A DNA stretch of 43,059 nucleotides, taken from the IMG/VR virus record IMGVR_UViG_3300036944_000646, positions 1 through 43,059 of that record. One strand, 5' to 3'. This document shows, piece after piece, positions 1 to 43,059 of this stretch. The first letter of the stretch is position 1; the number at the start of each line of letters is the position of its first letter. The notes under the pieces were generated by a model, which was not told the DNA's origin, searched no databases, and was given only the letters and a program-made list of their open reading frames with translations. The stretch comes from a virus. The translations under genes and the position numbers were made by a program.

Positions 1-32
1 ACTCCTGCAATTTCTAATAATAAATGTTTCAT
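1..32 (-). CDS. Start of a gene running off the left edge (partial)
   Basis: The first ten codons of a minus-strand gene start at an ATG at 30-32 and read MKHLLLEIAG before leaving the window. The start lies 5 nt beyond the stop codon of the lysin gene, the tight spacing seen throughout this operon, so it is probably the next gene in the tail/lysis unit. Nothing more can be said about function. Confidence 0.55.
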   Translation of the reverse strand, partial: MKHLLLEIAG

Positions 33-37
33 ACTGT

Positions 38-2014
38 TTATAGATTATCTAACCAATTGTCTGTTGTATTAAATAAAGAAGCTTGATTATTTATTAATAA
101 TGCAAGTTCTATAGCGTTAGTGGTGTTCTTTTTTTGTACAGGTTTGTCAAATGAAAAACTATTAAATCTACTAAGTGGATCATATGTACCACCTTTTTGA
201 AATTGTGGTTTAACTGTAACTTCCTGTAACTCAACTGGTTGATCTGAATTATTAGGAATCCAATCTCTTTCTAAATTGTTTCTCCAGTTTTGTTCTACTA
301 AATATGGATAACTTCCAGGGTCTCTCTCATATTTCATTTTCATTGTACCTGGTTGGTTATAATACTCTGATGGTACATAGTTAGGTACAACATCTTCATT
401 AAAAGGTATATAATCATTACCACCTTCTAACATTGTACCAGAAGCAATTGAAGAATATTGATTACGTAAATACGGAGAGTATCTTCCAACACCTTCATCT
501 AATACTGAATCACTATTATTTCTAGCTGGTAAATCTCCTACTGTAAAAGGACTCTCATAGTTTTCTACACCAAATAATTTTCTTTCAAGAGTATTGTTTT
601 TACCCCAGTTAGTTAAAGCTTGTTTATCTAATAAATCCATTGCTGTCATCAAAGGTAGGACCTTATCAACATCATATAAATCATTAGGTGAAGTAATATT
701 ATATTTTTGTTTTAAATCTTCTGATAGACTATTATACTTAATTTGACCAGGTCCTACAGAATATTTCTTACCACCACCAAATGCAGTTAAAACACTTTCA
801 GCAACATTTTCTAATTTAGAACCAAGACGTTTTCCTTTTGAAGTTGTCCAGTTGTTTTCTACACCAAGTTCACCAAATACATTTAACAATGAATCTTGAA
901 TATCTTCTTTTGATTTACCTGTTTTTTTAACAAGTTCATTTATTTGATCATTGTCATTTGCAAATGATACAAACTTATCCATAACACGCTTAGTATCAGG
1001 ATTATAGTTTTTAGCATTTTTTGATATGCGCCATTCATATTCTTGTGGAGAACTTGAGTCGCTCTTAATCATTTTTTGTTTATCATCATACACTTCTTTT
1101 TCTTCAGGTGTAAGATTATAAGGATTATCACCGCTGTAAGGATTAACTTTAAAAACTACAGCATTTGGTTCTGTATCTTTTCTGTTAGGGTCTAACCAAT
1201 ATTCTATTTCAGATTTATCAGAAAGTTGTTCTTGTTGAGCATAATTATCAAAAAATCTATACTTACCATTTGCATCAATACCTAAAAATATTCTTGTGTG
1301 TGATGGATAATATTTACCTTGTTCATTTGCAACTTGTTTATACTGGATCATATCTCCAGGTTCTAAGTTATCAATACCTTTTAAACCCCATCCTTGATTA
1401 GCAGTAAAACCATACTCTTTAGCATTTAATGCAAAATCAGTATTAGACCAGTTAATGTTATCTAAAACACCTGCAGTTTTGTAAACATCGCAAGCTCCTC
1501 CAACACATGTGTATGGTAATTTACCTTCTCTTGCAGATGCTTCTCTAACATTTTGAGGAACTTCATCAGGAGTAATATAATCATTTTCACGCACTCTTCT
1601 TTCAGCTTCTTCAACAACTTTTGCTGCATACTCTTTACGTTTTTGATCATTAGGTGCAAGACCTGCAAATTGGTATTTTTGTAATTGATTGCAAGTTTCA
1701 CAATCAGAGTCATGCATCATCATACCACCTTGTTGTGCAATAGGCATTTCTTGTTCTGTAACTTCAGAACCTGGAAAGTAATACTCTTGTCCAGGTTCCA
1801 TATATTGTTGATTACCAAACTCATCCGTACCAATAAGACGTTTACTAACACCCTTCATAGTTATAGGTGTACCCTGCGGTGTACCATAAATAGTATTGGA
1901 AGGATTATTTCTGTAAGGAGAATTATCTTTGTATCCTTGTCTAGATACATCTTGACGTATCTTTTGATTTTGAGTACTGATGAATTTCATCAATGTTTCA
2001 TTATGTTTGTTCAT
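38..2014 (-). CDS. Two-domain virion lysin: papain-like peptidase plus lytic-transglycosylase-like domain
   Basis: Protein of 658 aa. Residues about 160-290 look like a CHAP/NlpC-P60-type cysteine peptidase: Cys170 in YTCVGGAC, His239 in PSHTRIFLG and an Asn in FFDNY give the expected C-H-N order. Residues about 345-470 resemble a lysozyme/soluble lytic transglycosylase fold, with GELGVENN supplying a likely catalytic Glu (about 382) followed by SVGPGQIKY. The expected role is local digestion of peptidoglycan by the virion during DNA entry or at lysis. No signal peptide is visible. QQGG near residue 97 and QKGG near the C terminus recall processing or linker motifs common in crAss-like tail proteins (from memory). 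The ATG shares one base with the stop of the 2240-aa tail gene. Domain calls rest on motifs alone; a purely structural role is possible. Confidence 0.62.
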   Translation of the reverse strand: MNKHNETLMKFISTQNQKIRQDVSRQGYKDNSPYRNNPSNTIYGTPQGTPITMKGVSKRLIGTDEFGNQQYMEPGQEYYFPGSEVTEQEMPIAQQGGMMMHDSDCETCNQLQKYQFAGLAPNDQKRKEYAAKVVEEAERRVRENDYITPDEVPQNVREASAREGKLPYTCVGGACDVYKTAGVLDNINWSNTDFALNAKEYGFTANQGWGLKGIDNLEPGDMIQYKQVANEQGKYYPSHTRIFLGIDANGKYRFFDNYAQQEQLSDKSEIEYWLDPNRKDTEPNAVVFKVNPYSGDNPYNLTPEEKEVYDDKQKMIKSDSSSPQEYEWRISKNAKNYNPDTKRVMDKFVSFANDNDQINELVKKTGKSKEDIQDSLLNVFGELGVENNWTTSKGKRLGSKLENVAESVLTAFGGGKKYSVGPGQIKYNSLSEDLKQKYNITSPNDLYDVDKVLPLMTAMDLLDKQALTNWGKNNTLERKLFGVENYESPFTVGDLPARNNSDSVLDEGVGRYSPYLRNQYSSIASGTMLEGGNDYIPFNEDVVPNYVPSEYYNQPGTMKMKYERDPGSYPYLVEQNWRNNLERDWIPNNSDQPVELQEVTVKPQFQKGGTYDPLSRFNSFSFDKPVQKKNTTNAIELALLINNQASLFNTTDNWLDNL

Positions 2015-5000
2015 TATCTAGGACTATTAAGGTGTTTACTACTAGTAATTTTCAATATCATTTTTTTATTACTACTCACGTTCTTGCGTAATAATATTTT
2101 ATTTCCATAATGTCTTATTTTTTTATGCTGCGTAGGACTTTTAAAGTAATCTACATATAGTGGATTAATAGTTTTATTATATCCGTCATTTGCAGTAATC
2201 CACATTGGAATAGTAGAACCAGTAAACTCACCTCTATCAGCAGTAATATCATAAAACTGATTGAATCTAAATTTATTTTCTTCTTTGCTGTATAAGATAT
2301 CTATACCACCTGCGTTAGGAATTGGGTAATTCAAAAGTTGTAATGGTTGATTCTTAGGTTTAATGTTTAATAACAACAAACCTGAAATCTGCTCAGAATT
2401 GTAAATAATAGCTCTATCAAAATTTTCGTCTAAGATATGATTAAAATCTCTACCTTCATTATAATACACATATGTATCTAATGTATACTCTACATTACGT
2501 AATGTTGTAACAGTGTTTGCTGTAGTTACAGGATATTCAATTTCCCATGGAAAATTAAAACCATAAAAATTAGAAAATAAATCAGTTCTTACATTATGTC
2601 TCCATAGTTTACTAACAGTGTAACTTGGATTTTTTGTTTTAGTATATTCGTAATTACAAATCAAAGGATCTGTGTTAATATACCCAGGTGTACCAGCTAA
2701 TACAAGATCGTCACATTCTCCAACTGTTGTTGTTTCTGTATCAGGTTCACATACTTCAGGACATGCACATTCAACTTTTTTACAAATAGGCGGATTTAAT
2801 GGATCGCATTCTCCAATTAAAGTGTATCCTTCAGGACATGTACACGTTGGTGGTGCTAAACAAATATTTCCTGCAACAGCATTTGCTACAAAAGCTGTTG
2901 TGTTAGTTGGAGAAGTACCATCAGCAACTACAATAAACTGGTTTGCTGTTACACTACAAGTAATTGCATTTAATAATGCTGATGCACCACCTGGTAAAGT
3001 AGGACTAGATGGATCACAAAATATAGAATACACTTCTGCATTTGTCAAACCTTGTAAAACACATCCTACAGCTGTACTACCTGTACCACAATCAGAAGGA
3101 TCTCCTCCTGTGTTATTTGCAGTTGCATCTGTCATAAATAACATTACAGATTTAAACGACGGATTTGCAGATCTATCACCAAGTTCTGAACCAGCTCTGT
3201 CAGCTAAAACAGCACTTGCTCCTGCAAACCCAGAACAAATATTTGTACCATTTGCTGATGCTGGACTATAATAAGTTGCTACAGCAGCAGGTGTTACTGT
3301 ATTACTCATAGAAAACCCTAAAGGTTGCATTGAACTAATGTGATTACTTGACCATCTTGTAAAACCTACTTGAATATCTCCTGAAGCCATTCCACTTGAA
3401 ATTGCAGGTGAGTTTAAAAAATCTTGGACAAACTGTCTTTGAGCTTCAATTCTAAATCCTGTTTCTGTACTACCAGAAACATCCATTGCAATAACAATAT
3501 CCAATAAACAAGCAACTGGGTTTGGTGTTATAGTTGATTGAACTTGAGATATAGTAACATCTGCAGGTTGAGAACTTGTAACTACTTTTGTACATAACTG
3601 AGTTACTGTATCAAATGTATACCCAACTGGACATACAGGTGTAGTAGTATCTTCACGTTTAACAGTAAGGAAGTGATTGTATGATGGAATCATCCACTCA
3701 GGATGCCAGTCATGAAAACTTATCCATGCTTTAATTTTAGGATCATAACTAATAGTCCAACTAACTTCTTGTAGCAAACCTTTAATATCAATTGGTGTTA
3801 ATACAGGTTTAATAATAGGATTGAAATATGTTACACAACTACAAGTAGCAGCTTCAGTATCTAATATGCATGGATTAAAACAATCTACAGGTGCAACATC
3901 AGTATCTCCTTCACACATGTTACTTTCTGCATTATATGTATAACCAGGAGGACATATGTCATTTTGAACTAATCTTTCACATCTTAAACTTTCAGTATTG
4001 TATGAATAACCAACTGGACAACTTATAATAGCAGGAACTTCGTTATATGCAGTTTCATTTAAATAAAATCCTTCACCTTCAACATATACTAAATAATCTT
4101 TTATATCTAAAAATCCAGGAGTAGGTTTATAATCTTTTTTGCTAAAATATAATATTTCAAACTGTGAATCAAATATTGCTTGACAAGATATACCTTCAAG
4201 TACATTATCATATAATGGAAAATCAGGATATACTTCTAACAATGGAGATGGTAAATTTTTAAGGAACCAGTGTTTCATACCATCATGTGATATTTCATTA
4301 ATACTGCTTCCATTAAAAGAACATATCTTACCTGTTTGCTGTGATATCCAAAATAAACCGTAAGGTGTATTTACAACACCTCTGTTAGAAATACTTGTAC
4401 CATAAGCAAACGCATCATCTGCATTTACAATTGATTGCATGTTTTGTTGAAATAATCCTGCATCACCTACAGTGTATTTTACACCAGCAGCACTTTGAAA
4501 AGTATCTACACCAACAAATTGCATTGGTTCAATGTCTTCAAAAAGTATTAAAGACCCTTGTGCATTTAATGATTTAATTGTAGATATCTTTCCTTCAAAA
4601 TCTCTGTAATTAAACTGTAAGAAATTTCTCCAGTTGTCACGTTTAAGACCTGATTGTTGTTGTAATGAATAAACTACTTTATATGGATAGTGTTCAAAAC
4701 ATGTTGAGTAAATAGTAGGATCGTAATCTCTTGGAAGTATGTTACCCCATGATTTAAAATTACTATATATTTTAGAAGCACTTAATGATAAGTCATACTT
4801 GTAATATACAGGTCTTTTAATTAAGTCACTTCTAAACATTAAAGATACATCTGTAAATGAGTTACCTACAGGATCATAAAATTTTTCCCAAACATCTTCA
4901 CCATAATCTCTAAATGCAACATTTAATTCTGACTCTGTAAAAAAGTCACGAACACCATTTGCAAATAAATACATCCACGCATTTATAAAACTTGTTTTTA

Positions 5001-8000
5001 ATAAAAATCCTATAGATTGTTTACCATGTAACTGATAATAATTATCAGGACCAGTAACATCTAATTGAAGAAGAGTTGGAAAACCAATACTTATATTTAT
5101 TGCAAACAATGAAGCATCATATCTTGTACTATCTAACCAATATGAAGGTTGAGGTCCATTTACATAATTTAAATACTTAAATTCTGTTCCATCAGGTACA
5201 TCAAATAACCAAGTATTAAAAAAGAAATATGGATTTTTTTCTGTGTATCTATTAATATAAACATCACCTCCATATATAACACCTGTACTATATCTTACAT
5301 TTGGTGTATTTGATGCAGGAAAAATACAAGAGTTTGTTGGAAGTTGTACTATAGAATATAATTGACCATACTGATTTTCGTAATCATATTTAATAGCACC
5401 GTAATACGAACAAATATTTTTTTCATATACATCAAAAGGTCTGTTTGTATCAGGTAATAATGATTTTGAATTATCGACATTTACAGGATTAGGTAATGTT
5501 GAACTATCTAATTTTAAAGCAAGATACTTGTTTCTATCAATATTGTTAATTCTAAACGTACCATCAAAATCTTGTAAACCAGAACTTACATAACGTAGTT
5601 TTGTATTTTCAATTTTTCTTGTAAATGAAGGTAATAATCCAGGTGTAACATTTGAGTTTGTTACATTGCTATGACTTTGATAAAAACCACTACTGTTTAT
5701 TTGTATAACATGGTCATGAAATTTAATAATGTTGTATAATAAAGTAGTGTATTGATCAACAGTTTCTAAAAATGTCAATGTTGCAGTTTGCAGTGCGCTT
5801 GCAAAAGTTAAAAGAAAAGCAAGATATGATGCCCAACTTGTACCAGGTTGAGATAAAGCTTGATATTGTTGATAAATGCTACCCAAAATTCCTCCAGCAT
5901 TACCAATTCCAGATGTTAAATTTGCTGAATCATGATCGTCATAATTATTATTTGGAAGATACGTTGTATGATCTGTACCTCCAGTGATTGACCAATTATC
6001 AAAATAAGTACCTCCAAGACTTGTCCAAGTTAAATTAAAATTACCACTACCATTTAAACCAACCGTTGTATTATAATCTCTAGTCAACTTAACTCTACTT
6101 GATGTTTTATTATTATTACCAAAAAGAGTTAACAACGCCATACCTGTTGCAGCAATTCCTATTATTCCAAACGCATCCTCATGTATAAATTTAAATCTAG
6201 GATGACTATCTGGTAATTCACCAAACATTTTTGTAATACCAAATTCTTCAGTATATATTTTAATATGTCCTCCTGAACCTGCATAAGGTTTTACTAAGTT
6301 GTTTTCAGGAGCATGAAAAGAAAATATATTATTTTTTACAGTAATATTATTAGGATCGCCAGGATATTGTAAGAACGGATCATTTCCTAAACTGTTGTAA
6401 GGATAGTTTTGAAACAAACCTTTAACAGAAGGATTACCTTGAATATCATACTGAATCATGTTATTAAACAATCCTTTTGCTAGGATAGATCTATTACCTT
6501 CACGAGATCCTCTTAATATTTCATACCCAACAATATCTTCTATAGGTGCGCCTAATTCATCTACAGGATGTTCTATATTGTATGCTTGAACACCTAGTAT
6601 ATATATCCTATCACCTGTATTATTATGAATATGCATTGTTTCATTAGAAGGCATCTTATGATGTCTAATAGGTTGACTACACAAATCACCCCAGATTTCA
6701 GGATGAGCATTAGGGTATCTTTCTGTTGATTCCCAATATGCCATGTCACCTCTTGCAATAATAGGAAAACCATCAGGTGTTAATTCATTTGTCACACTTG
6801 TTCTTGAAGATGTATCATATACTCTCCATGTTTCACGTTTTGAAGAATCAATAACATCAGGATTAGATGTTGGTAGAATAACTCTATCAGTTGCAGTAGA
6901 TGCTCTACCAGGTATATGAAATGATGCAGATCTTGCACCTGTTTTATATACCCATCTGATAAAGAAAGGATATACCTCATCACGAAGATATCCAGTTTGA
7001 TTACCTCCATCCCAATAGTATGAAGCAGGATACTCAACAGCAGTCCATTGTAATCTTATATTATTTGCTAATGATTGATAATTAAAGTATGGTTGAGTTG
7101 TTACAGCAGTACGAATTAAATATCCACCTACATCAAACATCTTTTCACTCTTTTCGTAAACAACTGTCTTTACAGGAATTATAGATAAGTCAACAGTTGG
7201 TAATGATTGATTGTATTGATCTAAGTGTACTTTAGTTTGATTAATAGAATAGTATCCTATCTTTTTTGCAACTGTTTGCTGATTGATTGTAGCAATTACT
7301 ACTACTTCATATTCTTCAAAATTCTGATCTAGATTATCTATAATTATATCAATAGATCCTCCCATTCCTGTATGATCCCATAATGATTGTGCATTACTTG
7401 GCATACTATAATCAGTAAGTTTTACACCATTTTCAGAATACGCAATAACTGCTTGATAAGAACCATTGTTTAATTGTCCACTACCTGCTGACTTATTTAC
7501 AGTAACACATGGTTGTTGTACAAATGGATGTAAACGTAATGCATCACAATCTAATTCTGTTGTACAACATTCAGCACCGCATGCTTCAGGATCAATTACA
7601 CCATCAACTAATTTAGTTGAACATAATGCACCAGGTTCTGATACAATATACCCACTTGCAGGATTTATAACAACATTTCCTTCTAAAGCACATATGGTTA
7701 CACTTTGACCATTAGCTAAAAATGGAGAATATACAACTTGATCATTCTCATCAGTATATTGTATATATGTTATTTCTGGCATAGGTGGTGTACCTGGTGC
7801 AGAAGGATTAGGACAACTGAGTCTAAAACCATAATAACGTGCTGGTTGAAGTGAAAGATTACAATTTGAAGTAACTATTATTGTACAAGTAGAAGTTAAT
7901 GAAGATTTCATAAATGTAAATATAGCAGGAACTGAAATCCAACCACCTGGACCAAGAATAGTTGATGAACCGCTAGAATTAAAAACTCCTTGATCTGTAC

Positions 8001-8736
8001 AACCAGAATCAATTACTTGATTGCCATCATAAAATACTTGAATTCTATCTGGTCGAGTCGGTGCACCTGTACCCCATTCAAGTGTAACAAGACCATATAA
8101 AACACCTAAATCAATTGTATAAGTTTGTGTTTCTGAAGCGCCACTAACTGCATTACCTACATAGTATGTTACTGTTTGACCACAGTTTTGATTAGCACCT
8201 TGATTAGTAATAGTATATTCGTAATAATTTTTTACTACTTGAGATGTTATAGGAAAACATTTATATGGTATTCTTGTAGGATCAAGATTTAATACGCGGT
8301 CAGGATTTAAATTATCTTGCCAGTATACAGAAAAAGTACAATCATAGTTTTCTTTACATACACCTGTAATAAGGTTATATGTTTTAAAATTCAAACACTC
8401 ATCATTTACAAGTTGTGTGTAAGAACAATCTGCTTCATCAAATATTCCTATTTCTGAATTAACATTGTTAGTAGAAAATATAACCCACTCTGTTCTTACT
8501 TTATATACAATACCCACAATTGTATAGGGAACGGTACTGCAATATAAGTTTGCTTGTTCGTTACCAATACTACCTACTTCACCATTGTGAGCATTGTTAA
8601 TAGCATTAATTGCATTTGTCCATACTCCTTCAGGAATATAAACATCTACAATATCTTTAATCATACCTTTAGAAAAGGTATTTGTTTTTTCTAAGCTGCT
8701 ACCTTGCGATTGATTGTTGTTTGTATTATCAGCCAT
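2014..8736 (-). CDS. Very large tail (stabilization/muzzle-type) protein with embedded VWA domain and Cys-rich repeats
   Basis: Protein of 2240 aa, the largest in the window, placed between a tail ring-type protein and the lysin. Its C-terminal region (FRFNQFYDITADRGEF, then a Lys/Arg-rich end) resembles the C terminus of crAss-like tail stabilization/muzzle proteins as I remember them. Between about 1570 and 1980 it carries an apparent insertion. Cys modules of type C-P-x-G-Y-[ST]-x(n)-C begin at about 1573, 1595, 1702 and 1967. A von Willebrand factor A domain (about 1745-1955) has a MIDAS-type DVSGS at about 1752-1756, and a downstream FMTDATA segment resembles the later VWA strand. Many other CxC and CC pairs occur. 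The expected role is the outer tail assembly and host contact; the VWA segment may be a metal-dependent adhesion module. The start codon overlaps the preceding stop by one base. The family assignment is inference; the VWA motif is visible directly. Confidence 0.7.
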   Translation of the reverse strand: MADNTNNNQSQGSSLEKTNTFSKGMIKDIVDVYIPEGVWTNAINAINNAHNGEVGSIGNEQANLYCSTVPYTIVGIVYKVRTEWVIFSTNNVNSEIGIFDEADCSYTQLVNDECLNFKTYNLITGVCKENYDCTFSVYWQDNLNPDRVLNLDPTRIPYKCFPITSQVVKNYYEYTITNQGANQNCGQTVTYYVGNAVSGASETQTYTIDLGVLYGLVTLEWGTGAPTRPDRIQVFYDGNQVIDSGCTDQGVFNSSGSSTILGPGGWISVPAIFTFMKSSLTSTCTIIVTSNCNLSLQPARYYGFRLSCPNPSAPGTPPMPEITYIQYTDENDQVVYSPFLANGQSVTICALEGNVVINPASGYIVSEPGALCSTKLVDGVIDPEACGAECCTTELDCDALRLHPFVQQPCVTVNKSAGSGQLNNGSYQAVIAYSENGVKLTDYSMPSNAQSLWDHTGMGGSIDIIIDNLDQNFEEYEVVVIATINQQTVAKKIGYYSINQTKVHLDQYNQSLPTVDLSIIPVKTVVYEKSEKMFDVGGYLIRTAVTTQPYFNYQSLANNIRLQWTAVEYPASYYWDGGNQTGYLRDEVYPFFIRWVYKTGARSASFHIPGRASTATDRVILPTSNPDVIDSSKRETWRVYDTSSRTSVTNELTPDGFPIIARGDMAYWESTERYPNAHPEIWGDLCSQPIRHHKMPSNETMHIHNNTGDRIYILGVQAYNIEHPVDELGAPIEDIVGYEILRGSREGNRSILAKGLFNNMIQYDIQGNPSVKGLFQNYPYNSLGNDPFLQYPGDPNNITVKNNIFSFHAPENNLVKPYAGSGGHIKIYTEEFGITKMFGELPDSHPRFKFIHEDAFGIIGIAATGMALLTLFGNNNKTSSRVKLTRDYNTTVGLNGSGNFNLTWTSLGGTYFDNWSITGGTDHTTYLPNNNYDDHDSANLTSGIGNAGGILGSIYQQYQALSQPGTSWASYLAFLLTFASALQTATLTFLETVDQYTTLLYNIIKFHDHVIQINSSGFYQSHSNVTNSNVTPGLLPSFTRKIENTKLRYVSSGLQDFDGTFRINNIDRNKYLALKLDSSTLPNPVNVDNSKSLLPDTNRPFDVYEKNICSYYGAIKYDYENQYGQLYSIVQLPTNSCIFPASNTPNVRYSTGVIYGGDVYINRYTEKNPYFFFNTWLFDVPDGTEFKYLNYVNGPQPSYWLDSTRYDASLFAINISIGFPTLLQLDVTGPDNYYQLHGKQSIGFLLKTSFINAWMYLFANGVRDFFTESELNVAFRDYGEDVWEKFYDPVGNSFTDVSLMFRSDLIKRPVYYKYDLSLSASKIYSNFKSWGNILPRDYDPTIYSTCFEHYPYKVVYSLQQQSGLKRDNWRNFLQFNYRDFEGKISTIKSLNAQGSLILFEDIEPMQFVGVDTFQSAAGVKYTVGDAGLFQQNMQSIVNADDAFAYGTSISNRGVVNTPYGLFWISQQTGKICSFNGSSINEISHDGMKHWFLKNLPSPLLEVYPDFPLYDNVLEGISCQAIFDSQFEILYFSKKDYKPTPGFLDIKDYLVYVEGEGFYLNETAYNEVPAIISCPVGYSYNTESLRCERLVQNDICPPGYTYNAESNMCEGDTDVAPVDCFNPCILDTEAATCSCVTYFNPIIKPVLTPIDIKGLLQEVSWTISYDPKIKAWISFHDWHPEWMIPSYNHFLTVKREDTTTPVCPVGYTFDTVTQLCTKVVTSSQPADVTISQVQSTITPNPVACLLDIVIAMDVSGSTETGFRIEAQRQFVQDFLNSPAISSGMASGDIQVGFTRWSSNHISSMQPLGFSMSNTVTPAAVATYYSPASANGTNICSGFAGASAVLADRAGSELGDRSANPSFKSVMLFMTDATANNTGGDPSDCGTGSTAVGCVLQGLTNAEVYSIFCDPSSPTLPGGASALLNAITCSVTANQFIVVADGTSPTNTTAFVANAVAGNICLAPPTCTCPEGYTLIGECDPLNPPICKKVECACPEVCEPDTETTTVGECDDLVLAGTPGYINTDPLICNYEYTKTKNPSYTVSKLWRHNVRTDLFSNFYGFNFPWEIEYPVTTANTVTTLRNVEYTLDTYVYYNEGRDFNHILDENFDRAIIYNSEQISGLLLLNIKPKNQPLQLLNYPIPNAGGIDILYSKEENKFRFNQFYDITADRGEFTGSTIPMWITANDGYNKTINPLYVDYFKSPTQHKKIRHYGNKILLRKNVSSNKKMILKITSSKHLNSPR

Positions 8737-9881
8737 TATAAGTAGTTTTTGAACATTGAGTAATAATTGTGGTACTGAGCTTTTCTGTTTACATCATGAA
8801 GTTTTCTCATCTCTGCAAAATCAGGAGTATTAACAAACCCTAATGCTACATTACGAGCAGCACGTAGTTGTTGACTCATTAACTGTAAATGATTTTGCAC
8901 CTGCTCACCACTCATAAATAAGTTTTCAAAGATGCGTTGTTTTAATGCATACTCATAATATTCATTAGTATATGGATTATCAAGTACTAATAAATTACCA
9001 TCATCATCTTCCATAACAGATTGGAAGTTTAAAAAAACAGTACCTTCATCAAAGTTTGTATGTAAAAAACCGTTCTTTATATAAGCATCATAATAGTTTC
9101 CTCTCTTTCTACCAATACCTGTAATAAAACTATCGTCCATACGGTTATCATAATCTTCTCTTGGTTCTGGAGATACTGATCCTGCTTTTACCATATGCAA
9201 ACGAACTAATTCTCTACTTTCAGTTCTTCTACCGTTTGTAGTATAATATACACGAGGTGTACCGTCAGAAGCACAATCTAATAATGCAGGACATGTACCA
9301 GAACCTGTACCTACAGTACTAATCTTTGCACCAAGTACAACAACTTTAACATCAAGAATACTTTCAACAGATTCTGATACTATTTGAATATTTTCCATAT
9401 CCAAAATGTTTACATCAAAATCTAACAAACTACCATCTGAAGCAAAAACTTGTACTACAACACTGAGAGTATGTAACTGATGATTAATAACATTTACACC
9501 AAATACAATATCAGTATAAGTTGTTGATTGATTTACAAAACGTGGTTCTAAAAAGTTTTGCGCCATAACAACACCCTCAAGAACACCTTCACTATATGTT
9601 TTATTATAACTAGGTATCTCAGATGTAAGTTTATCATTACATACTAATGCAAAGTTTAACACATCTAAACCATCTGGAAGTCTACCTTTACCTTTGTAAA
9701 TATCAATTACTCTAGATTTTTGCATGTTAATACGCAAACCTAAATCATAATTACAACGCATTGCAACTTTAATAAGTTGTTGTGGATTAATGAGACCTTC
9801 AAGATCCCATGTATATAAGTCAATTTTGACACTATCTAACAAGTCATCAAATGTTCTATATTTTGGTTCAGTTAATGCCAT
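8736..9881 (-). CDS. Tail/collar ring-type structural protein (crAss-like), 381 aa
   Basis: Soluble 381-aa protein with no signal peptide or membrane segment. The N terminus (FDDLLDSVKIDLYTWDLEG) is helical, the middle is beta-rich, and the last 70 residues are helical and end in aromatic residues (YHNYYSMFKNYL). Its place directly before the giant tail protein and after the 223-aa connector-like gene matches the block of ring/tail-tube proteins in crAss-like phages. Which ring protein it corresponds to cannot be decided by eye. The start is the ATG 8 nt after the upstream stop. No enzymatic motif was seen. Confidence 0.5.
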   Translation of the reverse strand: MALTEPKYRTFDDLLDSVKIDLYTWDLEGLINPQQLIKVAMRCNYDLGLRINMQKSRVIDIYKGKGRLPDGLDVLNFALVCNDKLTSEIPSYNKTYSEGVLEGVVMAQNFLEPRFVNQSTTYTDIVFGVNVINHQLHTLSVVVQVFASDGSLLDFDVNILDMENIQIVSESVESILDVKVVVLGAKISTVGTGSGTCPALLDCASDGTPRVYYTTNGRRTESRELVRLHMVKAGSVSPEPREDYDNRMDDSFITGIGRKRGNYYDAYIKNGFLHTNFDEGTVFLNFQSVMEDDDGNLLVLDNPYTNEYYEYALKQRIFENLFMSGEQVQNHLQLMSQQLRAARNVALGFVNTPDFAEMRKLHDVNRKAQYHNYYSMFKNYL

Positions 9882-9889
9882 GGTAATTA

Positions 9890-10561
9890 TTAGTTAATAA
9901 TGTTTCTATTATCTTGTTGTTGATCAGAAGGAATCTGTAACATTATACCTAGATCTCTAATAACTCCTTGTTCAATCTCAGCATAAAGGTATTCAGGTAT
10001 CATAAAGGCACGATCTTGAATGTAAGTGCAGTCGTCTGTCAGATCACAATTATAAGAGCTTACATCGCCTACAAATACACCTTCAATTCTTACAGCATCA
10101 TAATCAAGATTTGGAAAATAAAGATGACCATCTATATACCAATAATACTTTTTCTTATTGTATCTAAATGTTTTTTGATTAGCAATCTTTGAAAAAATAA
10201 TAGGGTAAATAGGAGTAATTTCTTCAGACAAATCAAGTGTGCTAACTGATCTAAAAATAGGACCAAAGTGTCCTTCCATTGTTTCAGGTATTCTAACTTT
10301 AGTACGTTTAAATCTACAACCTGATTCTATACAATGACATGTGGATTCAGCAGCATCAATATCTATTAATTCAACATAGTTTAGTGTTTGAAATACACTG
10401 TTGAACTTCATGATTTTATTTTGAATGTCTTGTCTTCTAACAAGCATTTTAGCGTGTTTCATTACCATAGAGTACAAGAACCTATCTGTAATAAAAGCAT
10501 CTTGTTTTACTGCCTTTATTTGATTACGTACTCTTGATAATACTTCTCCTATTGTTACCAT
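9890..10561 (-). CDS. Connector/tail ring protein, 223 aa
   Basis: The N-terminal helix (GEVLSRVRNQIKAVKQDAFI) followed by a beta-rich body and a closing helix (EQGVIRDLGIML) is a layout typical of head-tail connector or tail-tube adaptor proteins of podophages. A CHCIESGC cluster near residue 75 could bind metal or form disulfides. It lies 8 nt upstream of the 381-aa ring-type gene and 6 nt downstream of a conserved unknown, so it belongs to the tail operon starting near 12.5 kb. The general structural role is inferred from context. Confidence 0.5.
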   Translation of the reverse strand: MVTIGEVLSRVRNQIKAVKQDAFITDRFLYSMVMKHAKMLVRRQDIQNKIMKFNSVFQTLNYVELIDIDAAESTCHCIESGCRFKRTKVRIPETMEGHFGPIFRSVSTLDLSEEITPIYPIIFSKIANQKTFRYNKKKYYWYIDGHLYFPNLDYDAVRIEGVFVGDVSSYNCDLTDDCTYIQDRAFMIPEYLYAEIEQGVIRDLGIMLQIPSDQQQDNRNIIN

Positions 10562-10567
10562 AATTTT

Positions 10568-11152
10568 TTATATATCAAATTCGTTATATGCACCTAAAAG
10601 ATTCTTGTCCTCTTCCTCTTTTGTCATTTTGTAATCTGATGATTTAAAAATATGTGATATCTTCATTCTTGGTTCAATCATAACATAACGTTTCCAATAA
10701 ACAGGGTATGTGCTACTTACTGTTCTACTAAAATCTCTTGTTGGATTAAACGCCCATAATTCATGATTTTTAAATCTATATTTATTACCATATGTGGTAT
10801 AAAATATTTTTGCAATATGTTGATCACTTTCCCAGTTTCTATGCTTGATTTTCTGCATAAATTCTAAACTTGTTTTCATGTCCATGTTATATCTTTTTTT
10901 AGATGGTGGACAAGTGCCGATAAAAATGTGACCTATTTGAGAAGGCAGTTCAACACCATCTCTTTTGTCTATTACAGTTTCCCATATGTTTTCATTAAAT
11001 CTGTATATTATTTTTTTAATTTGTTCATATGTCAATGACTCATATTGTGGAAAACGTGTCTTTAAACTTTTTTCAAATTCAGGATTTAATATACTAGATC
11101 TTGTTCTTCTAAAACGCGGAGCATTTAAATCTGGTTTAACTATTGAGTTCAT
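10568..11152 (-). CDS. Conserved crAss-like phage protein of unknown function, 194 aa
   Basis: Basic protein opening with PRFRRTRSSILNPEF and containing HIFIGTCPPSKKR, HRNWESDQHIAKIFYTTYG and KNHELWAFNP. I recall this motif series from proteins of similar length in other crAss-like and Bacteroidetes phages, none with a known function. No catalytic motif or membrane segment is evident. The high Arg/Lys content and aromatic residues would suit a nucleic-acid-facing or assembly role, but that is speculation. The gene lies between the metallophosphoesterase and the connector-like protein with short spacers. Confidence 0.55.
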   Translation of the reverse strand: MNSIVKPDLNAPRFRRTRSSILNPEFEKSLKTRFPQYESLTYEQIKKIIYRFNENIWETVIDKRDGVELPSQIGHIFIGTCPPSKKRYNMDMKTSLEFMQKIKHRNWESDQHIAKIFYTTYGNKYRFKNHELWAFNPTRDFSRTVSSTYPVYWKRYVMIEPRMKISHIFKSSDYKMTKEEEDKNLLGAYNEFDI

Positions 11153-11213
11153 ACAGTTTACATTAAGAATTTACTAAAAATTTGGTAGATATTAAAAGAT
11201 TTATACAACTATA

Positions 11214-12485
11214 TTACAGTGTGTACACAAATTCTGATATCAATCCTTTATTTATTTCATGTATGTGCATGATGGCAGCTCTTTGATTACCAGTCCATTT
11301 GTTATGGTAATGGTAATAATCTGAGGAAGTAAGTGCAGGAATAATTCGTGTAACAAATCCTTGTTCTTCATTTTCAGTAATTACCTCTTTTGTTTTTCTA
11401 CCGTGGTAATGTCCTGTATATAAAATACGATGAGTTGCGTCACCCCATTCAGTAGGAAACTCTACAGCATATACTAATGGGTTATTTTTAGAAGACACAT
11501 CTCCATGTTCTACAGCAATCATGTTTTTACCGTACACAATTACTTTACGTTCTGCATATTCTACATTAAATGATATATCATAATCATTTCTAAATACTTG
11601 AGAAACAGCGTGTATCATATGATATGATGATAATCTATCGTGATTACCAGGTACAAATACAACTTCAAGTTTATCACAAAAAGGTTTTAATCTATTTACA
11701 GCAATACACACAGCATCAAATGCTTTTAAATATGCTTTAGTTGCAACTTCTGAATTTTCTACAGGTGTTCCTTTTGTAGTCGTACCATCAAAAGTATCCA
11801 TGTTTAATGTATCAGGTCCTATTATAAATACAATCTTATCTAAATAATAGTTCTTGTATGCTTTACCTACAAGATATAACAAAGCAGTATCCATAATTTC
11901 TGCCATGTTCTCATTACCAGGTTTACCAAAGTGTAAGTCTTGTAAAGAAATAACCCCGCACACTTTTTCAGTTGATACTGGGTTTAAGTGAATGGGGTTA
12001 ATGTCTTTGTAAACAGGTAACTTATATGTTGTGAGTTGTTGTAAGAAAGATTGTTGTATAACCTGTGCTTGCGGGAGTTTTGTAATTAATGCTGAAACTA
12101 ACCATTTATTGTTTTGTTCCTTATTCCAAAACTGTGATAACTTCCATTGCGTAGTATCTATACCTAGCATTGCAATTATCTCGTCAGGTGTTCTAGGTTC
12201 TGTTGTAGAGAGTGCTGTTATTTTACTTGTACCATTATCTACGTTTTCATGAATTTCTACAATTTTAGAAAAATCAGGTGCATCATGTGGTAACACTTTT
12301 TTATCTATTTGTGAAAATAAATCATCATTAAGAATCACATTTTCACCAAGATTTAATATTGTATCTGTAACTTCTTTTTTAATTGTTTTGTAATCTGATA
12401 AAGATAATGCTAATCTTGATGCTTCTTCTTGATTAGACTTTTTTCTTTTTAATCCTTGGTAAACTAATTTGCTTATAAGTGCCAT
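11214..12485 (-). CDS. Calcineurin-like metallophosphoesterase, 423 aa
   Basis: Residues about 180-400 carry the binuclear-metal phosphoesterase motif series: SLQDLHFG (D-x-H), IIGPDTLNMD where the family usually has GD/GND, VPGNHDR, EHGD and TGHYHG. These enzymes hydrolyse phosphomonoesters or phosphodiesters; relatives include SbcD-type nucleases and cyclic-nucleotide phosphodiesterases. The first 170 residues are helical and basic and lack a clear family. The gene is first after a strong terminator and has its own TTTG-N21-TATATTTG promoter, so it heads the tail operon. Substrate unknown: DNA processing is plausible, and hydrolysis of a defence-signalling nucleotide is an untested alternative. 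The Pro in the second motif is a mild departure from consensus. Confidence 0.8.
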   Translation of the reverse strand: MALISKLVYQGLKRKKSNQEEASRLALSLSDYKTIKKEVTDTILNLGENVILNDDLFSQIDKKVLPHDAPDFSKIVEIHENVDNGTSKITALSTTEPRTPDEIIAMLGIDTTQWKLSQFWNKEQNNKWLVSALITKLPQAQVIQQSFLQQLTTYKLPVYKDINPIHLNPVSTEKVCGVISLQDLHFGKPGNENMAEIMDTALLYLVGKAYKNYYLDKIVFIIGPDTLNMDTFDGTTTKGTPVENSEVATKAYLKAFDAVCIAVNRLKPFCDKLEVVFVPGNHDRLSSYHMIHAVSQVFRNDYDISFNVEYAERKVIVYGKNMIAVEHGDVSSKNNPLVYAVEFPTEWGDATHRILYTGHYHGRKTKEVITENEEQGFVTRIIPALTSSDYYHYHNKWTGNQRAAIMHIHEINKGLISEFVYTL

Positions 12486-12508
12486 AGTATTAATATTTTA
12501 GAGTTATA

Positions 12509-12541
12509 CAAATATAGTTATTTTTAATTATAAAAAACAAA
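12509..12541 (-). promoter_or_regulatory. Bacteroidetes-type promoter for the tail operon
   Basis: On the minus strand TTTG (12541-12538), a 21-nt spacer and TATATTTG (12516-12509) reproduce the Bacteroidetes -33/-7 consensus. The -7 box ends 23 nt before the metallophosphoesterase ATG. The same boxes with the same spacer occur at 37.6 kb. The -33 box overlaps the U-tract of the preceding terminator, so termination and re-initiation are packed together. Confidence 0.75.
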
Positions 12542-12561
12542 CCCTCGTATTTCTACAAGGG
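12532..12561 (-). terminator. Rho-independent terminator after the fibre operon
   Basis: In minus-strand sense CCCTTGTA-GAAA-TACGAGGG forms an 8-bp stem (one G-U pair) with a GAAA tetraloop at 12561-12542, followed by TTTGTTTTTT. It lies 42 nt beyond the stop of the 1051-aa fibre gene and separates the fibre operon from the tail operon. Confidence 0.85.
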
Positions 12562-12603
12562 AATGTTCTATCTATGGAAAACCAACAAACCATAAATATG
12601 TTA

Positions 12604-15600
12604 TCATGGATAGTATCCATTATCTGTAAGTGCTGTATCAAATATAGAAGAAGCTCCAGGTTCTGTTTGAGTTTGAGAATACATAAAGTAATCATTACTA
12701 TTTAAAGTAACAGATGGAGTAGGTGCAGAATTAATATTAATAGAATCTATATAAAAGCCATTTCCTGCAGAAGATAAACCTGTAAGAGGAGATAAATGTT
12801 CTCTCATAAATGCTATATATACATTTTGACCAGCATATGCTGAAAGATCAACTATTTTTTCTGTCCATTGTGTATGCACACCTGTTGGATTTAATATGGG
12901 ATCATATGTTAAATATGAAGAAGTATCTGAAGGTAAAGCATCAGACCAAGTTGCAACTGTTATAGTATAACTTGTAGTAACTCCTTGTAAAAATGTTGCA
13001 GGTGCAATCATTATTTTTAAATAAGTAGGGTTACCTCCAACACTAGCAGGATCAGCTACATCCATTTTTGCATAAAAACGCAATTGACCATTTGTTGGAA
13101 TTGTAACAGCAGGAGTTGCTAAATAATTTTTAGTTGTATTACCTGTGGTAGCATTTACCTTCATTATGTATGCTGAACGAGAACCTTGATAAAAATTACC
13201 AGCTCCTGCTATAGGTTGCCAATTATGTATTGATGTTAAATTAAATCCATTATTGAATATCATCCAAACACCTGAACTATTACTCCAAGTTGCAGGTAAT
13301 GAGCTAAATGTACTAGGTAAACTAGTAGTATCAAAACCTTCAGTAAAAGTTGGCGTACCTTGAGTAGCAGAACCAGTAATCAAGATTCCTGCACAATCTA
13401 TATACTCATACTCATAAGGTTTACCTGTACCACCTGCAGTTAATAAATATTGTCTACAAGGATAAGGTGTTAGAACATGTGTAGTTATAAATTTTACAGG
13501 TCCTGCAACATTTGTAACTGGAGCAGTTATAATAGATCTATTAATAAAAGTATATACTTTATTGTGTACTAAACTTGTATTAGTTTTTGTTTCAGTTATA
13601 ATACTTCCATTTCTATTAACATATGCAATTGTAAATGATGCACCAGACCCTGCTTCAATTAAATAACTATTTGCAGATAAACCAAAACATGATACAACAT
13701 TTTGTGTGTTAATAAGAGAAGTATATGTAATTTGTTGACAGTCGTCATCAAATATTTCATCCAATGTTTGTGTAACATTTAATTGATCTTTGTATGTAAC
13801 AGAACCACCAGTTGGAAATAATATATCAGGATTATGCATTGTGCCAATGTATCTAGCAGTTGTAGTAGCTAAACATTGTTGTATATAATTTACAGAACCT
13901 GTGCTTAATATAAATGTTACGTAAAGATTAGTTATGTTAGAAAGTAATTGTATACCAATATATTTACCAGTATAAACACACGGAGTTACTTTATCAGACA
14001 TGTATACAATATCTCCAACAGAAATAGTATTTGTAAATACACCTAATGGTCTGTATACGTACACTAAAACATAATCATCAAGTGTACATACATTAGGATC
14101 TGGTGTTGAGTAACCATAAACTGCAGAAGACTTTATAATAGCTAACCTTGCAGGTTGAAATACTCTAACAGGTACATTTTCACAACAGTTGCATGCTTTC
14201 GTAGATAATAATTGTAATACAGTTTCTACAGGTGTATCCGTTAATATTCCAGCACAAGCAATATTGGGTCCTGTATAATTAACACAAGCACTATCGTAAG
14301 TAATACCACACGCTACATCAGAAAGATCTGGTAAAGGTAATGTTGTAGTAAAGTCTAAACATGTTGATGGTGTATCTGGTGTTGGTGAATTGCTCATTGT
14401 AATTTGTGTTAATAAATTATTATAACCAGTAGTATTATTATATGTAATATTAGAATTTGCTAATCTAATACAATACTCAGGTCTAGATTCTAAATTGATA
14501 TCTGCGATTTGTAATAACAAATTATATTGACCATCAGGAATATCATTAACTAAAGATTGAGAAATAGTTTGATTAGATGTCCAAAATCTAGTATCAACGT
14601 TTAATTGTTTTTTATATTCAACACCTGAAGCATTTTTAAAAATTAAATAAACTTTTTTAAGTGTTAATATGTTTCCATAACCAACATTTAAAATATTCAT
14701 TGTAACATCAATTGTTGTTCCAACAATCACTGTTATAAAATTTAATTGTAAACGATATCCTAAATTTCTAACTATTTCATTGTAATAACCTTGAGATGTC
14801 CATTGATCCCAAATTTCTGTAAAATAATCTCTATTTAATGTTGAAAAATTTAAAGCATTTAATTCTATAACTGCATTACTACCATTTGTTCTAAGTCCAC
14901 TATCACAACTATTAAATCCATTAGTTTCACCATTCATTGGTAAATATTGTGAAGAGTTTGCAATAAAATTATAATCAGTTGTTCCTATTGGATTTGTACA
15001 TTGTGTACTAACATCGTAAGTACCCATGTCACCATAGTTGTTAAGAAAAGCATCATTATAAAAACCAACTCTTGCAGTTGCAGTATTTTGAAAAGCTGTT
15101 GAGTTATTTAAAGTTGTACTACCATACATTTGACGTTTAGCATTTGCAGATCTAACTTGTATAGGTATGCTTGGATTAAAAGCAGCCAACATTGTATCAA
15201 CAACGTTTTTTCTATTTAACCATTGAGTTGGGTTTATTGAACCTTCGTCTCCAAATTCAGAACTACCGCCTGTATAATACCATTCACCATAAACCCCAAT
15301 AAATCCAGATTGTACAGATATAATAATATCTCTGTTTAAATTAATAACTGCACTTAACTGATTAATGTGATCTATTATAGTTTGTTTATTTGGTTGAACT
15401 ACTGATAAGTTTTCAAGAATGTATGCAGGTCTAAGAATAACTTTTAATCCTGCCTGTCTTATTCTATCAAAATCAGTTTGTAAATTAGATAAATAAGTAT
15501 CAGTAATAACGCTACCATTATTTATAAATTCAGTTAGCAATACATATCTGTAAATAACTGTAACTTTATCAACGCCAGTTCTCCATCCTGTAATTTCTAA

Positions 15601-15759
15601 GTAATCTATAAAACGATAAGTACCGTCACTATTTAAATTTTTAGAATATTTTTGTAAACCTCTTTCAGGATTTGCAAATATAGTAGTATTGTCTCCAGTG
15701 TAATAAAAAGTAGATGATGTGTTTGTTGGGCATGTTGGACATGGAGTATTAGGAAACAT
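12604..15759 (-). CDS. Tail fibre/adhesin with DUF4874-DUF4832 and choice-of-anchor-J-like domains, 1051 aa
   Basis: Residues about 28-215 look like DUF4874 (NPERGLQKY near the start, LKVILRPAY, FIGVYGEWYY), a TIM-barrel glycosidase-like domain. Residues about 215-450 resemble the linked DUF4832 (ending PEYCIRLANSN ... GYNNLLTQI). A Cys-rich ACVNYTGPNIAC module follows at about 490-535 and recurs in two neighbouring genes. The C-terminal quarter (about 800-1030) begins FTEGFDTTSLP and ends GNGFYIDSININ, as in choice-of-anchor-J/cleaved-adhesin domains of Bacteroidetes surface proteins. The protein is probably a receptor-binding or glycan-degrading fibre. No signal peptide is seen, consistent with virion assembly. 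The domain set suggests capture from host secreted proteins. Family calls are from remembered motifs; enzymatic activity is unproven. Confidence 0.7.
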   Translation of the reverse strand: MFPNTPCPTCPTNTSSTFYYTGDNTTIFANPERGLQKYSKNLNSDGTYRFIDYLEITGWRTGVDKVTVIYRYVLLTEFINNGSVITDTYLSNLQTDFDRIRQAGLKVILRPAYILENLSVVQPNKQTIIDHINQLSAVINLNRDIIISVQSGFIGVYGEWYYTGGSSEFGDEGSINPTQWLNRKNVVDTMLAAFNPSIPIQVRSANAKRQMYGSTTLNNSTAFQNTATARVGFYNDAFLNNYGDMGTYDVSTQCTNPIGTTDYNFIANSSQYLPMNGETNGFNSCDSGLRTNGSNAVIELNALNFSTLNRDYFTEIWDQWTSQGYYNEIVRNLGYRLQLNFITVIVGTTIDVTMNILNVGYGNILTLKKVYLIFKNASGVEYKKQLNVDTRFWTSNQTISQSLVNDIPDGQYNLLLQIADINLESRPEYCIRLANSNITYNNTTGYNNLLTQITMSNSPTPDTPSTCLDFTTTLPLPDLSDVACGITYDSACVNYTGPNIACAGILTDTPVETVLQLLSTKACNCCENVPVRVFQPARLAIIKSSAVYGYSTPDPNVCTLDDYVLVYVYRPLGVFTNTISVGDIVYMSDKVTPCVYTGKYIGIQLLSNITNLYVTFILSTGSVNYIQQCLATTTARYIGTMHNPDILFPTGGSVTYKDQLNVTQTLDEIFDDDCQQITYTSLINTQNVVSCFGLSANSYLIEAGSGASFTIAYVNRNGSIITETKTNTSLVHNKVYTFINRSIITAPVTNVAGPVKFITTHVLTPYPCRQYLLTAGGTGKPYEYEYIDCAGILITGSATQGTPTFTEGFDTTSLPSTFSSLPATWSNSSGVWMIFNNGFNLTSIHNWQPIAGAGNFYQGSRSAYIMKVNATTGNTTKNYLATPAVTIPTNGQLRFYAKMDVADPASVGGNPTYLKIMIAPATFLQGVTTSYTITVATWSDALPSDTSSYLTYDPILNPTGVHTQWTEKIVDLSAYAGQNVYIAFMREHLSPLTGLSSAGNGFYIDSININSAPTPSVTLNSNDYFMYSQTQTEPGASSIFDTALTDNGYYP

Positions 15760-15781
15760 CTTTACTATTTTTAATTATTAA

Positions 15782-16408
15782 TTACCACCAGTTTTTAATA
15801 CCTGTACCAGTACCAGCATAAACATCACTACCATCATAATATGATACAAAACCTTGATTGTCTAACATTGCTGTTAAAAATGATGTAATAGGAAAACCTG
15901 GTGATAAATTACCAAGTAGTTTTAATTTAGCTAACACTAAACATAAAGAACTTTCATTATTTACAGTTCCGTATTCACGTATTCCAGCTTGATATAAACC
16001 ATTACTCAAAGGAGAAACTGTTGTATCCTGTATAAGATTACTAAATTCTGTAGAACAAGAATTAAAAGTATTACAACATAGTAAAGGATTAATATTAGCA
16101 ACATTATCTACTATTGTAAATGCATAAGCAGCATTTTGTATATCGTAATTATCACAACATTCAGATTTTATTCCGATTGTGTCAAATATAGAATCTACTA
16201 AAACATCTTCACTTGTTACTGTGTTATATGCGGGACCTAAATATATAAAATCTCCACAATCAGAATAACAATATTCATCAGAAGAACCAAGATTAACAAA
16301 ATTATTATCTGCAACTAGTGTTTCAATACTATCTGTATTTCCTGTAGTATTATATAATCCCATTATATAATCTATATAACTTACTATTGGATTTTTTGTA
16401 CAAGCCAT
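15782..16408 (-). CDS. Short Cys-rich fibre-associated protein, 208 aa (paralogue of the next gene)
   Basis: Contains CCDNYDIQNAAYAF, CCNTFNSCSTEF, IREYGTVNNESSLC and VSYYDGSD. These align in order with FNSCATTF, ICEYGGFNNVSGLC and IVYCDPIN in the adjacent 276-aa protein, so the two are tandem paralogues. It is rich in Cys, Asn and Tyr with no signal peptide. Position in the fibre operon suggests a small virion decoration or fibre-tip subunit. Function not recognised. Confidence 0.6.
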   Translation of the reverse strand: MACTKNPIVSYIDYIMGLYNTTGNTDSIETLVADNNFVNLGSSDEYCYSDCGDFIYLGPAYNTVTSEDVLVDSIFDTIGIKSECCDNYDIQNAAYAFTIVDNVANINPLLCCNTFNSCSTEFSNLIQDTTVSPLSNGLYQAGIREYGTVNNESSLCLVLAKLKLLGNLSPGFPITSFLTAMLDNQGFVSYYDGSDVYAGTGTGIKNWW

Positions 16409-16442
16409 TTTATTAGTTTTTATTTATTATTGTTTAATATTA

Positions 16443-17273
16443 TTATTTAGAAACAAGAGGAGCAGGACATTCGCACAAATTAACATAATAATTATCAAAT
16501 GCAGAAAATCCTCCAATTAAAGTGTTTCCATTTATAGGATCACAATAAACTATTAAATCATTAGAATAAATAGCTTCCATTATAGATGTAATTTCAGCAG
16601 TTGTAAATAATTCAGTAAGTATGTTATTTAACTCACATAAACCAGAAACATTGTTAAAACCTCCATATTCACAAATATCGGCAATTCCAAGTCCAGGATT
16701 TAATTCACCATCAAGCGTAGGATCAAATAATGTTAAAAAGGTTGTAGCACAAGAATTAAAATTTGACCAATTATTAGTAATAGGTTCTACATTTGAAGGT
16801 GTTAAGTCTTTTAAATAATTATACATATCATCACATCTTGAATCACTCAAAATTAATGAATAAACAATGCCATCAGGACAACAGTATTGACATTTTTTTA
16901 ATACTATACCTGCTTTTAATAGGTCATCTGCTACATCAACTAATAACCACTCATCATCCTGTGCAAATAATGAATCATATGTAAATCTTAATCTTTCAAA
17001 GAATACTCTAAGAGGATTAATACATTCTGTTTTATTACAACACAAACAAATGTTTGCAGCTATTGTTTGAATAACTGTATTTAAATTTGTGTTAGTAGGG
17101 ATATTCATACATGTAATTGCTGGACCTGTGTAGTTAACACAAGCAGCATCATACAATTCTTCACACTCAGTTCCTACACATGTAGGTGGAACAGGTGGTG
17201 TAGGAGGTACAGGAGGTGGACAACAATTTCCACAATTACAACCTTGGGTACAGTTTGAATTTAAACAAGACAT
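16443..17273 (-). CDS. Cys/Pro-rich fibre-associated protein with shared GP module, 276 aa
   Basis: The N terminus is packed with Cys (CTQGCNCGNCC), then a proline-rich linker (PPPVPPTPPVPP). Next comes the module AACVNYTGPAITC ... ICLCC shared with the 1051-aa fibre and, more distantly, the 539-aa protein. The C-terminal half is paralogous to the 208-aa neighbour. The module probably forms a small disulfide- or metal-stabilised joint at a common docking point; this is inference. It starts 13 nt after the upstream stop. Confidence 0.6.
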   Translation of the reverse strand: MSCLNSNCTQGCNCGNCCPPPVPPTPPVPPTCVGTECEELYDAACVNYTGPAITCMNIPTNTNLNTVIQTIAANICLCCNKTECINPLRVFFERLRFTYDSLFAQDDEWLLVDVADDLLKAGIVLKKCQYCCPDGIVYSLILSDSRCDDMYNYLKDLTPSNVEPITNNWSNFNSCATTFLTLFDPTLDGELNPGLGIADICEYGGFNNVSGLCELNNILTELFTTAEITSIMEAIYSNDLIVYCDPINGNTLIGGFSAFDNYYVNLCECPAPLVSK

Positions 17274-17286
17274 ATTTTTTATTTAT

Positions 17287-18906
17287 TTATGGTTCACAAG
17301 GACTTATATAAGTTGGATCAAATTGAGCGTTAGCATATGATATAGAAATTCCACACTCAAGATCTCTTTCTAAAGGACCACATGTACCATCAATACATAC
17401 GGTTTGATCTTCTGAAACATAAGTATAAAGAACTTCATAATCTCCAACTGGTATTGAAACAAGTACATCCTCATAAGCATCCATACCAGCATATGAACAA
17501 CTATAAACTAGAAAACGTACTACCACATCAATAGGTGCAGCTAATGTATTTACAGCTGGTAAACCAGTACTAGCATTAACCATTCTTACAGCAAGTCTTC
17601 TTCTTGTACGTGTATAGGGTGTATCAATTAAATCAGCATCTGTGCAAACAAGTGATACAGTGTCTAAAGGTGTTGTATTAGCTTGAATTAAAAAACCAAT
17701 AGCTGGTACAATTATAACGCTGTTTAACAATGCGCGATTAGAACTACCACAACTATAAACAGAAGTAACTGTAATGTTATATACAGTACTTGTTATAAAT
17801 GCTGTACTTAATATATTATAAATATAGTCATCTACACCTGTATTAAAATTAACAGTTTTTGTATAAATCGGTGATGCAAATAAAGTATCTGATACTTGAT
17901 AAACATTAATTTCAAACATTATTGGTGTTTGAATACCTGATACAGATGATACACTCCAAGATAAAGCTCCATATGTTATACCAGGTGCAATAGAATAATC
18001 TTCTACTCCTACTAAAATACATGGGTTTTCAGGTATACTATTAAAGTATTGCACCATTGTATTTCTCAAATCTTGCATTGTTAACCATAAATTAGAAAAC
18101 GAATCTGCAAGTGTATTTGGATTTATAACCCATCCACTCATATCTCTCATAAATAATGAAGGATATAAAAGCTGAGGTTGATTTGCTAATGTTGGTATTT
18201 CTCTACCAATAGCCGTAGTTAAAGAAGAAGGTGTACCAATTACACTACTTAAATTACAATAGGTGCGTTCAAAATTATAAAACGCTTCTTGTATTAAGAT
18301 AAGTGTGTTTGGTGTAGAAGATGACGCACATTGAGATATTACGTAAATGTCTGATGTTGAAGGAGTTGAAGGTAAAGCATCTACTTGTGTTTGAAGATCT
18401 GTTACTCTTGCACTAACAAGATTAATTTCATTCTGTTGACTATTAATAGCTGTAATGTTATCTACTATTCTTTGTGCTAAATAAACATTATATTCAGATT
18501 GAACAAGTTCTGTTACAACATCACCATCTTCATTTGTATAATATAATTCAACAGGTAATGGTAAAATTGGTTCACCAGATGGATCAACTGGAAAACTTAA
18601 TAATTCAGGAGCAGCTCCACCAGCACAAACACTATTAATTAATAACTGAACTAATTCTTGAAAGTTATCAGGTGGAATAGATTGAGGAGTAGGTAATAAA
18701 CACGTATAATCTAATTGTGTTATATCAACCATTTCTGAATTAATACTACACAATAAAGTGGCTAGTTTATATACAACTTCATCTATAGCATCACCTGCAC
18801 AAAGATTAATACATGGAATGTCTGGACCTTGCCATATCACACATGCTGTAGATATTTTTGGACAGTTTTCTCTATTAGAACCTGGATTTGAGATAGGTAC
18901 ACCCAT
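17287..18906 (-). CDS. Putative tail fibre protein with coiled coil, 539 aa
   Basis: The N-terminal 50 residues contain STACVIWQGPDIPC, a divergent copy of the module in the two downstream fibre proteins. Residues about 150-180 (INSQQNEINLVSARVTDLQ) form a clear heptad-type coiled coil, suggesting a trimeric fibre. The remainder is beta-rich with Ser/Thr and paired Cys (YSCGSSN, DGTCGPLERDLEC). It heads the downstream run of fibre genes and may serve as the proximal fibre to which the others attach through the shared module. Assigned as a fibre by composition and place, not by recognised homology. Confidence 0.55.
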   Translation of the reverse strand: MGVPISNPGSNRENCPKISTACVIWQGPDIPCINLCAGDAIDEVVYKLATLLCSINSEMVDITQLDYTCLLPTPQSIPPDNFQELVQLLINSVCAGGAAPELLSFPVDPSGEPILPLPVELYYTNEDGDVVTELVQSEYNVYLAQRIVDNITAINSQQNEINLVSARVTDLQTQVDALPSTPSTSDIYVISQCASSSTPNTLILIQEAFYNFERTYCNLSSVIGTPSSLTTAIGREIPTLANQPQLLYPSLFMRDMSGWVINPNTLADSFSNLWLTMQDLRNTMVQYFNSIPENPCILVGVEDYSIAPGITYGALSWSVSSVSGIQTPIMFEINVYQVSDTLFASPIYTKTVNFNTGVDDYIYNILSTAFITSTVYNITVTSVYSCGSSNRALLNSVIIVPAIGFLIQANTTPLDTVSLVCTDADLIDTPYTRTRRRLAVRMVNASTGLPAVNTLAAPIDVVVRFLVYSCSYAGMDAYEDVLVSIPVGDYEVLYTYVSEDQTVCIDGTCGPLERDLECGISISYANAQFDPTYISPCEP

Positions 18907-18907
18907 T

Positions 18908-19132
18908 TTATATTGTGTTTATTCGTTCTTCAATTTTTTCTAAAGTACAACTTCCAGGTGATAGACAACCACATGAATCTTGTTCTTGTTTACGTATTAA
19001 TATAATACGTAGATCATTTGCCAAATCTTCATCAACAGTTATAGTACACGCTTTTAAACCGTATCTTTTTTTTCTGTATTTTAAAAAAACCGATTGTGCA
19101 AACACTTCTGTAATGCGTATTAGCGTATCCAT
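18908..19132 (-). CDS. Small conserved protein, 74 aa
   Basis: Basic N-terminal part with LKYRKKRYGLKAC, then a C-terminal DSCGCLSPGSC cluster. It ends one base before the ATG of the 539-aa fibre gene, implying translational coupling. The reverse-strand frame here is also open, but the minus frame fits the operon. Function unknown; the Cys cluster matches the Cys-rich style of this fibre operon. Confidence 0.55.
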   Translation of the reverse strand: MDTLIRITEVFAQSVFLKYRKKRYGLKACTITVDEDLANDLRIILIRKQEQDSCGCLSPGSCTLEKIEERINTI

Positions 19133-19144
19133 AAGTTAGTTAAG

Positions 19145-19288
19145 TTACTTTGTTTGATTAGCTTGATTTTTTGCAACTTTTGCTTCATAGTCTGTAACGC
19201 AATTTACGCATACAATTTTACCATCAGAAGCTGTTCTTTTTTGACATCCACACCCTAGTGAGGAATAACAGTTTTGACATTGTGCCAT
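19145..19288 (-). CDS. 47-aa zinc-finger-like protein
   Basis: A short minus-strand frame begins MAQCQNCYSSLGCGCQKRTA and has CVNC near residues 27-30, giving CxxC, CxC and CxxC pairs suited to one or two zinc sites. It fits between the 189-aa gene and the 74-aa gene with 12-22 nt spacers, uses the local codon style and ends in TAA. I recall very similar Cys-rich miniproteins at this place in crAss-like phages. Function unknown. Confidence 0.65.
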   Translation of the reverse strand: MAQCQNCYSSLGCGCQKRTASDGKIVCVNCVTDYEAKVAKNQANQTK

Positions 19289-19310
19289 TGGTTTAAATAT
19301 TTATTGGTTA

Positions 19311-19880
19311 TTATCTAGTGCAACTTACGCAGCATCCTGTTAAATATTTATCTAACAATCTTTCTGCATATGTGTACATTTCAACTGCTTGCACAGGAGC
19401 ATTACAATACTCAGCTTTTGCTTTTGCAGCATCCATATACATTTTTATATATCTTAAATCATGCATTCTTTGATGTTGTTCAGCAGTAGGTTCACATGCT
19501 TGTAATTGTATTTTACATATTTCTGCATAATATCTATTCATCAAACGCGTGGTTCTTAAATGATAATACTGAACGTATACTGTTTCATTTGGTGAAACAC
19601 TATATTTAATTGTGTATAAACCATCAGGGAATGTATCCAGTGGATCATTAACTGCTGTTAACCCTAAATCATTACTTGATAAGTTTAATACAAACCCAGG
19701 AGGATTTAATCCATCTGCTTCACCATAGTAAATAGGAATAGAAAAACCAGGTAAGTATATGTCAATTCTTGGACAATCAATTGCCAATCCTGTACCATAT
19801 ACAGATGCATCAAGTATTCTTATAATATTCTCACAAGCTGTTTCTGGTATATCTAACGCAAGTGTATGTTTAATTGCCAT
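19311..19880 (-). CDS. Structural protein of unknown role, 189 aa
   Basis: The first 110 residues are beta-rich (IDIYLPGFSIPIYY, LYTIKYSVSPNETVYVQYYHLRT). The last 80 are helical with KAKAEYCNAPVQAVEMYTYAERLLDKYL and a CCVSC end. It is the first gene after a strong terminator, so it may begin the fibre unit, although I see no consensus promoter in the 112-bp gap upstream. Probably a collar or fibre-adaptor component by position. Confidence 0.5.
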   Translation of the reverse strand: MAIKHTLALDIPETACENIIRILDASVYGTGLAIDCPRIDIYLPGFSIPIYYGEADGLNPPGFVLNLSSNDLGLTAVNDPLDTFPDGLYTIKYSVSPNETVYVQYYHLRTTRLMNRYYAEICKIQLQACEPTAEQHQRMHDLRYIKMYMDAAKAKAEYCNAPVQAVEMYTYAERLLDKYLTGCCVSCTR

Positions 19881-19924
19881 AATTGATTCAGTATTAACAT
19901 CATTACATAAAGAATTTACGAAAA

Positions 19925-19970
19925 AAAATTAAATAAAACAAAAAGAGGAAAGACTTTTAATCTTTCCTCT
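19925..19970 (-). terminator. Strong Rho-independent terminator
   Basis: In minus-strand sense AGAGGAAAGA (19970) pairs perfectly with TCTTTCCTCT (ending 19944) across a 7-nt loop, followed by TTTTGTTTTATTTAATTTTTTTT. It is 22 nt beyond the 544-aa gene stop and separates the head/connector genes from the fibre genes. Confidence 0.9.
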
Positions 19971-19992
19971 ATAATGTTTATATGACATGTTA

Positions 19993-21627
19993 CTATGGTA
20001 ACAATGTGAAAGCTGTGTCATAATTACCAGCAGTAGTCAACCAAGCACCAATACCAGTTTCAAGTGCAGACAAACGAGCTGTTGCAAAGATTCTGATTAA
20101 GTATTGATCATTATCCATTGTTCCAGAAGGATTACTTTTACGTGGAACACTATGCAAGATATTGTAAATAAAATATCTATTAGCACGGGTGATTTCACCA
20201 AAAGGATTATAATCTAAAATCTCTCTCATACGAGGATCTTGTTGCCATGGTTCTTGTTGGTATCTCTTAGCTAAAATTAATTCTCTAATAAGAGTTTCAC
20301 CAAAACCTCTACCTTGAATAGATTGTTGTGGTTCTGTTTCTACAAATGGTGCAGATACACAAGGTAAACCTGCATTATCAACGATAGAAGAATAAATTTC
20401 AACTGGTTGATATTCAACGTGATCACGTGGAGCAAATGAACAATCACCAAAAGTAGTATCTACATAAGCACCAGTCAATTCAACAAATGAATCTACAGCA
20501 TCAACTGATGCAGCAACTGTTAATGGAGTATATCCTAAAGTAGTAATAGAAGAATAAATTTTGATTGGTGTAGCAGCAGCAACAACAAATGCAACAACAG
20601 CAGAAGCTGAAGGAGTTCCAATTGCAGAAGCAGCAACCAATGGAATATTAGTAGTAGTTGCACCAGCACCAACATATGCAAGAAGAGGATCAGATGTAGT
20701 GATTGCTACAGCAGTACCTACAGTTCCAACAGATTTGCTAACCAAATATGTACCAGCACCACCAAGACCAGTTACAAGACCTATAATTGCAGCAGTTCCA
20801 TAACCAGTAATTGAAATAGTTTGACCAACAGTAAACATACCTGAAGCAGGAGTAGATACTACAGTCATCAAGTTACCAACAAATGTTGCAGTAGATGAAG
20901 TTGCTAAAGTAGGTTTGATTAAAACTCTACTTCCAGCAGCAGGAGCAGTAACAACGTTTGCAGAAGTTAAAGCAGTAGCAGTAGCAGCAACACCAGTAGT
21001 TGCAACAGTAGCATCATTTCTGTTCCACACTTTTGCAGCAACAAAATTAGATAACCATGGGTGGTAAGCAATTTGATCTAACCAGCTTAACAAAACAACG
21101 TTAGGATCAATTAAAGCATTAGTTGCACTACAACATCCTGAATATGCATCCAAAGTAAAGTATGCATTGTGAGTTAAGAAACGCAATGTTGGCGATCCTT
21201 TGATGTCTAATCTCAATCGGTAAGTAGAGTTACATGCAATATCAGAACCAGTAATCACCGCATTAAAAGCTGCACCAGTTGTAGTATTTACAATACCTAC
21301 TTGTTTGATGTCTTGTACGGGTGCCAATGGTTCAGATAAAGTAAATGAACTAATGTACTTAGGATTGATTCCTTTAGATTTTACAGATTCTTTGTAACCT
21401 CCGTGAAAAGGTCCCAATTTATCTACAGTGTGAAAACTACCTTGTGCTAAGTACGCTTGTGGCGTAGTAAGGTAAGTTGTTGCACCAGATAATACAACGG
21501 ATAAATTTGTTGTAGAACTAATTAATGCAAGTTGTCCAGCTGTTAAAGCAGAACTTGCGGTACCAGCAGTTGCTAATAAACTGTTAGCAACGAGTGCCTT
21601 CTGATAGGCATGAGGAAAATAAGCCAT
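19993..21627 (-). CDS. Virion structural protein with low-complexity Ala/Thr/Val insert, 544 aa
   Basis: The N terminus (MAYFPHAYQKALVANSLLAT) and C-terminal third (RELILAKRYQQEPWQQDPRMREIL) look like a conserved crAss-like virion protein. The stretch from about 200 to 370 is very rich in Ala, Val, Thr and Gly and predicted beta, like an inserted bead or decoration domain. The gene follows the Dps-like gene and ends the head operon at a strong terminator, so it is probably abundant. It could be a head-fibre, collar or tail-sheath-like component. Confidence 0.5.
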   Translation of the reverse strand: MAYFPHAYQKALVANSLLATAGTASSALTAGQLALISSTTNLSVVLSGATTYLTTPQAYLAQGSFHTVDKLGPFHGGYKESVKSKGINPKYISSFTLSEPLAPVQDIKQVGIVNTTTGAAFNAVITGSDIACNSTYRLRLDIKGSPTLRFLTHNAYFTLDAYSGCCSATNALIDPNVVLLSWLDQIAYHPWLSNFVAAKVWNRNDATVATTGVAATATALTSANVVTAPAAGSRVLIKPTLATSSTATFVGNLMTVVSTPASGMFTVGQTISITGYGTAAIIGLVTGLGGAGTYLVSKSVGTVGTAVAITTSDPLLAYVGAGATTTNIPLVAASAIGTPSASAVVAFVVAAATPIKIYSSITTLGYTPLTVAASVDAVDSFVELTGAYVDTTFGDCSFAPRDHVEYQPVEIYSSIVDNAGLPCVSAPFVETEPQQSIQGRGFGETLIRELILAKRYQQEPWQQDPRMREILDYNPFGEITRANRYFIYNILHSVPRKSNPSGTMDNDQYLIRIFATARLSALETGIGAWLTTAGNYDTAFTLLP

Positions 21628-21659
21628 TTTAAAAGATATTTAGGGTTAATAATAAAATT

Positions 21660-22103
21660 TTATTTTAAGAATAGTAGTTTATATTTAATACCATTCAGTG
21701 TACTTTTTATAGCATCGAGATCATTTACAATTTCAGTGTAAGGCATTACAGCTTGTAATCCATTGACCATCTGATATATATCTCGTATATAAGATAATGC
21801 TTCTTCTGCAGAATTCAAAATTCTTGGAGCAGAATCTTCATAATTTAATAGTTTTTCACAAGCACCTTGGAATCCTTCTGCTAAATCATCAGCATGTCCA
21901 GGTAATGCATCATATAATTCATTCAATGCTTTATGTGCAGCAAACGAACCTAATCCAGTTACTTTTAAATGTAACTTGTGAAAACTTGTTGCAGCATTCA
22001 TTAACTCGCTTACACAAGCTGCTGTTTTACCTTCAAGTGATGAGCTAGATGATCCAACTGATCCTGCTGGTTTTTTTAATTTGTAACCTGATGTAAAATC
22101 CAT
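21660..22103 (-). CDS. Dps/ferritin-like helical protein (DUF5856-like), 147 aa
   Basis: All-helical protein after a Gly/Ser-rich start. The segment from about residue 41 (SFHKLHLKVTGLGSFAAHKA) and the following LNELYDALPGHADDLAEG recall Dps-like proteins, where FH.LH, AH..L.ELY and D..AE positions form the ferroxidase region. Phage relatives are grouped as DUF5856 as far as I remember. In a virion operon it may be a packaged or capsid-lining protein rather than an iron store. The ATG lies 4 nt after the preceding stop. Confidence 0.5.
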   Translation of the reverse strand: MDFTSGYKLKKPAGSVGSSSSSLEGKTAACVSELMNAATSFHKLHLKVTGLGSFAAHKALNELYDALPGHADDLAEGFQGACEKLLNYEDSAPRILNSAEEALSYIRDIYQMVNGLQAVMPYTEIVNDLDAIKSTLNGIKYKLLFLK

Positions 22104-22107
22104 GGTG

Positions 22108-22812
22108 TTAATTATTTGTTATTGCTTGTTGTTTTGTTCTTTGGTATTGGTTCATTGATTCAATGTCACCTGCTAATATTGAGCATGTTTCATCTATCAT
22201 TAACTCAACAATATCATCTTTAAATTCTGATGTTACATCAGATGCTGAAACAACACCTGTTGATGGATTCACACAATTTATAAATTGTATCTCACGTGGT
22301 TTTCTAAAATAAAACAATTTAGGATTTGATATCTTAAATTCGTTATTAGTATATATTTTAATTTTATTACTTGCAAATGTGCAAAAAGTTTCACCCCATA
22401 CAGCACTTGGTTTTCTAAAATCATCTACTAACAAGTTATCTACATCACCTACTTGCGCAAGATAAACAATCATTGGTCTAGGATCAGGACAACAATCTGA
22501 TAAACAGTTTACTGACAATCTTTTAAAATACAGATAATCAACAGGTAATAAAGCTGTTTCGTAATATCTATCTTCTAATGTAGCAGTTAACTGCAATTCA
22601 GTAATTAATATTTGAATATCATCAATGTTCATTTTTGTAGACTCGTCACCTTCTTTACTTTGATTATGACCATGTACTTGTCTACGTATCCATTCTATCT
22701 GTGCTTTATTAAACGCTTCAATAATTTGCCAGCACTCGATGTTATCATAATCGAGTGAGGCAAGTTTATTAAGACGTTCTTTAATTTTTATTTGTAATAA
22801 AGCGTTTGTCAT
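22108..22812 (-). CDS. Head-tail connector/ring protein, 234 aa
   Basis: The N-terminal helical part (IKIKERLNKLASLDYDNIE, CWQIIEAFNKAQIEW) precedes a beta-rich core with CLSDCCPDPRPM and FYFRKPREI, and a C-terminal helix (DDIVELMIDETCSIL). This is the usual layout of podophage adaptor proteins that dock beneath the portal. The position downstream of portal and capsid genes and upstream of the fibres supports a connector role. No enzyme motif. Confidence 0.5.
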   Translation of the reverse strand: MTNALLQIKIKERLNKLASLDYDNIECWQIIEAFNKAQIEWIRRQVHGHNQSKEGDESTKMNIDDIQILITELQLTATLEDRYYETALLPVDYLYFKRLSVNCLSDCCPDPRPMIVYLAQVGDVDNLLVDDFRKPSAVWGETFCTFASNKIKIYTNNEFKISNPKLFYFRKPREIQFINCVNPSTGVVSASDVTSEFKDDIVELMIDETCSILAGDIESMNQYQRTKQQAITNN

Positions 22813-22823
22813 GATTTTTTATA

Positions 22824-22952
22824 TTAGCATTTTTTACCACCCATTTTCTTCATACCTCCGTATCTTGCAACAGGAATAATAGGAGCAGGTTTGTAAACTA
22901 CTTTTTTAGAATCCTTAGAATCCTTACTTAATTGATTTTTATTAAATGACAT
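22824..22952 (-). CDS. 42-aa basic peptide gene
   Basis: A short frame reads MSFNKNQLSKDSKDSKKVVY and ends YGGMKKMGGKKC. It fits exactly between two larger genes (11 nt and 17 nt spacers) and ends in TAA. The KDSKDSK repeat and Gly/Lys-rich tail look like a real small phage protein; similar GGMKKMGGK tails are familiar from Bacteroidetes phages. Function unknown; DNA or capsid-interior binding would suit its charge. Confidence 0.6.
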   Translation of the reverse strand: MSFNKNQLSKDSKDSKKVVYKPAPIIPVARYGGMKKMGGKKC

Positions 22953-22969
22953 TGTATATTGTGTTTAGA

Positions 22970-23986
22970 TTATACTGACCAATATCTTTCTGTATTTGTA
23001 ACTACATCTAAAAGAATTTCTTCATTCAAAGGATTTTTTAAATATAATAAAATATCAGATGGATTTTTACCTAACATTGAACCAGATTTCATATGGTAAA
23101 TATTACCATCACCTCTAGTAGCAATTAACTTATAAAAATTAGCATCTTTAATAACAGCTCTTAATTTTAAAGTTTCCATGTCTAATGCACATGTATCTAA
23201 AAACTTCTGAGCAGTCATTCGTTTATCTTTGTCAACAGTCTCACCACTAATATACTTATCCATGTTATCATATAAAATATCAACTGGTGTAGATTTTTTA
23301 TACTGTGTTGAATTAGGGTCAATTACTTTACATACATAAAATAATTTATTAGTGTTCTTATCAAATAATTTTTGCAATTCTGCAAAAGCTTTATTTTTAA
23401 GTTTTTTAAGTTCTGTTTTGATAGAAGCTGTTTCTTCAAATCTATCTAAGTAAAACTTAAACTTTGGTGCTTCTCTTCTTGCAACTTCTAATGATTTTGC
23501 AACAATGCTAAAACCACCATGTTCAATAGCTCTTAATTTAATAAGATCATATGGATCATTTTGTGGATCTAAATAAACAGGTTCATTACTAAATCGCATT
23601 GCAATTTTTCCCCAAAACTCATCATTGTCTGGTCTAAGTAATTTTACCTTATTCCAAAAGTCTGGATCATTAACATCAATAACATTTGCAACAAGTTCTT
23701 TTTCTAATTGTGCAACTGTAGATCTAATATCTTTTACCATAGCTTCTCTTTCTGCTTCTGGTAAGTTTTTTACTTCTGGTGCAAATTCATTTAAACCTGT
23801 AACATATCTTTTGATACCATTGTTCTCAAGACATACGATTTGTTCTTCGTGAAAGATACCTTCAAATAAAACCATTTGGTATTTTTCTAATCCCATATTA
23901 GAATTAGTGTTGTCCACAAAAGGTCTAATTGTCAAAGAGCTGCTTCTTTTTAACGACTGATGCTTGTCGATCATTGTAAGTTCCAT
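22970..23986 (-). CDS. Conserved helical virion-operon protein, 338 aa
   Basis: Mostly helical, charged protein with SLTIRPFVDNTNSN near the start, an FAPEVKNLPEAEREAMVKDI segment, a PDNDEFWGKIAMRF motif and a long helix around residues 170-215. Between capsid and connector genes this may be an internal (cargo or core) protein or head-assembly factor. No known domain recognised. It is preceded by a structured non-coding segment, which could affect its expression. Confidence 0.5.
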   Translation of the reverse strand: MELTMIDKHQSLKRSSSLTIRPFVDNTNSNMGLEKYQMVLFEGIFHEEQIVCLENNGIKRYVTGLNEFAPEVKNLPEAEREAMVKDIRSTVAQLEKELVANVIDVNDPDFWNKVKLLRPDNDEFWGKIAMRFSNEPVYLDPQNDPYDLIKLRAIEHGGFSIVAKSLEVARREAPKFKFYLDRFEETASIKTELKKLKNKAFAELQKLFDKNTNKLFYVCKVIDPNSTQYKKSTPVDILYDNMDKYISGETVDKDKRMTAQKFLDTCALDMETLKLRAVIKDANFYKLIATRGDGNIYHMKSGSMLGKNPSDILLYLKNPLNEEILLDVVTNTERYWSV

Positions 23987-24049
23987 TCTGTTTAAATTTA
24001 AGTTGGTTGTATTCTTCTTTTCTCTGTTTTTGTAATTATTAGTTTAAAG

Positions 24050-24165
24050 CTCCTAAACCACGTCACGGTTATTACATCTTAGGAGTACCTGCATTACTGC
24101 AGGCAGTTGACTAAGTCAACTTGGGGAGAGAGGGTATCTCTTCAACTTGCCATACTATGTGCAAG
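24050..24165 (-). ncRNA. Five-hairpin structured intergenic RNA
   Basis: Reading the minus transcript, five stem-loops follow one another. They are 24165-24146 (CTTGC/GCAAG), 24140-24128 (GAGA/TCTC), 24121-24105 (7 bp AGTTGAC/GTCAACT), 24103-24088 (6 bp CCTGCA/TGCAGG, 4-nt loop) and 24085-24050 (7 bp CTCCTAA/TTAGGAG enclosing AACC/GGTT). None is followed by a U-tract, so it is not a simple terminator. It lies between the 63-aa gene and the 338-aa gene, in the transcript downstream of the capsid gene. Could be an untranslated regulatory leader, an RNase-resistant spacer or a separate small RNA. Confidence 0.55.
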
Positions 24166-24174
24166 TAATTACAT

Positions 24175-24366
24175 TTATGCTTTTTTGTACGTAGTCGGTG
24201 ACACAGTAGCTGCAGCATTTTTTTGTACTGATTGAGGATTAGTAGGTGACTTAACAACTATATGATTCCCCATTTCTTTCAAATTTTTTGCTACAGATTG
24301 TGGGTTAGTAGCATTCTTAACTACTATATGATTTCCCATTACTGCATTATTTTTACTTGTTGCCAT
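24175..24366 (-). CDS. 63-aa protein with internal tandem repeat
   Basis: Two copies of a unit of type MGNHIVVK-x-x-TNPQSV-x-KN lie in tandem (residues about 10-28 and 32-50). The protein is basic and lacks membrane segments. It lies directly downstream of the major capsid gene across a large hairpin, so it may be made at a different level from MCP. A small capsid decoration or cementing role is plausible but unproven. Confidence 0.5.
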   Translation of the reverse strand: MATSKNNAVMGNHIVVKNATNPQSVAKNLKEMGNHIVVKSPTNPQSVQKNAAATVSPTTYKKA

Positions 24367-24381
24367 TTCTTTTTTTATTAA

Positions 24382-24420
24382 TTGTACTTACCTGGGGAAA
24401 TTAAATCCCCAGGAGTACAA
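24382..24420 (-). promoter_or_regulatory. Large hairpin after the major capsid gene
   Basis: TTGTACT (24382-24388) pairs with AGTACAA (24414-24420) and CCTGGGGA (24391-24398) with TCCCCAGG (24406-24413). This makes a 15-bp stem with a 2-nt bulge, only 9 nt beyond the capsid stop. In the minus direction it is followed by TTAATAAAAAAAG, not a U-tract. An mRNA 3'-protecting or processing hairpin, or a partial attenuator, is more likely than a full terminator. Confidence 0.7.
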
Positions 24421-24428
24421 AGTTAATA

Positions 24429-26078
24429 CTAGAATGATCCACCTGTTACAGGGTTTCTCATAACAATTTTCAATACTTTGGTTGGATCTTTTACCCAGAT
24501 ACTTGGCATGGTTTGAGTCATGTAAACTCTGTATCCATTAAAGTTTCCAGAAGAAGCAAATCCTTGAGATCTACCCATATAATCCATAGTACCATTTTGA
24601 TAGAACCATTTCAATTGATTATCCCAAGATAATTTCAACAAGAAGATGTTGTCATTAGTGTTATCAGTGATATCAAATACGATAAAGTTGTAAGAAGACA
24701 ATGGGAAACCATCAATGATTGGATTCTCAATATCATTAGTATGTACGTTATCAAATGCAGGATTCAATACAAACTTAACATTTGCCAAGAAAGGAATTGT
24801 GTAGCTTGTAAAAGCAAATCCAAAGTTCAAGTCCATAGCGTTGTTACCTGAAATAGCACCAACACCTGATTTGTCCATGTTAGCAATCAATCCAGTAGTA
24901 CCTCCGATAGTTCCAGAGAATGCTTCTTTTTTGATAGCTTCGTTAACCATTCTCATACCAGCCATACCAGTTTGAACAATGATTTGACGATTTGGATCTG
25001 GTCCTTTGAATTCAACTTTACCATTGTAGAAGTTAAAGATCTCAGAACGGAACAACTCTAAGTTAAATGTAGACTTGTTATAGATACGTTTGTATGAGTT
25101 GTCTAATTGAGACCAAAGTCCTACTGATAAACGGATATCATCTGGACCATCTTGTTTAATTCTACCACCTTGTCCCCACATTAAGTAAGTCTCGATGTCA
25201 TTTGCAACTTTTGATAAGTGAGCTGCTTCTAAGTTAGTAACGAATGAACGAGTCAAATTACCATTATCATATGATTTTTTGATCCAATCTTTACCCATAG
25301 ATTTAACCATGTCATCAATCTTAGTGATAGATGGATCAAGGTTTTTATCAAATGATCTCCAGATCTCAGTTACAGGAACTGTACCATCTGCATTAAGACC
25401 ACCTTTCATCATCATGTCAGCACGAGATGAAATTGAATAGTGTACGTGAGCTTCAGCACCTCCTACGAAGTTGTAATACTCACGGAAACCATTTTGCAAT
25501 TCTCCGATATCTGAGAATCTTTCACCATACTCACCACGAGCAGAACCTTTTCTGAAGAATTTAGTTCCTGGTTTAAGATACTTTTTATCTAAAGTAGCAG
25601 TGTTGTTGTTGTTTACCAACTGAACAGTGTAAACAAATCCATCACCTGATGGCAAGATGTCTTCATTTGGTAAGATGTACAACTCTAGACCTTTATATTT
25701 ATCATAAGTGATGATATCACCATGACCAAATATACGTCTGTTAATTTTGATTTTGAAAGAAACTCCATCAGCTCCTAAAGTAGTCTGAGTAGGTTCTACG
25801 TCTTCTACAATGTAAGGAAGATCTTGTACAATAGGCGTTTGCCATTTGTACTCTCCACGAGCATTGTCTACCATGATGGTGTTTTTACCACCGAAAGATG
25901 CCATCTGATAAAGAGGCATTTCTACCTTTTGCGTCATTGCCCATAAGTCAACAGGTCCTAAATCCATAGGTTCTGAACTTTTAAGCATATTTTGCAAATG
26001 GTATGAGTCTACATGCGAGCTTACCTTGTAGGTAGTGTCACGCAAGAAGAGACCATTGTTTAAAACAGGTGTTGCCAT
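24429..26078 (-). CDS. Major capsid protein (HK97-type, crAss-like), 549 aa
   Basis: The size and position after portal and scaffold identify the shell protein. The sequence is an even alpha/beta mixture without membrane or coiled-coil parts, with segments such as GGKNTIMVDNARGEYKWQTP and MAGMRMVNEAIKKEAF. Codon use is more biased than in its neighbours (frequent AAC, TAC and TTC), as expected for the most abundant virion protein. The gene ends in TAG and is followed at once by a strong hairpin. HK97 fold is inferred from the family, not visible. The ATG is 25 nt after the scaffold stop. Confidence 0.8.
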   Translation of the reverse strand: MATPVLNNGLFLRDTTYKVSSHVDSYHLQNMLKSSEPMDLGPVDLWAMTQKVEMPLYQMASFGGKNTIMVDNARGEYKWQTPIVQDLPYIVEDVEPTQTTLGADGVSFKIKINRRIFGHGDIITYDKYKGLELYILPNEDILPSGDGFVYTVQLVNNNNTATLDKKYLKPGTKFFRKGSARGEYGERFSDIGELQNGFREYYNFVGGAEAHVHYSISSRADMMMKGGLNADGTVPVTEIWRSFDKNLDPSITKIDDMVKSMGKDWIKKSYDNGNLTRSFVTNLEAAHLSKVANDIETYLMWGQGGRIKQDGPDDIRLSVGLWSQLDNSYKRIYNKSTFNLELFRSEIFNFYNGKVEFKGPDPNRQIIVQTGMAGMRMVNEAIKKEAFSGTIGGTTGLIANMDKSGVGAISGNNAMDLNFGFAFTSYTIPFLANVKFVLNPAFDNVHTNDIENPIIDGFPLSSYNFIVFDITDNTNDNIFLLKLSWDNQLKWFYQNGTMDYMGRSQGFASSGNFNGYRVYMTQTMPSIWVKDPTKVLKIVMRNPVTGGSF

Positions 26079-26103
26079 TTTTTAAAATAATTAAGGTTAA
26101 TGT

Positions 26104-27360
26104 TTAGCGTTTGAAAATATTTGTTTGTCTTGTAATCTTTCTTGTTGAAGGTTTAGCATCATCGTCATCATCTCTTGTATAAGAAGAAATCTTACGTGAT
26201 TCTTCTGTTTTAAGTTTTCTAACTGTGTCAGCTACTACCTCATTCTTTGCTTGCTTTCTAATGTTTTCTTTATAATCTTCAGGATCAGAAAGTAACCATA
26301 ATGTTTCAGCAATTAAATCATATCTTGGTTCTTTACCAAATTGATAATCTTCTAAAAGTTTTCCTAACATATTTGTAGGTCGTCCTGTAATACTTTCATA
26401 TTTAACAGTTGTGAGTTCATCCCACAAAAACTTTTGTCTTTTACCATCTAGTTTTACACCGTTCAATTCTCCAGGTTTTAAAGTTTCATATATGTTATGC
26501 ATATATGCTTCTTTCTTTGCCTGCTGTTGTTGTTTAAAGTGTTCTTGTTGTGCAAGTTTAGATTGTAACATTTCTTCTTGCAGATCGTCTAATTTTGGTT
26601 TGAACTGATTTGCTTTTTTCTGTAAGTTACCATTTTCTGCCCACTCCTGAATTTGTTCTTCAATTAACTCTTGATCATTATTACCAAAACCTGTCGCTTG
26701 TAAGTATTGTCTTACAATCATCTCTTGGTGTTCTGGTTCTCTTACATCAAGTTCACGAACTTCTTCAACATGAGCTAATGCTCTAAATAAACCTTTTAAA
26801 TCTTGTCCACCTTTAGCAACATACTCTGCAGCATATTGTAATTCTTCAGGTAAACTTTCAAAGAACTCTTTTGGAGTTTTTGCAGCAACCTCATCTTTCA
26901 TGTTGCTTACATTGGCTTGCCATAACTCCTCTACATCTTTTTCTGATAATGTTCCTAAGTAATCATCTAATGATTGATTAGTCTCATCATAATCATCAAA
27001 AGCAAACATTTCGTTGTTTTCAATTCTTTTCTTTAAGAATGATACTAAACCACTTTTGTCTGTCTTTGCTCTACCACCTTTTCTTTTAGGTTCGTCATCA
27101 GCATCTTCATCTTCTTCTCCTGTTTTAAGAACTGTATCTAATGCATCTAATGCACTGTCAGTTTCAACTTCTTCCTCTTCATCCTTTTCTAGGAAGTCTA
27201 AGTTAACAGGTTTACTATTTGATGTAAACAGGTTAGGTTTTTTATCATCATCATCATCCGATGTAACTACACTGTCTGCACCTGGCATCGGTAAAAAGTC
27301 ATCAATATTTTCGATAACGGTGCTTTCTACCTGTGATTGGTTGTTTGCGTTTGTACTCAT
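26104..27360 (-). CDS. Capsid scaffold protein, 418 aa
   Basis: Highly acidic N-terminal half (SDDDDDKKPN, KDEEEEVETD, GEEDEDADDE), then long charged helices with Gln-rich coiled coil (LAQQEHFKQQQQAKKEAY), and a basic C terminus (RKITRQTNIFKR) suited to binding capsid protein. Acidic, helical, coiled-coil composition between portal and MCP is the classic scaffold signature. Expected to act inside the procapsid and leave or be degraded. The protein could also be retained as an internal capsid protein. Confidence 0.75.
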   Translation of the reverse strand: MSTNANNQSQVESTVIENIDDFLPMPGADSVVTSDDDDDKKPNLFTSNSKPVNLDFLEKDEEEEVETDSALDALDTVLKTGEEDEDADDEPKRKGGRAKTDKSGLVSFLKKRIENNEMFAFDDYDETNQSLDDYLGTLSEKDVEELWQANVSNMKDEVAAKTPKEFFESLPEELQYAAEYVAKGGQDLKGLFRALAHVEEVRELDVREPEHQEMIVRQYLQATGFGNNDQELIEEQIQEWAENGNLQKKANQFKPKLDDLQEEMLQSKLAQQEHFKQQQQAKKEAYMHNIYETLKPGELNGVKLDGKRQKFLWDELTTVKYESITGRPTNMLGKLLEDYQFGKEPRYDLIAETLWLLSDPEDYKENIRKQAKNEVVADTVRKLKTEESRKISSYTRDDDDDAKPSTRKITRQTNIFKR

Positions 27361-27477
27361 TGTTTTTAAATTAGTTGGATTATCTTTTCTTCTTCATATA
27401 TAATCTACAAATTAAATCTAAAAGATTTATTAGTAGTTAAATTTTATTTTTACATTTTTGCCACTATAACGCTACAA

Positions 27478-30207
27478 CTACTTTTTGTCATATTTATTTT
27501 TGTTCATAGCGGCAACTTGCACCTGTTTATTAGCAATTCTTTCACGTGTTTGTAACTCTTCACGTTTTAAATTTGCTTTAGTTTGCTCATTTACTTGTTT
27601 GTTTATTTCAGATTCACGTTTTAAAGAAATGTTTTGTCTGTCAATTTCTTTCTTATCAAGATATTCTAATGTGTCAATATAATCTGATTGTTGATTAGTA
27701 TTGAAATCTTGACCACCTGTATATCCTGCAGAACGTATTTCAGCTTCGTAAATATCTTTATCACGATCAAGTTGATTCTGTTCAGCTTGCCATGCAAGTT
27801 TTTGTTCTTGTCTTTCAGACTCAGCTTTTTGCACCATCTCAACTTGTTGTTGTTGAGCTTGCTGATCTTGTTGACGTTGAGCGTTAACTTTTTCTTCAAT
27901 TGCTTTAAGAGTATGAGTAATTTCTGCAAGTGAGTCTGCTTTGATCAAATTACCTAAATCATATATAGAAGCACCTGCTGTATTGTTTGATAATGCAAGG
28001 TTTCTAATTTGATCAGTAATCTGACGTTGATTTACTTTTGTAGAAGTAAATACATTTAATTCTCTTGATAATAAATCAGTACCATTAATTTGGAAGTTTA
28101 CTTTTTCGTCAAGAGTTGTAATATATTGTAATCTTACACTTGGTTTAGTACTGTGATAGTATTGTGCAAGATCAGTACGCATCTGATGTACTCTAGGCAT
28201 TAGGTATTCTGAGTGATTTACAAAATACATTTCTGTTTGAGAGTAACTCATGTTGATTGCTTGTTCAACACCTGTAGCAGTTTCTTGACTAAGTGTTTGA
28301 CCCATACGTTGTGGGTTTAATCCAATTACCTCAAACGCTTGTTGTTTAAAGTAGTTAGATAACTGTATTCTAGACATTAACCTTTGTGTTTGTTCTAAGT
28401 TTAGAACTTGGTAATGTTGAAAGTTTAATGCATTCTCAGTATTTGTAATAGATGTATCAAGAGGTAACATCTGGAAATCTTTCATTGCAACATATGCTTT
28501 TGCAAGATTGTTCTTACCCCAGTCTTCACCCATAGAGTGACGTGGTAAAGAGTTTTGGTCAAGCATAATAACAGTACCTAACTCATCTACTAAGATATCT
28601 GCTATCTGGTTATTAGTAAGATTGTAACCAATTTGGAATGGTTTCATCTTATCTACCATAGATCTTGATCTACTATTTCTATCATGGAATACAGATCCTT
28701 CTACAGGAAGCTTACATCCATATAATGTACTGTCACCTTTAAATTGGAACTTCAATGGTTCTACATTTAAATACAAAGGTTTGAAACCCATGTTGTCATT
28801 GTTACCATAGAAGGAAGGTCTGTTAGGTCCAATTTTAACACCACCCCAAACTTGATTAATCCAGATCCAATCTATATGATCACCAAATACTAAATTGTCT
28901 TTTTGTTTACCTTTAAGTACAGTGTTATCATATAAAGGTTTCTCAGTTACTTTATAGTTCTCATCTACAATAGTTTGATGCATCATTCCTTCCTCATCAA
29001 TTTTTGTAAGATGTCCTAACATTCTTTGTGATTTCCAGTATGCTGTAGTAACACGTAATAAAGAGTAATTACTAAAATCCATTAAATCTTCAGATTCATT
29101 AAGGATTCTGTAAATAATATCATCACCTGTATTTAATGTCGCATCTCTGTGTGCTAAAAATTGACGCATTCCTAAAGAAGGTCCTTCAACGTTCCAGTCA
29201 TGTGATCTTGTAGAATCATAGAATGATCCATCATTTTGTACACCAGGTAAAGCATATCCTGCAGATTTAACAGGGTATATTGCTTCTAATTGTTGCATCT
29301 CATCTTTAGTCATCATGTATCCATACTTGTCGATGATATCTGAGATAGTCATTAAGTCTAATCTACCTACCCAGTTTGATTGAGATACATATCGTGCTTC
29401 AGGAGATTTATGATAGAATGTAAGAACAGGGTTCCATACTTCAATATCATAATCATCTTCATTTAATTTAAAGTGCCAAAATTCTCTATCAGTAATTAAC
29501 ATGTCTCTAAAAGCCATGTTCTCTAATTCTTTCATGTAGAATCTTTCACTATCAACTGCGTGCTGATGTGATGCCCATTGTTCTACAAGTGAACGGTAAT
29601 CCTTTTTAAAAAACTGCTCAATCTCAGGAAGAGTTTTTATATTATCAGGAGACATCATTTGTTGTGCTTGTTGAGCTTGTTGCTCATCTTCCATGTTCAA
29701 ACCCATTTGTTGAATGGTTTGCTGCATCTTCTGTTCACCATATGCAACAAGTGTTTGCTCAATCATTCCTCTTTTAGAATCAAGCATCTCATTAAATGAT
29801 ATATCATCTACTGCTCTATACGTAATCTTATCATTACGTTTTGCAAATTCTCCTGTGAGTACATTAATAACATTTGGAATAATAGGAAAGAACTTTAACT
29901 CAAATGCTGACATATCCTCTTTGGTAAGAGTGTCAATCAAATCAGCATATTCGTTATCTTCTTCAACGATATAATCTGTCTTATCGATTATACCATTTGC
30001 CAACTTATAGTTTTTTAGTAAGCGTCTTGCATTACGTCTAATTTGTTTAAGACCTTGCATTTCCAACCAGTCAAGATTCCATGCTCCCCACTGTTCATTT
30101 TTTTGAGAAGCAAGCAAAAACTGAATAGGTTGCGTAAGCGTACCCATTCTGTTATATTCTGTTGTAGCACCTCCTTTAAGTTGGAGAGCATTATATAATT
30201 TTGGCAT
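27478..30207 (-). CDS. Portal protein, 909 aa
   Basis: Large mixed alpha/beta protein immediately downstream of TerL, the invariable place of the portal. It has the long Gln-rich helical C-terminal region usual for crAss-like portals (QRQQDQQAQQQQ, then EREELQT-type helices). The middle contains the conserved-looking GLNPQRMGQTLSQETATGVE, resembling the portal wing/crown helix, and an LDQNSLPRHSMGEDWG segment. It forms the dodecameric ring for DNA packaging and tail attachment. The last 130 residues are coiled coil, which explains the open antisense frames there. Confidence 0.82.
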   Translation of the reverse strand: MPKLYNALQLKGGATTEYNRMGTLTQPIQFLLASQKNEQWGAWNLDWLEMQGLKQIRRNARRLLKNYKLANGIIDKTDYIVEEDNEYADLIDTLTKEDMSAFELKFFPIIPNVINVLTGEFAKRNDKITYRAVDDISFNEMLDSKRGMIEQTLVAYGEQKMQQTIQQMGLNMEDEQQAQQAQQMMSPDNIKTLPEIEQFFKKDYRSLVEQWASHQHAVDSERFYMKELENMAFRDMLITDREFWHFKLNEDDYDIEVWNPVLTFYHKSPEARYVSQSNWVGRLDLMTISDIIDKYGYMMTKDEMQQLEAIYPVKSAGYALPGVQNDGSFYDSTRSHDWNVEGPSLGMRQFLAHRDATLNTGDDIIYRILNESEDLMDFSNYSLLRVTTAYWKSQRMLGHLTKIDEEGMMHQTIVDENYKVTEKPLYDNTVLKGKQKDNLVFGDHIDWIWINQVWGGVKIGPNRPSFYGNNDNMGFKPLYLNVEPLKFQFKGDSTLYGCKLPVEGSVFHDRNSRSRSMVDKMKPFQIGYNLTNNQIADILVDELGTVIMLDQNSLPRHSMGEDWGKNNLAKAYVAMKDFQMLPLDTSITNTENALNFQHYQVLNLEQTQRLMSRIQLSNYFKQQAFEVIGLNPQRMGQTLSQETATGVEQAINMSYSQTEMYFVNHSEYLMPRVHQMRTDLAQYYHSTKPSVRLQYITTLDEKVNFQINGTDLLSRELNVFTSTKVNQRQITDQIRNLALSNNTAGASIYDLGNLIKADSLAEITHTLKAIEEKVNAQRQQDQQAQQQQVEMVQKAESERQEQKLAWQAEQNQLDRDKDIYEAEIRSAGYTGGQDFNTNQQSDYIDTLEYLDKKEIDRQNISLKRESEINKQVNEQTKANLKREELQTRERIANKQVQVAAMNKNKYDKK

Positions 30208-30222
30208 AGTTGTATATATTTA

Positions 30223-32436
30223 TTATCTCATGTTTTTAAAAGGACTGCGTGGTTTTTTCATAGAGTCGTTATTCCCAAACATAGATGAGTTTTGTCTACC
30301 CATGTGACGGAAAGGACTCACTTGTAATTTAGCATAATTATTTGACTTTTGCAAATTATCATCTTCTCTTTCAGTACGTTTAGTGTATCCTCTATTAGAT
30401 TCTTGCACTTTTGCAAATGCAACCATTGCACAAAATGCAACTAACCTATCGACGTTTAGTCCATCTCTATATGCTTGCATTTCTTTTAGTAGCATAATAT
30501 CAGGAATTCTCTCTACGCCATATGTTGTTCTTACAATTGTTCCATCTGGTTTTGTCTCGTGATCTAACTCTTCCTCAATGAATTGCTGTGCATATGATAT
30601 CAAATTACCTTTAAATAATGTACCAACGTTTCTCCATCCATATTCCTGAAAAACATTTGCATTACTTTGTAATTCTTTTAAGAATAATATCTGACTTTTA
30701 GGCACCAAATATTTTTGTTTACGTTTAGCAATCATATATTGAATAAACAAACTTATGTTATTCTCAACAATTGTCCAAGCATTGTACCATTCTATAATAA
30801 GTTCTAATCTCTCATGTGTTTTTGTAAGGTCATCAAACCTTCCACACCATGCTGCTACAATCTTATCTCTTTCAATTGTCGATTCTATTGTACCATCAGC
30901 TTTGTGTTTAGTAACCTCCTGCGATGTTTTGTATACATATATAGAACACAACGAATCAGATGTTGTAGTTTTACCTTCTGCAACAGGGTCAATAGATGCA
31001 TAATACTGTCCAAACTGTGGATCTTTATTTGGTTTTTCCCACACAACAATAACACCTTCCTTATGTTCTGTCTTAGGAGATATTGGAAACTCTGATATAG
31101 GTATTCTGTTAGATACTTTGGATACAATCTCCCCTGTCTCAGATCTATTTAATTCTACAAATTCTTTATAGTATTCGTTATCTTCTATTCTTCTTATTTG
31201 TGCAGTAACCAAACCAGGATTAAACTTTGCTACTTTTCTACTAGCAAATGCTTCTTTTATATTAATTGGTTTTTGAGAAATACGTAATTGGTAATCTTCA
31301 GGATCCAAAGATTTTTTCCATATAATTCTTTCTTCCAAGATCATCTCTAATGCCTTGTCTACCAATGAGTTACCATAATCATCAATACATGGAATCATTG
31401 ACCACTGCTCAGGAATAAATAAAGCACGCATTCCTATCTCACCAGATTCATCTATAAGATTAGTTTCTACTGCAAGTACGTCTTTACTGTCAGGATTTTC
31501 TAACATTTTACGTAGTGGCTCACACTGATCTAAATCCCCCACAGAACCAGCAGCAACAAATTGTCCAGTATAAATCATACCAGACTTCATTGCAGGAAGT
31601 AAGTACTCTATTGTTTGATTCATTTTAGGGGCAATACCTGCCTCCTCGTGAAAGAAAAAAGTACAAGGACCTCCTACACCATTTGTAGGATCTTTGTCCA
31701 ATATAAGACCTGTAATTACAGATTTTAAACCTATGTCTCTTTTTCTACCTCCTTGGTTAATTTCAATCTTTTGTTCCCAGTTAAATATCTTATCAGGGTT
31801 ACATGGTCTATACCATGCTGTATAAGAATTTAAAAAGTTACGATATTCTTCAAGAAAACGCCAGGTACCTTTTTCACCAATATAGTCTTTAAGAGATCCT
31901 GCAATTTTATTTACAGATCCTTCTTCAAACCAGAAGTAATTAATCATTTTAGCACCGTGGTAGTAACTAGATGCAATCTGACGTTTCTTTAATATAACAG
32001 CATGTCTATAACTATGTCTACCAAGTTCTTCATATAGTGCCATATGATACTGTGCATCTCTGACACTTGCAAAACCAAAACGAGAAATCTCTTTATTGTA
32101 TATAGGTAAAAAGTTTAACCACATGTAATAATCTCTTGTAAGATACCATGTGTTCTTTTTGTTCTTATATATTACACCATTTCTACATTTCCTTTTTTCT
32201 GCATCCCAATAGTCCGTATAGTCTTTAGAACGTATTGGAGCAAAACAGTAAACCTTACCATTTTTTTCAAAGTTCTTTGCTTGTTCATTAAATTTTAATG
32301 ATGTTTCATCAAATTCATATTTTCCAGGTTCTTTAAAACATGACCATAAAAACTCTACAAATTCTTCACGAGTTTCGTAATCTGTTGATAACCATTCATT
32401 TACAGAATCATCATAGGTAGGTATACTTATGTACAT
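30223..32436 (-). CDS. Terminase large subunit, 737 aa
   Basis: ATPase and nuclease of the packaging motor. The N-terminal ATPase has a divergent Walker-A-like region VILKKRQIASSYYHG (about 143-157) and a Walker B CTFFFHEEAG (about 257-266). The nuclease half begins about 470 with YYASIDPVAEG, the first acidic residue of the RNase-H-like fold. Length fits crAss-like terminases. The ATG overlaps the end of the upstream 59-aa gene by 10 nt, and the portal follows after 15 nt. The absence of a canonical GKS in Walker A is noteworthy but common in this group as I remember. Confidence 0.85.
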   Translation of the reverse strand: MYISIPTYDDSVNEWLSTDYETREEFVEFLWSCFKEPGKYEFDETSLKFNEQAKNFEKNGKVYCFAPIRSKDYTDYWDAEKRKCRNGVIYKNKKNTWYLTRDYYMWLNFLPIYNKEISRFGFASVRDAQYHMALYEELGRHSYRHAVILKKRQIASSYYHGAKMINYFWFEEGSVNKIAGSLKDYIGEKGTWRFLEEYRNFLNSYTAWYRPCNPDKIFNWEQKIEINQGGRKRDIGLKSVITGLILDKDPTNGVGGPCTFFFHEEAGIAPKMNQTIEYLLPAMKSGMIYTGQFVAAGSVGDLDQCEPLRKMLENPDSKDVLAVETNLIDESGEIGMRALFIPEQWSMIPCIDDYGNSLVDKALEMILEERIIWKKSLDPEDYQLRISQKPINIKEAFASRKVAKFNPGLVTAQIRRIEDNEYYKEFVELNRSETGEIVSKVSNRIPISEFPISPKTEHKEGVIVVWEKPNKDPQFGQYYASIDPVAEGKTTTSDSLCSIYVYKTSQEVTKHKADGTIESTIERDKIVAAWCGRFDDLTKTHERLELIIEWYNAWTIVENNISLFIQYMIAKRKQKYLVPKSQILFLKELQSNANVFQEYGWRNVGTLFKGNLISYAQQFIEEELDHETKPDGTIVRTTYGVERIPDIMLLKEMQAYRDGLNVDRLVAFCAMVAFAKVQESNRGYTKRTEREDDNLQKSNNYAKLQVSPFRHMGRQNSSMFGNNDSMKKPRSPFKNMR

Positions 32437-32606
32437 GTACTTAAAATTTTAATTAGTTCATTTACATCTGCATGTGAATACATTTCATCTTCAGTTAATT
32501 CACCGTTCCAATATTTAGTATTGTTTTCTCTACTAAACGCAGACCATACTGATTTATGGTGGTTATAATGTAAAATCCAATTATATAATATATCGTTTGT
32601 TTCCAT
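32427..32606 (-). CDS. 59-aa protein directly upstream of TerL
   Basis: The short frame starts METNDILYNWILHYNHHKSV and ends LIKILSTCT. Its ATG shares a base with the preceding stop (TAATG) and its end overlaps the TerL start by 10 nt, so it is coupled on both sides, strong evidence that it is real. No recognised family. It is too small for a typical small terminase, but a packaging accessory is possible. Confidence 0.7.
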   Translation of the reverse strand: METNDILYNWILHYNHHKSVWSAFSRENNTKYWNGELTEDEMYSHADVNELIKILSTCT

Positions 32607-33121
32607 TACATTTGATCGTAAGCAATATTTTGTCCACCTCTTACAGAAGACTTTTGTTCTTCCATAAGGTCTTTATACGCACCTTTAAACGATAAACGAA
32701 TCGGTTCAAATTTAACAGCAGCATTAACCAGAGAATTAATATTACCATCTCTACCATGTTGTATTTCTGTCGTCTCCATGTACCTCCCCAACCTGTCCAA
32801 CATACTTTTGATACCCATGTACGCACGAAACGTAGGAGTTTGATAAAGGGTCTCACACAATTTAAGAGCAGCGATGATAGCATCATCTTCAGTACTAAAA
32901 GTAATAGCAAGCTGCGAAAATATAAGTTCTTCTTTCTCATGCTCTTGTACATCAAAAAATGGGTTAAGATCTGGATTAGGACAAGTCATATAAAACAAGT
33001 ATGCATATATATTATGATAATCTTCTGGATATATATCCATTATAACTGCTAAATCTTTTAATGTATGACAATGTTCTGTAGGTACAATTACACCATTACT
33101 AATATCAAATAGTCTTACCAT
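32606..33121 (-). CDS. Conserved packaging-region protein of unknown function, 171 aa
   Basis: Helical acidic protein with CHTLKDLAVIMDIYPEDYHN at the start and YMGIKSMLDRLGRYMETTEI in the middle. It is coupled by one-base overlaps to the nuclease gene before it and the 59-aa gene after it. Position just upstream of TerL raises the possibility of a small-terminase or TerL-regulating role, but no helix-turn-helix is visible. An antisense frame is open here without other support. Confidence 0.5.
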   Translation of the reverse strand: MVRLFDISNGVIVPTEHCHTLKDLAVIMDIYPEDYHNIYAYLFYMTCPNPDLNPFFDVQEHEKEELIFSQLAITFSTEDDAIIAALKLCETLYQTPTFRAYMGIKSMLDRLGRYMETTEIQHGRDGNINSLVNAAVKFEPIRLSFKGAYKDLMEEQKSSVRGGQNIAYDQM

Positions 33122-33966
33122 TATTTTTTCTTTATTTTGTCTTTGTTGTTTTCATACCATTTTAATACAGACAGCACCTCATCTTTTAAATAAGGCATTT
33201 CATACACTTCTATATTTTTAATAACTGGTTCTCCTTCTGGTGATAACTCTAAAATAGGGTATCCAAACTCATCTGTTTCTTCTTTTTCATAGAAACTAAT
33301 ATGATGTATAATAAGTTTACCTGCTTTTAAGTTAGGGTTATGCTTCAATATAATATACATATAAATACTGAGTTGTAGATTATAATGATTTAAATTACAG
33401 TCATCTAGGTGTGCAACAGGTCCTAACATTTTTTTAGATACACCTTCCCAATTTACAAAAGATGTCTGCTCTATTTTCTTATTAGTTTTGTAATCTGTAA
33501 TATGTACTACTCCATCAGCCACTTCTACAAGATCAGATTGACCACATATACCTGCTGATTTTAAATACACCATGTGCTCAGGATAAATACCATCAACTAG
33601 TTTTTGTGTAGGTGCTAGTTTTTTACCTGAATCATCCATAATAGGTTTAACAACAGGTAACTGCACATCATGTCTAACCATAGATTCACAACTAACAATA
33701 TCTTGTTCACGCTGATCATGGTACCAGTTACCTAATGTACAAGCTCTATCTGCTTCTTTTTTCCAAGCTGCTTGAATTTGCTCAGGTGTCATTCCTTTCC
33801 ACTTGTTGTCTTTCTTTTTATTTAAAGAACATTTTAGTGCAATTGCCTGAGAATCAAATGGTTGCTTCAATGATCCTAACAAAGTAGTTACAGATAACCA
33901 CTTAGTAACGTCTGCTGGATCTATCGAAACATAGGAATGTGTCGATGCTTCAAATATTATTGCCAT
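33121..33966 (-). CDS. PD-(D/E)XK superfamily nuclease (Cas4/RecB-like), 281 aa
   Basis: Contains the ordered motifs of this superfamily: SVTTLLG near 26, GNWYHDQRE (GxxxH type) near 80, CGQSDLVEV followed by ITDYKTNKK (the D ... D-x-K core) at about 140-165, and HYNLQLSIYMYII (the QxxxY motif) near 200. A DNA endo/exonuclease beside terminase is typical of crAss-like genomes and may trim or resolve DNA before packaging. The ATG lies 3 nt after the zinc-ribbon gene. Confidence 0.8.
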   Translation of the reverse strand: MAIIFEASTHSYVSIDPADVTKWLSVTTLLGSLKQPFDSQAIALKCSLNKKKDNKWKGMTPEQIQAAWKKEADRACTLGNWYHDQREQDIVSCESMVRHDVQLPVVKPIMDDSGKKLAPTQKLVDGIYPEHMVYLKSAGICGQSDLVEVADGVVHITDYKTNKKIEQTSFVNWEGVSKKMLGPVAHLDDCNLNHYNLQLSIYMYIILKHNPNLKAGKLIIHHISFYEKEETDEFGYPILELSPEGEPVIKNIEVYEMPYLKDEVLSVLKWYENNKDKIKKK

Positions 33967-33969
33967 GAT

Positions 33970-34278
33970 TTATTTATTTATTTGGTTAATAATAGACTGT
34001 TCTTCTTCTTCTGTAACTTCAGCTTTCCAAAAATCTTTAGGGCAAGATGATGAAAGTGATCTTGTTTTAAACTTTAAAGAACAACCACACTCTGAACAAC
34101 AGGGTTGTGTCCCTGGCACAGCACAATTTTTACCTATGTGATCAATATGCTCACATAAAATACAAATTTGATTTCTATAAAATGCAATATCCTCAACATC
34201 TTTTGTTTTAAAGATATTGTTTTTGATACCCTCCGCAATTTTATTGCGGTCCTTCCAAATCCTGATTAAGTTTCCCAT
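33970..34278 (-). CDS. Zinc-ribbon-like protein, 102 aa
   Basis: Cys-rich core ICILCEHIDHIGKNCAVPG, then PCCSECGCSLKFKTRS and SSSCPKDFW, giving at least two CxxC knuckles and a CGC turn, suitable for one or two zinc ions. The gene begins inside the end of the IHF-like gene (38-nt overlap), implying coupled translation. I recall such CCxxCGCxLxxKtRs proteins as conserved in crAss-like phages. Function unknown; nucleic-acid binding is likely. Confidence 0.6.
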   Translation of the reverse strand: MGNLIRIWKDRNKIAEGIKNNIFKTKDVEDIAFYRNQICILCEHIDHIGKNCAVPGTQPCCSECGCSLKFKTRSLSSSCPKDFWKAEVTEEEEQSIINQINK

Positions 34279-34654
34279 CTCTATATTCTTGTTTTTTTAT
34301 GATTACTAGTTCTTTTCTATCTGCTTCTTGCTGCATTAATTCTTGCAGTTTTATAAGTTGCTCAATATCAGTACGTCTCTGAATTATCATTTCATATGTC
34401 TGAACAGATATGTCTTCATCTTTTTCAATCTTAGCAACAAACCTCTGACTCATTTGCAACTTCTCAGCTAAAGATTTTTTCTTAACTACAAAAGTACCAA
34501 GTCTTGGTACAATAACTGAATGATGCTCTATCGAAGAAAGCTTTTTTTGTAGAGTTTGGTAGAAGTACGATACAACGTCATCTACTAACTCAGTAGGTAA
34601 ATTTAACTGCTCTGCAGTCATATCTACTATATGTTTTCTTTTAAGTGGATTCAA
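34241..34654 (-). CDS. IHF/HU-like DNA-bending protein, 137 aa
   Basis: The N-terminal 65 residues follow the HU/IHF pattern: helices MNPLKRKHIVDMTAEQLNLP and VSYFYQTLQKKLS, then the beta turn VPRLGTFVVKKKS equivalent to the G-F rule of HU proteins. The C-terminal extension is charged coiled coil (QLIKLQELMQQEADRKELV). Members of this family are a signature of crAss-like phages and probably bend phage DNA for packaging or gene control. It overlaps both neighbours (14 and 38 nt). Confidence 0.75.
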   Translation of the reverse strand: MNPLKRKHIVDMTAEQLNLPTELVDDVVSYFYQTLQKKLSSIEHHSVIVPRLGTFVVKKKSLAEKLQMSQRFVAKIEKDEDISVQTYEMIIQRRTDIEQLIKLQELMQQEADRKELVIIKKQEYRDGKLNQDLEGPQ

Positions 34655-35030
34655 CTGATAAATAATTATAGTCTAATAATACGTTACCCTTTGAAAAAAT
34701 ATCAAACTCAGGATTTAACTCTATAGTCTTTCTTCCTGTTTTAGTTTTAATTATGATATTACGTTTTTCTAATTTAACAATTTTATTTCTTATGTTCTGT
34801 GAACGTAATGATAATTCTTCAGGTGGGGTATCTGGATATAATTCTCTTGCAGCATTTGCACAAAAGTGATTTAATCCCATAGGTCCCCACATCACCAATA
34901 AGGTAAGTATGTCTAAATCAGAAGCTATTAAATGCTCCTTTCTAAAAAACATTATCTCTGTGATGAGTTGATACTTAATGCTATCATAAGTATTTATCCT
35001 CAATTTTTTTGTTACTTTTTTTACTTCCAT
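34641..35030 (-). CDS. Putative winged-helix DNA-binding protein, 129 aa
   Basis: The layout resembles a small winged-helix regulator: an IKYQLITEIMFFRKEHLIA helix, then LDILTLLVMWGPMGLNHFC, a recognition-type SLRSQNIRNKIVKLEKRNII and the wing KTKTGRKTIEL. No exact family is recognised. It is the first gene after the tmRNA, and the repeats at 35063-35091 lie just upstream of its ATG and could be its own operator. It may be a late-gene regulator or a packaging factor. Confidence 0.5.
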   Translation of the reverse strand: MEVKKVTKKLRINTYDSIKYQLITEIMFFRKEHLIASDLDILTLLVMWGPMGLNHFCANAARELYPDTPPEELSLRSQNIRNKIVKLEKRNIIIKTKTGRKTIELNPEFDIFSKGNVLLDYNYLSVEST

Positions 35031-35062
35031 CTCTTCTCTAAATGTTTGTTATTTCATACATA

Positions 35063-35091
35063 TTGTACGATTTTGTACGGAATACCGTACA
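35063..35091 (-). repeat. TTGTACG direct and inverted repeats upstream of a DNA-binding gene
   Basis: TTGTACG occurs at 35063-35069 and 35073-35079. The second copy extends to TGTACGG and pairs with CCGTACA at 35085-35091 across a 5-nt centre. The spacing of 10 bp (one helical turn) between direct copies suits a protein-binding site. The palindrome also makes a hairpin just past the tmRNA 3' end, so it could instead help tmRNA 3' processing; no U-tract follows. Confidence 0.5.
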
Positions 35092-35096
35092 TTTTG

Positions 35097-35422
35097 TGGA
35101 GGTGGGGGGAGTCGAACCCCCGTCCAAACCATGATCAATAATACAATTTATACAGCTTAATTGGGGTCAAGCTTACTTGACGATTCCACCACTCTATTTA
35201 ATCTAATAGAGAAATCTTTTGAATCTAGGCTGCTAAACCAACTACTACATCCTCATTTAATAATGAGAATACTTTGTTCATATTAGCTTCTACTTGTGCG
35301 TTTGCTCCTAGAGCTACTACACCATTTGTGTTATTGCCATTTAATAAATTCACCTTAGTTTACAGTTATCTCTCTGGCTGATTGTATTACTTACTAATGA
35401 CCTGTCAAAACCAGTCACCCCC
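35097..35422 (-). ncRNA. ssrA: Phage-encoded tmRNA (ssrA) with an unusually long tag
   Basis: Both ends match tmRNA closely. The 5' end GGGGGTGACTGG TTTTGACAGG (35422 downward) pairs over 7 bp, with one G-U, with the 3' CACCTCC (35104-35098), followed by discriminator A. The T arm is GGGGG-TTCGACT-CCCCC. CCA is not encoded (ACAAAA follows). The tag frame lies at 35305-35228 with stop TAG at 35227-35225. With resume codon GCA it encodes 26 residues, starting ANAQVEANMN and ending EDVVVGLAA. GGA one codon earlier is an alternative resume site. The terminal LAA matches the protease-recognised end of bacterial tags, but the length is well above the usual 8-15. It rescues stalled ribosomes by trans-translation; in a phage it may sustain translation late in infection or redirect tagged peptides. 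Confidence 0.92.
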
Positions 35423-35466
35423 TGACGGGAAAGCTATTTTTAAAGTAGATGCACTCCCACGAACTA

Positions 35467-35658
35467 CTATTTTCTATCTAAAGATATGTTCTTACAAAAT
35501 CTTATCTCCTTATTATTTAATGTCCATATCTCCCCATTATCCATTGCACATGTAAATAACAAATCGTGCTCTTGTGAATAATCAATAACTAAAAAAGCGT
35601 ACCCTTCCATATTGTCAGATATTCTTTTTATAGGAATCATTGGGTTTAGTTGTAACAT
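35467..35658 (-). CDS. 63-aa protein between tRNA-like element and tmRNA
   Basis: Starts MLQLNPMIPIKRISDNMEGY and is beta-rich (AFLVIDYSQEHDLLFTCAMD, then EIWTLNNKEIRF). Codon use and the TAA stop match neighbours, and the frame fills the gap between two RNA genes. It has no recognised family. It may be co-transcribed with the tmRNA precursor. Confidence 0.5.
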   Translation of the reverse strand: MLQLNPMIPIKRISDNMEGYAFLVIDYSQEHDLLFTCAMDNGEIWTLNNKEIRFCKNISLDRK

Positions 35659-35676
35659 ATCATAAACTATTATTAG

Positions 35677-35746
35677 TTATCAGGACACGACTCGAACGTG
35701 TAACTACTCGGATAGACCTACGTTTTACCAGTTAAACTACCTGACT
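35677..35746 (-). tRNA. Degenerate tRNA or tRNA-like element
   Basis: In minus sense the sequence has a D arm GTTT-AACTGGTA-AAAC with the canonical GG, a T arm ACACG-TTCGAGT-CGTGT with a standard T loop, and an acceptor GTCAGG/CCTGAT (6 bp, last pair G-U, with an A-A at 1-72). Between D and T arms there are only 20 nt instead of about 22-23, and no proper 5-bp anticodon stem with a 7-nt loop can be drawn, so no anticodon is assigned. Either a pseudogene with a small deletion in the anticodon arm or a tRNA-mimic RNA near the tmRNA. Confidence 0.55.
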
Positions 35747-35747
35747 T

Positions 35748-35835
35748 GTAGTAAGAGATGTTCTAAATGTTTGCATCAGATAGACTGGGACACATTACTA
35801 CTTTTTGTTGCAATTGAAATACATCGTGTTGCAAC
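35748..35835 (-). other. Two further inverted repeats in the RNA-rich spacer
   Basis: GTAGTAA (35748-35754) pairs with TTACTAC (35795-35801) around an inner GATG/CATC stem; GTTGCAA (35807-35813) pairs with TTGCAAC (35829-35835). They lie between PhoH and the tRNA-like element. The first could be an acceptor-like stem of a second decayed tRNA-like element, or on the plus strand a weak terminator before TTTTTG. The rest of 35836-35944 holds no gene I can support. Confidence 0.4.
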
Positions 35836-35944
35836 TCACGCTAGCTAACGATCTAGTGGACATCCGCGCCAATGTAAATATACACCCGTCATTCCAACGC
35901 TTCGATCCTTATCCCTCATGATGGAGTCAGGCATAATACTTTAA

Positions 35945-36595
35945 TTAACCACCATACTCAAAGTCAAGGATCTGACCTACTAAATCAGATCTATGATTCT
36001 CTTTGAGTTTGATCCATTCTATACCATCGATCTTTTTTGAAAGTTCAATAGCGTAAGAAAGTCCTGTGTAACTATCCTTGATATCCTTTTGTTCGTTATC
36101 ACCATTGATGATAATTTTACCTGTCTTACCTAGTCTAGTTAGAATAGCTAACATTTCCCCTTTTGACAAGTTCTGTGCCTCTTCCACCACAAGAATATCA
36201 TCAATAGTTTTACCACGTATAAACTGCACAGGATAAGCAATAATCCTTTTTGCCTTAACCAACTCTTGAATTTTAAGTTTGTCATAACACTTCTCAAGAT
36301 TCTCTTGAAATGCTTCCAAATAAGGATTGAATTTATCTTCAAGTGCTCCAGGTAGAAACCCTAAAGAATTTCCAACTTCAATTGTTGCTCTTGTAACAAA
36401 TATATGATCACATTGTTTTGTCATCAAAAAGTCTAGTGCAGTCTGTGCACATATCAAAGACTTACCACTTCCTGCTCTACCAGTTACAATCACAATCTGA
36501 TTATCAATAATCAACTGCTTTGCTACCTTCTGTTCCTCATTCAATGTGACGTTATACTTAACCTCAGATTTTCTTACTCTATTTGGTTCTTTCAT
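35945..36595 (-). CDS. phoH: PhoH-like P-loop ATPase, 216 aa
   Basis: Clear PhoH family features: LNEEQKVAKQLI near the start, Walker A VTGRAGSGKSLI (about 35-46), FVTRATIEVGNSLGFLPGAL, Walker B ILVVEEAQNLS (about 130) and the IINGDNEQKD sensor, ending in the ENHRS motif typical of this helicase-like ATPase. Phage PhoH proteins are common, often linked to phosphate starvation or RNA metabolism, but their exact role is unsettled. Lying next to a tmRNA and tRNA-like element, an RNA-related job is attractive. The ATG is preceded by an A/T-rich leader. Confidence 0.88.
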   Translation of the reverse strand: MKEPNRVRKSEVKYNVTLNEEQKVAKQLIIDNQIVIVTGRAGSGKSLICAQTALDFLMTKQCDHIFVTRATIEVGNSLGFLPGALEDKFNPYLEAFQENLEKCYDKLKIQELVKAKRIIAYPVQFIRGKTIDDILVVEEAQNLSKGEMLAILTRLGKTGKIIINGDNEQKDIKDSYTGLSYAIELSKKIDGIEWIKLKENHRSDLVGQILDFEYGG

Positions 36596-36694
36596 TTTTT
36601 TTGTTTTAAAAACTATATCTACCTATACTTTAACGCCTTTGTGACTCAGAACTCTGCAGCGATAGGATTTCACCTGTATTATATAGTTTAATTA

Positions 36695-36982
36695 TTACCA
36701 GATAATTGCAACATCACCTTCACTGATAATCAAGTAAAGGACTTTATCGATGTCAATAATTTCTGCTTGTTGTATGCCATAGGTTGGTACATATACCTTA
36801 TCACCAGCTTTCACTTCTTCAACATCATCACCAACAGCAAACACTTCAAGTGCTGTCCATTGTTTCATGTTTTCAGCTTCTAAAGCTGCTTTGGTTTCTG
36901 CACTAAGTTCAATTGAACTTTCTTTCAGTACGGGTTTGATAAGTAAAATTCTTCTACCGCGTAACTTTTTAAATAATTCCAT
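36695..36982 (-). CDS. GroES-like co-chaperonin (T4 gp31-type role), 95 aa
   Basis: The N terminus RRILLIKPV, then EVFAVGDDVEEVKAGDKVYV and the closing YLIISEGDVAIIW follow the Cpn10 beta-barrel pattern. The segment between about 17 and 42 would be the mobile loop, here Glu/Ala-rich. Phage co-chaperonins replace or modify host GroES so that GroEL can fold the capsid protein, as shown for T4 gp31. Its place at the head of the structural operon fits. It starts on the base where the coiled-coil gene stops. The 99-nt gap 36596-36694 holds no supported gene; a weak tRNA-like fold there was not convincing. Confidence 0.78.
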   Translation of the reverse strand: MELFKKLRGRRILLIKPVLKESSIELSAETKAALEAENMKQWTALEVFAVGDDVEEVKAGDKVYVPTYGIQQAEIIDIDKVLYLIISEGDVAIIW

Positions 36983-37215
36983 TACTTTAAAATTTTGTCT
37001 ATGTTATTAATTGTTTTTGTTGTTTCTGCTCTGCTTGTTTCAACTGCAGTAAGTTCATCAGATAACTCTTTAAGTTTTGCCTGAATATGGATACCATATT
37101 CTTTTTGCTCATCATGCAACTGTTTAAGTTCATCTTGCATAACAGTAAACACATTTAAGATTCTGTTTTTCTTTGCAAGAAGAACGCTGCTTGTAATTGG
37201 TTGTTTACCAAACAT
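36982..37215 (-). CDS. Small coiled-coil protein, 77 aa
   Basis: After a short N terminus (MFGKQPITSSVLLAKKNRIL) the protein is a single long heptad helix (MQDELKQLHDEQKEYGIHIQ onward). It overlaps the co-chaperonin start by one base and begins 3 nt after the 113-aa gene. Coiled-coil miniproteins in crAss-like genomes are often annotated as hypothetical. A dimeric assembly or regulatory factor is possible. Confidence 0.55.
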   Translation of the reverse strand: MFGKQPITSSVLLAKKNRILNVFTVMQDELKQLHDEQKEYGIHIQAKLKELSDELTAVETSRAETTKTINNIDKILK

Positions 37216-37218
37216 AAC

Positions 37219-37560
37219 CTATGACTTTTTAAGTTGTCTTTCTTTAGGTGCATCTTCTGGTTGATCTGTAAGACCAATTACATCTCCAACTTTGATACCT
37301 TGAGCTGCAAGTTCTGGATTATTATCCATATCTTCTTGGGTTATAGTGTGCTCAACAATACCTGATGCAGGTTTACCAGCATTAGGTGCTGACCAATGTG
37401 CTTGTTTTGCTACAGCTTCAGCTCTGCGTGCTTCAAACTCAGCAGTTATACATGCGATCTCAGCAAGTTGTTTACGAACTTCTGCTACTTCAATTTGCTC
37501 TTTGTAAAAAGCTAATACCTCATCTTTAGTAGGTACCTTTTTTTCTTCTGTTGTACTCAT
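37219..37560 (-). CDS. First gene of the leftward operon, 113 aa, unknown
   Basis: The N-terminal half is a charged helix (AFYKEQIEVAEVRKQLAEIA, CITAEFEARRAEAVAKQ); the C-terminal half is loop-rich with a SGIVEHTITQEDMDNNPEL segment and ends KERQLKKS. No family recognised. It is the first gene behind the leftward promoter, with the ATG 28 nt from the -7 box, so it is expressed at the opening of the structural programme. Confidence 0.55.
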   Translation of the reverse strand: MSTTEEKKVPTKDEVLAFYKEQIEVAEVRKQLAEIACITAEFEARRAEAVAKQAHWSAPNAGKPASGIVEHTITQEDMDNNPELAAQGIKVGDVIGLTDQPEDAPKERQLKKS

Positions 37561-37587
37561 GGTTTTTTAAATTAATTAATTATATGA

Positions 37588-37620
37588 CAAATATATAAAT
37601 AAAAGTTTAACTTTTACAAA
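37588..37620 (-). promoter_or_regulatory. Leftward Bacteroidetes-type promoter
   Basis: In minus sense TTTG (37620-37617), 21 nt and TATATTTG (37595-37588) give the same box set and spacing as the 12.5 kb promoter. It drives the 113-aa gene and presumably the long structural operon. The whole spacer region includes the palindrome at 37601-37615. Confidence 0.75.
37601..37615. promoter_or_regulatory. Perfect palindrome, candidate operator in the divergent promoter region
   Basis: AAAAGTT-T-AACTTTT is a perfect 7-1-7 palindrome in the spacer of the leftward promoter and at the -33 position of the rightward one. A dimeric repressor bound here would block both directions. AT-rich sequence raises the chance background, but the placement is striking. 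Confidence 0.5.
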
Positions 37621-37635
37621 TTTATTTTATATTTG
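37609..37635 (+). promoter_or_regulatory. Rightward promoter (-7 box clear, -33 weak)
   Basis: TATATTTG at 37628-37635 is a full -7 box, 22 nt before the ATG of the Acb2-like gene. Nineteen nt upstream the tetramer is GTTT rather than TTTG, so the promoter may be weaker or need an activator. Confidence 0.6.
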
Positions 37636-37657
37636 TACAACTTTAAATTAAATTAAA

Positions 37658-37897
37658 ATGGAAGAAAGAGAATTAACCTTCGGGGAAAAATTGGTTGGAA
37701 TAACATTCAACCCATCAGGCGATGAAAGAATAAACAGAGCTAAAGAACTTTGTGCTGAACTTGCAGACTTACTTTATCAAGATTATGATAACAGAGAAGA
37801 AGTAACAGACTTCTATGATTATCTTTATGAGCATGCAGTAGGAGAAATCCTGAATGCACAAATGAATGCGGTTAAAGTTTTAACTTTTAAATACTAA
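37658..37897 (+). CDS. acb2: Probable Acb2-type cyclic-nucleotide sponge (anti-CBASS/anti-Thoeris), 79 aa
   Basis: The sequence contains VGITFNPSGDERINRAKELC (residues 13-32), then a long helix, a short turn and a second helix ending EILNAQMNAVKVLTFK. As I remember it, this VGxxFNPSG start, I/V-x-x-x-K-x-x-x-A-x-L helix and final A-x-M-x-A-V-K-x-x-T helix is the pattern of the Acb2/Tad1 hairpin family in phages. Acb2 proteins form hexamers that sequester cyclic di- and trinucleotides, blocking CBASS and some TIR-based signalling. The length is normal for the family. It is the first gene of the rightward operon and probably early. The call is from motif memory without alignment; the alternative is an unrelated small helical hairpin. 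Confidence 0.62.
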   Translation: MEERELTFGEKLVGITFNPSGDERINRAKELCAELADLLYQDYDNREEVTDFYDYLYEHAVGEILNAQMNAVKVLTFKY

Positions 37898-37902
37898 CAA
37901 AT

Positions 37903-38250
37903 ATGAGGCATGTAGTAAAAGCTTGGGAAAAAATGTCTTTACCAAGAACAGAAGGAACAAAGGGTGGAAAGTTTTCAATAGAGATTGAAAATGCTGAAGA
38001 TGTAAAAGGTGTAGCGCCTGTTGTGAAATTTACAATCCAATCAGATCCTATTGGAGAAGTTGGAGTAAATGGTTGTCAAGTAATTGATATGCTTGAGTAT
38101 GTAAAATGTTTATTTGAAAGTCTTAATGAATCTTTTCCTTGCAGAGAAAATGCTTTAACAATTACTAAGATTGAAGAGGCTATTCACTGGCAAGAAGCAA
38201 GAACAAAAGATAGACTTAGAAGACAGGTAGAAGGACAAAACAAAGCATAA
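37903..38250 (+). CDS. Small phage protein with conserved RENAL...VEG tail, 115 aa
   Basis: The N-terminal half is beta-rich (KFSIEIENAEDVKGVAPVVK, FTIQSDPIGEVGVNGCQVID). The C-terminal half contains two helices: QVIDMLEYVKCLFESLNESF, and CRENALTITKIEEAIHWQEA followed by RTKDRLRRQVEG. I recall this GVNGC ... CRENALxITKxxEAxxW ... VEGT pattern from many unrelated phages and prophages, with no function I can name. The two C-terminal helices resemble the hairpin of the preceding Acb2-like protein, so a related signal-binding role is possible but speculative. It starts 5 nt after that gene. Confidence 0.6.
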   Translation: MRHVVKAWEKMSLPRTEGTKGGKFSIEIENAEDVKGVAPVVKFTIQSDPIGEVGVNGCQVIDMLEYVKCLFESLNESFPCRENALTITKIEEAIHWQEARTKDRLRRQVEGQNKA

Positions 38251-38251
38251 A

Positions 38252-38557
38252 ATGAAAACAGAAGTATTAAAATTCTATGCTACGTGGTGTGGACCATGTA
38301 AGATATTATCAAGTCGTTTAGAAGGCGTTGAAGGTATCACAGAAATTGACATTGAAAAGAATACGGAATTAGCACGTGAGTACCATGTACGTAATGTACC
38401 ACTATTAGTTTTTCTAGTAGATGGAAAAGAGGTATATAGAAGCGTAGGTCTAATGAGTAGGAATGCATACGATGCAAAACTTAAAGAGATTAACGACAGC
38501 AAAGAACTCAAAGATATCGAGGTAGTAGACGAAGAAGTTGTAAAACCAGAAGAGTAA
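38252..38557 (+). CDS. Thioredoxin, 101 aa
   Basis: Classic thioredoxin fold: EVLKFYATWCGPCKIL with active-site Cys13-Gly-Pro-Cys16, the EIDIEKNTELAREYHVRNVP segment with the cis-Pro, and LVFLVDGKEV before the last helix. The C-terminal tail is extended and acidic (VVDEEVVKPEE). In phages thioredoxins may reduce ribonucleotide reductase, serve as polymerase processivity factor or form part of a redox defence. No reductase or polymerase gene is in this window. It starts one base after the preceding stop and overlaps the thioesterase ATG by one base. Confidence 0.9.
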   Translation: MKTEVLKFYATWCGPCKILSSRLEGVEGITEIDIEKNTELAREYHVRNVPLLVFLVDGKEVYRSVGLMSRNAYDAKLKEINDSKELKDIEVVDEEVVKPEE

Positions 38558-38958
38558 TGGAACTAATATCTACACACCCTATCAAAAAATCAGATTTAGG
38601 ATTTCATGGAAACCTATTTGGTGGTAAATTACTAGCATGGATGGATGCGGCAGCAGCTGCATATGCTATGCAAATATGTGATACACCAAGAATGGTAACT
38701 GTGATGATAGACCAATGTGTATTTAAAAAACCTGCCAGAGAGGGACAACTTATAAAAATATATGGAGAGGTGTCCACTATAGGTACCACGTCAATAATTC
38801 TTTATATGGAAGCAAGGTCCCACAATGTATACTCAGGACTTCAATCGACGATACTATCCACCAATATGAAATTCGTTAGGATAGATGAGGGTGGTGATCC
38901 AATACCAATATCAGAAAAAGTAAAACTTAAACACAACAGCAATGGCAATAATAATTAA
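38557..38958 (+). CDS. Hotdog-fold acyl-CoA thioesterase (YciA-like), 133 aa
   Basis: The sequence follows the hotdog thioesterase pattern: FHGNLFGGKLLAWMDAAAAA (the long central helix with the catalytic Asp of the WMD motif), then a beta sheet with VTVMIDQCVFKKPAREGQLI and YGEVSTIGTTSIILYMEARS. Family members hydrolyse acyl-CoA thioesters. Such a gene is unusual in phages and looks like an auxiliary metabolic gene that could alter membrane lipid or acyl pools. It is coupled to the thioredoxin and overlaps the next gene by 17 nt. Confidence 0.82.
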   Translation: MELISTHPIKKSDLGFHGNLFGGKLLAWMDAAAAAYAMQICDTPRMVTVMIDQCVFKKPAREGQLIKIYGEVSTIGTTSIILYMEARSHNVYSGLQSTILSTNMKFVRIDEGGDPIPISEKVKLKHNSNGNNN

Positions 38959-39154
38959 AAGCGCGTTAAACTTTGGACAAATCGTATATGTTAAAACAGA
39001 TACAGCACAAGATCCAAGACAAGTAATAGGAATACAAGGAACAGCAGACGGAGGTCTACTAATTAAACTTGCTGTAGATGGAGAAGTAACCTGGCACTAC
39101 GAGTGCGAAATCACCACAGACAAAAACATCCTATTCTCTATGGATAACGACTAA
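38942..39154 (+). CDS. Small beta-rich protein, 70 aa
   Basis: Beta-strand pattern with FGQIVYVKTDTAQDPRQVIG, LLIKLAVDGEVTWHYECEIT and an acidic end (SMDND). The start ATG lies within the end of the thioesterase frame (17-nt overlap), consistent with coupling. It resembles small SH3-like/phage accessory proteins, but no family is recognised. It is the last gene of this operon before a terminator. Confidence 0.6.
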   Translation: MAIIIKSALNFGQIVYVKTDTAQDPRQVIGIQGTADGGLLIKLAVDGEVTWHYECEITTDKNILFSMDND

Positions 39155-39175
39155 TAGAGAAAACACTAGATGACA

Positions 39176-39207
39176 AAAACCCTCGGTAGAAATGCTGGGG
39201 GTTTTTT
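39176..39207 (+). terminator. Rho-independent terminator of the accessory operon
   Basis: AAAACCCTC (39176-39184) pairs with GGGGGTTTT (39197-39205) in a 9-bp stem with one G-U and a 12-nt loop, followed by TT. It lies 21 nt past the stop of the 70-aa gene. Confidence 0.85.
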
Positions 39208-39306
39208 AGTAATTGCTGCTGTGTGTTTTTTAGTATTTGATGAAAAAATTTTATATAGAAATTTACATATGGTTGGTGAAATATATTGAGGATGCGAATG
39301 TGGGTA

Positions 39307-39357
39307 CCCCCTAGCAGATCATCCCCACCCCCAACATTTCAACCTGCCCCACCCCCC
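39307..39357. other. C-run cluster (minus-strand G-quadruplex potential)
   Basis: Five runs of four to six C lie at 39307-39311, 39323-39326, 39328-39332, 39347-39350 and 39352-39357 in an otherwise AT-rich intergenic region. On the minus strand the last four runs could make a G-quadruplex. No gene occupies 39208-39397. Confidence 0.7.
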
Positions 39358-39397
39358 TGAATTTAGTATATCATTAACTTTCTTAAATTTTTAACAA

Positions 39398-40408
39398 ATG
39401 AAAAACAAAATGCAAAAATTGTATCTTGCACCACAACTGAGTGCGGATACACAGGAACCTGTATTCTTTAACGTTTACGAAAACGAAACTGTTGTCGACA
39501 AGGCGACAGGCGAAGAAATCACACGTGGCACAGCACGTGTAATATTCGCTTACAAAACTCGTAAAGTAAACGTGTTTACTAAAAGTTCTACGAGTAAAAC
39601 TGTACGTGCTACTCACAACTTTCCACTCGACAACGTTGAAGACGTTAGCGAGATAATTGATTTCTTGCAAGACGCTTTCGACCCTGACGGTGTCTTGCCT
39701 AAAAACTTCTTTACTAACCAAGACGTTGTTTCCAATTTCATTGAAACCAACGAAAAATTGTTTATAAAGGTTCCTGCGAAAATCGTTACGCAGGAATTTG
39801 CTTTTAAACTCTTGCGTTATAAAGCAGGCAATACAGCAGAGTGCTTAAAGTCTTACGTTGCCGCGTTGTCTACAAACAAGACTCATACCTATACTGATAG
39901 TAAAGGTGTTGAGCGTACTGTTGACACACCTGCGTTTGCAAGCAAAATCACTAACGTGATTAAGCGTGCTGTACGTAAAGTAAATCCTAAACTTCTTGTT
40001 GAGTGTGCTGACACTACAGGTAAGTTTAGTTTTACTTTGTTAGGCGCACGTGACCTTAAAGAATTAAGCGCGATTATGAAACACGCTGACGAAATTCTTT
40101 TTGGTACTGCTAAAAACCTTGACGGTATTCTTAAAAGACCGCGTAAAGGTGCGCCTGCGTTGCAGACAACAGACGGTAAATATATACTGTCTGATAACTT
40201 CTTCGTGGACGATGAAAGTTTCTTTGATAGTGCTCCTGAAATCAAAGTAGAGCACGATAGCGAAAATGCTTCTTTCGTTAAGTATCAAAATGAAACACGT
40301 GCCGCAAGAGTTCTTGCTTCTATTGTCGAAAATGAAAGCGAAGATGAAGAAGATGATGATGAAGAAACTGTAGGTGCCGAAGCATCGTTTGAAGAGGGCG
40401 AAGAATAG
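39398..40408 (+). CDS. Acidic-tailed protein of unknown function, 336 aa, atypical codon use
   Basis: Soluble protein with a mixed N-terminal domain (about 1-290), a RPRKGAPALQ loop and a very acidic C-terminal tail (ENESEDEEDDDEETVGAEAS), the arrangement seen in single-stranded-DNA-binding proteins and some histone-like factors. No OB-fold signature is recognised. Codon use differs sharply from neighbours: CGT for Arg, GAC, AAC, TTC and GTT are frequent where neighbours use AGA, GAT and AAT. That also leaves long antisense frames open. Either recent acquisition or selection for very high expression. It is monocistronic, ending at a strong terminator. Confidence 0.75.
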   Translation: MKNKMQKLYLAPQLSADTQEPVFFNVYENETVVDKATGEEITRGTARVIFAYKTRKVNVFTKSSTSKTVRATHNFPLDNVEDVSEIIDFLQDAFDPDGVLPKNFFTNQDVVSNFIETNEKLFIKVPAKIVTQEFAFKLLRYKAGNTAECLKSYVAALSTNKTHTYTDSKGVERTVDTPAFASKITNVIKRAVRKVNPKLLVECADTTGKFSFTLLGARDLKELSAIMKHADEILFGTAKNLDGILKRPRKGAPALQTTDGKYILSDNFFVDDESFFDSAPEIKVEHDSENASFVKYQNETRAARVLASIVENESEDEEDDDEETVGAEASFEEGEE

Positions 40409-40415
40409 TAGTTTG

Positions 40416-40461
40416 AAAATCACCCGTGGTATTCCGTTGTGAGTATCACGGGTAGATTTTT
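40416..40461 (+). terminator. Very strong Rho-independent terminator
   Basis: AAAATC (40416-40421) and ACCCGTG (40422-40428) pair with CACGGGT (40447-40453) and GATTTT (40455-40460): 13 bp with one bulged A and an 18-nt loop, then T. It starts 7 nt past the 336-aa gene stop, and its strength fits a highly transcribed gene. Confidence 0.9.
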
Positions 40462-40971
40462 GTTTCGTTTATCCTCTACTAATTGAAGATGAATGCAACA
40501 ATCGCTATTAGATCGAAAGGTTTTTTGCTGAATCATCAGCTTTATGACCATTATAATACGAATACTGCAATAATAATTGTCTCCACTCGGTAGTCAATTG
40601 CGAATAATGCAATAAATTAACAGAGAAGATATTCATTAGTCAACTATACAATACAACTAAAAAAGATAGTTAACTACTTGAGTGTGAGATAATTAATAAA
40701 ACTATTATTTGTTTGAGTGAATAGTGGATGAGAGTGTGTTAAAGTATGACAAACACACTCTCCTACTATTATAACTCGCTCAAAATCAGTAAAAAAGCAT
40801 AAGAATTGCGACACTATATCGCTACTAAAAACAATTACGAAGAACACAATACTATTAAGAAGAATGTAGTTCTATACTCTTATCTATTGCTTATAGTGTT
40901 ATTTCTTTTAGGATAATCATATCCACACCCCGCGAAATCAAATCAAATACTAATACTAATTAATTAAAATT
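40462..40971 (+). other. 510-bp non-coding region
   Basis: No open frame longer than 34 codons is supported. An ATG frame at 40489-40593 (MNATIAIRSKGFLLNHQLYD...) lacks clear evidence. The region is AT-rich with many in-frame stops on all strands and contains the long inverted repeat at 40712-40784, plus TAGTCAA-type words also seen near 41.9 kb. It may hold the leader and promoter of the small-gene train, a small RNA, or a replication/regulatory locus. Confidence 0.5.
40712..40784. repeat. Long imperfect inverted repeat
   Basis: GAGAGTGTGTT (40730-40740) pairs perfectly with AACACACTCTC (40752-40762) over 11 bp across an 11-nt loop. AATAGT (40720-40725) with ACTATT (40765-40770) and TTTGAG (40712-40717) with CTCAAA (40779-40784) extend it outward to 23 bp in three blocks. 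No U-tract follows, so a terminator is unlikely. Confidence 0.75.
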
Positions 40972-41325
40972 ATGAATATCAAAGTCCCTTATGGTTACAA
41001 GTCTATGAGAGTATCGAGTTTAAACATCTATACTATCAAATTACGTTTAAAGATTTCAGAGTCTGATCTAGTATATAAATTCAAGAATGATATATCTAGA
41101 CTTATCAATTTTAGTGAACGTGTTAAAGCTGCAGGTACATATACTACTATTACCTTTGCTACTATTAGTGATACAGAGTATAATACTGTATATACTGAAG
41201 TTAATCGTGTTGTTGCTGAGATTAAACACGAGCGCGTTGATCGTCAACATGGTATACATACTGAAGATGAACCACGCGAAATTCACTTGTTAGATGATAT
41301 AGATTCATATCTAGCTGCTATATAA
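40972..41325 (+). CDS. Unknown protein, 117 aa
   Basis: Starts MNIKVPYGYKSMRVSSLNIY after an A/T-rich leader (AATTAATTAAAATT). Alternating strands and helices with no membrane part; the C terminus is acidic (EDEPREIHLLDDIDSYLAAI). Some CGT/GAG codons recall the 336-aa gene. Probably first gene of the small-gene train. The minus-strand frame over it is a shadow. Confidence 0.6.
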   Translation: MNIKVPYGYKSMRVSSLNIYTIKLRLKISESDLVYKFKNDISRLINFSERVKAAGTYTTITFATISDTEYNTVYTEVNRVVAEIKHERVDRQHGIHTEDEPREIHLLDDIDSYLAAI

Positions 41326-41326
41326 T

Positions 41327-41512
41327 ATGAAACAAGAAGCCTTTTTAATTGTGGGGATAACAACTATCCTCACAATGGCTTTCTTTTTAGGAGGCAGAGA
41401 CAAATCATGTGCTAAAAAATTATTCACTAACACAGAGAAAGAATACAAATTTATTTCAACTGAATTAAAAGACACAATAACAACATATAACCAAATACAT
41501 ATATTACGATGA
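41327..41512 (+). CDS. Small membrane-anchored protein, 61 aa
   Basis: An N-terminal hydrophobic helix (AFLIVGITTILTMAFFLGG) followed by a charged tail (RDKSCAKKLFTNTEKEYKFI) suggests a single-pass inner-membrane protein with the tail in either compartment. It starts one base after the preceding stop and its TGA overlaps the next ATG (ATGA). Could act in superinfection exclusion or lysis control, but nothing specific is recognisable. Confidence 0.6.
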   Translation: MKQEAFLIVGITTILTMAFFLGGRDKSCAKKLFTNTEKEYKFISTELKDTITTYNQIHILR

Positions 41513-41619
41513 AAAAGTTTATCAGTCAAACAGCAGCAGATAATAATGGTGATTACACTATTACATACATTGATCATAACGATGTTCTTATTACAAAGAA
41601 TATGAATCTATTTAACTAA
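41509..41619 (+). CDS. 36-aa small gene
   Basis: The ATGA overlap with the preceding gene supports translation of a frame MKKFISQTAADNNGDYTITY ending MNLFN. A beta-hairpin-like small protein (TITYIDHNDVLITKN). Function unknown. Confidence 0.5.
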   Translation: MKKFISQTAADNNGDYTITYIDHNDVLITKNMNLFN

Positions 41620-41638
41620 CTGACTAAATAAAAAAATT

Positions 41639-41854
41639 ATGCAAATCTTAGATGATCTTTCAATTACTACAACAGATTGTAGATATGCTCTAGCAATGTG
41701 CTCTGGAGAAAATAGTTTTAATCCTTCGGATGTAAATAAAGAGAATTGGGTACAAATTAGAAATAAATTTTTAGCTGATGTATCATATAATGGTGCAAGA
41801 AGTCATACTGCTATTATTAATGTATTACTTTGGTTTAACCAATTTAATGATTAA
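41639..41854 (+). CDS. Unknown protein, 71 aa
   Basis: Helical acidic protein starting MQILDDLSITTTDCRYALAM with a SGENSFNPSDVNKENWVQIR turn. It is preceded 9 nt upstream by CTGACTAAAT, a motif repeated before the next gene. No family recognised. Confidence 0.55.
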   Translation: MQILDDLSITTTDCRYALAMCSGENSFNPSDVNKENWVQIRNKFLADVSYNGARSHTAIINVLLWFNQFND

Positions 41855-41860
41855 CAATAC

Positions 41861-41917
41861 TTTAGTCAGTCAACTACAGGTAATGCTGGGTTGACTGATT
41901 ATATAATACTGACTAAA
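41861..41917 (+). promoter_or_regulatory. Mutually exclusive hairpins upstream of the 57-aa gene
   Basis: TCAGTCAAC (41866-41874) pairs with GTTGACTGA (41890-41898), 9 bp. TTTAGTCAG (41861-41869) alternatively pairs with CTGACTAAA (41909-41917), also 9 bp. The two share bases 41866-41869 and cannot form together. The second stem ends 3 nt before the ATG at 41921, so it could mask initiation. Confidence 0.6.
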
Positions 41918-41920
41918 TGT

Positions 41921-42094
41921 ATGAAGAACGCTGAACAGAAATATGCTACAAGAGTATTCTATTCTCTTAAGCATGCAGAACATTTTAAAGCAAAACTTGG
42001 TGATAGATGTTTACAGACTATTAAACAAGATAAGCTTGGTAGATATAAAGTTAGATGGCTTATTGATAAGTCAACCGTCAAATTTAATAAATAG
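41921..42094 (+). CDS. 57-aa basic protein (start chosen at ATG)
   Basis: An upstream TTG (41891) would extend this frame, but it lies inside the hairpin region. The in-frame ATG at 41921 gives MKNAEQKYATRVFYSLKHAE and continues to VKFNK. The protein is basic (YKVRWLIDKSTVKFNK) with helix-strand alternation. It may bind nucleic acid; no family recognised. The start choice is favoured by position just after the CTGACTAAA arm. Confidence 0.5.
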   Translation: MKNAEQKYATRVFYSLKHAEHFKAKLGDRCLQTIKQDKLGRYKVRWLIDKSTVKFNK

Positions 42095-42102
42095 TAAATA
42101 AA

Positions 42103-42378
42103 ATGAAACATCAAGAAATTATTAAAGAAATTAAAGATTTAGCATATTATAAAACTAATGCTGAAGAAGATTATTTAAAAGTTCCAATTAGTGTATTAAG
42201 GTATATTTCTGAGTTAGAACAAGATAAGAAAATGTATAGTGAGGAAGAAGTAGTTCAACTATTACAAAAAGCACTTACACATCAAGATGATGGAGAAATA
42301 GGTAGTTTAGTTACAGCACAAAAAGAAATAAGAACAGCTAACTTTTATAGTTGGTTTAACAAATTTAAAAACAAATAA
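42103..42378 (+). CDS. Acidic helical protein, 91 aa
   Basis: Opens MKHQEIIKEIKDLAYYKTNA and contains LRYISELEQDKKMYSEEEVV, a coiled-coil-prone segment, then a QKEIRTANFYSWFNKFKN end. Start 8 nt after the preceding stop. Unknown function. Confidence 0.55.
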   Translation: MKHQEIIKEIKDLAYYKTNAEEDYLKVPISVLRYISELEQDKKMYSEEEVVQLLQKALTHQDDGEIGSLVTAQKEIRTANFYSWFNKFKNK

Positions 42379-42379
42379 G

Positions 42380-42766
42380 ATGAAAAGAGAATTTATTCCT
42401 TACGAGCAAGCATTAGCTTTAAAAGAATTAGGTTTTGATGAACCTTGTTTTGGTTATTATAATAACTTGGGAAGACAACAATTTATATTGTCTTTAAGAA
42501 ACTTGAAAGAAGATAATAATGATTCAATAAATTACTTTTCAGCACCACTATACCAACAAGCATTTAGATGGTTTAGAGAGAAGTACCATATAGTAGGTGA
42601 AGTAAAATTCAAAGGAGGCAAAACCACTAAAACTGCTTGGTATGATTACATAATATATTCAGAAATTGATTGGGAAAATAAAAATCCAAATGAACAATGG
42701 AAGAAATATGAAGAAGCAGAACTTGAATGTCTTAAAAAATTAATTGAGATAATAAAAACTAAATAA
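42380..42766 (+). CDS. Conserved Bacteroidetes-phage protein of unknown function, 128 aa
   Basis: The sequence FIPYEQALALKELGFDEPCF followed by GYY, then APLYQQAFRWFREKYHI and later WYDYIIYSEIDW, matches a pattern I have met repeatedly in phages and prophages of Bacteroidetes without a known function. It is a compact alpha/beta protein with no membrane part. It starts 1 nt after the previous stop. The recurrence of this pattern supports a Bacteroidetes host. Confidence 0.7.
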   Translation: MKREFIPYEQALALKELGFDEPCFGYYNNLGRQQFILSLRNLKEDNNDSINYFSAPLYQQAFRWFREKYHIVGEVKFKGGKTTKTAWYDYIIYSEIDWENKNPNEQWKKYEEAELECLKKLIEIIKTK

Positions 42767-42767
42767 G

Positions 42768-42857
42768 ATGAATACACTAATCGCTTTATTAGGTACAAGA
42801 ACATATGGATATGGAGTCTATAAGTTCTTACGAAGAATGCAGGATAAGTTTAACTAG
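42768..42857 (+). CDS. Possible 29-aa gene
   Basis: MNTLIALLGTRTYGYGVYKF then LRRMQDKFN, starting one base after the 128-aa gene stop, which supports coupling. Hydrophobic start, basic end. It overlaps the next candidate in another frame, so at most one may be translated strongly. Confidence 0.4.
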   Translation: MNTLIALLGTRTYGYGVYKFLRRMQDKFN

Positions 42858-42948
42858 CATTCAAAAATATAATGAAATAACTAAACACATAGAAAGACAA
42901 ACAAGTAATAGAGATATCAAAGCTGTATCAATGCACAAGGGACGATAA
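42811..42948 (+). CDS. Possible 45-aa gene overlapping the 29-aa frame
   Basis: MESISSYEECRISLTSIQKY followed by a charged stretch to SMHKGR. Codon composition is plausible, but the start lies inside the 29-aa frame. The remaining 42949-43059 has only a 6-bp AACACT/AGTGTT hairpin and no gene I can support. Confidence 0.4.
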   Translation: MESISSYEECRISLTSIQKYNEITKHIERQTSNRDIKAVSMHKGR

Positions 42949-43059
42949 CAGTGAGTAATTTCCCTTCGTATTACAACACTATCAAGAAGTGTTATGTTTG
43001 TTGAGTATGGTAAGTGGTAATGGCAAAGAATAGGGATTGCAACCTTAAACCCAAAAAAC

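What the first reader, a model, noticed from the sequence alone, without database searches (positions are those of the whole stretch)
35097..35422. Complete phage-encoded tmRNA with a 26-27-residue tag
Seen directly: tRNA-like ends pair and the T arm is canonical. A tag frame ends EDVVVGLAA-stop with a TAG stop, and starts at GCA (26 aa) or GGA (27 aa). Host-type tags are usually about 8-15 residues and often end ALAA. A phage carrying its own tmRNA with a long internal sequence (containing MNKVFSLLNE) could tag nascent peptides with a functional element, change proteolysis kinetics, or compensate for shutdown of host ssrA. This is the most solid unusual element in the window.
Basis: partly seen in the sequence, partly recalled or inferred. 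Interest (0 to 1): 0.85.

Follow-up and report, generated by a model that had tools for sequence, protein, structure and literature searches.

The report
Phage tmRNA with long conserved tag
This virus of bacteria carries its own copy of the RNA that rescues stuck ribosomes, and that copy adds a 37-residue tail with a fixed, virus-only motif instead of the host's 9-10-residue tail; the same motif recurs in many viruses of Bacteroidota bacteria, including unrelated ones, so it probably does a specific job.

Summary
The tmRNA is real: ARAGORN and RF00023 (95.3 bits, cut-off 47) agree on window 35,097-35,422, minus strand. The phage is a divergent Crassvirales relative; its host is probably a flavobacterium (inferred).

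The 26/27-residue tag is too short. The resume signal that flavobacterial tmRNAs use (UAAAU|GGC, about 12 nt after PK1) lies upstream in the same frame, giving 37 residues: GNNTNGVVALGANAQVEANMNKVFSLLNEDVVVGLAA-stop.

90 distinct relatives (83 distinct peptides) have tags of 24-49 residues, median 35. Of these, 89 share a motif QxxANMxxVxx(L/I)(L/I), in frame with the resume site at nine different spacings. The 838 codons upstream of the motif hold no stop (51 expected by shuffling). Core pN/pS is 0.25 in this clade. Most tags end in a ClpX-type (V/L/I/M)AA.

Host tags are 8-19 residues, nearly all 9 or 10. No motif-bearing tmRNA was found in bacterial genomes, and no phage SmpB or phage tag receptor.

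Best reading: a working tmRNA using host SmpB that appends a phage-specific degron, helix plus C-terminal ClpX signal. What binds the helix is unknown.

PK2-PK4 are replaced by a compact, strongly covarying RNA element that also occurs at gene 3' ends in other viral contigs. Verdict: new variant of a known kind.

The parts
35097..35422 (-). tmRNA (ssrA) gene body, acceptor stem to discriminator A; CCA not encoded (next bases CAA)
   Evidence: ARAGORN; RF00023 95.3 bits; covarying acceptor, H2 and T-arm pairs in 25 relatives
35416..35422 (-). Acceptor stem 5' strand GGGGGUG, pairs with 35098-35104; carries the third-position G-U pair that marks alanine tRNA-like ends
   Evidence: Pair 3-347 is G-U in 25/25; G3:U in 55 of 56 distinct complete phage tmRNAs
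35098..35104 (-). Acceptor stem 3' strand CACCUCC, followed by discriminator A at 35097
35105..35121 (-). T arm GGGGG-UUCGACU-CCCCC
   Evidence: RF00023 alignment; 3 of 5 stem pairs covary
35377..35404 (-). Helix H2, 5' strand (approximate)
   Evidence: RNAalifold with double changes
35124..35156 (-). Helix H2, 3' strand (approximate)
   Evidence: RNAalifold with double changes
35349..35376 (-). PK1 region CCAGAGAGAUAACUG..AACUAAGGUGAA; stem CAG/CUG seen, second PK1 stem not resolved
   Evidence: Region aligned to PK1 by RF00023; nearly invariant in phages, so pairing cannot be tested
35339..35343 (-). Resume signal UAAAU directly before the resume codon (A at position -4)
   Evidence: Same signal and position as host Bacteroidota tmRNAs (UAAAN|GGC); present in all phage relatives
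35228..35338 (-). Tag reading frame, 37 codons: GNNTNGVVALGANAQVEANMNKVFSLLNEDVVVGLAA
   Evidence: In frame with the conserved motif in 89/90 distinct tags at nine different spacings; 0 stops in 838 N-terminal codons versus 50.9 expected
35225..35227 (-). Tag stop codon TAG
   Evidence: Sequence
35258..35296 (-). Codons of the conserved motif QVEANMNKVFSLL (tag residues 15-27)
   Evidence: Q, A, N, M in 71/71 distinct motif sequences, V in 70/71; pN/pS 0.25 for residues 13-28
35250..35268 (-). RNA hairpin overlapping the tag codons for FSLLNE (H5-like position)
   Evidence: RNAalifold pairs 163-181 of A1 with some compensatory changes
35185..35216 (-). 32-nt RNA element GAUUUC-N4-UUAGAUUAAA-N4'-GUGGUGGA just after the tag stop, where PK2-PK4 would be
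   Evidence: Stem 99.6% paired with 78 doubly changed cells, 0/500 shuffles; cmsearch 62.4 bits in the window
35166..35181 (-). Second hairpin GUCAAG-UAAG-CUUGAC after the element
   Evidence: Seen in the sequence and, with different bases, in relatives; not scored separately

Best explanation
This is a functional one-piece tmRNA of a Crassvirales-like phage. It is charged with alanine by the host enzyme and brought to stalled ribosomes by host SmpB. Translation resumes at GGC (35338) and adds Ala plus a 37-residue tag to the nascent chain, ending at TAG. The C-terminal VGLAA is a ClpX-type degron. The invariant internal helix QxxANMxxVxx(L/I)(L/I) is a second recognition site, docking tagged chains to a host factor, most likely a protease or its adaptor, in the way the N-terminal half of the E. 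coli tag binds SspB or the long mycoplasma tag suits Lon. The phage thus keeps ribosome rescue running and redirects the fate of tagged peptides. Shown by sequence: tmRNA identity, reading frame, conservation, phage restriction. Inferred: expression, tagging, degradation. Guessed: the helix receptor.
For: tmRNA identity. Alanine-type G-U pair in 55/56. Host-type resume signal in frame. Motif in frame in 89/90 tags at spacings 5, 6, 8, 9, 10, 12, 13, 14 and 17 codons; 0 stops in 838 codons versus 50.9 +/- 6.4 in shuffles, 78 and 33 in the other frames. pN/pS 0.25 for residues 13-28 in the close clade against 0.72 and 1.43 in shifted frames; 0.42 against 0.84 and 1.08 across all families. 71 of 83 distinct peptides end in V/L/I/M-AA. 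Helix predicted for residues 10-36, pLDDT about 85 over residues 11-30. No SmpB in nine phage records, so host SmpB is needed. The motif spans phages that share head genes with the window (Fpv1, phi14:2) and Calle_1, which does not, so it is likely tied to host biology.
Against: No expression or proteomic data. N-terminal residues 1-6 show no purifying selection (ratio 1.0), so their translation rests on the absence of stops and on spacing. An RNA hairpin overlaps the codons for FSLLNE, so part of the conservation may be at RNA level. Close relatives of 112-120 kb (G299, G300) lack a tmRNA, so it is dispensable. No receptor for the helix was found: nothing is shared by tag-bearing phages and absent from tmRNA-less relatives.
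Confidence: 0.6

Rival explanations
1. The tag begins at GCA (26 residues), as ARAGORN and the first reader say; the sequence before it is an untranslated spacer.
For: ARAGORN call; UAGGA directly before GCA also has A at -4 and U at -5 (sequence); residues 1-6 show pN/pS of 1.
Against: The canonical resume signal of flavobacterial hosts is present 10-13 nt after PK1 in all relatives and always in frame. 838 upstream codons hold no stop versus 51 expected. ARAGORN's start is inconsistent between close relatives: 18 residues in L003 and L113, 31 in L107.
Confidence: 0.08
2. The phage tag does not lead to degradation: the long helix marks, protects or relocates tagged chains, or the tag replaces the host tag so that phage proteins escape rapid ClpXP turnover.
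For: The tag lacks the NYALAA end of host tags, and VAA ends dominate (43 of 83 peptides). It is phage-restricted.
Against: 71 of 83 peptides keep a (V/L/I/M)AA end; E. coli ClpX recognises terminal LAA (PMC3968760) and RseA ending GVAA is a ClpXP substrate (PMC8138137).
Confidence: 0.15
3. It is a decoy that titrates host SmpB or alanyl-tRNA synthetase and inhibits host trans-translation, as the tRNA-like-only RNA of mycobacteriophage DS6A can.
For: Precedent: PMC4131195 and PMC11915505. The phage genomes carry no SmpB.
Against: A decoy needs no tag; here the tag is kept open and under purifying selection.
Confidence: 0.07
4. The tag codons are conserved because of RNA structure (an H5-like hairpin) and not because of the peptide.
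For: RNAalifold hairpin over the FSLLNE codons; third positions of Q, A and F codons hardly vary in the close set.
Against: Nonsynonymous change is depleted only in the true frame; Q, A, N, M are kept across families whose spacing and flanks differ; the Q15 to V23 codons lie mostly outside the hairpin.
Confidence: 0.07
5. A neutral relic of a host tmRNA captured by recombination, not used.
For: tmRNA genes are common integration sites and are found in phages (PMC9004378; PMC11590407).
Against: Sequence differs from the host genes: tag, core length and PK2-PK4. Covariation and codon conservation over many contigs.
Confidence: 0.03

Closest known systems
Standard one-piece bacterial tmRNA (Rfam RF00023), flavobacterial type
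   Same: tRNA-like ends with G3-U pair, H2, PK1 region, resume signal UAAAU|GGC, tag ending in AA, in-frame stop
   Different: Tag 37 instead of 9-10 residues with an invariant internal motif; PK2-PK4 replaced by a compact element; stop-to-end 128 nt instead of 225-292 nt; CCA not encoded
tmRNAs of Flavobacterium phage Fpv1 group (Fipvunavirus) and Cellulophaga phages Calle_1, phi38:1 (Pervagoviridae) and phi14:2 (Steigviridae)
   Same: Same 5' half, same resume site, long tag with QxxANM motif (Fpv1 GNTNNSVVSLEDNAQVEANMNMAFSLIREDVAVAA)
   Different: Longer cores; Pervagoviridae tag ends VGV; in the records viewed only Calle carries a tmRNA annotation, and no tag is given
Mycoplasma/Mesoplasma florum long ssrA tag read by Lon
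   Different: Its sequence was not compared here; the phage tags keep the ClpX-type (V/L/I/M)AA end
Phage tmRNAs of mycobacteriophages Bxz1/Wildcat, Bacillus phage G, Streptomyces phages, Pelagibacter/OM43 phages
   Same: Phage-encoded ssrA
   Different: Where shown, tags are short (DNSNVAFALAA, ANSKFAFALAA in Streptomyces phages); marine ones are often two-piece (PMC9004378)
Mycobacteriophage DS6A tRNA-like-only tmRNA
   Same: Phage RNA able to engage the trans-translation machinery
   Different: DS6A has no tag frame and inhibits tmRNA; here the frame is complete and conserved

Membership tests
tmRNA (RF00023) | Covariance-model score above the gathering threshold over the full model | tested here: met
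   95.3 bits against 47, positions 1-374
tmRNA (RF00023) | tRNA-like domain: 7-bp acceptor with alanine G3-U70 pair, T arm | tested here: met
   G-U in 25/25; 55/56
tmRNA (RF00023) | Long helix H2 joining the ends | tested here: met
   Covarying H2 pairs
tmRNA (RF00023) | PK1 upstream of the resume codon | tested here: inconclusive
   Region aligns to the model and one stem is seen, but it is invariant so pairing cannot be tested
tmRNA (RF00023) | Resume signal with A at -4, about 12 nt after PK1, and an open tag frame with stop | tested here: met
   UAAAU|GGC in all relatives; 0 stops in 838 codons; rule from PMC2481249
tmRNA (RF00023) | PK2, PK3, PK4 between tag and H2 | tested here: not met
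   128 nt from stop to 3' end, one covarying hairpin element plus a second hairpin. Not essential to the family: two-piece tmRNAs also have fewer pseudoknots (PMC3968760)
tmRNA (RF00023) | Tags stalled chains with SmpB | not testable with these tools
   No phage SmpB found; needs an experiment
ClpXP ssrA degron | C-terminal hydrophobic residue plus Ala-Ala | tested here: met
   Window ends LAA; 71 of 83 peptides end V/L/I/M-AA. Degradation itself not tested
Crassvirales | Terminase, portal and major head protein related to crAss-like phages | tested here: met
   Terminase about 25% identical to cr55_1, cr1_1 and others over about 90% of its length; portal and major-head PHROGs; shared with Fpv1 and phi14:2
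DS6A-type inhibitory tRNA-like RNA | No tag reading frame | tested here: not met
   37-codon frame present and conserved

The most novel reading that the evidence does not exclude
A whole class of Bacteroidota-phage tmRNAs carries a conserved peptide module (QxxANMxxVxx(L/I)(L/I)) that recruits a specific host factor, so that the phage uses trans-translation to steer stalled proteins to a different fate than the host does; and the core of these tmRNAs is a mobile RNA element also used at gene 3' ends.
Probability: 0.35. Interest if true: 0.85.

Novelty: new variant of a known kind. Interest (0 to 1): 0.66.

Why it matters
Why phages carry tmRNA is an open question. A tag peptide that is kept under selection across phages of different families, yet absent from every host genome tested, says that the tag itself matters to these phages and not only ribosome release. 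Cultured phages with the same motif exist (Flavobacterium phage Fpv1, Cellulophaga phages Calle_1, phi38:1 and phi14:2), so the receptor can be fished out directly with the tag as bait. It also shows that automatic tag calls are too short for this class, and that most of these genes are unannotated in the public phage records viewed.

Tried and rejected
Other proteins carrying the tag motif: tblastn in 50,697 phage records finds it only in tmRNA loci; so does a search of nine phage records. PDB and Pfam: nothing significant. Profile search of 296 Bacteroidota genomes: best E 0.013, partial matches only.

DNA pattern for the motif in 84,980 genomes: 18 matches, none in a tmRNA.

Phage-encoded SmpB: none. 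Phage-encoded receptor shared only by tag-bearing phages: none.

Internal start codon (ATG of the motif) as a mini-gene: rejected, because Q, A and N before it are equally invariant.

Pairing of UGGUGGA in the element with the mature 3' end UCCACCA: complementary by eye, but the element also occurs outside tmRNAs, so not adopted. Pseudoknot between the AGAUUA loop and downstream AAUC: not kept in relatives.

Amphipathicity of the helix: weak (shuffle p 0.10), so not used as evidence.

A first call of the genome search failed because it needs a G handle.

Full report
OBSERVATION. ARAGORN reports one tmRNA in the window, 35096-35422 on the minus strand, with tag ANAQVEANMNKVFSLLNEDVVVGLAA*. RF00023 matches 35094-35422 end to end with 95.3 bits (gathering score 47). 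Acceptor, H2 and T-arm pairs covary over 25 related phage tmRNAs. The third acceptor pair is G-U in 25 of 25 and in 55 of 56 distinct complete phage tmRNAs, the alanine identity element (established knowledge). CCA is not encoded (sequence), so host CCA addition is needed (inference).

WHERE IT LIES. The record is a 43,059-base viral fragment. The terminase is about 25% identical to crAss-like phages; portal and head proteins match PHROG families of those functions and are shared with Flavobacterium phage Fpv1 and Cellulophaga phage phi14:2. PhoH lies upstream and an exonuclease downstream. The host is not known. A flavobacterial host is inferred from the resume signal and 5' end, which match flavobacterial-type tmRNAs, and from the hosts of relatives.

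THE TAG IS LONGER THAN REPORTED. In E. coli the resume codon lies 12 nt after PK1 and is set by a five-base signal with a nearly invariant A at -4 (PMC2481249). Bacteroidota hosts here use UAAAN|GGC. The window has UAAAU|GGC at that place, in frame with the tag reported by ARAGORN, so the tag is GNNTNGVVALGANAQVEANMNKVFSLLNEDVVVGLAA (35338-35228). I collected relatives in two ways: a pattern for the tag motif and, independently of the tag, a pattern for the PK1 region. All carry this signal 10-13 nt after PK1. Among 90 distinct tags, 89 have the ANM motif in frame with it, at nine different spacings; the codons before the motif hold 0 stops in 838, against 50.9 +/- 6.4 in shuffles and 78 and 33 stops in the other two frames. 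ARAGORN's own starts differ between close relatives. Lengths are 24-49 residues, median 35. A 2025 survey gives 10 residues as the most frequent tag length and covered RefSeq viruses only (PMC11915505).

THE PEPTIDE IS UNDER SELECTION. In the close clade, pN/pS is 0.25 for residues 13-28, against 0.72 and 1.43 in shifted frames; residues 1-6 give 1.0. Across families the ratio is 0.42 against 0.84 and 1.08. These are pairwise Nei-Gojobori proportions, not corrected for phylogeny. Q, A, N and M occur in 71 of 71 distinct motif sequences, V in 70, followed by two of L/I. 71 of 83 distinct peptides end in V/L/I/M-AA. AlphaFold2 gives a helix over residues 10-36, pLDDT about 85 for residues 11-30. 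A weak RNA hairpin overlaps the FSLLNE codons, so RNA constraint may add to this.

IT IS A PHAGE FEATURE. In about 70 Bacteroidota host tmRNA loci, tags read by ARAGORN are 8-19 residues, all but two of them 8-10. These loci favour high-scoring genes. The motif pattern in 84,980 genomes gave 18 scattered matches, none in a tmRNA. A profile of the tags found only partial, non-significant matches in 296 Bacteroidota genomes. In annotated phages it occurs in 29 Flavobacterium and 7 Cellulophaga records and only in tmRNA loci. Calle_1 (Pervagoviridae) shares none of the head genes common to Fpv1, phi14:2 and the window, so the module is found across phage families. Some phages have short-tag tmRNAs with the same core (GNTYRIAA).

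MECHANISM. Shown: tmRNA identity, frame, conservation. Inferred: host SmpB is used, since none was found in nine phage records, and the C-terminal end is read by ClpXP; E. coli ClpX binds terminal LAA (PMC3968760) and RseA ending GVAA is a ClpXP substrate (PMC8138137). Proposed: the helix is a second docking site. Known parallels are SspB binding to part of the E. coli tag, and the divergent Mesoplasma florum tag matched to Lon (PMC8138137). No protein was common to tag-bearing phages and absent from tmRNA-less relatives, so the receptor is more likely a host protein. Close relatives G299 and G300 lack the gene, so it is an accessory gene.

THE CORE. From stop to 3' end the RNA has 128 nt, against 225-292 in hosts. 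PK2-PK4 are replaced by a 32-nt hairpin element and a second hairpin. The element's stem is 99.6% paired in 40 distinct sequences with 78 doubly changed cells, and no shuffle reaches this. 105 viral contigs carry it. Most copies lie in tmRNAs, but about 20 lie at or near the stop codon of a protein gene and before a terminator-like hairpin, and Lactococcus phages have it between a tRNA and their tmRNA. No Rfam family matched it at a meaningful score. Matches in bacterial genomes are weak (best 29 bits against 62 in the window). The flanking bases were fixed by my search pattern, so only the stem is independent evidence.

LIMITS. Metagenomic contigs, no expression data, clonal redundancy reduced only by counting distinct sequences. 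PK1 pairing could not be tested because the region is invariant. The paper library is open-access only, so an earlier description of these tags cannot be excluded.

Noticed in passing
window 35185-35216 (-); L347:1368, L344, L348, L355, L359, L364, L370; L088:3001-3032: A new-looking structured RNA element (GAUUUC-N4-UUAGAUUAAA-N4'-GUGGUGGA plus second hairpin) sits in phage tmRNA cores and also, outside tmRNAs, at or near gene stop codons before terminator-like hairpins and between tRNA-Arg and tmRNA in Lactococcus phages.
   Followed up: partly
window 35677-35746 (-): tRNA-like sequence, RF00005 34.8 bits (cut-off 29), not called by ARAGORN; its anticodon arm looks malformed. Two relatives have a normal tRNA-Met at the corresponding place (L003:4666, L005:4728).
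   Followed up: partly
L086:2700-3400 (crAss-like phage cr128_1): Unannotated tmRNA-like start with a short tag (read by eye as GNTYRAAA), the same core element, then a group I intron (RF00028, 86 bits) with an overlapping endonuclease gene on the other strand: probably a tmRNA split by an intron. Intron-split tmRNAs are known in bacteria (PMC11915505).
   Followed up: partly
L002:3001-3415 (Flavobacterium phage Fpv1); L084, L085 (Cellulophaga phi38:1, phi14:2): tmRNA genes unannotated in Fpv1, FpV4 and relatives, or overlaid by hypothetical-protein calls.
   Followed up: yes
L083 (Cellulophaga phage Calle_1, record 43002-43361): GenBank tmRNA feature is shifted about 50 bases downstream of the Rfam match (locus 3053-3412 against 3001-3362).
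   Followed up: no
L087 (crAss-like phage cr10_1), 660-786, 1639-1817, 2987-3250: Hatchet ribozyme, RAGATH-9 RNA and a permuted-tmRNA match within 2.6 kb.
   Followed up: no
window 35074-35091: Perfect hairpin TGTACGG-TATT-CCGTACA directly after the tmRNA; followed by T's only on the plus strand.
   Followed up: no
window 36695-36982 and 34241-34654 (-): Small proteins just below Pfam cut-offs for Cpn10 (18.0 against 21.1 bits) and bacterial DNA-binding HU (21.8 against 22.4), near PhoH.
   Followed up: no
L141, L157, L166, L273, L300-L307 (tags): Tags of different phages look like mosaics: the same N-terminal or C-terminal pieces (e.g. VVHNILNGGTEVKSND, LLGDDTQEEASYE) recur in different combinations, suggesting recombination within the tag.
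   Followed up: no
L288:2430-2793 (-): One relative has a 49-residue tag frame without the motif; possibly decayed or a different tag.
   Followed up: no
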